DNA from: a virus | Reading direction: 5' to 3' (one strand) | Length of the DNA stretch: 42,781 nucleotides | IMG/VR virus record: IMGVR_UViG_3300010396_000064 | Location: 1 to 42,781 of that record | Shown here: positions 1 through 42,781 of the stretch, in pieces | How the letters are laid out: every line of letters begins with the position of its first letter | How positions within the stretch are numbered: the first letter of the stretch is position 1 | Translations under genes and position numbers: made by a program | Notes under the pieces: generated by a model | What the model saw: only the letters and a program-made list of their open reading frames with translations | Told to the model about the DNA's origin: nothing | The model's database searches: none

Positions 1-12
1 ATGAATGCTCAC
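1..12 (-). CDS. 5' end of the small gene that continues at 42781 (circle junction)
   Basis: On the minus strand, bases 12-1 read GTG AGC ATT CAT. The GTG overlaps the TGA stop (11-9) of the preceding gene as GTGA, the same coupling used elsewhere in this operon. If base 1 is joined to base 42781 the frame runs straight into the open frame 42781-42635, giving a 52-residue protein. This piece is meaningful only if the molecule is circular or circularly permuted. Confidence 0.7.
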
Positions 13-188
13 GGCCGCAGCGTCCGGTTAAACTCATCGAGCCAGTTCCTGCTGTCAGGTTGCGGCCGCGAGTCGAGTCGAATGTTTCTGTGGCGGCGGT
101 GATAGCAAATGAAGTCCACCGCCAGCCCGATGATCGAGACGGCCCCTGCAATCGCGAGCACCACGAAGAAGGCTTGCGCGATACTCAT
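9..188 (-). CDS. small single-pass membrane protein (59 aa)
   Basis: Translation from ATG 188 gives a hydrophobic helix at about residues 5-28 (FFVVLAIAGAVSIIGLAV within it). A basic, arginine/histidine-rich stretch follows, ending in NRTLRP. The topology suggests one N-terminal membrane span with a cytoplasmic tail. The start overlaps the stop of the upstream gene as ATGA, so it is translationally coupled. It is the third gene of the leftward early operon from PL. No family is recognised and the function is unknown. Confidence 0.65.
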   Translation of the reverse strand: MSIAQAFFVVLAIAGAVSIIGLAVDFICYHRRHRNIRLDSRPQPDSRNWLDEFNRTLRP

Positions 189-466
189 GGCAGCTTCCCA
201 AAGGCGTCATTCCCGAGTTCCCGCACAAACTCGCGCGGGAACAGCGTCACCGCCTCGACCTTGGGCTCGAAGAAGTGTCCTTCGGCTCCGCAGTGCTTGG
301 TGCTATCGAGCGCACGCTCGAGGCTGCACAGCTGCGGCTCGACCTCTCCGGTCACGAGCGAGAGGAAGCGCGGATGAGAACAGCGGGCGCAGGCGGCATC
401 ATCCAGACGCTGGCTGCCTTGGTACTTTGGTGTGAAGTGGACGCAGTCCTTGCAAAACTTAGACAT
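185..466 (-). CDS. small zinc-ribbon-like protein (93 aa)
   Basis: The start at ATG 466 is chosen because a strong purine-rich ribosome site (GGGGGAG) lies just upstream; a longer upstream reading has no such site. The protein begins MSKFCKDCVHF and has two CxxC pairs (C5/C8 and C26/C29). A further Cys-rich stretch around residues 47-65 is compatible with zinc binding. It overlaps the upstream gene by 8 nt and the downstream gene by 4 nt, so it belongs to the PL operon. Small cysteine-knuckle proteins are common in phage early regions; a specific function cannot be assigned. Confidence 0.7.
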   Translation of the reverse strand: MSKFCKDCVHFTPKYQGSQRLDDAACARCSHPRFLSLVTGEVEPQLCSLERALDSTKHCGAEGHFFEPKVEAVTLFPREFVRELGNDAFGKLP

Positions 467-671
467 GTCGCTCCCCCAGTGTCTGAATGACATAAGTCCA
501 AAAATCTGGACGGGGAGCGGGCGACTCGAGCCACTGCAGATGCAGCGCCCAGTGGGCGTAGTTGGCCTGCCCTGGGTAGCCGCGACGTGCGGCGTGGTCT
601 GCGAGGAGCCGACGGGCGAGCATTGCTTTGCCCAGTTCGGCGGTCGTCAGAATGGATTGCTCTCCGTCCAT
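459..671 (-). CDS. first gene of leftward early operon, unknown function (70 aa)
   Basis: The protein is helical, with Trp-rich stretches (HWALHLQWLES, PDFWTYVIQTLG). The start is set at ATG 671 rather than TTG 689. The predicted PL -10 box (680-685) ends 8 nt before this ATG, so the transcript would begin at or beside the start codon. No Shine-Dalgarno sequence precedes it, which fits leaderless translation. Similar short proteins of unknown role occur at the head of phage early operons. No domain is recognised. Its position suggests it is among the first products made after infection or induction. Confidence 0.6.
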   Translation of the reverse strand: MDGEQSILTTAELGKAMLARRLLADHAARRGYPGQANYAHWALHLQWLESPAPRPDFWTYVIQTLGERHV

Positions 672-679
672 GGAGAGCG

Positions 680-708
680 ACTCTAGCAAGGATTATTTGC
701 TAGCGCAA
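680..708 (-). promoter_or_regulatory. predicted early leftward promoter PL
   Basis: Reading leftward, the -35 box is TTGCGC (708-703), then a 17 bp spacer, then the -10 box TAGAGT (685-680). The -35 hexamer is identical to that of the predicted PR. The spacer contains one complete operator (686-700), and a second operator (705-719) overlaps the -35 box. A bound repressor would therefore block polymerase directly. The expected transcription start is at the ATG at 671. Confidence 0.65.
686..700. promoter_or_regulatory. left operator OL1
   Basis: GCAAGGATTATTTGC fits the repeated GCAA-N7-TTGC pattern. It lies exactly inside the spacer of the predicted PL promoter, mirroring the right-hand site at 1176-1190. 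Confidence 0.7.
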
Positions 709-719
709 GAATTATTTGC
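705..719. promoter_or_regulatory. left operator OL2
   Basis: GCAAGAATTATTTGC fits GCAA-N7-TTGC. Its centre is 19 bp from OL1 and it overlaps the PL -35 box. Confidence 0.7.
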
Positions 720-731
720 GGCGTTGTTCTT

Positions 732-1121
732 CTAGAAGCCTAAGCGCACCCGTGTCGGTGAGGGCCTCTTTTTGGGTTTGACCAGCCTCTTCCGTGCGCT
801 GGTCGATGTTTTTCGCTGCCGTTCTCGCGTCTGCTCGGCCAGTTCCAAGAGCTGATGCCGCGCTCGCTCAAGCTCCGTCGGAGAGCGGGGCGCGAGCGGT
901 GCAACGCAGAAAAGCTCATTGGGCGTGATCAGAAGCAGGTCGCACAGATGCGGAATATCGCGCGCGGGCGGCAGATTGCCGTTGTTAATCCAGTGCTGCG
1001 CCGTCTGTCGGTAGCCGCCCCAAGCGAAGCCCAGATCCGTGATCGTGATCCCGAGGCGCGCCATTGCCTCTTGTAGGCGGGCCACGATTTTCTTAGCAGT
1101 TTCTTCACGCGATTCAGTCAC
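732..1121 (-). CDS. CI-like phage repressor, short form (129 aa)
   Basis: The N-terminal half has the fold expected of a lambda-type repressor. Helix AKKIVARLQEAMARLG (residues 9-24) is followed by a helix-turn-helix at about 26-50, then DIPHLCDLLLITPNELF, typical of the later helices of HTH_3 domains. The C-terminal tail is short and very basic (KRLVKPKKRPSP). The S24/LexA-type autocleavage domain of lambda CI is missing. GTG 1121 is chosen because longer reading would run through the operators, and a -10-like TATTCT (1133-1128) lies 6 nt upstream. No ribosome site is seen, so the mRNA is probably leaderless, as for lambda cI from PRM. It lies between OL and OR and probably represses PL and PR. 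Confidence 0.75.
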   Translation of the reverse strand: MTESREETAKKIVARLQEAMARLGITITDLGFAWGGYRQTAQHWINNGNLPPARDIPHLCDLLLITPNELFCVAPLAPRSPTELERARHQLLELAEQTRERQRKTSTSARKRLVKPKKRPSPTRVRLGF

Positions 1122-1127
1122 ATCGGG

Positions 1128-1133
1128 AGAATA
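1128..1133 (-). promoter_or_regulatory. predicted -10 box of repressor maintenance promoter (PRM)
   Basis: On the minus strand TATTCT lies 6 nt before the repressor GTG. The base 17 bp further upstream begins a poor -35 (GAGACG). A weak -35 is what a promoter needing activation by its own bound repressor would show. The nearest operator (1135-1149) touches the -10 region and could mediate negative control. Confidence 0.45.
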
Positions 1134-1134
1134 T

Positions 1135-1149
1135 GCAAATAAAACTTGC
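1135..1149. promoter_or_regulatory. right operator OR3-like
   Basis: GCAAATAAAACTTGC fits GCAA-N7-TTGC. It is the site nearest the repressor gene and abuts the PRM -10 box, the position of lambda OR3. Confidence 0.65.
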
Positions 1150-1157
1150 CCGTCTCC

Positions 1158-1172
1158 GCAAGGATCGCTTGC
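1158..1172. promoter_or_regulatory. right operator OR2-like
   Basis: GCAAGGATCGCTTGC fits the pattern with extra symmetry (GCAAG...CTTGC). It overlaps the PR -35 box and lies just upstream of the PRM -35 region. Confidence 0.7.
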
Positions 1173-1196
1173 GCCGCAAGGAATATTTGCTACACT
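1169..1196 (+). promoter_or_regulatory. predicted early rightward promoter PR
   Basis: TTGCGC (1169-1174), a 16 bp spacer and TACACT (1191-1196). The ATG of the Cro-like gene begins 8 bases after the -10 box, so the predicted transcript is leaderless. The operator at 1176-1190 fills the spacer. Confidence 0.65.
1176..1190. promoter_or_regulatory. right operator OR1-like
   Basis: GCAAGGAATATTTGC differs from the OL1 site by two bases and occupies the same position relative to its promoter, between -35 and -10. Confidence 0.7.
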
Positions 1197-1203
1197 TGGG
1201 CAC

Positions 1204-1446
1204 ATGACGGGTATCGAAAAAGTCCTCGCGCTTGAAAATGGCTCTGCAACTGCAGTGGCGCGCCGATTAAGCGAGTACCGAGATTGCAGTCGACAGCAGG
1301 TTGAGTACTGGATGAAACGGGGTTATGTGCCCGGCAACTGGGCGCCCCTAGTCACTCGTGAATACGGTGTCTCCCTGCACGACCTCAACCCGACGGTTTA
1401 TCCCAAGGGCATCCCGGTCGCGCGACACGATGCGGTCTCAGCATGA
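1204..1446 (+). CDS. Cro-like/YdaS-type regulator (80 aa)
   Basis: This small protein starts opposite the repressor across a three-operator region. Residues about 13-50 form a helix-turn-helix: SATAVARRLSEY, then SRQQVEYWMKRGYVP. The QQVEYWMKRGYVP segment is characteristic of YdaS/Cro-type phage proteins, whose recognition helix is followed by a W-x-x-x-G turn. The ATG at 1204 has no ribosome site and lies at the predicted PR start point. The expected role is to shut down repressor synthesis and early promoters during lytic growth. It is the first rightward gene and precedes the replication genes. Confidence 0.75.
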   Translation: MTGIEKVLALENGSATAVARRLSEYRDCSRQQVEYWMKRGYVPGNWAPLVTREYGVSLHDLNPTVYPKGIPVARHDAVSA

Positions 1447-1529
1447 TGCGCTGCGCCGCACAGAACGTGAGCGCAATCAAACTTAAGCCAGTTTTTTTTG
1501 GCCTACGGCTTCAACATAAAGCGGCGGTT

Positions 1530-1682
1530 TTAACGATAACGCCGGCGCACGCGCCACATGGCAATAGCTCCGCGCACGCTATCGAAGACGATGTAGCTGA
1601 AGGCGCCGATGAGAAACAGTCCGGTGCCCCCGCCCAAGAGAATCCCGGCCCATATCGCGATTTCGCGCTCGATTTCTCGCAT
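1530..1682 (-). CDS. small antisense membrane protein (50 aa)
   Basis: The minus strand encodes MREIEREIAIWAGILLGGGT and continues through one hydrophobic span (about residues 8-33) to a basic tail (RVRRRYR). A strong purine-rich ribosome site (AAGGAAG) precedes ATG 1682 at good spacing. It lies opposite the transcription direction of cro and the replication gene, in the only sizeable gap of this region. A plus-strand frame over the same bases (1443-1721) is open but has odd composition and reads like the complement of this gene. No family is recognised. A candidate role is membrane-associated lysogen function or superinfection exclusion, purely from position. Confidence 0.5.
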   Translation of the reverse strand: MREIEREIAIWAGILLGGGTGLFLIGAFSYIVFDSVRGAIAMWRVRRRYR

Positions 1683-1708
1683 TTTCTTCTTCCTTCCCTG
1701 ACCGCACC

Positions 1709-1738
1709 AATCTACGCCTAGGAGAACGCCCGTGGCAA
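1709..1738 (-). promoter_or_regulatory. possible promoter for the antisense membrane gene
   Basis: Reading leftward: TTGCCA (1738-1733), an 18 bp spacer, TAGATT (1714-1709). The transcript would begin about 20 nt before ATG 1682 and would include its ribosome site. Confidence 0.35.
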
Positions 1739-1839
1739 AGAGCGGGGAGGGCGAGGCACATCCAACGGATGCAAAAAGCGCCAGACACGCGGCGCTTTTT
1801 TCCTTTTGTCCGACAGAAATAAGGCACCGACGCCCATGA
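1732..1839 (+). CDS. possible 35-aa leader peptide before the replication gene
   Basis: GTG 1732 follows an ideal AGGAG ribosome site at 7 nt spacing. The frame reads VAKSGEGEAHPTDAKSAR, then HAALFSFCPTEIRHRRP, and its TGA overlaps the next gene's ATG (1836) as ATGA. The coding frame passes straight through the hairpin and T-run at 1773-1801. The peptide resembles no known protein. It could be a chance frame, or a translated leader whose ribosomes open the hairpin. Confidence 0.35.
   Translation: MAKSGEGEAHPTDAKSARHAALFSFCPTEIRHRRP
1773..1801. terminator. intrinsic terminator-like hairpin
   Basis: AAAAAGCGCC, an 8 nt loop, then GGCGCTTTTTT: a five-pair GC stem flanked by A and T runs, so it could work on both strands. 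It lies between cro and the replication gene. It may limit read-through from PR, or insulate the minus-strand promoter nearby. Confidence 0.6.
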
Positions 1840-2606
1840 GTGGATGGATCAAGCTCGAGAAGGATCTGCTCACTGATCCGCGGCTTCTATCTGCGGCAGC
1901 CGCGCTAGCCAAGCGCTATCACCTGTGTGAGTTCCAAGGAGGTATCGCCGGACTGTGTGATGTCGGTAACGATTCACCGTTACCAGGCATAACGCTGGTG
2001 CTAGGCGGCCTCGCGCGTCTCTGGGTTATCGCAGACACTCACATCGGCGAGGATGACATCCTTGCCCTCACATCCGACCAGATAGATGAGCTCGTCGGGA
2101 TCGACGGATTCTGCGAGGTCCTCCCAGACGAGTGGCTTCAGGTCCTCGACGGCAAACGCGTAAAACTTCCCAACTATCACGCACATAACGGCAGTATAGC
2201 GAAAGAACGCGCCCAGAATTCCAAGCGTCAAGCTGAGTTCAAAACCCGTAACGCTGCTAACGCATTCTCTGGTAACGGTCGATCGTTACCAGACCAAGAC
2301 CAAGAGAAGACCAAGACTAAGAATATAAATCCCCCCCTACCCCCAGAGGGGGCTGATGGATTGGATCCGGTTGCTTGGAATCTTTGGCAGGGCTACCGAA
2401 AGCTCAAACCAAAATCCATCGCGCTGGCTCAGAAGAAGCTCGCAGCCTTCGGCGCTGAACAACTGGCCGTCGTTGAACAGTCCATCGCCAACGGTTGGAA
2501 GGGACTGTTCGAACTCAAGCGCGCCGGCCCTACGCGAGGTGCTCCCGTGAAATTCAGGACGCCCGAGGAAATCGAGGCAGAGGAGGCCGCCCGTGCTCAG
2601 CACTGA
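1836..2606 (+). CDS. phage replication initiator-like protein (256 aa)
   Basis: The start MSGWIKLEKDLLTDPRLLSA and the later segment LGGLARLWVIADTHI are typical of a common phage protein encoded just before helicase-loader-like genes. Further on are DEWLQVLDG and the YHAHNGSIAKERAQ stretch that usually closes the N-terminal winged-helix-like domain. The middle (about residues 140-180) is polar and probably a linker; the C-terminal part is helical and ends in an acidic, Ala/Glu-rich tail. ATG 1836 is preferred over TTG 1806 because it has an AAGG site and family-like N-terminus. It overlaps the next gene. The likely role is binding the origin and recruiting host replication proteins, inferred from family resemblance and position; no catalytic motif is seen. 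Confidence 0.55.
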   Translation: MSGWIKLEKDLLTDPRLLSAAAALAKRYHLCEFQGGIAGLCDVGNDSPLPGITLVLGGLARLWVIADTHIGEDDILALTSDQIDELVGIDGFCEVLPDEWLQVLDGKRVKLPNYHAHNGSIAKERAQNSKRQAEFKTRNAANAFSGNGRSLPDQDQEKTKTKNINPPLPPEGADGLDPVAWNLWQGYRKLKPKSIALAQKKLAAFGAEQLAVVEQSIANGWKGLFELKRAGPTRGAPVKFRTPEEIEAEEAARAQH

Positions 2607-3126
2607 TCGCGCCGAATTCGAGTCTGTCCTGGGTGCGATGTTTGGCGCCTGGAACCGAGTGCTATCGGCCAACACCATCGAGGGATATTGGAAGGGCTGC
2701 CAACTGATGGACCTCTCGCAGTTCGTCAGATGCTGCAACAAGGCCATCCAGAGCTACACCGAGGACTCAACGCAAAGACTGCCCGATGTGGGGGCGCTGT
2801 GGGCTATGAAGCGCAGTTTGCGCGTGGTGCCTGCGGTCAATCACGAGCGGCTGTCCTCCTGGCGTGGGGACCACTGGGACGAGAAGGCCAACCTCCATTT
2901 GCTGGCCTATATCCAGATCAACCCAAAGCGCTACTCGGACGGCAACCCCCAGAGCAAATGCACCCAATCACGCACGGCCTGCCTGGTCCAGGCGAAAGAC
3001 CAGTGGGCGGCCTTGATGCGGGCCTCGGTGCGCGTCGACAAAGCTGACCAGAAGGAAGTCTGGGCCAACTGCATGGCTGAGGCGGAGCGGCAGATTGATG
3101 TCCTGAGCCAGGGGAGGGCGGCATGA
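2593..3126 (+). CDS. replication-locus protein, helicase-loader-like position (177 aa)
   Basis: GTG 2593 has a strong AGGAGG site 7 nt upstream and overlaps the previous gene. The N-terminal region (STDRAEFESVLGAMFGAW) and the following helices match the layout of a frequent phage protein found after the replication initiator. In those, about 80 residues of helical domain precede a variable C-terminal part. There is no Walker motif, so it is not a DnaC-type ATPase. It may help load the host replicative helicase or act as an adaptor. That is inferred from synteny, not from motifs. Confidence 0.5.
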   Translation: MLSTDRAEFESVLGAMFGAWNRVLSANTIEGYWKGCQLMDLSQFVRCCNKAIQSYTEDSTQRLPDVGALWAMKRSLRVVPAVNHERLSSWRGDHWDEKANLHLLAYIQINPKRYSDGNPQSKCTQSRTACLVQAKDQWAALMRASVRVDKADQKEVWANCMAEAERQIDVLSQGRAA

Positions 3127-3127
3127 G

Positions 3128-3457
3128 ATGGCTGATGGAGCAGATCTGCTCGATTTTCAGCTTCGGGCGGTGGGCATCACGCTCGAGCGCGAATACCGCT
3201 TTCATCCGAGCCGACTATGGCGCCTCGATCTTGCGTCGCTTCCAGAGCGACTCGCCGTCGAAGTCGAAGGCGGCGTATTTACCGGGGGTCGTCACATACG
3301 CGGAACCGGCTTCACTCGTGACTGCGAGAAATACGCCGAGCTCGCCATCCTCGGCTGGAGGCTCATCCGTGTCACCACCGACCAGGTCCGAGACGGCGTG
3401 GCTCTGGGATGGATTGAACGGGCGCTTCAACCGCATCGACTGGGAGGAGTGAGGTGA
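3128..3457 (+). CDS. VSR/DUF559-like phage endonuclease (109 aa)
   Basis: The sequence shows the compact core of a PD-(D/E)xK nuclease. An N-terminal YRFHPSRLWRLDLA strand carries the Asp; LAVEVEGG supplies the E-x-E/G strand. Next come a loop with Gly/His/Arg (GGRHIRGTGFTRDCEKY) and the strand ILGWRLIRVT, which is diagnostic of Vsr/DUF559-like enzymes. The length suits the single-domain phage forms. These are thought to cleave branched or mismatched DNA. Sitting between replication genes and terminase, it could trim replication intermediates before packaging. ATG 3128 follows the upstream stop immediately and a GGGGAGGG site lies 9-10 nt upstream. Confidence 0.7.
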   Translation: MADGADLLDFQLRAVGITLEREYRFHPSRLWRLDLASLPERLAVEVEGGVFTGGRHIRGTGFTRDCEKYAELAILGWRLIRVTTDQVRDGVALGWIERALQPHRLGGVR

Positions 3458-3681
3458 GGAGGCACCCGCCGAACTACTTCACCGGAAACCACACCTTCAG
3501 CCGTCACTTCTGTCCCAACTGCCTAGACAGCACGCTTCACCACCACTTTCGCTGCATCCACTGTCATGAGGCCCAACCGATGAAACCTCCTCCGCATGCC
3601 GAACGCTTGAAACCTCGGGAGAAGATAAAACTCATGGATAGCTTGCGTCTTCTGGGCCGGCGCGTATTCTCGGACCGCTGA
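3454..3681 (+). CDS. small zinc-ribbon protein (75 aa)
   Basis: GTG 3454 has GGGAGGAG upstream and overlaps the nuclease stop. Two metal-binding pairs are visible, CPNC near residue 20 and CIHC near residue 34, separated by a His-rich loop (STLHHHFRC). A basic C-terminal tail follows. This is a zinc-ribbon arrangement, likely DNA- or RNA-binding or a partner-binding module. No named family is recognised. Confidence 0.6.
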   Translation: MRRHPPNYFTGNHTFSRHFCPNCLDSTLHHHFRCIHCHEAQPMKPPPHAERLKPREKIKLMDSLRLLGRRVFSDR

Positions 3682-3683
3682 CT

Positions 3684-3854
3684 ATGCCTTGGTCAGCACA
3701 AACCTTTAAGTCGCGGCACAACCACCAGCTCTCGCCCCATGCGGCAGCTGTGGCCGCCAAAATTGCCAATCACGTGCTGGAGTCGGGCAAGTCCGATGCG
3801 AGTGCCATTCGCATTGCCAATGCGGCTGTGCCCAAGCAAAGGGGCAAGCGATGA
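3684..3854 (+). CDS. conserved small phage protein (56 aa)
   Basis: Translation starts MPWSAQTFKSRHNHQLSPHA and continues with a helix KIANHVLESG and the ending IRIANAAVPKQRGKR. This pattern (F-K-S-x-H-N near the start and A-I-R-I-A-N-A near the end) recurs in short proteins near phage terminase genes. They are often called hypothetical, with a helical basic fold. The stop overlaps the next ATG as ATGA. Confidence 0.65.
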   Translation: MPWSAQTFKSRHNHQLSPHAAAVAAKIANHVLESGKSDASAIRIANAAVPKQRGKR

Positions 3855-4198
3855 GCGAGACGATCGATTCCACGGCCGAAGAGATCGAGCCGACACCGTT
3901 TCGCAAAGCCCAAGAACGCCTAGTCGCGGCTCTTCAGCGCACGACCAACCCTCAAGTGGCGGGACTGGCCGCCTATGTGAATGGGGCTCTCATGTCGGCA
4001 CGCCTCAATGCCATTCTGGAATTCATCACCACAGAGACCAATGGGACCTGGACTCCCAAGGAGCGCATCGACTCGCTTCTGGTCAAGCACCTGAACGCCA
4101 CGGCTGATCAGATCGAACAGGCCTCCCGCTCAGCCCCTCGAGTGGTGGTTCCGGACAATGCGGATGCTGCCGTCAAGCGCGTCATCAATGGGCACTGA
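3851..4198 (+). CDS. hypothetical protein upstream of terminase (115 aa)
   Basis: This is a mostly helical, acidic N-terminal protein with FRKAQERLVAALQ and a central RLNAILEFITTETNG segment. It overlaps the upstream gene by 4 nt and ends just before the candidate small terminase subunit. It may be a packaging accessory or a second small-terminase-like component. No DNA-binding motif is obvious, so the function is open. Confidence 0.6.
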   Translation: MSETIDSTAEEIEPTPFRKAQERLVAALQRTTNPQVAGLAAYVNGALMSARLNAILEFITTETNGTWTPKERIDSLLVKHLNATADQIEQASRSAPRVVVPDNADAAVKRVINGH

Positions 4199-4199
4199 G

Positions 4200-4463
4200 A
4201 TGGCCGCTCGTCTCAACAAGCGCCATAGCGAGCTGGTCCTGGCTCGAATCCGTACCAGTCAGCTGGTCAACCGCTTGCAGAACAGCGTATTACCGGATGA
4301 GAAAGGCCAGGTCACGCCTTTGACGGCTGAACAGGTCCGTTCGGCCTGCTTTTTGATCGAGCGCACCCTGGCTCGAGCCGAAAACCCCAAGGACCTGAAC
4401 GTTACGGGGAACTTGAGTATCACGGTCGCGACGGGCATCCCGGATGCAAACGCAAACCGTTGA
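4200..4463 (+). CDS. putative terminase small subunit-like protein (87 aa)
   Basis: From ATG 4200 the protein reads MAARLNKRHSELVLARIR and then TSQLVNRLQNSVL, followed by LTAEQVRSACFLIERTLARA. This R-T-S-Q-L-x-N-R-L-Q plus a Q-V-x-x-A-x-x-L-I-x-x-T-L helix is a recurrent pattern in short phage proteins placed directly before the large terminase subunit. A longer in-frame start exists at 4158, but it overlaps the previous gene and has no ribosome site. The gene overlaps terL by 20 nt. Small terminases recognise phage DNA for packaging; the assignment rests on pattern and position. Confidence 0.55.
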   Translation: MAARLNKRHSELVLARIRTSQLVNRLQNSVLPDEKGQVTPLTAEQVRSACFLIERTLARAENPKDLNVTGNLSITVATGIPDANANR

Positions 4464-5799
4464 CTTAGGTTTCAAGCCCCGTCCCTGGCAGCTCAAAGCC
4501 CTGCAGAGCCTCAAGCGCTTCTCCGTCCTGGTCGTGCATCGTCGAGGCGGCAAGACGCTGGCGGCCATCATGAAGACCATCGATGCGGCGCTTCGGCTTC
4601 AGCGCCCCAATGGCCGCTTCGCCTTCATCGCCCCGGAGCTCAAGCAGGCCAAGGACAACGCCTGGCATTACGTACGCGACTATGCGAGCAAGGTGCCACG
4701 GACGCGCATTCATGAGTCGGAACTGTGGGTTGAGTTCGCTCATAACGGCGCCCGGATTCGCCTCTATGGTGCGGATGATCCCGACAACCTTCGCGGCGGA
4801 TATCTCGATGGCGTGGTGCTCGATGAGGTGGCGCAGCTCAAGTCCTACGTCTGGGGCGAGGTCCTGCTCCCTCAGCTGGCAGACCGGCAGGGCTGGGCGA
4901 TTTTCATCGGGACGCCCAAGGGCACGAACCTGCTGAGTGAGCGCTACTACAAGGCGCTGCAGGATCCGACCTGGTACGCCGAGTGCTTCACGATCGATGA
5001 CACCCACGCCATACCGGAGGCTGAGCTTGAGGTCATGCGGGCCCAGCAGACCGAACAGCAGTGGCGCCAGGAGATGCTCTGTGACTTCAACGCGAGCTCG
5101 GATGAAGCCCTCATTGGAATCGATCTGGTTAGAGCTGCGCTCGGCCGACACCTACGCAGCGATGCGTACGACTTTGCTGGAAAGGTTCTCGGTGTTGACG
5201 TGGCTCTCGGAGGTGGAGACAAGACGGTCCTCCAACTGCGGCAAGGACTCGCCGCCTTCAAGCCCGACGTCCTTGATCTGCGAGACCCCAAGCAAATAGG
5301 CGACTTCGTCGCGGTCAAGATCGACCAGTGCCGCGTCGATACGACCTTCGTCGATGCCTCCGGCGGTTGGGGCTCGGGCGTGATCAGCCGGCTGACTGAG
5401 CTCGGCTACAGTCCCATCGGCGTGGACTTTGGCGGCAAGCCGACCGACTCGCGCTTTGCCAACAAGTCGGCGGAGATGTGGTGGCAGATGAAGCTCTGGC
5501 TGGAATCGGGCGGAGCACTGCCAGACGATAACAGCTACATCGTCGATATGACCGGCCGGCTCTACGACTACAAGAACGCTGCGGGCAAGTTGGCCCTCGA
5601 GAAGAAGGAAGCCATGAAGGCGCGCGGCTTGAAGTCCCCGGACCTCGCCGATGCGCTCGCACTCACGTTTGCCGCGCCGGTTGCGGCCAAGCGCATTGAA
5701 CTGCCGGGATTTGAGTATCAGCTGCAGTACACGCGCAACGTCCACGAATACGACCCATTTGAACGCGCACAGCGCGAGCGGGAGCGAGTCTATGGCTGA
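4444..5799 (+). CDS. terL: terminase large subunit (451 aa)
   Basis: This is the packaging motor ATPase and nuclease that cuts and pumps DNA through the portal. The N-terminal ATPase has a deviant Walker A, HRRGGKT (residues 32-38). Walker B is VVLDE (124-128), and the coupling motif IGTPKG is at 155-160. The C-terminal RNase H-like nuclease begins with VLGVDVALGGGDKT, carries the conserved FVDASGG strand and ends with SPDLADALALTF, where Asp residues bind metal. The length is normal to slightly short for the family. It is overlapped upstream by the small-subunit candidate and downstream by a 66-aa gene. Confidence 0.95.
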   Translation: MQTQTVDLGFKPRPWQLKALQSLKRFSVLVVHRRGGKTLAAIMKTIDAALRLQRPNGRFAFIAPELKQAKDNAWHYVRDYASKVPRTRIHESELWVEFAHNGARIRLYGADDPDNLRGGYLDGVVLDEVAQLKSYVWGEVLLPQLADRQGWAIFIGTPKGTNLLSERYYKALQDPTWYAECFTIDDTHAIPEAELEVMRAQQTEQQWRQEMLCDFNASSDEALIGIDLVRAALGRHLRSDAYDFAGKVLGVDVALGGGDKTVLQLRQGLAAFKPDVLDLRDPKQIGDFVAVKIDQCRVDTTFVDASGGWGSGVISRLTELGYSPIGVDFGGKPTDSRFANKSAEMWWQMKLWLESGGALPDDNSYIVDMTGRLYDYKNAAGKLALEKKEAMKARGLKSPDLADALALTFAAPVAAKRIELPGFEYQLQYTRNVHEYDPFERAQRERERVYG

Positions 5800-5992
5800 C
5801 AAAGTGGGTCGACCGATCAAGCCGGTCTACGGCATCAAGAGCGATGAGCAGGGCTATCGCGCGGCAATCAACGAACTCTCAACGCTCATCGCGCTACGTC
5901 AGGGCTGGTCTCACCATGCGGCCAGGCGGGCGGCGATCAAGGAGCGTATCGAGGAACTATTCGATCAACTCTGGCCAGAGGAGAAAGCGTAA
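5792..5992 (+). CDS. small helical hypothetical protein (66 aa)
   Basis: ATG 5792 overlaps the terminase stop by 8 nt and has GGGAG upstream. The protein begins MADKVGRPIKPVYGIKSDEQ and then forms one amphipathic helical region ending in ERIEELFDQLWPEEKA. It is the first gene of the extra block between terminase and portal. No family is recognised. Confidence 0.6.
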   Translation: MADKVGRPIKPVYGIKSDEQGYRAAINELSTLIALRQGWSHHAARRAAIKERIEELFDQLWPEEKA

Positions 5993-6310
5993 GTGGCGAA
6001 GTACCAAGGATCAGGCGAGGGCGGCTCCGAGAACCCTCCGGTTCATTCCAAGGCGGGAACCAATCACGGCATGCCTCGAGAGGCACCGCGTCTCGGCCAC
6101 CGAGGCGAATCCGTAGACGAGCATCCGCTCGAGTTCGCTCGACACGCGCCCTCGGCATCGCATGGCAACGTGCATCGCTATGCGCCCAATCATCCGGCGA
6201 TGGCTGGCATGGAACACGGCGCGAAAGCTGTGCATCCCTACAACGATGCCAAGCAGCAGGAATACGAGCATCACGGCTATACCGGCAACCACAACGAGGA
6301 CAAGCGCTAA
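5993..6310 (+). CDS. histidine-rich hydrophilic protein (105 aa)
   Basis: GTG 5993 follows the upstream stop directly, with a GAGGAG site. About one residue in eight is His, in many short H-x-n groups (HGMP, HRGES, HRYAPNH, EYEHHGYTGNHN). The sequence is low in hydrophobic residues and probably disordered until it binds metal or partners. The motif GYTGN recurs in the other His-rich protein of the block (15642-16007). Similar small phage proteins exist, but their function is not established. Confidence 0.6.
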   Translation: MAKYQGSGEGGSENPPVHSKAGTNHGMPREAPRLGHRGESVDEHPLEFARHAPSASHGNVHRYAPNHPAMAGMEHGAKAVHPYNDAKQQEYEHHGYTGNHNEDKR

Positions 6311-6660
6311 TGACAAACCCGACCCAGATCACCTGGACCGATCCGACCACCAACGTCGATGGTACGCCGATCGATCCGGCCGGCACGGAGATCACTGGCT
6401 TCGCCGTGGGCGTGCGCTCTGCGACCGATCCGGCATCGGTTGCCGGAACCTATCCGTTCACGGCCAGCGCGCCGGCGAATGCGACCAGTGCGCTCCTGTC
6501 GGCCCTGAGTGCGGTTCTACCGCCCGATAACTACTTCGCAGCGGTGCAGACGCTATCGACATCGAATGGGAATTCGGCCTGGTCGGCGGAGAGCAATCAA
6601 TTCACGATTGCGGCACCGGTGTCCCCGCCCAACCCCCCTTCGAATGTCCAGGTTGCCTAG
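6310..6660 (+). CDS. fibronectin-III-like beta-sandwich protein (116 aa)
   Basis: The start MTNPTQITWTDPTTNVDGTP, with ITGFAVGVRS, YPFTASAP, NYFAAVQTL and AWSAESNQFTI, follows the strand and Trp/Tyr pattern of a single FN3-type domain. The C-terminus is proline-rich (APVSPPNPPSN). Such domains decorate phage virions or help fibres bind surfaces. The start overlaps the upstream stop. Confidence 0.6.
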   Translation: MTNPTQITWTDPTTNVDGTPIDPAGTEITGFAVGVRSATDPASVAGTYPFTASAPANATSALLSALSAVLPPDNYFAAVQTLSTSNGNSAWSAESNQFTIAAPVSPPNPPSNVQVA

Positions 6661-6733
6661 CGCGGCTCCTGGACCTACTTAAGCGCTTATGGCGGTGGCT
6701 CAACCATCCGTGGTGACGCTGGGAGACCGAGCA

Positions 6734-6913
6734 GTGGCAGGCAAATGGATAGCGACGGCAATCAAACATCCGGGGGCGCTGCATCGCTCGCTCGGTGTTT
6801 CCAAGGGTCACAAGATCCCAGCGGGCAGGTTAGCGGCCGCGGCGAAGAAGGGCGGGACCCTGGGGCGTCGAGCGCGCTTGGCGCAGACGCTCAAGGGGTT
6901 CCACAGCAAGTAG
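6734..6913 (+). CDS. conserved small basic phage protein (59 aa)
   Basis: GTG 6734 is chosen over ATG 6689 because GGGAG lies 8 nt upstream. The resulting start, M(V)AGKWIATAIKHPGALHRS, matches a recurring small phage protein. Its hallmark is W-I-x-x-A-I-K-x-P-G-A-L-H-x-x-L-G-V followed by K-I-P-A and a basic helix, here LGRRARLAQTLKGF. These occur near virion genes, and role is unknown. High Lys/Arg content suggests nucleic acid or capsid interaction. Confidence 0.65.
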   Translation: MAGKWIATAIKHPGALHRSLGVSKGHKIPAGRLAAAAKKGGTLGRRARLAQTLKGFHSK

Positions 6914-6921
6914 TCCGTGAG

Positions 6922-7182
6922 ATTCCTTGCCGGCTTTATGTCCTCTATGCGCGCGATGGCGAGGCGCTGCTTATCTTTGGCGAGGATGACGCGGGGGGCA
7001 TCTTCCTCTGGCCGCTCGACGGTATACAGAGGCATCGATACGAGTTCGCACGATGGAGTCATCGAGCTGTCGTTCGTTATCGAGGTCGACGGTTCGTGCT
7101 ATCGCATCCCCTTCTGCCGCGTGCGCGGCGCTGGGGCGAGTGGCTCGGGGTTACATTTACCGGGAACGAGGCACTAGTCTGA
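6922..7182 (+). CDS. hypothetical protein with unclear start (about 86 aa)
   Basis: The frame ending at TGA 7180-7182 reads YVLYARDGEALLIFGEDDAG, then GIFLWPLDG and a basic C-terminal half. Its stop overlaps the next ATG as TGATG, which suggests real coupling. No ATG, GTG or TTG exists after the previous gene in this frame; the first unusual option is ATT 6922. A GTG at 6917 lies in another frame that ends at 7177. Either a rare start, a frameshift near 6917-6960, or the alternative frame is real. Function is unknown. Confidence 0.35.
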   Translation: MPCRLYVLYARDGEALLIFGEDDAGGIFLWPLDGIQRHRYEFARWSHRAVVRYRGRRFVLSHPLLPRARRWGEWLGVTFTGNEALV

Positions 7183-7470
7183 TGCCGCAATTCTTCGCTG
7201 CCTATCCGCTTTTGGCCAGCGTGCTCACCTCGAGCGCCGTGAGTGCGGGCGGCGCCGTGGCGGCATCGGCGCTGGCGCCCAAGCCGCCGAAGATCAACGT
7301 GCCTCCTCCTCCGGGGGCTGCCATGGTCGATCCCGCGGGTGCGGCTGCAGCGGCGATGCAGCGCTCGAGGTCGGCCGCAGCGGGCGGAATTAACTCCACC
7401 ATCACCGGTGCGGGTACGACCAACCAGAACAGCGGGGCGACCAGCGGGCAAGACGCTGCTCGGCTCTTAA
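7182..7470 (+). CDS. conserved phage virion-associated protein with apparent +1 frameshift near 7440
   Basis: From ATG 7182 the protein has an Ala/Ser-rich hydrophobic N-terminus (LLASVLTSSAVSAGGAVAAS), then PKPPKINVPPPPGA and AAAGGINSTITGAGTTN. This matches a widespread short phage protein that usually ends with a K-T-L-L-G motif. Here GKTLLGS-stop is present, but in the +1 frame, ending at TAA 7468-7470, four bases before the next ATG (7474). The original frame runs open to 7988 with unnatural composition over the next gene. An extra G in the GGG near 7443-7448, or programmed slippage, would explain this. Confidence 0.6.
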
Positions 7471-7473
7471 GCC

Positions 7474-10400
7474 ATGGCCAACTGGCGACCGTCAGCGCCG
7501 AGTGGGGTTGCGGTCACGCCGGCCTTCTCGGCTCCTCCGACCATCATCAACGGCTCGCCGCTCCCGGAGGGCGAGACCGGTCTTGCCTACGCGTTGCAAC
7601 TGGTGGTGGCCAATGCCGTCGGCGGCTTCACGGTGGCGATCACGGCAGGCTCACTTCCGGCGGGCCTGAATCTCGCATCGAACGGCGTGATCAGCGGGAC
7701 ACCGACCACGGTCACGATTGCGAACGTCACCTTCCAGGTCACCGACTCGATCTCGCGGAAGTCCACGCCGCAGGCCTTCCAGCTACAGATCATCACCGGC
7801 GTCTCGATCAGTACGGCAAGTCCACTGCCAGCGGCGACTCAGAATGCGGCTTATTCCACGACGCTGGCGGCTGCGGGCGGCCAGGCGCCCTACACCTGGC
7901 AACTGCTGAGCGCGGTACCCAACACCGGAGGCTGGATCAACCTGAACCAAGCGACCGGCGTGATCTCAGGGACGCCGGCAGCGGCTGAGACGGAGACGCT
8001 AAGCATCCAGGTGACCGACGCACTGGGTGCCTCGGCGACCAAGAGCTTCTCGCTCACCGTCAATACGGTCTCGGGACAGCTCGCCATTGTGACCTCAAGC
8101 TTGCCCAACGGCCTAGTCGGAAGTGCCTACAGTGCGCCCCTGGTGGCTTCCGGTGGCACACAGCCGTACAGCTGGACGCTGATCTCAGCCTCGCCCAATA
8201 CCGACCTGTGGCTGAACGTGCAGGGTGCGAACCTCGTCGGCACCCCTGAACTCAATGAGACTGAGTCGGTCACGCTGATGGTGACCGATGCGACTAACGC
8301 CACGGTGCAGGCGACCTTCTCGCTGGTGGTGACGGTCTCGGGTGCACTCTCGATTGTCACGCCGGCACCGGGCTACTACTCGGCGGCCTCTGCCTTGATC
8401 GGCGGAGTCTTTGCGCTACGCATGATTGCCCAGGGCGGACAGCCTCCTTACTACTGGGCCTTCTCGGGTCCGACGTTCTTCAACGTGGGCAGTGCGAGTG
8501 CTTCCAACTACGAGATGGACCCCTTCGGCTGGATCTTGGGGGCACCGGTCGGAGCCTCTGGCGCGATCGATGCGATGAACGTGATCGTCACCGACAGCAA
8601 TGGGGCCACCGCCACTCAGGCGGTCAGCGTGCACCTGTCGAACGGACTGAACGCCTATCCGATCGACCCCATCAGTGGCTCGATCAACCTGCCGGATGCT
8701 TTCGTCGGCACGCCTTACGGCTACAACTTCCACGCAACCGGCGGGGCGGGGGCGCCGTTTACGTACAACGTGACCTCGGGACTTCCGGCCGGCATGAGCC
8801 TGAACACCTCGGGCCTGCTCAGTGGCTCGCCCACCTCGAGCGGCTCAAGTCAGCTGATCATCAAGGTGCAGGACAACGGAAATACGAGCCTCACGACTTT
8901 CGCGGCGCAGATCAATATCCTGCCGAAGAACCAGGTCCTGCGCCCGGCCTACAACACGGGGAACGGCTTCTTCGTCTCGGGCGATGGCTACTTCCGCGAT
9001 CCCGGTGGAGTGCTCTTTCAGCAGCGCGGCACCGATCGCACGCACTACGACTCGGTCAGCTGGGCCAATAATGCCGCCGGCGCTGCGGCCGGCAATGCCG
9101 TGGTGCGGGTCTTCATGTTCGACGGCAGCACTTCGCTCGATACGAGCGGACCGGCATCGTTTGCGGCCAACCAGGTCCTCACGCAGTACCAGCCCAATGG
9201 CATCTTCTGCTGGCTGGTGCTCTCTGGGATCACGGCGACCAATAGTTGGGGCACTTGGGCCGGACAGGCCACTACGGGGCAGAGCTCGACCAACCTCCTG
9301 GCCCAGGCCTATGCCGACTGGATTACGTATCTACCGAACCTGATTCCGATTGCCAACGCGATCGGTATCAATATCGCCAACGAGTGGGGGCCCTCGACGC
9401 AGAGCGGCGGTGGCCCCACTTGGTTGGCCAGCTACCTGGGCGTTACCGCCAGCATCTCCAACATCTCGGGCAACACGATCACGCTGTCCACGATCTCGGC
9501 GACTAATCCGTTTGCGAGTGCGCCTTTTGCCTACATCTCGAATGCCGGCGGAATCACCAGCCAAGTCGTGGTGCTCTCGGCTCCCGGTGGCTCGAGCGGC
9601 GCATGGACGCTGACGGTCCTGCTACAAAACGGTGGGACTCTGAGTGGCTACACCGGGGGCGGTACGCTGAATGCAGGTGTCGCGATCTTCCGCGCGGCCG
9701 GCTACTTAGGTCCCTTGATGATCGACTGCGCCGGCAACGGCCAGGACCCCTACTGCATCTTCAACTACGCCGCTCAAATTCAGGCGAGTGATACGCAGAA
9801 GAATTGCGTCTTCAGCTATCACAGTTACGGCAACACGATCTATTACCAGAGCCTCGTGCATTCGGTGACCACGGGACCCTCGACCACGGTCATCACGCTC
9901 AATTCCAATCTGCCGTATCACCCCTTCAGCCTCGGGACCACGAGCGGCGGCTTCATGGGCATCAACCAGTTCACCTTCACGGGTGCACAGGTCATGACGC
10001 AGCTCAACGGCACCTTCGGCTCGCCGACCAATTACTACGGATCGCAAGGGGCGTGGCAGCTGCACTTGAACGTCAACAGCACCGCCTGGACGACTCCCTA
10101 CACCGCCAACAGCGCGACCGTCACGGCCTACAGCACCGATGTGTCGGGGGCCGGCGAGTGGGATTATCGGGCACTGTATGCGGCGTTTGCGGCGCTGAGG
10201 TCCAGCGGCGTGTGCGTGGTGCTGGGCGAGTTTGGCTCATCCAACCAATCGGGCACGGAGAACACGCCGCAGAGCTGGGGCGGCAACGTCCAGAAGATTG
10301 CGATCGGCCAAGTGATCAGCGGCGCCGAAGCCAACGGCCTGGGATGGATACACTGGTCCTACGATGATCACGGCGGAAACAACCTTTTCAACCAGGCCTG

Positions 10401-12105
10401 GTTCTCGGAGACGCAGCAAGGGGGAGCCAATTCCGGCCAGTACCTGAACGAAGCGCAGCTCACGGCCACCGGACTGAACATCATCAACAATCCGCGCACG
10501 GGACTGCGGGCGCTCGCGCAGGAGCCGACCACCTTCACCGCGGGACCCACGCCGAACTTCTACATCTCGCCCACGGGTAACGATGCCAACTCGGGGACGC
10601 TGGCCGCTCCCTGGACGATCAACAGCCTCTCGCCCTGGTCGACCGGCTCGGCGCTCTCCAACTACAACACCAAGATTGCCGGCAAGGTGATTGGGCTACT
10701 GCCTGGGACCTATGGGGTCTCGGCGCTCATGCAAGCGGCCTGGACGGCCTTTGGCAATGCCACCAACGGCATTGCACTCGATGTCCCCGGTGGCACACAG
10801 GCGAATCCAACGCAGATCGTCTCGGTGAACTCGAGCGGCGTGTATACGCCTCGGACTGCGACCATCCAGGCGAATGACAATGGCTTCTTCGGCGGCTCAA
10901 ACTCCATCGCCCCTTCGATGATCGGCCAGAGTAGCAAATGCTCGGCGCGCGGCTGGGTGACCTTCGACGGACTCGTGCTCTCGGGCGCCTCGGTGTTCTG
11001 CATGACGCTGGGCGACATTGCCGGCACCAACACCGCGATTGCCAACGGCTATGTCGTGCAGAACTGCATCTTTACCGGGAATAGCGCTCAGAACTCCACT
11101 GTCGCCTCGGGCAAGAACGTGGCGTGCCTGACGATCATGACTGCTCGGGGCGCGGTCATCACGAACAACTGGTTTCACGATAACCAGGGATGGACCGACG
11201 GTGAGCACTTCTCGGCGATCTATCAGTGGGGACTGGGCGTAGGAACCGCCGGCACTCAGATCACCTTCAACACCTTCAAGAATTCGGCCGGTATCCAGCT
11301 GAAAGAGGATACCCAGTACGACATGAATGTGGCTTACAACTACATCGACATGTCGGTGTTCAATCCCGGCGGGCAGCTGCAGAACCTCTGTCCGATCTGG
11401 GGCGGCTGCGAGGACGGGAACAACAATGGCGGCAACACTGGTAATAACGGGACCTTGGCGCAATTCCACCACAACATTTGTATTTCTTGGAACGGGACGG
11501 CCGCGCTCAGTCCCGGCAACCTCGGCAGCACGTTCATCTCGCTCTGGTACGGCAACGGGCAGGGCTACTGGTCTTATCCCGTGGCCTGCTACAACAACAC
11601 GTTTGTGGCGAGTTCAAGTCTGAATGGTTGCGGCTTCCTCGCCTCCTCGGGGGGTGCCTCGACCCAAGGTTTTGTGCAGTTCTACAACAACGGCTTTTGG
11701 ACCGGCGCCTTCAACACGGTGGGTCAATACGGCTGGTTCTTCACCAACAAGAACGCCTTCAGCCTGATCGACTACAACATCTACGGGACGACTCCGAGCT
11801 CATCCAACTGGGCGAACTTCTCGGCCAATGGTTCTCAGGGCTTGGGCGCGATCTCGGCCACGGCGACCTCCTTTGCCAACTGGAAGACGCTCATTACCGG
11901 AGCCACCGGGCTCGATGCGCACTCCTCGACCAACGGGGTCAATCCTTTCAGCAACAACGGGATCTATGCGCTGCAGTATCAGGTCCAGAGCGGATCGCCC
12001 TGGTTCAACGCCGGCCGCGTCGGTGGCGTGGTGGCCGGGGCTTCGACCAACGTAGGAGCGTGGGATGGAACCTCCAGCCAGATCGGCTGCAACTTTGCGA
12101 CCTAA
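7474..12105 (+). CDS. giant Ig-repeat / GH5-like glycosidase / beta-helix protein (1543 aa)
   Basis: Three parts are visible. Residues about 20-485 hold putative-Ig repeats with the recurring pattern P-Y-x-W...L-P-x-G-L-x-L...G-x-I-S-G-T-P-T (for example GVISGTPTTV and GLLSGSPTSSG). Residues about 490-990 resemble a clan-A (GH5-type) TIM-barrel glycosidase. FVSGDGYFRDPGG is near the start, NIANEWG carries candidate acid/base Glu 637, and VVLGEFGSS carries candidate nucleophile Glu 919; LGWIHWSYDDHGG is the late Trp strand. From about 1028 a right-handed beta-helix follows, starting YISPTGNDANSGT. It probably binds and cuts surface polysaccharide as a tail fibre or spike. No signal peptide is seen. 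It sits far from the tail genes. Confidence 0.75.
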   Translation: MANWRPSAPSGVAVTPAFSAPPTIINGSPLPEGETGLAYALQLVVANAVGGFTVAITAGSLPAGLNLASNGVISGTPTTVTIANVTFQVTDSISRKSTPQAFQLQIITGVSISTASPLPAATQNAAYSTTLAAAGGQAPYTWQLLSAVPNTGGWINLNQATGVISGTPAAAETETLSIQVTDALGASATKSFSLTVNTVSGQLAIVTSSLPNGLVGSAYSAPLVASGGTQPYSWTLISASPNTDLWLNVQGANLVGTPELNETESVTLMVTDATNATVQATFSLVVTVSGALSIVTPAPGYYSAASALIGGVFALRMIAQGGQPPYYWAFSGPTFFNVGSASASNYEMDPFGWILGAPVGASGAIDAMNVIVTDSNGATATQAVSVHLSNGLNAYPIDPISGSINLPDAFVGTPYGYNFHATGGAGAPFTYNVTSGLPAGMSLNTSGLLSGSPTSSGSSQLIIKVQDNGNTSLTTFAAQINILPKNQVLRPAYNTGNGFFVSGDGYFRDPGGVLFQQRGTDRTHYDSVSWANNAAGAAAGNAVVRVFMFDGSTSLDTSGPASFAANQVLTQYQPNGIFCWLVLSGITATNSWGTWAGQATTGQSSTNLLAQAYADWITYLPNLIPIANAIGINIANEWGPSTQSGGGPTWLASYLGVTASISNISGNTITLSTISATNPFASAPFAYISNAGGITSQVVVLSAPGGSSGAWTLTVLLQNGGTLSGYTGGGTLNAGVAIFRAAGYLGPLMIDCAGNGQDPYCIFNYAAQIQASDTQKNCVFSYHSYGNTIYYQSLVHSVTTGPSTTVITLNSNLPYHPFSLGTTSGGFMGINQFTFTGAQVMTQLNGTFGSPTNYYGSQGAWQLHLNVNSTAWTTPYTANSATVTAYSTDVSGAGEWDYRALYAAFAALRSSGVCVVLGEFGSSNQSGTENTPQSWGGNVQKIAIGQVISGAEANGLGWIHWSYDDHGGNNLFNQAWFSETQQGGANSGQYLNEAQLTATGLNIINNPRTGLRALAQEPTTFTAGPTPNFYISPTGNDANSGTLAAPWTINSLSPWSTGSALSNYNTKIAGKVIGLLPGTYGVSALMQAAWTAFGNATNGIALDVPGGTQANPTQIVSVNSSGVYTPRTATIQANDNGFFGGSNSIAPSMIGQSSKCSARGWVTFDGLVLSGASVFCMTLGDIAGTNTAIANGYVVQNCIFTGNSAQNSTVASGKNVACLTIMTARGAVITNNWFHDNQGWTDGEHFSAIYQWGLGVGTAGTQITFNTFKNSAGIQLKEDTQYDMNVAYNYIDMSVFNPGGQLQNLCPIWGGCEDGNNNGGNTGNNGTLAQFHHNICISWNGTAALSPGNLGSTFISLWYGNGQGYWSYPVACYNNTFVASSSLNGCGFLASSGGASTQGFVQFYNNGFWTGAFNTVGQYGWFFTNKNAFSLIDYNIYGTTPSSSNWANFSANGSQGLGAISATATSFANWKTLITGATGLDAHSSTNGVNPFSNNGIYALQYQVQSGSPWFNAGRVGGVVAGASTNVGAWDGTSSQIGCNFAT

Positions 12106-12108
12106 CGC

Positions 12109-12852
12109 ATGAGCGGCGCCTACCTCGCATCGAACTCGGCGGTCGGAGCCAACCAGAGCGATAGCGTCACGGTGTCGGGGACTGGATTTACCGGGGCGAC
12201 CGACATCCTGCTCGGCATCGTGGTGCCCGGTCCCTCGGGCGTGCTGGCCATCTCCTGGCCCTCGGGATTCTCGCTGCTGACCAATGTGCTCTACAGCGGA
12301 GCCAATGGAAACGCGAGCTATATGTCCGTGGGGTGGGGCACGACGGTCGCTGGAAGCTATGTGATCAACGTCACCGGCGGCGACCTGACGACACCGGCGG
12401 CGATCGGAGTGGCCTTCTCGGGGACCAATGGCACGCAGCCCTCGGTCTTCTCAGCGACCACGGATGCGGGCGACGGTAACAGTCCGCTGTCGGTCGGACT
12501 CTCGAGCATCACGCCGTCCTCGGCCGCAGGGGCCATCGCCTGGATTGCGGCGCTGAATTACAACTCGCTGAACGGCACTTATTCCTGGACGGCCCCGAGC
12601 GGCTATACCTCGCGCCAATCGCAGTCGGTGGCCAGTGCCACCGGGATTAGTAGTTCGGGCGGCGCGATCCACGTCTCGACGCGTGACAACGTGCCCGCGG
12701 GGGCCACGGGGACGATTACGGGCACGGCAACACAGGCCTCGCAGACCTTCATCGGCTCGATGGGCGTGGCGGTGTGGATGGGCTCTCCGAGTGGAGTCAC
12801 GCCGGCGGTGCCCCTGGGAGGGCTTCCCCGTGTCCAGATGCACTGGCGCTGA
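12109..12852 (+). CDS. beta-rich virion/adhesion protein, paralogue 1 (247 aa)
   Basis: The protein is Ser/Thr/Gly-rich and predicted to be all-beta, starting MSGAYLASNSAVGANQSDSV, with segments such as YSGANGNASYMSVGWG and VWMGSPSG. It ends in VPLGGLPRVQMHWR; the neighbouring protein ends in VPLGGLGDLEYHYR, so the two share a C-terminal motif. It starts 3 nt after the giant protein's stop and overlaps the next gene as TGATG. It may be an accessory of the giant fibre or a separate receptor-binding subunit. No catalytic motif is seen. Confidence 0.6.
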   Translation: MSGAYLASNSAVGANQSDSVTVSGTGFTGATDILLGIVVPGPSGVLAISWPSGFSLLTNVLYSGANGNASYMSVGWGTTVAGSYVINVTGGDLTTPAAIGVAFSGTNGTQPSVFSATTDAGDGNSPLSVGLSSITPSSAAGAIAWIAALNYNSLNGTYSWTAPSGYTSRQSQSVASATGISSSGGAIHVSTRDNVPAGATGTITGTATQASQTFIGSMGVAVWMGSPSGVTPAVPLGGLPRVQMHWR

Positions 12853-13580
12853 TGGCTAACATTTTTCAACGTGTAGTGCGTATCGCCGATGGCGGCAGCA
12901 GCGGCTTCAACGCCGATGTGGAAGTGTGGTGGTGCCCCGCCATCACGCTGGTGCAGGGGATCTTGCCCTATGTACTGACCGTGAACACTAACCTCGTGTC
13001 CGGCAAGAACATCGACCTCAAGATCTATGAACTCTCTGGACTACTCGGAACCGTCGATCAGACAGGGACGGGAAACAGTAGTTCCGGTGTGGCGGCAGGA
13101 TCAGCAACTGCAGGCGGCGTCGATGCGCAGGCGCATGATTTTGTGGTCACTGCGATTCGCACTTCCTCGGGCGCAGCGGCCCCCCTGACCGATCCGGCCA
13201 GCACCAGTAATCCGGTCCCATTCACCTCGGGCTATTTGGACTCCTTCGCCGTTGAGACCAGTCACCGCATCAACACCAGCGCCGTGACCAACAATGCCTC
13301 CTGGACCTATGGCGGCAGCTCCCAGTATGCGGCGGTAATTGCATCGTTTGCGGCCAGCTCGGCCCCCACCATTGTGCAGAACCTCCCAGGCACGCACGTC
13401 TCAAACACCCTTTCGCAGCAGAGCTTCGGCATTCCACCGACCGCAGGCAATGCGCTGATCGTGGTCATGGGCCTCGGTCCATGGAACCCGTCCTTCCAGG
13501 TGACAAGCGTCACCGACAACCAAGTGCAGGCCTATGTGCCGCTCGGGGGCCTCGGTGACTTGGAGTACCACTACCGATGA
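12852..13580 (+). CDS. beta-rich virion/adhesion protein, paralogue 2 (242 aa)
   Basis: ATG 12852 overlaps the previous stop and gives the start MANIFQRVVRIADGGSSGFN. The rest is beta-rich, Ser/Thr/Gly/Ala-rich, with GNALIVVMGLGPWNP and a C-terminal VPLGGLGDLEYHYR similar to that of the upstream protein. In-frame ATG 12774 lies inside the previous gene and is less likely. Function is unknown; context suggests surface adhesion. Confidence 0.6.
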   Translation: MANIFQRVVRIADGGSSGFNADVEVWWCPAITLVQGILPYVLTVNTNLVSGKNIDLKIYELSGLLGTVDQTGTGNSSSGVAAGSATAGGVDAQAHDFVVTAIRTSSGAAAPLTDPASTSNPVPFTSGYLDSFAVETSHRINTSAVTNNASWTYGGSSQYAAVIASFAASSAPTIVQNLPGTHVSNTLSQQSFGIPPTAGNALIVVMGLGPWNPSFQVTSVTDNQVQAYVPLGGLGDLEYHYR

Positions 13581-13849
13581 AACTCGTGCAGCCTGAATTT
13601 CCCGCGCCGACGCGCTTTGTGATCCGCAACGATCGCAATTACTACTACACCGGACACGGCGAGACGCAGTGGGGCCAGGACATCGGTCCCCGCTTCAAGT
13701 CCGACGAAGTGCTCGATGCGGTCAAGTACGGGGATGTCGAGAGCGTCGAGCAGATGGTGAAGAACCACAAAAAGTGGTGCATCGATGCCGGGCGCGAGGA
13801 TCTGATCACCGTCTTTGATACCTGCCAGATCGTGCCCGTGAGCCGATGA
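13577..13849 (+). CDS. hypothetical protein (90 aa)
   Basis: A compact alpha/beta protein: TRFVIRNDRNYYYTGHGETQ, then a helical part VEQMVKNHKKWC and a beta end. It overlaps both neighbours by 4 nt, so it belongs to the same translation unit. The N-terminal strand-turn-strand resembles short phage proteins that carry position-specific charged loops, but no family can be named. Confidence 0.6.
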   Translation: MKLVQPEFPAPTRFVIRNDRNYYYTGHGETQWGQDIGPRFKSDEVLDAVKYGDVESVEQMVKNHKKWCIDAGREDLITVFDTCQIVPVSR

Positions 13850-14265
13850 GCGACAAGAGCGCCACCGATAACAGTAATCCGCTCCCGAAGAGCTGGGGCA
13901 GACAGCTCACGGGCTCGGCCTTATCGCTGCGCATCTTTGAGCGGCCGGAAGAGATCTTTCGGCTGTTTGGGTTTCTGCCGGGCGACTTCGCCGAAATTGC
14001 CAAGGGTCACTGCTCAAGCTCGGAGACGGGGCTCCTGGTACGCATCTCAAAGGATCACTACGTCCGCTGGCACATCGCGACCTGCGCCGACTGCGGGCAG
14101 CACATGCGCGAGTACTGGGTCGATATCGTGCCGGTGCGTCCCGATCATCCGATCGCACTCAAGTGGGAGACACAAGCGCCCGGAGGTCCCTGGTCCTATC
14201 CGATCGCCTGGCTCAAGAAGTGGGAAGCTCACCAGGTGAGCCCACAGGATGTTAAGGGCGCCTAG
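13846..14265 (+). CDS. hypothetical protein with CxxC (139 aa)
   Basis: The protein has an N-terminal helix, ERPEEIFRLFGFLPGDFAEI, and a central HIATCADCGQHMREYWVDIV with one CxxC plus nearby His, compatible with a metal knuckle. It is coupled to both neighbours (ATGA upstream, TAGTG downstream). No homologue is recognised. Confidence 0.6.
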   Translation: MSDKSATDNSNPLPKSWGRQLTGSALSLRIFERPEEIFRLFGFLPGDFAEIAKGHCSSSETGLLVRISKDHYVRWHIATCADCGQHMREYWVDIVPVRPDHPIALKWETQAPGGPWSYPIAWLKKWEAHQVSPQDVKGA

Positions 14266-15632
14266 TGGCCGACTTCATCATCCCAGTCCCGATTGAGCCC
14301 AAGCCACGGTTTGACACCGAGACCTGGTCGCTGAGGGACTATTGGGTCGAGCCGCCGAAGATTATTCCGAAACGGCCGCAGCAGTACGTCCCCCAGGCCG
14401 ATACCATTGCTTTCGGCGAACAGCCTCGAGCGACTGAGTCGTATCAGGATCATCCGCTGGGACTGTATCCGAGACCGCCGGTGAAGCCGCCGGCGCCTCC
14501 CACGGTCGGATCGAATGCGACCCCGAGATTTGATCCGCCCTGGGCGTTGCGCGATTACACGACGCGCATCGAACCCTTCTCGACCGTCTTCACCCCGAAG
14601 CTCCCGCCGCCGTTTCCCGCGGGCGCCTTCCCGATGTGGTTCACGCGCTGGTATTACCCCTGGTCGATCGCCGATTACCAGTCGCTGCAGGATAACTTCT
14701 CCTGGATCGGTGGCATCCAGCCGGCGAACACCTGGGTGCCGGGAGCCGAGCAGATCGTCTTCGGAGAACTGCCGCCGGATCAGACCGCGCTCAAGATGAG
14801 CGTCGATAAGCCGGTGCGCTTTGACCGTCTGATCTCAGCATCTCTCATCGTGCCTCCGGTCAAACGCTTTGCCTTCGCGGAGCGACCGCGCGACTTGACC
14901 CCGCTGCTGCTCTCGCAGTTCGCCTATACGGCCTTCAGCGGGATTCCGGTCGTCCCGACCTATGCCCCCTTCCCGACCTACGACTACGAGGCTGAGGATC
15001 AGACGGCGCTGCAGCTGGCGGCTCGCGTCATCACGATCCCGCCGCCTCGAATTCCATTCATCTTCCCGGTGCCGCAGCCGTACCTTGAACCCCCGCCCTG
15101 GACGCTGCGCGAGTACCCCTCGCTTCAGGATCGATTTACCGCCACCGCTCCTGGGACCGCGGTCTATCCGAAGGGACTGGTGCCTCGCTTCCCGATCGAA
15201 GCTCTGATCCGAGATATTCCGCGGCCGCTGATCTTCCCGCAGACCTTCCGCTTGCCGCCGCCGCCGCCTCGAGTGATCCCGACGCCGGCCACCATCCTGC
15301 TGTGGAAGGACTGGGCGCTGCGCGACTACGACAGCGGGCAGTCGCAGTTCGCTCCGATCCTCTCGACCATTCCGCCGATCCCACCCTTCGAAGTCATGGC
15401 GGTGACGGCCGGCTGGTACAACGGGACCTACTACTATCCGGGCGACACCTTCATGCTGCTGAAAGCCAGCGACTTCTCGGATGCGTCGTTCAACTACGGG
15501 CCGCTGTCAGCGACCGTGCAGTACGGCTGGATGAAGCGCTCGAGTGCGCCGCTGTTCTCCACCGAGAACACCATGGCGCCCCCGAACTTCCCGGTGATCG
15601 ATCCGATCCCACCGAAACGGTTTGTGTACTAG
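14265..15632 (+). CDS. proline-rich repeat protein of unknown role (455 aa)
   Basis: GTG 14265 overlaps the previous TAG by one base. The protein is rich in Pro, Tyr, Trp and Phe, and repeats the motif W-x-[LI]-x-[DE]-Y at residues 21, 93, 133, 279 and 350. Each copy is followed by a short polar/aromatic stretch and then P-P-x-I/F segments. Spacings of about 72 and 146 suggest units of about 72 residues with some loss. No signal peptide or transmembrane span is visible. The C-terminus (VIDPIPPKRFVY) is aromatic, as in many virion proteins. It could be a long extended fibre or a scaffold for the adhesion block; no catalytic motif is seen. Confidence 0.65.
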   Translation: MADFIIPVPIEPKPRFDTETWSLRDYWVEPPKIIPKRPQQYVPQADTIAFGEQPRATESYQDHPLGLYPRPPVKPPAPPTVGSNATPRFDPPWALRDYTTRIEPFSTVFTPKLPPPFPAGAFPMWFTRWYYPWSIADYQSLQDNFSWIGGIQPANTWVPGAEQIVFGELPPDQTALKMSVDKPVRFDRLISASLIVPPVKRFAFAERPRDLTPLLLSQFAYTAFSGIPVVPTYAPFPTYDYEAEDQTALQLAARVITIPPPRIPFIFPVPQPYLEPPPWTLREYPSLQDRFTATAPGTAVYPKGLVPRFPIEALIRDIPRPLIFPQTFRLPPPPPRVIPTPATILLWKDWALRDYDSGQSQFAPILSTIPPIPPFEVMAVTAGWYNGTYYYPGDTFMLLKASDFSDASFNYGPLSATVQYGWMKRSSAPLFSTENTMAPPNFPVIDPIPPKRFVY

Positions 15633-15641
15633 GAGATTCCA

Positions 15642-16007
15642 ATGGCAGACAAATGCACCTACGACAGCGCCGAGGCTCACGCCTACCGCGAGAACCTTCG
15701 AGCCCGCCCGAGCAACTCATCGACGCCGGCGGCGCGCGAGACCCCCCAGTTTCCTCATCAGTCGCCGCATTTCCCCGTGAGTCACCACCCGAGTGGTCCG
15801 ACCCCTCATCACGTCGAGACGGTGGGCTACACCGGAAACGGTGCCCCCTACAAGCAGCCGACGCATCCCAATGCCGATCGCATGCACGGGACCGACGGGC
15901 ACTTGCATGAGGGTGGCGGTGGGGCCCAGGAGCATCACCAGCAGTTCGGTCCGTACTCGATCGACAAAGAACCGCAGCGGCGAGGGAAGACCTCTTCCAA
16001 GGGCTAA
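15642..16007 (+). CDS. histidine-rich hydrophilic protein, second copy (121 aa)
   Basis: AGGAG precedes ATG 15642. Roughly a tenth of residues are His, in clusters (SHHP, PHHVE, GHLHEGGGG, EHHQQ), with the motif GYTGNGAP shared in part with the protein at 5993-6310. The two flank the adhesion block. The sequence is probably disordered, and metal binding is an inference from composition. Confidence 0.6.
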   Translation: MADKCTYDSAEAHAYRENLRARPSNSSTPAARETPQFPHQSPHFPVSHHPSGPTPHHVETVGYTGNGAPYKQPTHPNADRMHGTDGHLHEGGGGAQEHHQQFGPYSIDKEPQRRGKTSSKG

Positions 16008-16010
16008 GCC

Positions 16011-17951
16011 ATGCTCGATACGCGACTGGGTCTATCCATACCGGATGAGGGGCTGGTGCAGCCTCGCGGGATGCTCAAGCGTCAAGCGAGTCGCATGAAC
16101 CTGCCTCACGAGCCGGACCTCAAGGTCAAGCTCGAGCGTCGCAAGCTCCAGCTGAACATCGACCGCATGACCTGGTATGCGAATTGGCGGGATCTGGCGG
16201 ATAACTTCATCCCCTACCGCGGCCGCTTCATGGTCAATGACGCCTGGGACACCAACAAGGGCTGGCGTCGTAACTGGGCCATCGTCGACTCGACTCCGCT
16301 TCAGGCCAACAACACGCTACGAGCGGGGCTTCAGAGTGGCACGGCAAGCGAGTCGCGGCCGTGGTTCGAGTACGAGCTCGTCGATGACGATCTGATGGAA
16401 GCTCCCGGAGTGAAGGAGTGGCTCGCGGCTTGCACCAAGCGGGTGCGTTCAACCCTCTCGCGTTCCAACTTCTACAACGCTTATAGCGAGTGCTGCGGCG
16501 AGTTTGGCGTCTTCGGATCCTTGGCTTTAGGACGAGAGTGGCCGCTGCCGCGACGCAAAGAGGAGGACATCCCGCACTTTCAGCCCTTCACGATCGGCAG
16601 CTACTACATCGCGAACGACCGTCACCGACGGGTCAACACCTGGTTCCGTGACTATCGCTGGACCGTGCAACAGATCGTCGAGCGCTTCGCGGTACGAAAC
16701 GCCGACGGCTCATTCGATCCCGACGATGATGCGGCCTGGGAGAACATCAGCCGCTACGTGCGGGGACTGTACCTGCAGCGTCAATACGACACCTGGGTCT
16801 CACTCGTCCATGCGATCGAGGAGAACTACGCCTATGTCGAGGGCGCTCCGGGATGGCGCGGGATGCGTTATCGCTCGGTGCATTACGAGCGTGGAGGGGA
16901 GCCCGACAAGACGCTCTCGGACTCGGCTCGAAAGGAGCGAGACGCGGCGGACTCGAAGAAGATTCTCAAGGTCTCGGGCTTTCGCGACTTTCCCGTTTTC
17001 GTCGCACGGTGGTACACCAACAGCGAGGATGCCTGGGGCCGCGGTCCCGCCATGGATGCGCTCGGAGATGCCCGAGCGCTGCAGACGCAGCAGCGTCGTA
17101 AAGCGCAGGCGATCGACAAACTCGTCGAACCCCCCTATGTGGCGCATCCACAGTTGCGCAATCAACGCACTTCCCAACTGCCGGGCGATGTGACCTTCGC
17201 CGCTCCGGATGGCTCGAACATCGGTTTCCAGCCGAGCTATGTGATCAAGCCGCAGACCGCTGAGATGCTGGAGGACATCCGCGAGACGCAAGGGCGGATC
17301 AATGGGGTGATGCACGCCGATATCTTTGCGCTCTTCATCCAGGCCGAGCGCGAATATGCCCAAGGGTCGCAGCGTCAGACCGCCGCCGAGGTGAACGCCA
17401 AGCAGCAAGAGAAACTCCTGATGCTCGGGCCGGTGCTGGGGCAGCTGAACTTTGACCTCTTCAACCCGCTGCACGATTGGCTCTTCGCCGAGCATCTGAG
17501 GCATGGGCTGTTTCCGCCGGCGCCCCCTGCGCTGCGCGGAGCTCAGATCCGGGTGAAGTACATCTCGATCCTGGCTCAAGCCATCAATGCGGTGACCAGT
17601 CAGTCGATCGATGCCTTCACGCAGTATGTGCTTCAGGTCGCTCAGGCCGAACAGATGGCCGGTAACCCGGCCCTCGATAAGTTCGACTACGACAAGGCAA
17701 TCGAGGAGAAGGGACGGGCACTCAATGTCCCGCCCAGCATGATTCGCGACGATGCGAAGGTGGCGCAGATTCGTCACGCCCGAGCGCAGGCCCAAGAGCA
17801 ACAGGCCCAGCAGGAGGCTCAAGCGCAGGCCGCCCAAGCACTCCAAGCCCATGCGGGAGCGGCTCAAAAGCTCTCGCAGACGCCGATGGGGCAGGGCAGT
17901 GCGTTAGATATGTTGGCGCAAGCAGCGGGAGCCGCGCAGGGCAATGGCTGA
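16011..17951 (+). CDS. head-to-tail connector / portal protein (646 aa)
   Basis: The portal forms the DNA channel at one head vertex. The N-terminal half has the typical order of the podoviral head-tail connector family: YANWRDLADNFIPYRGRF, then NWAIVDSTPLQANNTLRAGL and LQSGTASESRPWFEYEL. GRGPAMDALGDARALQTQQR is the strongly conserved central helix. The C-terminal region is Gln/Ala-rich and helical (ARAQAQEQQAQQEAQ), as in the barrel or crown of portals. Length is in the family range. It is followed, with 8 nt overlap, by a Bbp19-like gene. Confidence 0.9.
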   Translation: MLDTRLGLSIPDEGLVQPRGMLKRQASRMNLPHEPDLKVKLERRKLQLNIDRMTWYANWRDLADNFIPYRGRFMVNDAWDTNKGWRRNWAIVDSTPLQANNTLRAGLQSGTASESRPWFEYELVDDDLMEAPGVKEWLAACTKRVRSTLSRSNFYNAYSECCGEFGVFGSLALGREWPLPRRKEEDIPHFQPFTIGSYYIANDRHRRVNTWFRDYRWTVQQIVERFAVRNADGSFDPDDDAAWENISRYVRGLYLQRQYDTWVSLVHAIEENYAYVEGAPGWRGMRYRSVHYERGGEPDKTLSDSARKERDAADSKKILKVSGFRDFPVFVARWYTNSEDAWGRGPAMDALGDARALQTQQRRKAQAIDKLVEPPYVAHPQLRNQRTSQLPGDVTFAAPDGSNIGFQPSYVIKPQTAEMLEDIRETQGRINGVMHADIFALFIQAEREYAQGSQRQTAAEVNAKQQEKLLMLGPVLGQLNFDLFNPLHDWLFAEHLRHGLFPPAPPALRGAQIRVKYISILAQAINAVTSQSIDAFTQYVLQVAQAEQMAGNPALDKFDYDKAIEEKGRALNVPPSMIRDDAKVAQIRHARAQAQEQQAQQEAQAQAAQALQAHAGAAQKLSQTPMGQGSALDMLAQAAGAAQGNG

Positions 17952-18393
17952 TCCAGAACTCGAACCGGTAGGTCCAGCGGCCAGTGCCGATGAGCTCTTC
18001 GACCCATTGGGTAAGATTCGCCGGCAGGCCGACGGCAGTCACCGCGTGCTGGATGCCATCCCGAGCTCGACCGACCGCGATGCTCTAAAGCGCAAGGCGC
18101 TCTCGGATAAGGAACGCGAGCTTCAGGCCGAGAACGATATGCGGGCGGTACTGGCGACCGAATCGGGTGTGAGGACGATGGCACGCATCATCTGGGCCTG
18201 TGGATGGAATGCTCCCTTCTACACCCACGAGACCAACGAGATGTGCAACATCGCCGGCCGCCGCCAGATCGCTTGGCAGCTCGAGCAGTGGATCTCGGAC
18301 GCAGAGTTATCGCTGTGGTTTAAGGTGAGGGCGGAGCTCGAGCATCAGCGCGCTAAGCCAAAGACGAGTGGGCGCGCAGCCACTGCTCGATAA
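17944..18393 (+). CDS. Bbp19-like structural protein (149 aa)
   Basis: The C-terminal half, VLATESGVRTMARIIWACGW followed by CNIAGRRQIAWQLEQWI, matches the L-x-T-x-x-G-R...G-R-R-x-x-G/A-x-x-L pattern of the Bordetella phage Bbp19 family. Members lie directly after the portal. The N-terminus is polar. Its role in the virion is not well defined; it is probably a head-neck or internal component. Its 3' end overlaps the end of the opposite-strand HTH gene. Confidence 0.7.
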   Translation: MADPELEPVGPAASADELFDPLGKIRRQADGSHRVLDAIPSSTDRDALKRKALSDKERELQAENDMRAVLATESGVRTMARIIWACGWNAPFYTHETNEMCNIAGRRQIAWQLEQWISDAELSLWFKVRAELEHQRAKPKTSGRAATAR

Positions 18394-18550
18394 TCTCTCG
18401 GGTGAAGTAGCGACGCTTGCCCAGCCGGATCGAGGGGGGGCCAACATTGTCGCGAATCCACACTCCGAGCGTCACTCGATGCACGCCGAGGATCTTGGCC
18501 GCTGCGGTGATGTTCAACAGTTTGTTGCGTTTGGCGACGTGTGATTGCAC
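18353..18550 (-). CDS. HTH_17 / AlpA-excisionase-like DNA-binding protein on the antisense strand (65 aa)
   Basis: The protein reads MLNITAAAK-type after a short basic start: LLNITAAAKILGVHRVTLGV, then WIRDNVGPPSIRLGKRRYF and TREIIEQWL. This is a complete winged MerR-like HTH of the excisionase/AlpA class (helix, turn, recognition helix, P-P-x-x-x-x-G/K-R-R-Y-F wing, closing helix). It is the only leftward gene between 1.7 and 36 kb. GTG 18550 has no ribosome site, but a predicted promoter lies immediately upstream. It could be an excisionase, a late-gene regulator, or a source of antisense RNA to Bbp19. It is short but complete. Confidence 0.7.
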   Translation of the reverse strand: MQSHVAKRNKLLNITAAAKILGVHRVTLGVWIRDNVGPPSIRLGKRRYFTREIIEQWLRAHSSLA

Positions 18551-18558
18551 GAGCCGAC

Positions 18559-18586
18559 AGAATAGTCAGCGCCTGCTGATTTACAA
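18559..18586 (-). promoter_or_regulatory. predicted promoter and palindromic operator of the antisense HTH gene
   Basis: Reading leftward: TTGTAA (18586-18581), a 16 bp spacer, TATTCT (18564-18559). The GTG start codon lies 8 nt further on, so the transcript would be leaderless. The spacer holds the inverted repeat TCAGC-N4-GCTGA, a candidate operator for autoregulation. Confidence 0.5.
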
Positions 18587-18610
18587 GTAGGACTCTCTAT
18601 TCTGCCCCGC

Positions 18611-19387
18611 GTGGCAGAGACAGGGAACGCAACGGCATCGGTAAGCACTCCACCGGCTGACGCTTCGGCATCGGCACCGGCTGCGACTTCACCGTCTTCT
18701 GCAACATCCACGGCGCCGCCCACCTCGACCGCGGCGCCTCCTGCAACTCCATCGGACGCGAAGCCCTCGGAATCCCCGACGGACGCACCACCCGAGAGTT
18801 ATCTCAAGCAAGCGAAATCCGAAGGCGCTGGTGGATTGAATCCGCCTGAGACCACGGAACCGGCACCTAAAGCGGAGGCCGCGCCTCCCGAAGTAAAGCC
18901 GGAACCGGAAAAGCCGCTCTTCACCCTGCCCGAGACGGTCGGACTTCCCAAGGAAGCCGTGACCTCGCTCGAGGGAGCGATGAAGAAGGCACTCAACGCC
19001 GAAGGCAAGCTCGTGCTTGATCCGCAGCAAGCCGTGGACTTCTTCGTCGAGAACGCACTCGGCCCTTGGGGCGAGGCGTGGCAACAGCAGGTCAAGCAGA
19101 CATCCGATACGAACGAGGCGGCGTGCAAGCGGGCATTCAGCCCTGAAGAGCTTGCCGCAGCTGAGACGACCGTCGGCTGGCTCAATGACCGCTTCGACTC
19201 GAGCTTCCGAGAGAACTTTGCGCGTCGACAGTTGAACGACCCCACCTTCGTGCGGCTGCTCAACCTGATCCACGACGCGTACATCGCCGAAGACCAATTC
19301 CCCGCACCCGGCTCCCGGCCCGTCGAACGCGACGCGCGGCCGCTGCTGGAACGTGCGCAGGACCGGCTCTACGGCAAAACGCAATAG
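18611..19387 (+). CDS. putative capsid scaffolding protein (258 aa)
   Basis: The gene lies just before the major capsid protein, the usual scaffold place. The first 60 residues are low-complexity Ala/Ser/Pro/Thr, the next part Glu/Pro/Lys-rich, and the C-terminal half helical. It has ALGPWGEAWQQQVKQTSDTN and ETTVGWLNDRFDSSFRENF, and ends in a basic tail (LLERAQDRLYGKTQ) such as scaffolds use to touch capsid. GTG 18611 starts 60 bp after the opposite-strand GTG, so the two genes diverge. A tail or head-completion role is less likely. Confidence 0.6.
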   Translation: MAETGNATASVSTPPADASASAPAATSPSSATSTAPPTSTAAPPATPSDAKPSESPTDAPPESYLKQAKSEGAGGLNPPETTEPAPKAEAAPPEVKPEPEKPLFTLPETVGLPKEAVTSLEGAMKKALNAEGKLVLDPQQAVDFFVENALGPWGEAWQQQVKQTSDTNEAACKRAFSPEELAAAETTVGWLNDRFDSSFRENFARRQLNDPTFVRLLNLIHDAYIAEDQFPAPGSRPVERDARPLLERAQDRLYGKTQ

Positions 19388-19400
19388 GAGTGCCTAAGAG

Positions 19401-20402
19401 ATGACGCAAACCGTTGTCGCCACCAACGTACTGACGCTCGCCGATTGGGCGACGCGCTCGGATCCGGGCGGCGAAATTCCGCTCATCGTGGAGCTGCTCG
19501 CTCAAAAGAACGAAGCGCTACCCGACATGCACTGGCAGGAAGGAAATCTTGCCACCGGTCACCGCGTCATCCAACGCACGGGCCTGCCGACGGTGATGGC
19601 CCGCTCATTCAACCAGGGCATCCCTCCGAGCAAATCCACGACTCTGGGCGTCGATGAGACGACCGCAGAGCTCGCCGGCTTCCTCGAGGTCGATAAGTCG
19701 GTGGCTGAACTCAACGGCAAGGCCGCGGCCTTCCGCATGAGTGAAGCGGACGCCTTCATCGAGTCGATGAACCAGGGCTTCAGTCAGCTGCTGTTCTACG
19801 GCGACCCGACCAAGGCGCCGGCCGTGTTCCGGGGACTCTACCCCCGCTACAACGCCATCAGCGGTGGCGCCTTCGCGCAGAACATCCTCTCAGGAGGTGG
19901 TGCGGGATCTGCGAACACCTCGATTTGGCTCGTGTGCTGGGGCCCGAACAGCATCTTCGGAATTTTCCCGAAAGGCTCGCAGGCCGGCCTTCAGCACCAT
20001 GATCTGGGCCTTCAGGTCGTGGAGAACGTCGCCGGCGTCGGCGGCGCTCGCATGATGGCTTATCGCGAGTACTGGGAGTGGCGCTGCGGCCTGGCCGTGG
20101 CCGACTGGCGCTACGCGGTTCGTATCTGCAACATCGATACGACGATCACCAGCAACAACGTGGCAGCGGACCTGATCGGTCTGATGAGCCGCGCGATCGA
20201 TCGTCTACCGTCCCTGACGGCTGGCCGGTGCGCCTTCTACATGAACCGCACCATGTTCAGCATCTTGAAGATTCAGGCTCTGGCCAAGAGTGCAAACGCT
20301 TTGAGCGTCGAGGAGGGTTTGACTCAGATTGAGTACAAGTTCCTCGGGATTCCATTGCGCAAGGTGGACCAGATCCTCAACACCGAAGCCACGGTGTCTT
20401 AA
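19401..20402 (+). CDS. major capsid protein, Bbp17-like (333 aa)
   Basis: GGAG precedes ATG 19401. The sequence has landmarks of the podoviral Bbp17/GP7-like capsid family. An N-terminal ADWATRSDPGGEIPLIVELL is followed by GHRVIQRTGLPTVMARSFNQ and a central EADAFIESMNQGFSQLLFYG. A late ALSVEEGLTQIEYKFLGIPL strand precedes a final IPLRKVDQILNTEA. Size and place (scaffold before, Bbp16-like cement protein after) agree. It builds the icosahedral shell with an HK97-like fold. Confidence 0.9.
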   Translation: MTQTVVATNVLTLADWATRSDPGGEIPLIVELLAQKNEALPDMHWQEGNLATGHRVIQRTGLPTVMARSFNQGIPPSKSTTLGVDETTAELAGFLEVDKSVAELNGKAAAFRMSEADAFIESMNQGFSQLLFYGDPTKAPAVFRGLYPRYNAISGGAFAQNILSGGGAGSANTSIWLVCWGPNSIFGIFPKGSQAGLQHHDLGLQVVENVAGVGGARMMAYREYWEWRCGLAVADWRYAVRICNIDTTITSNNVAADLIGLMSRAIDRLPSLTAGRCAFYMNRTMFSILKIQALAKSANALSVEEGLTQIEYKFLGIPLRKVDQILNTEATVS

Positions 20403-20413
20403 GGAGAACCACC

Positions 20414-20941
20414 ATGACAATGCGCGACCTTCAATGGAGCTTCTCGGACACCAGCACGGGAGCCCCCTTCTCGCTGATCGCCTCGGTCGGCGCGAACCTG
20501 TTTCCGAACTCACTCGATACCTCGCCCCTGGCGGCGTACCTGAGCGAAGTGTCGGCCGGCGACACGCAGCTCTCGGGCAACGTGAATACCTACCGCGACC
20601 AGGGCGGCGGCGAACGCATGTGGCTCGTGGTCGACATCACGACCTCGGTGGCCGCAACGGGCGGCGCCTCCACGGTCGACTTTGCGCTGATCACCTCAGC
20701 CTCGAGCGCGCTGGGCTCTGCCACCACGCTCTATGACTTCGGTGCCATCGCCAAAGCCAGTCTCACGGCAGGCACTCGTCTGATCGGGGCGCTGCCTCGG
20801 GCGACGACCTACCTTCAGTACCTGGGACTTCAGTTCACGATTGCGACCAACAACGTGACGTCGGGCGCTGCGATCGCCTGGATCGGCTGGGATGTCGATG
20901 CCGCTCAGCAGGGCGGTGCGTCCGGGTTTGCGATCAAGTGA
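20414..20941 (+). CDS. Bbp16-like capsid cement protein (175 aa)
   Basis: A strong AAGGAG site precedes ATG 20414. The protein is beta-rich, with RDQGGGERMWLVVDITTSVA in the middle and LGLQFTIATNNVTSGAAIAW near the end, as in the Bbp16 family of trimeric head-stabilising proteins. In Bordetella phage BPP-1 this protein clamps capsid edges. Directly following the capsid gene is the standard order. Confidence 0.8.
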   Translation: MTMRDLQWSFSDTSTGAPFSLIASVGANLFPNSLDTSPLAAYLSEVSAGDTQLSGNVNTYRDQGGGERMWLVVDITTSVAATGGASTVDFALITSASSALGSATTLYDFGAIAKASLTAGTRLIGALPRATTYLQYLGLQFTIATNNVTSGAAIAWIGWDVDAAQQGGASGFAIK

Positions 20942-21294
20942 AAGGCTCCGGCTCACAAGGCGGCGTCGCTGGCTCTCCCTGGCTACCCAATCCAGGGCAG
21001 AACCAAGTCGCCGCGGGGAACAGTCAGGGCACCGCTCTGGCGATTCCCAGTGGCCAGGATCTGACGATCGTCACCTCGGTGGCGGCGAGTACTGGAGTAA
21101 TCCTGCCCGCCAGCGGCGTTGGCATTGGTGAGGAATACATCATTGCCAATCACGGTGCGAATGCGCTCTCGGTCTATCCGCCCGTGGGCGGAAAGATGGG
21201 GACTGCATCGACCAACTCGGCCTATTCACTGGCGGCCGGCAAGACCGGTTACTTCACTTCTGTCGGCACACTGAACTGGACCGTGAACCCATGA
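20938..21294 (+). CDS. small beta-rich head decoration-like protein (118 aa)
   Basis: GTG 20938 overlaps the cement protein stop as GTGA. The protein is Gly/Ala/Val-rich, with VGIGEEYIIANHGANALSVY and a closing FTSVGTLNWTVNP, a pattern found in small beta-sandwich decoration proteins of phage heads and tails. A collagen-like or adhesin origin is possible. The assignment comes from composition and position. Confidence 0.55.
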   Translation: MKGSGSQGGVAGSPWLPNPGQNQVAAGNSQGTALAIPSGQDLTIVTSVAASTGVILPASGVGIGEEYIIANHGANALSVYPPVGGKMGTASTNSAYSLAAGKTGYFTSVGTLNWTVNP

Positions 21295-21839
21295 GCGAGA
21301 GCAAAGAACCGACGCGCCGGGAGCTATCCGAGCAACTCGCGCAAGTCCACGCCGAGCGGGATGAGGTCCAAGAACGTAATCGCAAACTCGAGGAACGCTT
21401 GGAGCGTCTCGAGGCGGCATTCGTTGCCAACCAGGAATCCGATTCCCAGCGTGCAGCGCGAGAGAAACGGCTGTCCGAGGCGGAGGCGGAATTGGAGGCC
21501 CTCCGTCCTGGATCTGGGGCCCCGGCGCGGCCTTTAAGCGGACACAAGCCCTTATTTGTTCCCTATCGGGGACTGGTGCAGGCCACGCAGGACTGTGCTT
21601 ACGAGTGCTATCGCAAGGGGCCGGCGCCAGGCGTTGCCGGATCCCAAGGCGAAGTCTTCGAAGTCGATGTGCCGACGCTTTGGTCGGATGACCCGTACGT
21701 GCCGGTGAAAGTTCTCGGTCACCGCGACGATGGGACGCCGATCACCGAACGGCGCACCGATGTGCCGATTGTTGATGCGCGTTGGAGAGCCCGAACGAGT
21801 GATGTGGGCGTGAACAACGTTTCCGCCCGCGCCATGTGA
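21291..21839 (+). CDS. coiled-coil hypothetical protein in head module (182 aa)
   Basis: Residues about 8-75 form a charged coiled coil (EQLAQVHAERDEVQERNRKL is typical), followed by a Gly/Pro hinge and a globular end with CAYECYRKGPAPG and RTDVPIVDARW. The gene overlaps the decoration gene by 4 nt. It may be a head-tail joining or internal protein. No family is recognised. Confidence 0.6.
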   Translation: MSESKEPTRRELSEQLAQVHAERDEVQERNRKLEERLERLEAAFVANQESDSQRAAREKRLSEAEAELEALRPGSGAPARPLSGHKPLFVPYRGLVQATQDCAYECYRKGPAPGVAGSQGEVFEVDVPTLWSDDPYVPVKVLGHRDDGTPITERRTDVPIVDARWRARTSDVGVNNVSARAM

Positions 21840-21859
21840 ACCTAACAGGAGTGCCTTAG

Positions 21860-22363
21860 ATGTTCATTGGACCTTGCTACAACATCTCGAACCTTGGCCC
21901 GTCGACGGGCGGCTCGGTTCCGGCCACGATGGCGCAGTACAAGACGGGTGCCAACGCGGCCGCAGAAGTGCTACGAGCCTCGCTGACGCAGGGCTCGAAC
22001 ACGACCTCGACTCAGTGCATCGCGCAGCTCAATCGCAAGACCACGGGCGCGACGGTCACTGCAGCGACGGCAGGAACCAACCTCTTCAAGCAGAACGGAG
22101 CCAACCCGACCACGGATGCGACGCTCGCAACCTCCGGTACGGGCATCACGGCCACGGTCGAAGGAACCAACGGCGAGCAGCCCTGGATCCGAGGCTTCAA
22201 CTCGCTGAACGGCGTGGAGTACCTCTCATCGCCTGAAGAGCGAATCATGGTGGCCCAGAACAGCAACTCCACCTACTGCATCATTGGCCTGACGCTGGCC
22301 AACACGGCTCTCTCGGCCAACTGGGTTGCGGACATCAAGTGGCGGGAGCTGCGAGGCGCGTAA
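21860..22363 (+). CDS. beta-rich virion protein (167 aa)
   Basis: AGGAG precedes ATG 21860. The sequence begins MFIGPCYNISNLGPSTGG and is Ala/Thr/Asn-rich, with WVADIKWRELRGA at the end. It closes the head module, immediately before the strong terminator at 22414. It is probably a structural minor protein; no motif is specific. Confidence 0.6.
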   Translation: MFIGPCYNISNLGPSTGGSVPATMAQYKTGANAAAEVLRASLTQGSNTTSTQCIAQLNRKTTGATVTAATAGTNLFKQNGANPTTDATLATSGTGITATVEGTNGEQPWIRGFNSLNGVEYLSSPEERIMVAQNSNSTYCIIGLTLANTALSANWVADIKWRELRGA

Positions 22364-22413
22364 CGCGACCTCTCACAACCAGGAGTACCCCCCATACCAC
22401 TCCTGGAACTTAC

Positions 22414-22447
22414 ACGCCGCGGCGGAGCGATCCTCCGCGGCGTTTTT
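22414..22447 (+). terminator. strong intrinsic terminator after head module
   Basis: ACGCCGCGG pairs perfectly with CCGCGGCGT around a 12 nt inner segment that can form three more pairs (GGA/TCC), and five T residues follow. It separates the capsid cluster from the tail cluster and may lower downstream expression relative to capsid. Confidence 0.85.
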
Positions 22448-22463
22448 CTGAAAGGAGGCGCTT

Positions 22464-23012
22464 GTGCTCGCAGGCTTTAGAGATTTCAGGCAAATCGCCG
22501 GCGGGCGAGGGCAGATCTTCGTCGCCACGGCGGTCGTCACCGCACCGGCGATTTACACCGCCGCCGCCCAGACGGGCCCCATCCTCTACAACAACTCCGC
22601 TTCCAGCGGCAAGGGCGTCACCGCCTTTGTGGTCGCGATCGCCTATGGCGTGACCACCGCGTCCACCGTGGCCGGCGCGATCGGTATTGCGGTCGGTAAC
22701 CAGGGAACGAGTGCTCCCGGAACGAACACCGGCATCACGCTCACCGGAAACCTCAACCCCGCGGGACCTGCTTCCAAGTGCACGCTTTACAACACAGCGA
22801 CACTCGCCAATGCGCCGTCGGCCTTCATGGTTACCGGACACGTTCATACGGGTGCCGTCACGGTCGACACCGACGATGACAACCTGGTGCAACTCGGCGG
22901 CCTGGTGGAAGTCGATGCCGGCGGCTACTACGCCTCGGTAGCGGCGAGTGCGGCGCTCACCACGGCCGTGATGAGTATCTCGATGGTGTGGTTCGAAACC
23001 CCGAACGACTAG
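22464..23012 (+). CDS. structural protein, tail-module start (182 aa)
   Basis: GTG 22464 has an excellent AAAGGAGG site directly after the terminator. The protein is beta-rich (FVVAIAYGVTTASTVAGAIG, VDTDDDNLVQLGGLVEVDAG). It resembles small virion proteins with repeated Thr/Ala strands. Expression probably depends on read-through or on a local promoter, none of which is obvious. Function is unknown. Confidence 0.55.
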   Translation: MLAGFRDFRQIAGGRGQIFVATAVVTAPAIYTAAAQTGPILYNNSASSGKGVTAFVVAIAYGVTTASTVAGAIGIAVGNQGTSAPGTNTGITLTGNLNPAGPASKCTLYNTATLANAPSAFMVTGHVHTGAVTVDTDDDNLVQLGGLVEVDAGGYYASVAASAALTTAVMSISMVWFETPND

Positions 23013-23021
23013 GAGTCGCTC

Positions 23022-23522
23022 ATGCCTCTCAAATTTGGACAGCCCTACGACTTTACGACTCCGACCACGGCCGACGTCGCCAACTACGTCAATGCGGCGC
23101 TGATAGCGTTACTGCCGACGGGGGGCAACACCGCGACGGTGGCATCGGGTGCTGCGGTCTCACTGACGACTGCGACCGCCAAGACCGTCACCAGTCTCAA
23201 CCTGGCCGCGGGCAGTTACCTCGTCTGGGGGAACGTCGACAACACGTTGACCGGTGCCACCACGACGGCCTTTGTGGCCGGTATCTCGCTCACCAACAAC
23301 ACGCTGCCGACGCAGGCGGGCGGCTCGGGACTGGGCACCGATCCGCTCTCCAGTCAGTTGGTGGTACTGACCACGACCACCGGCACACACTCGGTCGATG
23401 TGGGCATGACCACTTTGGTGCTGACGGCCACGACGACCACTCCGGTGTATCTGGTCGCGCAGGCGACTTTCAGCGCGGGAACGGTGGCCGCTTACGGCAC
23501 GATCTTTGCGCTTGCGCTTTGA
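23022..23522 (+). CDS. structural protein with beta-sandwich pattern (166 aa)
   Basis: GGAG precedes ATG 23022. Residues about 55-165 alternate Thr/Val/Ala in strands (GSYLVWGNVDNTLTGATTTA, HSVDVGMTTLVLTAT), typical of small jelly-roll or TNF-like virion proteins. It lies before the tail-tube genes. Role is unassigned. Confidence 0.55.
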   Translation: MPLKFGQPYDFTTPTTADVANYVNAALIALLPTGGNTATVASGAAVSLTTATAKTVTSLNLAAGSYLVWGNVDNTLTGATTTAFVAGISLTNNTLPTQAGGSGLGTDPLSSQLVVLTTTTGTHSVDVGMTTLVLTATTTTPVYLVAQATFSAGTVAAYGTIFALAL

Positions 23523-23534
23523 TGGCGGCATGCG

Positions 23535-24248
23535 ATGCCAGCCGGCCTTGCTGATGTCGATATTTGCAACATGGCGCTCAGCCAATTGGGGCTGAGTAAC
23601 CTTATCCAGTCGATCAACCCACCGGACCAATCCAGCCAAGCTCAAGCGCTCGCCTTCTGGTTTCCCAAGTGCCTGGATGAGGCAGTCCAGAGCGCGCCCT
23701 GGTCGTTCGCCTACTTCTTCACCAACCTGGTACAGGAGCCGGTGCCCTCGACCACCGGTCCCCAGCTGGGCTATGCCGCTCCAGGCTGGCAGTACAGCTA
23801 TCAGTTCCCGAGCGATTGCTTACAGCCGATCGCGGTGACGACGCTGGAGGGCTCGCGCTATGGCCCGCAGTTCTGGACCGGCTACTGGTGGCCGAGTGTG
23901 GGGATGACGCTCTCGCTGCCGAAGATTCCCTACCAGGTGATGCAGTCGATCGCCAACCCCGGCACGCAGTGCATCCTGTGCGACTTTCTGGCGAGCGCCC
24001 AGAGCCCGCTTTATCTGTGGTACATCCAACAGATTCGATCGACCGCGAACTTCGATCCAATGTTCGCTCAGGCGCTCTCGCAGCTGCTGGGCTGGCGTGC
24101 TGGAGGAGTCCTGCGCGCCGCGAAAGACAAGGTCGATACCTGCATGCAGAACTGGAAGGCCGCGCGCCTCGAGGCCCTGGCCCAGTGTCTGAACGCTGCC
24201 CAACAGGACTTGGCTCGTGACTCGCCCTCGGTGCAGTCGAGATGGTAG
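23535..24248 (+). CDS. tail tubular protein A-like (237 aa)
   Basis: The start MPAGLADVDICNMALSQLG and the helix CLDEAVQSAPWSFA are hallmarks of the gp11-like tail adaptor of podoviruses. Such proteins form a ring under the portal. The central part contains the conserved YQFPSDCLQPIAVTTL, and the end is helical (VDTCMQNWKAARLEALAQCL). Its length and position before the gene for the large tail nozzle agree. Confidence 0.75.
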   Translation: MPAGLADVDICNMALSQLGLSNLIQSINPPDQSSQAQALAFWFPKCLDEAVQSAPWSFAYFFTNLVQEPVPSTTGPQLGYAAPGWQYSYQFPSDCLQPIAVTTLEGSRYGPQFWTGYWWPSVGMTLSLPKIPYQVMQSIANPGTQCILCDFLASAQSPLYLWYIQQIRSTANFDPMFAQALSQLLGWRAGGVLRAAKDKVDTCMQNWKAARLEALAQCLNAAQQDLARDSPSVQSRW

Positions 24249-27200
24249 ACATTGCGCAAGTCAGCTTTGCGAAGGGGGAAGTATCACCGATCGCAGCAGC
24301 CCGAACCGATGAGGCCTTCTACTCATCGGCGCTGCAGACCTGCTCGAACTTTTTTGTGCACCCCGAGGGCGGCGTCTCCAACCGTCCGGGGACGCAGTAC
24401 ATCGCCACCGTCGCCCAGACGGCCAACGGCTCTTATCTGGTCCCGTTCATCTACAACAACCAGCAAGCCTATCTGGTCGAGTTCACCTCGATCCCATCGG
24501 GAGGATCCCCTGGCTCGATCAACGTCTATGCGAACGGCGCGCTAATCCAGAGCGGCATTGCGACGCCATACCTCATCTCTGATCTGCCGAATCTACGCTG
24601 GGCTCAGTCGGCCGATACGCTCAACGTTACGGTGCAAACGCAGCTGCTCTATCAGCTCAAGCGCATTACGCCGACCAGCTTCACCTTCACCACCCCGACG
24701 CTCTACTTCGGCCCGTTCCAGGACTTAAACACCGACGGCACGACCTACGTGTACGTCTCGGGGACCGACGGCACGGTGACGATCACGGCGAGCTCGGGCA
24801 TCTTCAAGCCGACGCATGTGGGCGCACTCTTTACGATCCAGGAGCAGTACCTCTCATCGGTGATGCCCTGGACGGCCGATCAGACCTGGTCGACCGGAGG
24901 CGCGACCGTCTCGGGCGCCTACTGCCGAAGCGACAACAAGATTTACCAGGCGGTGGGCCCGCCGGGGAGCGGCGATACCAACACCGGACCCTTCCAGCCG
25001 GTGCATACGCTCGGCACGCAGTGGGACGGCAACGTGGGGCCTCTGACGGGGACGCCGGGATTTCAGATCGGCATCGAGTGGCAGTACGTCTCGACCAATG
25101 CGGGCGTGGCTCTGATCACCTCTTACATCAGCCCGACGCAAGTCACTGCGGTGGTCCAGGATTACAAAGGCATCGCCGCAAGTTTCCCGCCGACGGTGGT
25201 GGGTGGACCTCAGAAGAGCTCGACCTCTCACTTCACGGGCGATGGCTCCTCGTTGAGCTTCGGTCCCCTGGCTGGGATGACCACGCAGGATCCGAATCAG
25301 TTCTTCGTGACCATCGCCGGAGTCTTTCAGGACCCCTCGATCTTCACGATCACAGCGATCAACGGCAATATCGTTTTCTTCACCCCTCCAGCCAATGGCG
25401 CTGCGATCGCGGTCTCCCAAGTCACCGGCACGCTCAACAACATCTACGTCAACCTGGCGTCCGGTAATACGCCGGTGCCGATGATCGGCCTGTGCCTGTC
25501 AACGTATTGGGCCTTCGGTGCGTTCTCGCCGCTGCAGGGCTATCCAGCCGACTGCTGCTACTTCAACGATCGACTGACACTCGCGTCGACTCCGCTGCAG
25601 CCGCAGAGCTTTTGGACCTCCAAGGTTTCTGATTATCAGAACTTCGGTGTGAGCGACCCGCAGCTCGACTCGGATGCGATCACTGAGACCATCAACGCTC
25701 GCCAGCAGAACCCGATCAATAACCTGCTGCCGATGAATAACCTGCTGCTCGGGACGGCGTCTGCCTCGTGGCGCGCGGTGGGGAGCAATGCGATCGGCGC
25801 GATCTCGCCCAACGACATCACGCTCATCCCGCAGGAGTTCTTCGGGATGCAAAACATCCCGGTGGTCCAGACCGGCACCACGATCGTCTACGCGCAGTGG
25901 GGCGGACGCAAGATCCGCGACATCCAGTACAACTTCTATACCGATAAGTTTCAGGGTCAGGAGTTGACGCTGCTCGCGCGTCATATGTTCCCCTTCGGTG
26001 TGACGGCGCTGCGCATGGCCTACGCGCCCGAGCCCTATGGCCTGCTCTACATAGTGCGCTCGGACGGCAAGCTCTGTGTGGTGACCTATCTGCCGCAGAC
26101 ACAGTCCTTTGCGCCTCCGGAGCAACAGCTGATCGCCTGGACGACCTGGAGCACCAACGGGTTCTACGAGGACATCTGCGTGCTCCCGGAGAACGGCTCT
26201 TTCTCGGTCTACACCATCGTGCGCCGCGTGCTCGGTGGCGTGACCGAGCGCTATATCGAACGCTTTGCGCCTCGAGAGTATTCCAGCATCAGCGATGCCT
26301 TCTTCGTCGACAGCGGGCTCACCTACGACGGGCGCAATACCACTTCTGTAACGATGACGCTGGGCAACGTCCATGCGCCAACGCTCCAGGCCACGCTGGT
26401 GGCAGGACTTCAGCCCGCCTCATCCAACGCCGGCTATGGGACGGTGGGCTATGGATCGCTGACGCCGGCCGTCGACGCCAATGGCAATGTGATCGACTCG
26501 CTCTTCTATAACTTCGGAGCCAATTATCTGGAGCTCAACATCAGGAGCTCCACGGTCCTGGGCGCAGGCTACGCCGACTCGTTCCTAATCAATGGGGTCT
26601 CGCCAGGGGTGGCTTCGTACACCTTTACCGCGGGCATCAATAGCTACTTCTACAACAACCCGCCGGTAACCCTGGCGGTCGGTCAGACCTACAGCATTTC
26701 GGTCGGCTCGCTGGTCACCACTGGCACGGTGCTCGCGCAGGGGACCGGAACGCTGACCGCCTCCTCAGCCTCCGGCTGGGCTGGGTTTGTCGCAAGCGAT
26801 GTTACTCACAACAACGTGATCGCACTCAACGATCCGACCACCGGGGCTCTGATCTGCCGCCTTCTGATCACGGGCGTGACCTCGAGCACCGTGGCGAGCG
26901 TGCGTTTTCTCGATCCGGTGCCGGCGAGCCTGCTCAATGCCGCAACCGTCAGCTGGAGCTTTGCCCGCACGACCTTCTCGGGATTGCAGACCCTCGAGAG
27001 CCAAGTGGTCTCGATCTTCGCGGATGGGTCGGTCTTGCCGCAGCAGACGCTGAGCATCAGCGGCTCGCTCACGCTTCCGGTCGCGGCCTCCGTGGTTCAT
27101 GTGGGCTTGCCGTACACCAGTCAGCTGCAGTCGCTGAATCTCAACATCCAGAACGCCGAGACCATTCGCAATCGCATCAAGAGCATCCCGCGGGTGAGCT

Positions 27201-27439
27201 TCGTGGTCGATCAGTCCTACCCCTTCATGGCCGGTCAGGACTTCGTGCGCATGTTGCCGGTGATTCAGCGGCAGCACGAAAACTACAACCAGCCGATCAC
27301 GCCGCACACGGGCGTGCTCTCGGTGGACCTGCAGACCGAGCCGCTCGACGATGCTTACGTCTGCGTACAAATGAGCGATCCGGCGCCGCTGCGCGTGCTC
27401 TCCTGGATTGCCGATGTCGACGTCGGGGAGGCGCAGTAA
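24242..27439 (+). CDS. tail tubular protein B / tail nozzle-like protein (1065 aa)
   Basis: The start IAQVSFAKGEVSPIAAARTD followed by GGVSNRPGTQYIA is characteristic of large podoviral tail nozzle proteins (gp12-like). A beta-propeller-like middle follows, with QPQSFWTSKVSDYQNFGVS and a late NRIKSIPRVSFVVDQSYPFM region. The protein forms the tip of the short tail. It overlaps the gp11-like gene by 7 nt and is followed by the internal virion proteins. Confidence 0.8.
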   Translation: MVDIAQVSFAKGEVSPIAAARTDEAFYSSALQTCSNFFVHPEGGVSNRPGTQYIATVAQTANGSYLVPFIYNNQQAYLVEFTSIPSGGSPGSINVYANGALIQSGIATPYLISDLPNLRWAQSADTLNVTVQTQLLYQLKRITPTSFTFTTPTLYFGPFQDLNTDGTTYVYVSGTDGTVTITASSGIFKPTHVGALFTIQEQYLSSVMPWTADQTWSTGGATVSGAYCRSDNKIYQAVGPPGSGDTNTGPFQPVHTLGTQWDGNVGPLTGTPGFQIGIEWQYVSTNAGVALITSYISPTQVTAVVQDYKGIAASFPPTVVGGPQKSSTSHFTGDGSSLSFGPLAGMTTQDPNQFFVTIAGVFQDPSIFTITAINGNIVFFTPPANGAAIAVSQVTGTLNNIYVNLASGNTPVPMIGLCLSTYWAFGAFSPLQGYPADCCYFNDRLTLASTPLQPQSFWTSKVSDYQNFGVSDPQLDSDAITETINARQQNPINNLLPMNNLLLGTASASWRAVGSNAIGAISPNDITLIPQEFFGMQNIPVVQTGTTIVYAQWGGRKIRDIQYNFYTDKFQGQELTLLARHMFPFGVTALRMAYAPEPYGLLYIVRSDGKLCVVTYLPQTQSFAPPEQQLIAWTTWSTNGFYEDICVLPENGSFSVYTIVRRVLGGVTERYIERFAPREYSSISDAFFVDSGLTYDGRNTTSVTMTLGNVHAPTLQATLVAGLQPASSNAGYGTVGYGSLTPAVDANGNVIDSLFYNFGANYLELNIRSSTVLGAGYADSFLINGVSPGVASYTFTAGINSYFYNNPPVTLAVGQTYSISVGSLVTTGTVLAQGTGTLTASSASGWAGFVASDVTHNNVIALNDPTTGALICRLLITGVTSSTVASVRFLDPVPASLLNAATVSWSFARTTFSGLQTLESQVVSIFADGSVLPQQTLSISGSLTLPVAASVVHVGLPYTSQLQSLNLNIQNAETIRNRIKSIPRVSFVVDQSYPFMAGQDFVRMLPVIQRQHENYNQPITPHTGVLSVDLQTEPLDDAYVCVQMSDPAPLRVLSWIADVDVGEAQ

Positions 27440-27958
27440 ATGGCCGGCGACGATCTCTCATACTTCACCCCGACGGCTCAGATGTGGAACGTCCCGCAGA
27501 CGGCGCCGACCAACTGGTCGCCGTATCTGTCCATGCTCGGCGGCGGCATGCAGCTCGGGGCTTCGATCGCTCAGGGCAATGCCGATGCGGCACTCGCCCG
27601 CCAGAACGCTGCGATTGCCTCGACCCAAGGACGCATCGAAGCTCAGAGCGGGGCGGAGCAGGCCGAGCTCTACCGCCAGCACCTAGCGCAAACCCTCGGC
27701 AAGCAACAGGCCAGCATCGGAGGCGCGAATGTCACCATGTCGGGCTCGGCGCTCAAGGCGGTCTCGAGCACTGCGGAACTCGGCGCCAAGGACATCGCAC
27801 AGATTCAGTTGAACGCCGCTCGAAAAGCCTGGGGCTATAACGTGACCGCGGCCGGGGATCTGGCTCGAGCGAACTGGGAAAAGAAAGCGGGCCTGATGCA
27901 GGGCATCGGAGGCCTTATCACCTCGGGCGCGAGAGCCTACGGTCAGTGGTCGACTTAA
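27440..27958 (+). CDS. internal virion protein, gp14-like (172 aa)
   Basis: GGGGAGG precedes ATG 27440. After a short N-terminus there is a membrane-active-looking helix, LGGGMQLGASIAQGN, then a long helix rich in Ala/Gln/Glu. The segment SIGGANVTMSGSALKAVSS followed by IQLNAARKAWGYN is typical of small podoviral ejection proteins. Such proteins leave the virion with the DNA and help form a channel through the cell envelope. Confidence 0.65.
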   Translation: MAGDDLSYFTPTAQMWNVPQTAPTNWSPYLSMLGGGMQLGASIAQGNADAALARQNAAIASTQGRIEAQSGAEQAELYRQHLAQTLGKQQASIGGANVTMSGSALKAVSSTAELGAKDIAQIQLNAARKAWGYNVTAAGDLARANWEKKAGLMQGIGGLITSGARAYGQWST

Positions 27959-30126
27959 GCTACCAACAGAGCGTCCAGAGCGAGGGCCCTCCAGGAAGAG
28001 CCTATCCACGGCTGCCCGAGGAAGTCCCGCAAGGAGCCTTTGGCGGGGAAATCGGCCGGGGACTTGAGAGCGCTGCCGAAATCGAACAGCGTCACGTCGA
28101 GGCGGTCACCGAGCAGGTTCGCCACACCCAATTCACCGACGCACACAACCAGATGCAGTCCATTGCCAATGGACTTTCCTATGATCCGAAAGACGGGTTT
28201 ATGGGCCTTGAGGGTAAGAACGTCTTCGGGAAGTCCGGCGACTACCTATCAAGATACGACCAAGCGGTGGCGGGCGTACTTGCGAACGTTCCTGACGCCA
28301 AAGCGCGCTCCGCCGCGCAAAACGCCGCCGGCGAAATAAGAAACCATCTGCAGGAGCAGTTCGGGGCGCACGAGCTCGGGCAGATGAAGGCCTTCTCGGC
28401 CAAGACCGATGCCGACGGCGTCGACATTGCGACCCAAACAGCGATCAGCAATTACAACCACCCCGACATCATTGCCTCCAACCTGAACAAGATCGATGGG
28501 CTTCTGGCTCATCAGTCCGATACGCAGGGCTGGAGCCCCGAGGAGTTTGGTGAGGCGCGCTACAAGCAGCGCCAGAACGTGCACCAAGGTGTGCTCGATC
28601 ACATGATCGCCGACAACCAAATCGGCATGGCGAGGGCCTACTATGACCAGTTCAAAGGGGAACTTCGGCCGTCGGAAGTCAGAACGTTCGAGACGGCGAT
28701 CGAGGCCGGCCAAGTCAAAGCGACCGCCAACCAAGTCATCCGCGCCTACCGCCTCGACACCGCTGCCGGCGCCAAGGCCTTTACAGCCCTGGAGCACGAT
28801 CCAAACCTCAGCGATGAGCAGCGTACCGCGGTCGTGCGTCAGGTCGAGCAGGGACGACGGGATCTCGCCCTCGAGCGACAACAGGACCCCACCATCCAAA
28901 GACAACTCACTGGTATCACGGATTCGATCGCTCTGGGCCAGGCTGACGGAGGGACCCTTGCTCGCCTCGAAGGACTCTACCGACAAGGGGCGGTGACTGA
29001 CGAGCAGCACCTCTCCTATCGCGATGCCATCCAGCGGGCGCAGAAAAAGCAGGATGCCGGGCAGGCACTCCTATCCTATGCGCAGGATGCCTATGACAAC
29101 CGTCGGCCCTTAGATCCGCGAACCGAATCGAACGCAGCCGATGCGCTCCTTTATTCGCAGACCCTGAAGCAGCCTCCGGGCTCCCCGCTCTATCGCCAGT
29201 CGGTGCTCAACATCGCCGACCGGATCGGAGTGATTCCCAAATCCGCACTCGAATGGGCGCGCGGCAATCTCTTAGGGGGAGATCCACAGACTGCGGGAGC
29301 CGCAGCACAACTCCTCGCCGAGCTCCACGAGACAGCCCCCGGAGCCTATGACGAGCAGGTACAGGACAAAGGGATGAGAGTGCTGGCCGATGACATCGCG
29401 CGCTTCACGGCCGCAGGAACTCCCTCAGAGAAGGCCCTGCGACTCGCGCGCGAGAAGCAGCAAGGGCAGGGCACCCCAGAGAGGAAATTCCTCGATGCTG
29501 CTTGGGCCAAGGCCACCAAGGGCACCGATCAAGCGCATGAACTCAGTTCCGCGCTCTCGGACGATCCGGCCTTCGAAGGCACCGGTTTCCCATTCTTCAA
29601 ACCCGGAGTGCCCGAGATTCCCAGTGCCCTGGCGGCTGAGTATCAGGACCTGACGCACGAGTATTTCATTAAAAGCCACGGCGATATGGAGCAGGCCAAA
29701 GCGCTGGCGCTCAAGGACCTCAAGGGCGTCTGGGCGGTCTCGAGCGTCAATGGCAAGCGGGAACTGATGAAGTATGCCCCCGAGCTCTCGGGGCTCTCAG
29801 CCGATGAGGTGCGGGCCAATCTCACCGCGATCGGCCATCCCGATGCCCACCTGGTCGAGACTCCAGAGACCGGTCGCTACCGGGGGAAAGTGTTTGGACT
29901 CGCTGAGAAGAAGAGCATCGGCGGCAACGACTACTGGGACACCGCCTACGATGAACACGGGAACGCTCTGCGCTATCACTTGCCGGACGCCAGCGGCGCT
30001 CAGAGACAAGCTCAGGAGCAGGCCCGCGCCAAGGCGATCGAGAAGTTAACGCGCATCCAACGCGTACAGAAGACGCAGGAAGCCGGCCAACAGGAATTCA
30101 CCCATGAGTTCGGGGGCATCCGCTGA
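27946..30126 (+). CDS. internal virion protein / ejection protein B-like (726 aa)
   Basis: GTG 27946 overlaps the upstream gene by 13 nt. The protein is highly helical and rich in Gln, Glu, Ala and Asp (NHLQEQFGAHELGQMKAFS, AGQVKATANQVIRAYR). It has no enzymatic motif, as expected of medium-sized ejection proteins. It sits between the small and large internal proteins, matching T7-type order gp14-gp15-gp16. Exact homology is not claimed. Confidence 0.65.
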   Translation: MVDLSYQQSVQSEGPPGRAYPRLPEEVPQGAFGGEIGRGLESAAEIEQRHVEAVTEQVRHTQFTDAHNQMQSIANGLSYDPKDGFMGLEGKNVFGKSGDYLSRYDQAVAGVLANVPDAKARSAAQNAAGEIRNHLQEQFGAHELGQMKAFSAKTDADGVDIATQTAISNYNHPDIIASNLNKIDGLLAHQSDTQGWSPEEFGEARYKQRQNVHQGVLDHMIADNQIGMARAYYDQFKGELRPSEVRTFETAIEAGQVKATANQVIRAYRLDTAAGAKAFTALEHDPNLSDEQRTAVVRQVEQGRRDLALERQQDPTIQRQLTGITDSIALGQADGGTLARLEGLYRQGAVTDEQHLSYRDAIQRAQKKQDAGQALLSYAQDAYDNRRPLDPRTESNAADALLYSQTLKQPPGSPLYRQSVLNIADRIGVIPKSALEWARGNLLGGDPQTAGAAAQLLAELHETAPGAYDEQVQDKGMRVLADDIARFTAAGTPSEKALRLAREKQQGQGTPERKFLDAAWAKATKGTDQAHELSSALSDDPAFEGTGFPFFKPGVPEIPSALAAEYQDLTHEYFIKSHGDMEQAKALALKDLKGVWAVSSVNGKRELMKYAPELSGLSADEVRANLTAIGHPDAHLVETPETGRYRGKVFGLAEKKSIGGNDYWDTAYDEHGNALRYHLPDASGAQRQAQEQARAKAIEKLTRIQRVQKTQEAGQQEFTHEFGGIR

Positions 30127-33100
30127 TGCCGCTGCTGCCCGCACAAGAAGATCCCATGGATGCTCCAGTGGCGACTTTCCAGCGCTCAGCCGAAAGCCAG
30201 GAGGGCAATACGCCCGGATGGCTCGATGTGGCGCGCGTCGCAGGTCAACAGTCCTTTGGCGATCTGTACAACAAGGTCAAGACCGACTCGTTCATCATGG
30301 CCGGGGGAGATGATCCCAACTACAACCCGATCGAGCATCTACCCGCGGGAGGTCCCACCCAGCACACCAGCTACGCCGACTATCCCGACTTCCTGGATGC
30401 TCGCAACAGCGCGCAGATGGAGCAGATCCGCCGCAAGGTGGATGCCGATGCTCAGGGACAAGAGACCTTAGCTCGCGCCGGAGGCGCCAAGGCTTTCGCC
30501 GCCAACATGGCCATCGGTAGCACCGATCCGCTGAACCTCGCCATGATGGCACTGGTCCCCGAAGTCGCTCCCACCCGACTCGGCAATGCACTGCGTCTGG
30601 CACTCACGAATGCGGCGACCACGGCGGGAGAGGCGGCCCTTCAGAACTCGGGCGAGGACTTCTTAACCCGCGGCACCGCGCTCAATGTCGCCGGCAGCGC
30701 CGTGCTCGGGGGAATTCTGGGCGCTGCGATCCGCCCTCGGATTCCGACGCCGGCCTTCAATGCGGTGAGCGATGCGGTGCATAGCGTGCTGCATGAAGGG
30801 CGTGATGCCTCCTCCGTGTTGGGAGAGATGCGTCCCTCGATCGCTTCCAAGGGGACGCTCGAGCCCACGATCACGGAGTTCCCGCAGACCTCAGCGCGCC
30901 CCGGAGAACCCACGCTAGAAGAGGATCACCCCACCGTCCCGATCGTCAATCCGGGTGAGGGATCGACCGCCGGCGCCATGGCGGTCGAGCATCCCCTCAC
31001 GGGCGAGGACATGAACATCGCGCTCGGCGCGCGTCTCTTCAGTCGCACGGTCGGCAAGATCTATCCCGACATGAGGATTCTCAATTCGGAGTCCACGGCG
31101 GCCAAGAAGACGCTGCTCGAACTCGCCGACATCAAGCCGATGCTGGAGATGGACTACCAAGGCCGCGCTCGTCCCGACAACGTCGAGAACCAACTCTATC
31201 GCTACGATGCCATGCACCTGGAGGGCATCGCGCGCCGCAAGGGGTTCTATGCGCAGTACCTGAACCGTATGAAGGAGGAGGGCAGTCAGGCGATGTCGTT
31301 CCGTGAGTTTGAAGAAGCGATGTCGCATGCGGCCAACGAGGGGGATCGCAGCCCCATCCCTGAAGTGCAGGCGGCCACGGCCGATGCCAGACAGAGGATC
31401 TTCAACCCCACCAAGGAAGCTGCCCAGGCCGTGGGAGCTTTGCCTGATGAGATCAAGCTCGTGGGCGGAGAGTCCTATTTCCCGCACGTCTACGATCACC
31501 TGAAGGTCCGCCAGAACATGGCCGACTGGATCGAGCGCGTCCGCCAAGGCTTCATGGCCAAGGGCGTGGAATCCGCCGAGGCCACCGACTTCGCCTATAA
31601 GTGGACCAACCGCATGCTGGGCGGGACGGCAGGGCGGATGGACTGGCACGGCATGGATGACCTCATCCCCAAGGCCGGGCCCTTGAAGGACCGCACCATC
31701 GATTTCCCGCATGCGCTCCTTGAGCCCTATCGCGATAACGACTTCACCCATGTTGTGCACAACTATCTGCGATCGATCGGCCCTGAGATCGAGATCACCA
31801 AGAAGTTCGGTTCCCGCGATATGGCTGAGCAGCTGGGGGCGGTGGAGGATGAGTACTCCCACAAGATCGAGCAGGCCCGCGTTCAAGGCGATTTGAAGCG
31901 CATGGAGACGCTCCAGAAAGAGCGCGTCAAGACGGTCAAGGACCTCGAGATGCTGCGCGATCGCATGTACGGGGTCTATGGGGAGCCGAAGGACCCGGGC
32001 TACTGGTCGACCCTAGCCGGAAGACTCTTAGGAGGACTGCGGAACTTCAACGCTTCGCGCGTCCTGGGCTTTGCGACCTTCAAGCATGCACCCGATGTGG
32101 CCAACATGATCATGCGCTACGGGACGCCACGAACCTTCGCGGCACTGGCCAAGCTCGGCACCAGCATCAATGCGACCAAGCTCGCCGTGCGCGCCGCGCA
32201 GCGGATTGGGGCCGCCGGCGATATGGTGATGAATGTCACCGGCTCCTTGCTCGGGGACTATGCCTCGCACTCCCAGTTCGCCGAACAACGAGCGCTCTCG
32301 AAACTTGCCCGCACCGCAACCATCGCCTCCGGTGAGACGCCGCTCATCACCTTCTTCCAGGCCGTCACCTCTACGTTGGGTCACGATGAGGTGTTGAGAG
32401 TCGCCGAGCGCTTGGCATCGGGCCGGGGTGTGTCGGCCAATCGACTCGCCTCCTTTGCCGCTGCCGGTCTCGATGAGGACATGCTGCGCCGGATTGCCTC
32501 TCAAGCCACCAACGTCACCAAGATGCGGGGACTCCGTCTCGCCAACACCGAAGCCTGGACGGACCGGGCCGCCGCCCGTGCTTTCGATGCCGCCGTGGTA
32601 CGAGAAGCCCATGCCGTCACCTTGCGTCCTGGAGTCGCCGATACGCCCGGGATCATGTCCGAGGATGTGGCCAAGACGCTCTTCCAGTTCAAGAGCTTCG
32701 GTTTTGCCGCCTCCAAGCTGGTCACCGCTCGAGGCCTTCAGGGACTCGCTCACGGGGACCCTCGCGCCGCCCAAGGGTTGCTCGCGGCTCTCACGGCTGG
32801 CGCCTTGGTGGCGATGATGCAGCGGAAGATGTCGGGGCAACGCATCGATAGCGACCCCAAGCAACTGGCGCTCCACACGCTCGAGAACTCGAATGTGACC
32901 GGCTGGGTCGGGGATCTGATTTATCCGAGTCTGTGGCAGAGCGGCTTCTCTGGCAGCAATAACCCCATGCGTTGGTCAGCCACTCAGTTACTCGGGCCCT
33001 CGGGGGAACTGGCCGAGCAGGCCCTCGAGCACCGCTTCCCGGCGCGGATTGCAAACTTGGCGACGGCCAATCACTTCGCGGACTGGACCGGGCAACAGAA

Positions 33101-33269
33101 GCTGCCGTTCAGGCGCTCGGATCTGCACTTCCTGCGCCAGATGGTTCCGGGGCAGTCGCTCTGGTACCTGAGAAACGGGCTCGATCATCTCGAGGATGTC
33201 CTGGGTGATGGCTTTGATCTACCCGGCAAGAGCCAGCAAGAACTAGCACGAGAACGAGGACAGCAATGA
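30126..33269 (+). CDS. large internal virion / DNA ejection protein (1047 aa)
   Basis: Its ATG overlaps the upstream TGA by one base. The N-terminal 120 residues are polar. A hydrophobic region near residue 195-212 (AGSAVLGGILGAAI) follows, then a long, mostly helical body. The late segment LFQFKSFGFAASKL is typical of large ejection proteins that line the DNA path. No lysozyme or transglycosylase motif is visible, unlike T7 gp16. The 1047-residue length agrees with the role. Confidence 0.65.
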   Translation: MPLLPAQEDPMDAPVATFQRSAESQEGNTPGWLDVARVAGQQSFGDLYNKVKTDSFIMAGGDDPNYNPIEHLPAGGPTQHTSYADYPDFLDARNSAQMEQIRRKVDADAQGQETLARAGGAKAFAANMAIGSTDPLNLAMMALVPEVAPTRLGNALRLALTNAATTAGEAALQNSGEDFLTRGTALNVAGSAVLGGILGAAIRPRIPTPAFNAVSDAVHSVLHEGRDASSVLGEMRPSIASKGTLEPTITEFPQTSARPGEPTLEEDHPTVPIVNPGEGSTAGAMAVEHPLTGEDMNIALGARLFSRTVGKIYPDMRILNSESTAAKKTLLELADIKPMLEMDYQGRARPDNVENQLYRYDAMHLEGIARRKGFYAQYLNRMKEEGSQAMSFREFEEAMSHAANEGDRSPIPEVQAATADARQRIFNPTKEAAQAVGALPDEIKLVGGESYFPHVYDHLKVRQNMADWIERVRQGFMAKGVESAEATDFAYKWTNRMLGGTAGRMDWHGMDDLIPKAGPLKDRTIDFPHALLEPYRDNDFTHVVHNYLRSIGPEIEITKKFGSRDMAEQLGAVEDEYSHKIEQARVQGDLKRMETLQKERVKTVKDLEMLRDRMYGVYGEPKDPGYWSTLAGRLLGGLRNFNASRVLGFATFKHAPDVANMIMRYGTPRTFAALAKLGTSINATKLAVRAAQRIGAAGDMVMNVTGSLLGDYASHSQFAEQRALSKLARTATIASGETPLITFFQAVTSTLGHDEVLRVAERLASGRGVSANRLASFAAAGLDEDMLRRIASQATNVTKMRGLRLANTEAWTDRAAARAFDAAVVREAHAVTLRPGVADTPGIMSEDVAKTLFQFKSFGFAASKLVTARGLQGLAHGDPRAAQGLLAALTAGALVAMMQRKMSGQRIDSDPKQLALHTLENSNVTGWVGDLIYPSLWQSGFSGSNNPMRWSATQLLGPSGELAEQALEHRFPARIANLATANHFADWTGQQKLPFRRSDLHFLRQMVPGQSLWYLRNGLDHLEDVLGDGFDLPGKSQQELARERGQQ

Positions 33270-33288
33270 TGTATTCTCGGGAGGCACT

Positions 33289-34359
33289 GTGACGATTGCG
33301 CTTACGAACTCCAACCCGGTGCAGTACGCCGGCAATGGCTCGGCGGTCACCTTCTCCTATCCCTGGAAGATCTCAGCGGCCACGGACCTGCTCGTCGGCT
33401 TCATCAGCGGCGGGGTCTACACCCAGCAGACCGTGGGCTTCACCGTCTCGGGTGTCGGTAACAACGGTGGTGGGGCAGTCACCTTCTCGAGCGCTCCGGC
33501 CAACGGCACCACCGTGGACCTGCGCACCGTCACGCCGCAAGTGCAGCCGACCGAGTTTGCCAATTCATCGGCGTATCTGCCGGAGAACTCGACCAACGCC
33601 ATGGACCGCGTGACTCGAGCTCTGCAGGACCTGACGCGCCTCACCTACACCTTCGGCATTCATGGACCGGACCAGGAGACGACGGCCTGGCCGGCGCTTC
33701 CGGGAGCGAGCGGGCGAGCGGGCAATGCGCTGGTGTTTGATGCGAATGGTCTGCCGGTCATCGGGGCTCTGACCTCATCGGCCTTGACGCAGTCGCAGTT
33801 CAACTCGTTCTACTCTCAGGCGCCGCAGTCGACGTTTGATAATTTCTTTGCGGCCACCTCCCAGCTGACGTTCAACAACTTTTACGCCAACACGCCGCAG
33901 TCGCAGTTCAACACTTTTTATGCGGCCGCACCGCAATCGATTTTCAATACGTTTCTGGCGGCCGCGGGCAGTGCCACTGCGACCTCGGGGCAGTTCACCG
34001 GCACGGTCACGGGGCTGACCACGACGGTCCAGGGCCCAGTCAACTACAACATTACCGGCAATATCTGCGTCCTGTACTGCAACTTCGGCATGTTCGGGAT
34101 CTCGAACACCAACTCACTTTCGCTAACGGGACTGCCTTCCATCGTGCGGCCCACCGGGACCATGAACGTGCACTGCTTCACGTTCAACAACGGGGACCTG
34201 GTGTCGAGCCGCGCGACCGTGTCCCCTGGCTCATCCATCTTCTTCTCGCCCGCCGTCGTCTCGGGGACTGCGGTCACCTATAACCTGTCGACCCAGTACG
34301 TCACCTCGGGCACCAAGGGACTGGATACCTCCTGGTGCATTGCCTACGCACTCTCATGA
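33289..34359 (+). CDS. tail fibre protein with 12-residue repeats (356 aa)
   Basis: GGGAGG precedes GTG 33289. Residues 1-140 have the phage_T7_tail-type N-terminus: QYAGNGSAVTFSYPWKI, then TVTPQVQPTEFANS and the trimer-forming NAMDRVTRALQDLTRLTY. Residues 168-227 contain five 12-residue repeats of the type Q-S-x-F-N-x-F-Y-A-x-x-P. The C-terminal 120 residues are beta-rich and may bind the receptor. The T7-like N-terminus attaches the fibre to the tail. Confidence 0.8.
   Translation: MTIALTNSNPVQYAGNGSAVTFSYPWKISAATDLLVGFISGGVYTQQTVGFTVSGVGNNGGGAVTFSSAPANGTTVDLRTVTPQVQPTEFANSSAYLPENSTNAMDRVTRALQDLTRLTYTFGIHGPDQETTAWPALPGASGRAGNALVFDANGLPVIGALTSSALTQSQFNSFYSQAPQSTFDNFFAATSQLTFNNFYANTPQSQFNTFYAAAPQSIFNTFLAAAGSATATSGQFTGTVTGLTTTVQGPVNYNITGNICVLYCNFGMFGISNTNSLSLTGLPSIVRPTGTMNVHCFTFNNGDLVSSRATVSPGSSIFFSPAVVSGTAVTYNLSTQYVTSGTKGLDTSWCIAYALS
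33790..33969 (+). repeat. five tandem 36-bp repeats within the tail-fibre gene
   Basis: The DNA repeats encode QSQFNSFYSQAP, QSTFDNFFAATS, QLTFNNFYANTP, QSQFNTFYAAAP and QSIFNTFLAAAG. The unit is exactly 12 codons, so copies can be lost or gained without breaking the frame. Confidence 0.85.
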
Positions 34360-34640
34360 GCGCACTACTGTGTTGCCTGTATCTGGCCACTGGGCTCTCG
34401 TACATGGCCCACACGCCATCGCCGATGCCCTACGGCTCGCACTGGTGGTACTACGACATCACTCACGTTCGCGATCCCTACGGAGTCGTGGAGGGCGGCT
34501 ACTCGAGGAGCTTTGGGCGCTTTGCGCTCGAGTTCGCCGCGCGTCACGAATCATCCATCCCGGCGGCCGACTTCGGCCAAAACACATTGGAGATGAGAAT
34601 CCGGTGGTATCCCTGGAGACCGCATGACAGCCAACGGTAA
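34356..34640 (+). CDS. small secreted/outer-membrane-like protein (94 aa)
   Basis: ATG 34356 overlaps the fibre stop as ATGA. A short hydrophobic N-terminus (MSALLCCLYLATGLSYM) resembles a signal or anchor sequence. The rest has alternating strands (YGVVEGGYSRSFGRFALEFA and NTLEMRIRWYPW), like short beta-hairpins from outer-membrane barrels. A recurring phage protein with a G-Y/E-F-x-x-R-H-E-S pattern is suggested. It may help envelope interactions. No enzyme motif. Confidence 0.55.
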   Translation: MSALLCCLYLATGLSYMAHTPSPMPYGSHWWYYDITHVRDPYGVVEGGYSRSFGRFALEFAARHESSIPAADFGQNTLEMRIRWYPWRPHDSQR

Positions 34641-34842
34641 CGGCAACAACGGCACTCTGACGCGCATCCTGATCGGCCTATTGGGCATGCTCTCAGCGAG
34701 CGGGATCATGGGCTCCGTGGTCATGTACGGCCAAGTGCAGGCCCTCGCCGCTCAGGTCCTGGACGATCATCGACAACTCGACGAGCACGAGCGGCGCCTT
34801 CGCAACTGCGAGCGCACCGAGAAAGGCGTGCATCGACTGTGA
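34624..34842 (+). CDS. small single-span membrane protein (72 aa)
   Basis: GGAG precedes ATG 34624. Residues about 11-35 form one membrane span (ILIGLLGMLSASGIMGSVVM), then a coiled-coil-like tail (LDDHRQLDEHERRLRNC). It resembles accessory holin or anti-holin proteins of lysis cassettes. The next gene starts within its last bases (GTGA). Confidence 0.6.
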   Translation: MTANGNGNNGTLTRILIGLLGMLSASGIMGSVVMYGQVQALAAQVLDDHRQLDEHERRLRNCERTEKGVHRL

Positions 34843-35273
34843 GCCCGAATAATCCCCTCAACATTCGGCGCACTCGAGACACTTGGCTCGGGATGGACCC
34901 TTCCATCCCTGGCGCCTACTGCGCATTCACTTCGCCCGAATACTGCTACCGGGCTGCCGCGATCATCATCCGAGGGTATGAAGGTCGCGGGATCCATACC
35001 CTCGGGAACCTGACACTCGGGGACGGCTCGCTCAAGCGGGGACTGATTTACACCTGGGCGCCTCCCGAGGATGGCAATCCGTCCGAGCAGTACTTGAACA
35101 ACGTCTGTAACTGGACCGGAGTGGGTCCACAGACCGTGCTGCTGCGACTCGGCACGCTGGATGTACTGCGAGCGATGACGCGGCAGGAATCGGGCGATGA
35201 GGTTTCCAAGACGATCCCGGACTCGACCATCCTGCTCGGGATCACCCTGTCCAATCCACAACCGGAGACATAA
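34839..35273 (+). CDS. putative muralytic enzyme / endolysin (144 aa)
   Basis: The protein begins MSPNNPLNIRRTRDTWLGM, matching the N-N-P-x-N-I-R...W-x-G pattern of the phage family often labelled structural protein P5 or virion-associated peptidoglycan hydrolase. The middle has YTWAPPEDGNPSEQYLNNV, another family mark (W-A-P-P-x-E-N/D-x-x-x-x-Y). Then comes AMTRQESGDEVS with the typical C-terminal E-x-G. No signal peptide is seen, so it needs a holin to reach the wall. Surrounded by small membrane genes and spanins, it is the best endolysin candidate here. GTG 34839 overlaps the previous stop. Confidence 0.65.
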   Translation: MSPNNPLNIRRTRDTWLGMDPSIPGAYCAFTSPEYCYRAAAIIIRGYEGRGIHTLGNLTLGDGSLKRGLIYTWAPPEDGNPSEQYLNNVCNWTGVGPQTVLLRLGTLDVLRAMTRQESGDEVSKTIPDSTILLGITLSNPQPET

Positions 35274-35275
35274 CC

Positions 35276-35428
35276 ATGGTTGATCTATCCACCGTCAAGA
35301 GCACCGCTCAGGCTGACCTCAACAAGGTACAGACCGAAATCGGCTTCGTGCGCGCCAACTGGGGCAAGCTCTCCATCGTGATAATCCTGGCTGCAGCGGC
35401 CGGCCTGGTCGTCGGCCACATCCTATGA
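35276..35428 (+). CDS. small C-terminal-anchored membrane protein (50 aa)
   Basis: Translation from ATG 35276 gives a polar helix (STVKSTAQADLNKVQTEIGF) followed by one hydrophobic span (LSIVIILAAAAGLVVGHIL) at the C-terminus. The stop overlaps the next gene as ATGA. It is probably a lysis accessory or holin partner; the single span argues against a lone classic holin. Confidence 0.6.
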   Translation: MVDLSTVKSTAQADLNKVQTEIGFVRANWGKLSIVIILAAAAGLVVGHIL

Positions 35429-35655
35429 CCAAGCGCGTGGCGAGCATGGAACGCTCGCTGTGCCTGGCAGTGGCGCTGGCCTGGAGATCGCACGGGACGA
35501 AAGTGCTCGGCTCCTGCAGCGCCATTCTGCCGGGACTGCTGGCCATTGACGGCCTAGTGCCCAAGGCTCAGATGAAGTGGTGGCTGGCGGCGAACGTCGT
35601 GATCGGTGCACTCACCGTGCATCGAGGCTTCGTCAACAGCCAGAACCTCAAATGA
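35425..35655 (+). CDS. putative holin (76 aa)
   Basis: Two moderately hydrophobic helices (about residues 8-19 with AVALAWRS breaks, and LAANVVIGALTVHRGF near the end) flank SCSAILPGLLAIDGLVPKAQ. The LxANxVxGxLTxxRGFVN ending recurs in short phage proteins next to spanin genes. It overlaps both neighbours by 3-4 nt. A holin assignment fits its position after the endolysin candidate. Confidence 0.55.
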   Translation: MTKRVASMERSLCLAVALAWRSHGTKVLGSCSAILPGLLAIDGLVPKAQMKWWLAANVVIGALTVHRGFVNSQNLK

Positions 35656-36104
35656 GTTTCACCGTCATCATCGCCTTGGCGCGCGATGTGTTCATCGTGC
35701 TTGCGCTCGGCTTTGTGGTCTTCTGGATTTATCGCACCGGCGGCGATCGGGTGCGCCTGGCGGATCTTAAGATCGTCCAGGATCAACTGACCCACAACAC
35801 GCAGTTGGAAGCCGGATGGAAGACCGAAATTGTTGCCGCGGAGATCAGACGTGAACAGGAAGAGTCAGAGCTTAGTGCTCGCATCGATGCTCAGCGCGCT
35901 CCTGTGCGGCTGTGTCGATCGCCCAGTCCCAGCCCCGTGTCCAATCCCACCGCCCCCGCCGAGGGTAGTCATTCCGCCGGCGGGAGCGTTGACAGAGGAC
36001 CTGGAAAAGATCTTAGGCCAGACATCAACGCCTTCGAGCTCAAGTACGAGAACGCCTTAAGTGACTGTCGAGCGGCGCTTGCGTCGTGGCCGACAGCAAA
36101 GTAG
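35652..36104 (+). CDS. Rz: Rz-like inner-membrane spanin (150 aa)
   Basis: ATG 35652 overlaps the previous TGA. A signal-anchor at residues about 3-27 (ALARDVFIVLALGFVVFW) is followed by a periplasmic helical region with many charged residues (AAEIRREQEESELSARI). A Ser/Pro-rich stretch follows, whose composition is dictated by the overlapping Rz1 gene, and then a Cys-containing helix. With Rz1 it would link the inner and outer membranes and fuse them in the last step of lysis. It ends convergently with a minus-strand gene (48 bp overlap). Confidence 0.7.
   Translation: MSFTVIIALARDVFIVLALGFVVFWIYRTGGDRVRLADLKIVQDQLTHNTQLEAGWKTEIVAAEIRREQEESELSARIDAQRAPVRLCRSPSPSPVSNPTAPAEGSHSAGGSVDRGPGKDLRPDINAFELKYENALSDCRAALASWPTAK
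35851..36060 (+). CDS. Rz1: Rz1-like outer-membrane lipoprotein spanin embedded in Rz (69 aa)
   Basis: In a different frame inside Rz, GTG 35851 has GGAG 7 nt upstream. The protein begins with a short basic segment and hydrophobic stretch ending in a lipobox, LLCGC, with the lipidated Cys at residue 21. The mature part is proline-rich (CPIPPPPPRVVIPP), the signature of Rz1. The residue before the lipobox Gly is Cys rather than Ala or Ser, which is unusual but tolerable. Nested Rz/Rz1 is known from lambda. Confidence 0.7.
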   Translation: MNRKSQSLVLASMLSALLCGCVDRPVPAPCPIPPPPPRVVIPPAGALTEDLEKILGQTSTPSSSSTRTP

Positions 36105-36383
36105 CAGCATCGCCAGGAAGCTGAGCGCTCCGACGCCGGTGGCCGGATCGATCTCCGGAGCGGCGACGGGATCAGAGGCAGCCTGCGACTCCTGCGGAAA
36201 GTAGTACGTGTAGCTGTCGTACTGAGTGGAAGGCGCAATCGCCTCGCAGCTGTAAGGTGCTCCGACAAACGGATTCACCCAGCCGTCCAGGATCATCTCT
36301 TCGTGTACGCAGTAAAAGGGTGCAGGAGGCTGCGCGTTAGCGAGTGCCGGTAGCAGGGCGAGGATCAGAAATAACTTTCTCAT
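36057..36383 (-). CDS. secreted protein with PEP-CTERM-like sorting tail (108 aa)
   Basis: An N-terminal signal peptide (MRKLFLILALLPALANAQ) is followed by a mature segment with two Cys. The C-terminus has the three-part sorting signal: motif APEIDPATG, hydrophobic span ALSFLAMLLLCC, then arginine/lysine cluster RPRRKRR. This PEID-type tail resembles PEP/VPEID-CTERM proteins that exosortase systems process in host envelopes. The same tail is seen in some phage-encoded small proteins, as recalled rather than checked. The gene is on the strand opposite to the lysis genes and could be a lysogen gene that uses the host's sorting machinery. Confidence 0.65.
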   Translation of the reverse strand: MRKLFLILALLPALANAQPPAPFYCVHEEMILDGWVNPFVGAPYSCEAIAPSTQYDSYTYYFPQESQAASDPVAAPEIDPATGVGALSFLAMLLLCCRPRRKRRSTVT

Positions 36384-36597
36384 CGGATTCTCCAGTATTC
36401 CCCCTGTCTGGATTGTTTTGAATTGGCTTCCAATGCCCGTCGACGATGAAGGCGAGGGCGGCGACGAGCCACAGCAGGTGATCTCGATCGGCGCCAGTGA
36501 TCAGCGCCTCGGCGAAGATCCAGTCTGAGACTATGCCGCGCCTGAGCGCTTCCAGGTAGCGGCGTTTGAAACCGGGATCGGGCTCAAAGGCGATCAT
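36337..36597 (-). CDS. hypothetical small protein (86 aa)
   Basis: ATG 36597 is preferred over 36615 because it overlaps the upstream gene's TGA as ATGA. The protein begins MIAFEPDPGFKRRYLEALRR and has a central hydrophobic span LLWLVAALAFIVDG that may be membrane-bound or buried. A polar tail follows. It overlaps the CTERM-like gene by 47 nt. Function is unknown. Confidence 0.55.
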   Translation of the reverse strand: MIAFEPDPGFKRRYLEALRRGIVSDWIFAEALITGADRDHLLWLVAALAFIVDGHWKPIQNNPDRGNTGESDEKVISDPRPATGTR

Positions 36598-36797
36598 GCC
36601 CACATGGGAATCCATCCCAAGATGCGGGCGAGTTCAAAGAAGAATCCGCCCGCATTCACGGTCGCAGCGATACCGGCCGCAACCGCAGTCCACCGATTGC
36701 CGAAGCCCAGATTGGCCCACACCATCGCGGTGCAGGCACCGCCGACCGCGAGAAACGCGATCGCGAGGATAAAGGCCAGTGGGTCTGTAGTGTTCAT
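36594..36797 (-). CDS. two-span small membrane protein (67 aa)
   Basis: Two hydrophobic segments (AFILAIAFLAVGGACTAMVW and WTAVAAGIAATVNAGGFFF) are separated by a short polar turn, and the end is WIPMWA. It is coupled to both neighbours in the leftward accessory cluster beside attP. No signature of a known exclusion protein is recognised, but two-span proteins of this kind often block superinfection. Confidence 0.6.
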   Translation of the reverse strand: MNTTDPLAFILAIAFLAVGGACTAMVWANLGFGNRWTAVAAGIAATVNAGGFFFELARILGWIPMWA

Positions 36798-36800
36798 GAG

Positions 36801-37031
36801 TTAAACGATGCTCAACTCTGTGTCTAACTTCCGATTGATATCGTCGAGTGCGAACATGGACCATCCGGGTCCGGGCTCAATGATGGGCTGATCATCTGCC
36901 AGCTCATAATGCACTCGACACCAGAGGCGCGGGATGTCCATAAACAGATACGGCCGGTAAGGGCCGAGTGGCGTGAACTCTCGCGCCTCAAAGTCAAAGT
37001 CGTCACAACAGAACCAGCGTTCAGGACGCAT
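36801..37031 (-). CDS. hypothetical protein (76 aa)
   Basis: ATG 37031 is chosen because the reading upstream overlaps another gene in a different frame. The protein reads MRPERWFCCDDFDFEAREF, then PYLFMDIPRLWCRVHYELAD, with a final helix. The Trp/Cys/Asp-rich start could be a small metal-binding or beta-rich domain. Unknown role. Confidence 0.5.
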   Translation of the reverse strand: MRPERWFCCDDFDFEAREFTPLGPYRPYLFMDIPRLWCRVHYELADDQPIIEPGPGWSMFALDDINRKLDTELSIV

Positions 37032-37212
37032 CGGATGGTTGATCCGGTGGCAGTTCCGCCTCGATAACGCCTGCCATATAGCGCAGGTCCTCCGGTGTGC
37101 GTACCGCGTCGAGCAGAATCTCTGGGGAGGCTGCTGCCATGGCGGGGCGCTCCTGGCCGTCACGGCGAACGTAGTAGAGCACCCACCAGCCTTTCGGTAA
37201 TGACTCGCTCAT
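37021..37212 (-). CDS. hypothetical protein (63 aa)
   Basis: The protein MSESLPKGWWVLYYVRRDGQ then AAASPEILLDAVRTPED is compact, with a strand-turn-strand start and a helical end. It overlaps the next gene by 11 nt. No homologue is recognised. Confidence 0.5.
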   Translation of the reverse strand: MSESLPKGWWVLYYVRRDGQERPAMAAASPEILLDAVRTPEDLRYMAGVIEAELPPDQPSDAS

Positions 37213-37218
37213 AGTTGG

Positions 37219-37608
37219 TTATCGCTTCCAGAGCTTTGGGTCAGGCTCGACCTGTTCAAAGGAGTAGTCCCGCTCGGGCGTGCCTCCAGTGGCGTGCAGC
37301 ACGGTCTGTGGTACTGCTGCACTTTCGGCGATGCGCTTCATGCGAAGCGAGATATCCCACGCCTTGTGACGCTCCCAGAACTCTTCGACGCACATGATGA
37401 AACAGGACCAATCGTCGGCGTTGTAGCCCAGCATCTGCGTCTTATTGTCGCAGTGCTCAGCGATCCACCGGCGTAGCGAGTTCAGTACATCGACCCCTCG
37501 GGGCACGATGTCACCGGGAAGATCATTGGCGAAGTTCGTCTGGCGCGGCGCGATCTGCTCGTACCACGTACGCCACTGGCAGTGATGGTCCCAGGCACGC
37601 TCATCCAT
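37219..37608 (-). CDS. hypothetical protein, first gene of accessory cluster (129 aa)
   Basis: ATG 37608. The sequence starts MDERAWDHHCQWRTWYEQIA and contains LNSLRRWIAEHCDNKTQML, DDWSCFIMCVEEFWERHKAW and LRMKRIAESAAVP. It is Trp- and His-rich and mostly helical. It is the first gene left of attP, so in the prophage it would lie near the bacterial junction. AT-rich DNA containing the attP arms precedes it and may hold its promoter. Function is unknown. Confidence 0.55.
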   Translation of the reverse strand: MDERAWDHHCQWRTWYEQIAPRQTNFANDLPGDIVPRGVDVLNSLRRWIAEHCDNKTQMLGYNADDWSCFIMCVEEFWERHKAWDISLRMKRIAESAAVPQTVLHATGGTPERDYSFEQVEPDPKLWKR

Positions 37609-37650
37609 TGTCCGAGTTCCGATGTAGTTTGGTCACTTTCTAGCCACTTA

Positions 37651-37659
37651 TTCGCAACA
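37651..37659. repeat. left arm inverted repeat of attP
   Basis: TTCGCAACA, whose exact reverse complement TGTTGCGAA lies at 37803-37811. The pair brackets the attachment core, as arm-type integrase or excision sites would. Confidence 0.45.
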
Positions 37660-37715
37660 GTTCGCTACTCATTATCTAATACGATTCAGGGCGCTGCGCG
37701 TAAGTCATTGTCTAA

Positions 37716-37761
37716 ACTGAAAATCCGCGTGTCGGTGGTTCGATTCCGCCCCTGGCCACCA
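37716..37761 (+). other. phage attachment core (attP): 3' half of tRNA-Phe
   Basis: The core runs from the anticodon loop (CTGAAAA, anticodon GAA for Phe) through the anticodon-stem 3' strand TCCGC and the variable loop. Then come a T arm (GGTGG-TTCGATT-CCGCC), the acceptor strand CCTGGCC, discriminator A and encoded CCA. The 5' half of a tRNA is missing (the bases before the loop do not pair), so this is the phage half-site rather than an intact gene. Integration by the adjacent tyrosine integrase would restore the host tRNA-Phe gene. Confidence 0.85.
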
Positions 37762-37794
37762 AATAAATCAAAGCCTCCGGTGCTGGACAAATAA

Positions 37795-37806
37795 ACAACA
37801 CGTGTT
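37795..37806. repeat. 12-bp perfect palindrome between attP and int
   Basis: CAACACGTGTTG is its own reverse complement. It partly overlaps the right arm repeat and lies 21 bp past the int stop codon. It may be a protein-binding site for integration or excision. Confidence 0.4.
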
Positions 37807-37811
37807 GCGAA
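37803..37811. repeat. right arm inverted repeat of attP
   Basis: TGTTGCGAA, the exact reverse complement of 37651-37659, on the other side of the attachment core. Confidence 0.45.
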
Positions 37812-37827
37812 TTTTCGCCCATGTTTC

Positions 37828-38817
37828 TTATTTCAACGGAGTCACTTTTCGCACGCCCCGGTCATACACTCCACGCGTCATCGCCATCGATGTATGCCCC
37901 GCTCGCTCGAAGGCTTTTTGGATATCGACGCTGTCGCTGATGTTCTTGGCTCGCAGGTCGTGGAACGTGAATCGCTCCTGCAGCGCGCCGAGCTTTAGGG
38001 CCTTCTTCATCGTCCGTTGCCACACAGCGCGGAATCCCTCCGATGTATAGGGCTTCCCGGACCGCGTGCGGATCACGTAGCCGCCGATGTGAACCACGGG
38101 CACCATCTGCCGAGCTCGCTCCAGGACGTGCCTAAGCGTGTCTGATTGCGCCACAAGCAGCCTCTTGCCGGTCTTGTGCTGCTCGAAATAGATTCCGTCA
38201 TCGCTGACGCTCTTCCACATCAGAGTGAGTAGATCGCCCTGACGCTGTCCGGTGATTAGCGCCAGATCCATAGCGACCCGAACGCGTGGGCCCGCGACGG
38301 TGTAGAGGGCCAGATATTCCTGGTCGGTAACGTACCGGCGTCGGCGCCGCGAGGCGTTACGCTCTACACCTAAGCACGGGTTTCGATCAGCCACGTACCA
38401 GCGGCCCACCATCTTGCGGTAGATGGCGGACAGCACAGCCACTTGGCGGTTCGCCTGGATCTTGCCCTTAGGCCGATCCAAGAACTGCCCGATATGCTTG
38501 GATGTGAGTTCGTCTGGCAGCATGTGACCAAACACCTTGTCCAAGAGTCCGAGGGCACGCGCATAGTCCTTCTGCGTTCGTGGCATTAGGGTAGGTAAGA
38601 CTTCGCGCTTGTAGCGCTCGAAGTGATCGTGTAGCCGGGCGCCGGCCTCAGGGATAACCGGCTTGGTACGCTCGGCCATGAACTTCCAGACTTCGTGCTC
38701 ATCGCCTTCGGTGGCGATCCTGATCGGTGGCTCATTGGGAGCCCGATACCAGTAGGCGCCATTGATCACGGTGACGCGGTCAGGAAGGTGGACGTTTTGG
38801 GTTTTTCTTCTGCCCAT
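37828..38817 (-). CDS. int: tyrosine integrase (329 aa)
   Basis: The enzyme recombines attP with the host tRNA-Phe site. An N-terminal arm-binding region (VINGAYWYRAPNEPPIRI) precedes a core-binding helical domain (about residues 60-150). The catalytic domain has the first Arg in LITGQRQGDLL, then KTGKRL (the Lys strand), HDLRAK (His and second Arg), AGHTS (second His) and the nucleophile in VYDRG. All six expected catalytic positions are present. It is the last gene of the leftward operon, adjacent to attP, with a DUF4224 gene just upstream. Confidence 0.95.
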   Translation of the reverse strand: MGRRKTQNVHLPDRVTVINGAYWYRAPNEPPIRIATEGDEHEVWKFMAERTKPVIPEAGARLHDHFERYKREVLPTLMPRTQKDYARALGLLDKVFGHMLPDELTSKHIGQFLDRPKGKIQANRQVAVLSAIYRKMVGRWYVADRNPCLGVERNASRRRRRYVTDQEYLALYTVAGPRVRVAMDLALITGQRQGDLLTLMWKSVSDDGIYFEQHKTGKRLLVAQSDTLRHVLERARQMVPVVHIGGYVIRTRSGKPYTSEGFRAVWQRTMKKALKLGALQERFTFHDLRAKNISDSVDIQKAFERAGHTSMAMTRGVYDRGVRKVTPLK

Positions 38818-38820
38818 GGT

Positions 38821-39039
38821 TTACATCTCGCGCAGGATTTCTAGGCGGGGTGTACTCCCTTTCCTGCGGGCTGTAAATTTTTGCGACGTCGCAAATAGAT
38901 CCCTGGCAACCAATGGATAGCCATCAGATGCCCGAGACCGAAACGGGATATCCATCTTGGCCAGGGCTTGCTTCTGCCGCTTCTGGTAGGTGTAGCCGGT
39001 TAGCTCTACCAGCTCTTGTGGTGTGAGCCACAGGCTCAT
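38821..39039 (-). CDS. DUF4224-like protein next to integrase (72 aa)
   Basis: ATG 39039 overlaps the nuclease stop as ATGA. The start MSLWLTPQELVELTGYTYQK and QKQALAKMDIPFRSRASDGY are the hallmark of DUF4224 proteins. These HTH-like small proteins are encoded immediately before many phage integrases. An excisionase or integrase-control role is often suggested. The gene ends four bases before int. Confidence 0.75.
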   Translation of the reverse strand: MSLWLTPQELVELTGYTYQKRQKQALAKMDIPFRSRASDGYPLVARDLFATSQKFTARRKGSTPRLEILREM

Positions 39040-39413
39040 TTGCGGCGGTCCTCCGCGTCTATATGCGATCCCCAACGAACCTCGCCCCGCTCCGCTACCT
39101 TGTTGTACGGCGGCTTGAAGCGCCGAATAAGGGCGATCTCAGCGTCGGCCATATCGATGATCCGGCCATCCCACTTGTAGATCGTGGCCTTGTTAAACGG
39201 GATCTGAGGCAGGTGCCGATAGCGGGTCTCGCAGTACTGAGCGCCAAAGTCCCTGATCTGCTCCTGCCGGTTGACTCGGTCTACGGCCTGGGTAGAAGCT
39301 CCGATGTACAGCAGCTCATCGTCTAGCCAGAGGAAGTAAATTCCCTTGCCGCGGACGCATTCAGGCAGTCCCTGAAAATCCTCCAGAGTCATATGCTTCC
39401 AGTCAGGTTGCAT
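39036..39413 (-). CDS. GIY-YIG nuclease-like protein (125 aa)
   Basis: The GIY-YIG core is visible: GKGIYFLWLDDELLYIGAS has GIY and YIG strands about 10 residues apart. Candidate catalytic Arg follows in VDRVNRQEQIRDF, and a Glu in MADAEIALIRRFKPPYN. The family cuts DNA with one divalent metal. Small stand-alone versions in phages may repair DNA or attack competing elements. ATG 39413 is chosen over GTG 39416. It overlaps DUF4224 by 4 nt. Confidence 0.75.
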   Translation of the reverse strand: MQPDWKHMTLEDFQGLPECVRGKGIYFLWLDDELLYIGASTQAVDRVNRQEQIRDFGAQYCETRYRHLPQIPFNKATIYKWDGRIIDMADAEIALIRRFKPPYNKVAERGEVRWGSHIDAEDRRK

Positions 39414-39427
39414 CACTCACACTCTTC

Positions 39428-39508
39428 TCAGCGCGTAAGGGCAAAGGCTATCGCTATCGCTAGCGCAACGAACGCAGCCATATTGGCAATCGCTATTAAC
39501 TTGCTCAC
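39428..39508 (-). CDS. 26-residue membrane microprotein
   Basis: A textbook GGAGG ribosome site lies 5-6 nt before GTG 39508, which overlaps the upstream gene's TGA as GTGA. The product is almost only a membrane helix: VSKLIAIANMAAFVALAI, then AIAFALTR. Strong translation signals plus coupling support a real gene in spite of its size. It may regulate a larger membrane protein or be a small anti-host factor. Confidence 0.5.
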   Translation of the reverse strand: MSKLIAIANMAAFVALAIAIAFALTR

Positions 39509-40248
39509 GTTTCCTCCGGTGTCGGTCTCGTATCGCCACACTCGGCGCATTGATCGAACCCAGTGCCCGGTATGCCGTAGTGGGTCATTGGGTGCCATTT
39601 GTGTTGGCAAGCCGCCGTCTCGTCCGCTGGCCTGCTGAAACCGTCCGTATCGCCCTTAAGGGCGGCTTTAGCCACTAGCGCGGCCTCCTGGCAGCGGTCA
39701 CAGCAGGTATTGCCGGCGATAGACTCCAGCGCCGCGCGCAGCCGGTTGCGTTCGTCCATGTAGCGGTGCGCCTCTTGGAACATTTCGGCCTCTCGGACCT
39801 GCAGCCGCTCGATTTCTGCTGCTTGATTGTGGATGGTGTCCTCGTCCTTCAGGCCAGCATGCTGCAGCTTCTCTATCTCGCACTGCAGGCAGGTGTAGCC
39901 CTGTGGTTCGGCTACTGGCCGCAAGTGACCGCAGACTCCAAGATTTGAGGGACGCAGGTACAAGCAACGTTCATAGTGCCCGCTGGCGCACTCGGCGCAG
40001 AGCCCGCGCCCGGGGCCGGCGTCGCGACAGTTCTGTTTTGAGGACTGCTGCTCCTTCATCGACGGAACCAGTGCAGTCCATTCGGTGCAAGGCGAGCCGC
40101 CATGCCATGCGCCGCCGCACCTGTCGCACGTATTCTCGGTCCGGTGAGCAGGGCTTTCGCTGGCGCTGCCTTTCGGCCCTTCGCCACCAGCTTGCTTGTA
40201 GTCCCCAGAGGGGCATTCACCCTGCAGGCTTTGAGTCGTCTTATCCAT
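39505..40248 (-). CDS. multi-zinc-finger hypothetical protein (247 aa)
   Basis: ATG 40248 overlaps the upstream stop. The protein contains at least four Cys-pair groups: CDRCGGAWHGG, CAECASGHYERC, CLQCEIEKL and CCDRCQEAAL, plus a C-terminal CQHKWH...CAECGDTRP. A coiled-coil segment (NQAAEIERLQVREAEMF) lies between them. The repeated knuckles suggest nucleic-acid or protein binding with structural zinc. Some phage proteins have the same C-terminal H-x-W...C-x-x-C end. No specific role is known. At 39650-39663 a 14-bp palindrome (CGCCCTTAAGGGCG) lies inside the gene. Confidence 0.6.
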   Translation of the reverse strand: MDKTTQSLQGECPSGDYKQAGGEGPKGSASESPAHRTENTCDRCGGAWHGGSPCTEWTALVPSMKEQQSSKQNCRDAGPGRGLCAECASGHYERCLYLRPSNLGVCGHLRPVAEPQGYTCLQCEIEKLQHAGLKDEDTIHNQAAEIERLQVREAEMFQEAHRYMDERNRLRAALESIAGNTCCDRCQEAALVAKAALKGDTDGFSRPADETAACQHKWHPMTHYGIPGTGFDQCAECGDTRPTPEET

Positions 40249-40432
40249 GAAGCGTCTCGCATTGTGGATCGCAGCCAAAGTGATAATGAAGCTCGGCCCG
40301 CATGCTTTCGATGCACAGTGCGGCTCGGCGCAGGATGATCGGCGTATCGCTATCGTCCGTAGGTCCTGCGGCGTAGGCGTCGGCCAGCTCCCGCAGCTCG
40401 ACTACAAGATCCGATGGACGCTGCTCGGTCAT
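40241..40432 (-). CDS. small helical hypothetical protein (63 aa)
   Basis: ATG 40432 overlaps the methylase stop as ATGA and has a GGGGAA site. The product is a helical protein (SDLVVELRELADAYAAGPTD, IILRRAALCIESMRAEL) with a His/Cys tail (HYHFGCDPQCETLHG) that could bind metal. Similar short proteins are common in phage early operons. Confidence 0.6.
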   Translation of the reverse strand: MTEQRPSDLVVELRELADAYAAGPTDDSDTPIILRRAALCIESMRAELHYHFGCDPQCETLHG

Positions 40433-41046
40433 GCTGCTTCCCCGCACTTCATGCACACAGATCCTGGATGCGTGTCCAGCTCCCTGAAGACGTGCTTGCA
40501 GATGGTCCAAACGTTGGCGCGCACTCCCATGAGGTCGCTACCCATGAGCGCCTCGGCCATTCGGTTGCCGTACGCGCAGAGCACAATGCCGAATGGCGGC
40601 GTGGTTACGGCTCCGCAGCCATTGCCTCCCGGCCGGTGTCCCCTCTCGAAGTAAATGCGTCCCTTGAGGAATAGGAGGGCCGTAGCGGCGTTCATGTAGT
40701 CCTGCAGGTCATGGGTCTCGGTACGTGCCGGCATCAGCGCTATACCGTTCCCATGCTGCAGCAGACGCTCATACCAAGGCCGTTTGCTGGTGAAGGGCGG
40801 GTTCAGCCACACCGAGCCCTTCCATTCGGCTGTCAGCCCATTGTCCGCCTTGGTCAGATGGCGTTTAGCGGGGACATTGGAGGGCGGAACCCCTGGGCTA
40901 CACGGGTCCAGGTCGAACTCGATCGAGAGTGCGCGAAACATCCACAGCGGCGTGTACCACTCGTCATTCTCATTGCTGACGCCGGCAGCATCAAACAACT
41001 GAGTACCGACCCGCTGTTCAGTAGTCCGCTCGCATTTAGTCGCCAT
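40429..41046 (-). CDS. dam: phage N6-adenine DNA methyltransferase (205 aa)
   Basis: The sequence follows the phage Dam-like family: DEWYTPLWMFRALSIEFDLD and then PCSPG, PAKRHLTKADNGL, and the catalytic NPPF in VWLNPPFTSKRPW. GNGIALMPARTETHDLQDYM follows, as usual. S-adenosylmethionine is the methyl donor. It may protect phage DNA from restriction or mark it for replication. An extra C-terminal CMKCGEAA forms a short Cys knuckle. GGAG lies 8 nt upstream of ATG 41046. Confidence 0.85.
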   Translation of the reverse strand: MATKCERTTEQRVGTQLFDAAGVSNENDEWYTPLWMFRALSIEFDLDPCSPGVPPSNVPAKRHLTKADNGLTAEWKGSVWLNPPFTSKRPWYERLLQHGNGIALMPARTETHDLQDYMNAATALLFLKGRIYFERGHRPGGNGCGAVTTPPFGIVLCAYGNRMAEALMGSDLMGVRANVWTICKHVFRELDTHPGSVCMKCGEAA

Positions 41047-41272
41047 GAGTTCGCTCCATGCCGCGGGCCATGATCTGGTAGTCGCGCTCTGTGGGCGGAA
41101 ATTCTTTGCGCTTAATGCGGCTTTCTACATACCTCACGTAGTCCTCAAGCTCTCGAATACGGCCGACAGAAAAATCCACAAGATTACCCAGATGATCGAT
41201 TTTATCCGCAGCCCATGGGTAGTCTGTCCGCAGGCGGTTCATATCTTCGTCGCTCGGATCTGCCGTCACCAT
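41036..41272 (-). CDS. coiled/helical hypothetical protein (78 aa)
   Basis: GGGAG precedes ATG 41272. The protein is mostly helical with DKIDHLGNLVDFSVGRIREL and VESRIKRKEFPPTERDYQIM. It overlaps both neighbours. It is probably a partner of the DNA-processing genes; no motif is recognised. Confidence 0.6.
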   Translation of the reverse strand: MVTADPSDEDMNRLRTDYPWAADKIDHLGNLVDFSVGRIRELEDYVRYVESRIKRKEFPPTERDYQIMARGMERTHGD

Positions 41273-41544
41273 TTCAAAACTCCCTCTTTCGTCAGCGCTA
41301 CCTGAGTGCGCAAGATCCCACGCAGGAAATCGATCTGAACGTCTGCGCTCTTGTCGCTATCGACCTTGGCGTGACAAGCCGAGCAGGCCCAGGCGCCGAT
41401 GACATCGGGGCTTTTGGTGCTCATCCCGCTGACATCGACCATGCGATAGTGAGCGAGGACCGTAGTGGCAGGATCAAAGTTACAGACGCCGATCAGGCGG
41501 ATCATGCAGGGGCGGCCTCTGGCGAGTTCACGCAGCTTCGACAC
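41266..41544 (-). CDS. DUF1364-like putative HNH-type nuclease (92 aa)
   Basis: GTG 41544 with GGGAG upstream gives the start M(V)SKLRELARGRPCMIRL, followed by GVCNFDPATTVLAHYRM and AWACSACHAKVDS. The Cys-x-N...AHYR...CSACH pattern is the signature of DUF1364. These phage proteins look like compact metal-binding HNH-type nucleases found beside NinB and replication or recombination genes. The likely role is in processing recombination intermediates. A longer reading to 41898 overlaps NinB in another frame and is rejected. Confidence 0.75.
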   Translation of the reverse strand: MSKLRELARGRPCMIRLIGVCNFDPATTVLAHYRMVDVSGMSTKSPDVIGAWACSACHAKVDSDKSADVQIDFLRGILRTQVALTKEGVLKW

Positions 41545-41956
41545 GGTCGTGCTCCCAGTAGTCCGGATCGGCATCGGGGATGAAGATCCCGTGTTCTGCA
41601 GCCCTTCGCTGTATAAAGCCCACATAGTCGCTGAACTCAGACTTGTTAAGACGTGAACTACGCTTGAGGGGTCGCAGGCGCTTACGTCCGAAGCCCTTAA
41701 TCGTTTCCCAACCAAAGCACTCTCCCAGCATGTATTCGTGGATGTCGTCCAAGTCCCAGCCGTCGAGATGCTTGGCGATAGGGGGATAGCACACGCCCCA
41801 CAGATACCGGTTCTGCTGCGTGGTGCGCTTGGACTTGTGCTCCTCAAGTTCCAAGCGCCAGGCCTTATCCATCGGCAGAGACGCGAGCAGATGCGCAATG
41901 CGCTGGATCACGCTGTCGCGTCGGAGCGCTGCCGGCAGGATGAACGACTGTTTCAT
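41528..41956 (-). CDS. ninB: NinB-like recombination protein (142 aa)
   Basis: ATG 41956 overlaps the ERF stop as ATGA. The sequence from MKQSFILPAALRRDSVIQRI contains KAWRLELEEHKSKRTTQQNRY, then LWGVCYPPIAKH and DLDDIHEYMLGECFGW, all typical of NinB/Orf family proteins. These bind single-stranded DNA and help RecA-independent or SSB-linked recombination. Position directly after the ERF-type annealase is usual. Confidence 0.85.
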   Translation of the reverse strand: MKQSFILPAALRRDSVIQRIAHLLASLPMDKAWRLELEEHKSKRTTQQNRYLWGVCYPPIAKHLDGWDLDDIHEYMLGECFGWETIKGFGRKRLRPLKRSSRLNKSEFSDYVGFIQRRAAEHGIFIPDADPDYWEHDRVEAA

Positions 41957-42648
41957 CGGCCGTTGTACCTCGGCTCCTCGCGCTCCTTCTCCATCGCCAC
42001 GGCGACGAGTTTCTTCCAGTAAGAGCGCTCGTTGCTCTTGAGGAACTTCCAAGCCGCAAGGCTCAGCTCGTGCTGCGTCTTCAACGTGTCGTTGAGGTCG
42101 GCCACCAGAAGGCACTTCTCATCGTCGAATACGTCACGTTCCAAGATGGCGCGCATGTTCTCGGCGGTGGTGACGGCCTGCTTAAGTTCCACCTCGGAGA
42201 GCTCGCGCTCGTTTATAGGATTGGGATCAATCTTGGCGGCGTGATGGCCGTTGGTGTGGTTCGCATTGGCCGCATTGCCATCGTCATCCACCTGGGCGAG
42301 TCCCACGATCGCAGCCAGTCCATAGCGTCTCGCATAGGTGATAGCGGAGCCTGCAGCTTGAGGCCCATCGTCTTTGGGATGCACGATCAGCGTGCTCTCA
42401 ACCCATTGCCCGGAAGCGTGAGCCAGGCGCGTCGTTACCGCCAAACCGTTCTCGACGGTCTCAGTGAACTGCATCACCGACAGCCCGTTGCTCGTGAGCT
42501 GCTCTCGACACGCATCCCAGCAGCTGGCTAGATCGGCGTATTTGCTCTTGAAGAACGGATTGGCACTGTCCTTCAGAGCGCCCACGATCTTGCCCTGCGC
42601 CTTAGCAAGCGCAGTAGCCAGTTCGTTGATCTGTTCACTCGTTCTCAT
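41953..42648 (-). CDS. erf: ERF-family single-strand annealing protein (231 aa)
   Basis: ATG 42648 has GGAG about 9 nt upstream. Longer readings overlap the previous gene in another frame. The N-terminal domain has the ERF features: AKAQGKIVGALKDSANPFFK, then SKYADLASCWDACREQL, GLSVMQF, and the highly conserved GSAITYARRYGLAAIVGLAQ with DDDGNAAN. It pairs complementary single strands during phage recombination. The C-terminal third is less conserved. The upstream gene spans the circle junction. Confidence 0.9.
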   Translation of the reverse strand: MRTSEQINELATALAKAQGKIVGALKDSANPFFKSKYADLASCWDACREQLTSNGLSVMQFTETVENGLAVTTRLAHASGQWVESTLIVHPKDDGPQAAGSAITYARRYGLAAIVGLAQVDDDGNAANANHTNGHHAAKIDPNPINERELSEVELKQAVTTAENMRAILERDVFDDEKCLLVADLNDTLKTQHELSLAAWKFLKSNERSYWKKLVAVAMEKEREEPRYNGR

Positions 42649-42781
42649 CGATCTGCTCCAGTAGTTCCTCGATGGCATCGGCTTCGGTGGCGCCGTAAGC
42701 GATGTATTTGTTCCCACCGTCATAGCGGTTGTCGTCGGTCGCGCACCAATCGCTCGAGCGGTCCGGGATCGGCGGATAAAC
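42635..42781 (-). CDS. small phage protein truncated by the window edge, completed by bases 12-1
   Basis: Reading leftward from 42781 gives VYPPIPDRSSDWCATDDNRY, then DGGNKYIAYGATEADAIEEL and LEQIDENE-stop. The P-P-I-P-x-R...D-W-x-A...Y-D-G and Y-G-x-T-E-A-x-A-I-x-x-L pattern is typical of short early-operon phage proteins near recombination genes. It overlaps ERF by 14 nt. Joined to bases 12-1, the whole protein is 52 residues. Confidence 0.75.
   Translation of the reverse strand, partial: VYPPIPDRSSDWCATDDNRYDGGNKYIAYGATEADAIEELLEQIDENE

Follow-up and report, generated by a model that had tools for sequence, protein, structure and literature searches.

A predicted lambda-type immunity region with five GCAA-N7-TTGC sites around a short repressor gene in a temperate phage

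The immB region of phages N15 and phiKO2, which encodes the repressor CB and Cro, carries five operators, three at OR and two at OL, and its repressor lacks conserved self-cleavage residues (PMC4997575). All five operators are bound by the phiKO2 CB, whereas phiKO2 Cro binds OR3 only (PMC4997575). In CP-933P of E. coli O157, a short repressor, PaaR2 (about 15 kDa as a His-tagged protein), faces a divergent YdaS that serves as Cro, the promoters PL and PR have the same −35 and −10 elements, and the operators found at both OR and OL are 18-bp inverted repeats with the consensus GTTTAGTAA; the paaR2 gene is leaderless, as is lambda cI, and is followed by a toxin–antitoxin pair (PMC8630535).

We compared these systems with a regulatory locus at one end of a 42,781-bp viral record (IMG/VR record IMGVR_UViG_3300010396_000064), the whole of which is called the window below. 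As in N15 and phiKO2, three operator sites lie between the repressor gene and cro and two at OL, the repressor lacks a self-cleavage domain, and the gene order is lambda-like. The window differs from these phages in its 15-bp GCAA-N7-TTGC sites, which do not follow their 16-bp T-A-N10-T-A pattern, and in the position of OL, which is found directly behind the repressor gene of an integrating phage rather than upstream of repA in a linear plasmid prophage. The locus resembles CP-933P in its short, putatively leaderless repressor, its divergent YdaS-like Cro candidate and, at the level of candidate promoters, the likeness of PL and PR with operators on both sides, but its operators differ from the CP-933P consensus and no toxin–antitoxin pair was seen behind the repressor gene. 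With lambda it shares the succession of OL, repressor, OR, cro and replication genes, the placement of OR3 over PRM and of OR1 and OR2 over PR, and a leftward integrase and recombination operon; it departs from lambda in having two OL sites instead of three, a repressor without a peptidase, another half-site and a distance of about 0.45 kb between OL and OR. By its predicted genes and sites, this is a compact immunity region of the lambda, N15 and CP-933P type with a peptidase-less repressor, and we consider it very probable (roughly 0.87) that the locus serves a temperate phage as its immunity region in the manner of those switches, where we infer both binding and promoter activity from the sequence.

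The predicted gene content of the record is that of a temperate phage. Profile matches identified an integrase (37828–38817), an excisionase (38821–39075) and an Erf-like annealing protein (Erf recombinase; 41953–42723), all on the minus strand, and PHROG matches an O-like replication protein (1806–2606) and a large terminase (4444–5799) on the rightward side. At the locus itself, the leftward repressor gene (732–1121) and the rightward cro (1204–1446) diverge from a stretch containing three of the sites, while the second cluster, OL (686–719), is accompanied by a PL-like candidate promoter and a 70-amino-acid ORF starting at 671. An intrinsic terminator (1773–1800, plus strand) separates cro from the downstream O-like gene at the position of lambda tR1. 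The order OL–repressor–OR–cro–terminator–replication, together with relatives carrying the motif at the operator place, bears out the lambda-like layout of left and right operators proposed in the original prediction. Such a strong terminator implies antitermination, and no N-like gene was recognized. Elsewhere in the record, a 1543-amino-acid ORF (7474–12105) has no confident PHROG match (best 0.0076).

The five predicted sites, two to the left and three to the right of the repressor gene, were all exact at the expected coordinates in a pattern count over the record, starting at 686, 705, 1135, 1158 and 1176. They are OL1 (GCAAGGATTATTTGC, 686–700), OL2 (GCAAGAATTATTTGC, 705–719), OR3 (GCAAATAAAACTTGC, 1135–1149), OR2 (GCAAGGATCGCTTGC, 1158–1172) and OR1 (GCAAGGAATATTTGC, 1176–1190). 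When oriented, four of the five read GCAAGnnnnnTTTGC, with OR3 on the minus strand, the exception being OR2 with GCAAG-N5-CTTGC. The whole record contains six exact matches to GCAA-N7-TTGC in comparison with 0.75 expected (sd 0.83; maximum of 3 in 100 shuffles). With one mismatch allowed, the count of 22 against 18 expected is at chance level, and the signal is thus in the cluster and not in the genome-wide frequency. Markov simulation of a 651-bp region gave more than two sites in none of 20,000 trials, and among all palindromes with 4-base half-sites and spacers of 0–12 in the whole record, only GCAA-N7-TTGC has as many as five copies in a stretch of 520 bp, with no other exceeding three. 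A position weight matrix (PWM) built from 25 sites of nine other phages, with the window left out, ranked the five sites 1–5 in the 42.8 kb (OL2, OR3, OR1, OL1 and OR2, in this order) with scores of 15.2–19.5 bits, followed by 13.0 bits for the next. A high frequency of the motif elsewhere in the genome would have spoken against the original prediction; the record holds a single further exact match, at 24256–24270, within a coding region and 14 bp past the start of the 24242–27439 gene. This match has PWM rank 7 and probably is due to chance.

The sites are closely interwoven with candidate promoters read from the sequence. Candidate PR (1169–1196, plus strand) consists of TTGCGC (1169–1174), a 16-bp spacer containing OR1 and TACACT (1191–1196); candidate PL (680–708, minus strand) has the same geometry, with TTGCGC (708–703), a 17-bp spacer containing OL1 and TAGAGT (685–680). 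The expectation that OL1 and OR1 occupy the spacers of promoters sharing the −35 element TTGCGC was thus confirmed for both candidates. Each matches the consensus at 7 of 12 bases, and a sigma-70 consensus scan picked up neither of them. The first four bases of the two −35 elements, TTGC, are at the same time the inner half-sites of OR2 (for PR) and OL2 (for PL), and the shared −35 is therefore largely a by-product of the operators. On the leftward side of OR, a candidate PRM −10 element, TATTCT (1128–1133, minus strand), is located about 6–7 nt before the GTG start of the repressor gene and has no recognizable −35 element; OR3 covers the −10/−35 spacer of this promoter, and OR2 is centered at about −44, not far from where OR2 activates in lambda. 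The ATG of cro is found 7 nt past the −10 of PR and that of the first gene of the leftward operon (459–671, minus strand) 8 nt past the −10 of PL. The transcript starts predicted from PR, PL and PRM fall no more than about two bases from the start codons of 1204–1446, 459–671 and 732–1121, respectively, and none of these three promoter-proximal genes has a Shine–Dalgarno sequence, in comparison with about 18 of the 45 listed starts in the phage. For these two reasons, the messages for the repressor, cro and the first leftward gene are likely leaderless.

The gene assigned to the repressor (732–1121, minus strand) encodes a CI-like prophage repressor of 129 amino acids with an N-terminal helix-turn-helix (HTH), the recognition helix YRQTAQHW and a basic tail. 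It requires the GTG at 1121 as its start, which is plausible. The protein matched PHROG transcriptional regulators at 3.8e-5 and 1.8e-4 and, weakly, HTH_26; no CI-family match exceeded the cut-off, no S24 match indicative of an S24/LexA peptidase domain was found in Pfam or NCBIfam, and a fold search gave only weak, generic HTH matches. AlphaFold predicted helices at 5–23, 27–33 and 38–47 and a long one at 81–112, at low confidence (pLDDT 58). The candidate Cro (1204–1446, plus strand), a YdaS/DicC-like protein of 80 amino acids with the recognition helix SRQQVEYW, showed two sub-threshold matches, to Phage_CI_repr (0.0011, 19.7 bits, cut-off 22) and YdaS (0.0074, 16.5 bits, cut-off 30). It aligns with the Cros of other phages bearing the same sites, being 30% identical to that of L092, and the best matches of its fold search, all weak, included YdaS and the Cro of Xfaso 1. 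Confident family matches were obtained for neither protein, and none in Pfam or PHROG for the product of 459–671. Searches for close homologues found none in IMG/VR for the repressor, Cro or terminase and none for the repressor in GTDB contigs, phage records or 398 genomes of one phylum, while Cro had only marginal matches in phage records and the PDB sequence search gave no real match.

Both proteins of the window fit the recognition-helix frame [S/Y]RQxxxxW, and with the Cro relatives included, the common feature at the start of the helix is [S/T/Y]-R-Q-x-x-x-x-W. At the aligned positions, the 434 repressor has Thr27-Gln28-Gln29, and its half-site reads ACAA. The HTH of the window proteins resembles those of the 434 repressor and Cro (ACAA...TTGT) in that Gln is the second base-reading residue, and the half-sites share the CAA core; the differences are an Arg at the equivalent of Gln28, a half-site with G rather than A as its first base and a site of 15 instead of 14 bp. 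An Arg replacing Gln28 would fit the change of the first half-site base to G, and the Arg-Gln that both proteins place at the start of the recognition helix may thus explain GCAA in place of ACAA. This common helix and the comparative sites suggest that the repressor and Cro would use the same operators.

In the lysogen, the repressor would bind OR1, OR2, OL1 and OL2, covering the spacers of PR and PL and the edges of their −35 elements, and so shut off both cro with the replication genes and the leftward recombination and integration operon. From OR2, centered near −44, it would be placed to activate PRM, a promoter with no −35, and binding to OR3 within the PRM spacer would provide negative autoregulation. 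Cro would bind the same set of five sites and favor the lytic path. We infer transcription activation, leaderless translation and the order of affinities as parts of this model. As the repressor has no self-cleavage domain, induction probably takes another route, through an antirepressor or a host factor.

The original prediction suggested scanning related phages for the motif. We collected the loci of relatives by similarity of the Cro protein alone, without the use of the motif, and found the motif at operator positions: of the 22 loci with an RQ helix, 12 had GCAA-N7-TTGC at a distance of 40–92 bp before cro, or 10 of 18 after removal of seeds and duplicates. Of the 17 viral contigs, 9 had the motif, as did 3 of the 5 genome contigs, these three being from Methylobacterium. 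Eight of the 12 loci have at least one further site about 0.8–1.5 kb upstream, at the OL position. None of 24 Cro relatives whose recognition helix is of another type (such as AQPSVSTW, STEAIRKW or KQANVWHW) had the motif; the tally was counted manually from the locus rows, and the associated P value of about 2e-5 to 3e-5 (Fisher test) ignores kinship and compares two sets from different searches. Tandem GCAA-N7-TTGC pairs found by scanning viral contigs were similarly located near CI/Cro-type genes: of 120 loci, 9 had an HTH gene no more than 300 bp away, in comparison with 0 of 120 for the reversed-letter control, although the nine include several near-duplicates and one seed, leaving about six independent cases.

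In uncultured phages (L245–L249 and L252) and Methylobacterium prophages (L262–L264), the same sites precede a YdaS-like Cro whose helix is of the SRQ or TRQ type, and all except L248, whose contig is too short, show further sites at an OL-like place. They differ from the window in other respects. Four of these phages (L245, identical to L092; L247, identical to L080; L246; and L249) have a repressor with an S24-type C-terminal domain, which the short repressor of L252 lacks, and in the relatives the exact OR sites usually number one or two, with a separation of 32 bp in the latter case, whereas the window has three. Given the mostly S24-type repressors and the different OR spacing, the promoter geometry is not transferable from the relatives. 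The consensus had been described as different and previously unseen. It does differ from the lambda half-site, but it is not unique, as both other phages and Methylobacterium prophages have it. A literature search of open papers with the literal motif led to nothing but an unrelated paper on quorum sensing and to no account of a GCAA-N7-TTGC phage operator, which speaks only weakly for the absence of one from the literature.

The comparative data bear on the alternatives to a switch in which both proteins read all five sites. It is possible, though in our view doubtful, that the full set is used by only one of the proteins and a subset by the other. There is a precedent in the CB and Cro of phiKO2 (PMC4997575), and the two helices, YRQTAQHW and SRQQVEYW, differ outside the RQ-W frame, but their RQ start is common and in the relatives the motif tracks Cros with an RQ helix. 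Exchanged roles, with the leftward 129-amino-acid protein of Cro or antirepressor type and the YdaS-like protein as the main repressor, appear improbable: the former lacks a peptidase and a CI-family match above the cut-off, and the latter has the better CI HTH score (0.0011), but PaaR2 and the N15/phiKO2 CB also repress without lambda-type self-cleavage (PMC8630535, PMC4997575), the order OL–repressor–OR–cro–replication places replication downstream of the YdaS-like gene as in lambda, and several relatives have an S24-type CI in the leftward and a YdaS-like Cro in the rightward position.

Even less is to be said for sites belonging to a host regulator or another DNA element. While GCAA/TTGC palindromes are simple enough to be read by host factors, phages that otherwise differ have these sites in the space separating divergent HTH genes, and their presence depends on the helix type of Cro, making such an origin very unlikely. 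With half-sites of only 4 bp, a short palindrome could in principle cluster by chance, but the absence of more than two sites in all 20,000 simulations and the independent recurrence in relatives leave this practically no room, and the counts already refute it. The locus, then, is real and well explained, very probably as an ordinary lambda-type switch with its own lock-and-key sequence, and its operator class recurs in about a dozen other phages and prophages.

More tentatively, GCAA-N7-TTGC may be a widespread operator class set by the Arg-Gln helix of the repressor and the YdaS-like Cro, represented here by a locus with three leaderless genes and a repressor not inducible through RecA-stimulated self-cleavage; we regard this full combination as a possibility only. 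The class offers a tight test case for predicting phage operators, and hence the immunity group, from two recognition-helix residues in phages with repressors that have little else in common. Should both the leaderless starts and the lack of a repressor peptidase prove true, the window would contain a compact switch that is not inducible by RecA-stimulated self-cleavage.

Two other arrangements were seen among the viral contigs. In three related contigs (L095, at 8866–8930, L014 and L034), a small HTH gene with the helix TRQAVSAW is preceded by three to four closely packed GCAA-N7-TTGC sites, and the operator class here takes on another layout. The viral contig L074, which is AT-rich, carries eight copies of GCAAAAGTTTATTGC at an exact spacing of 129 bp (1934–2851).
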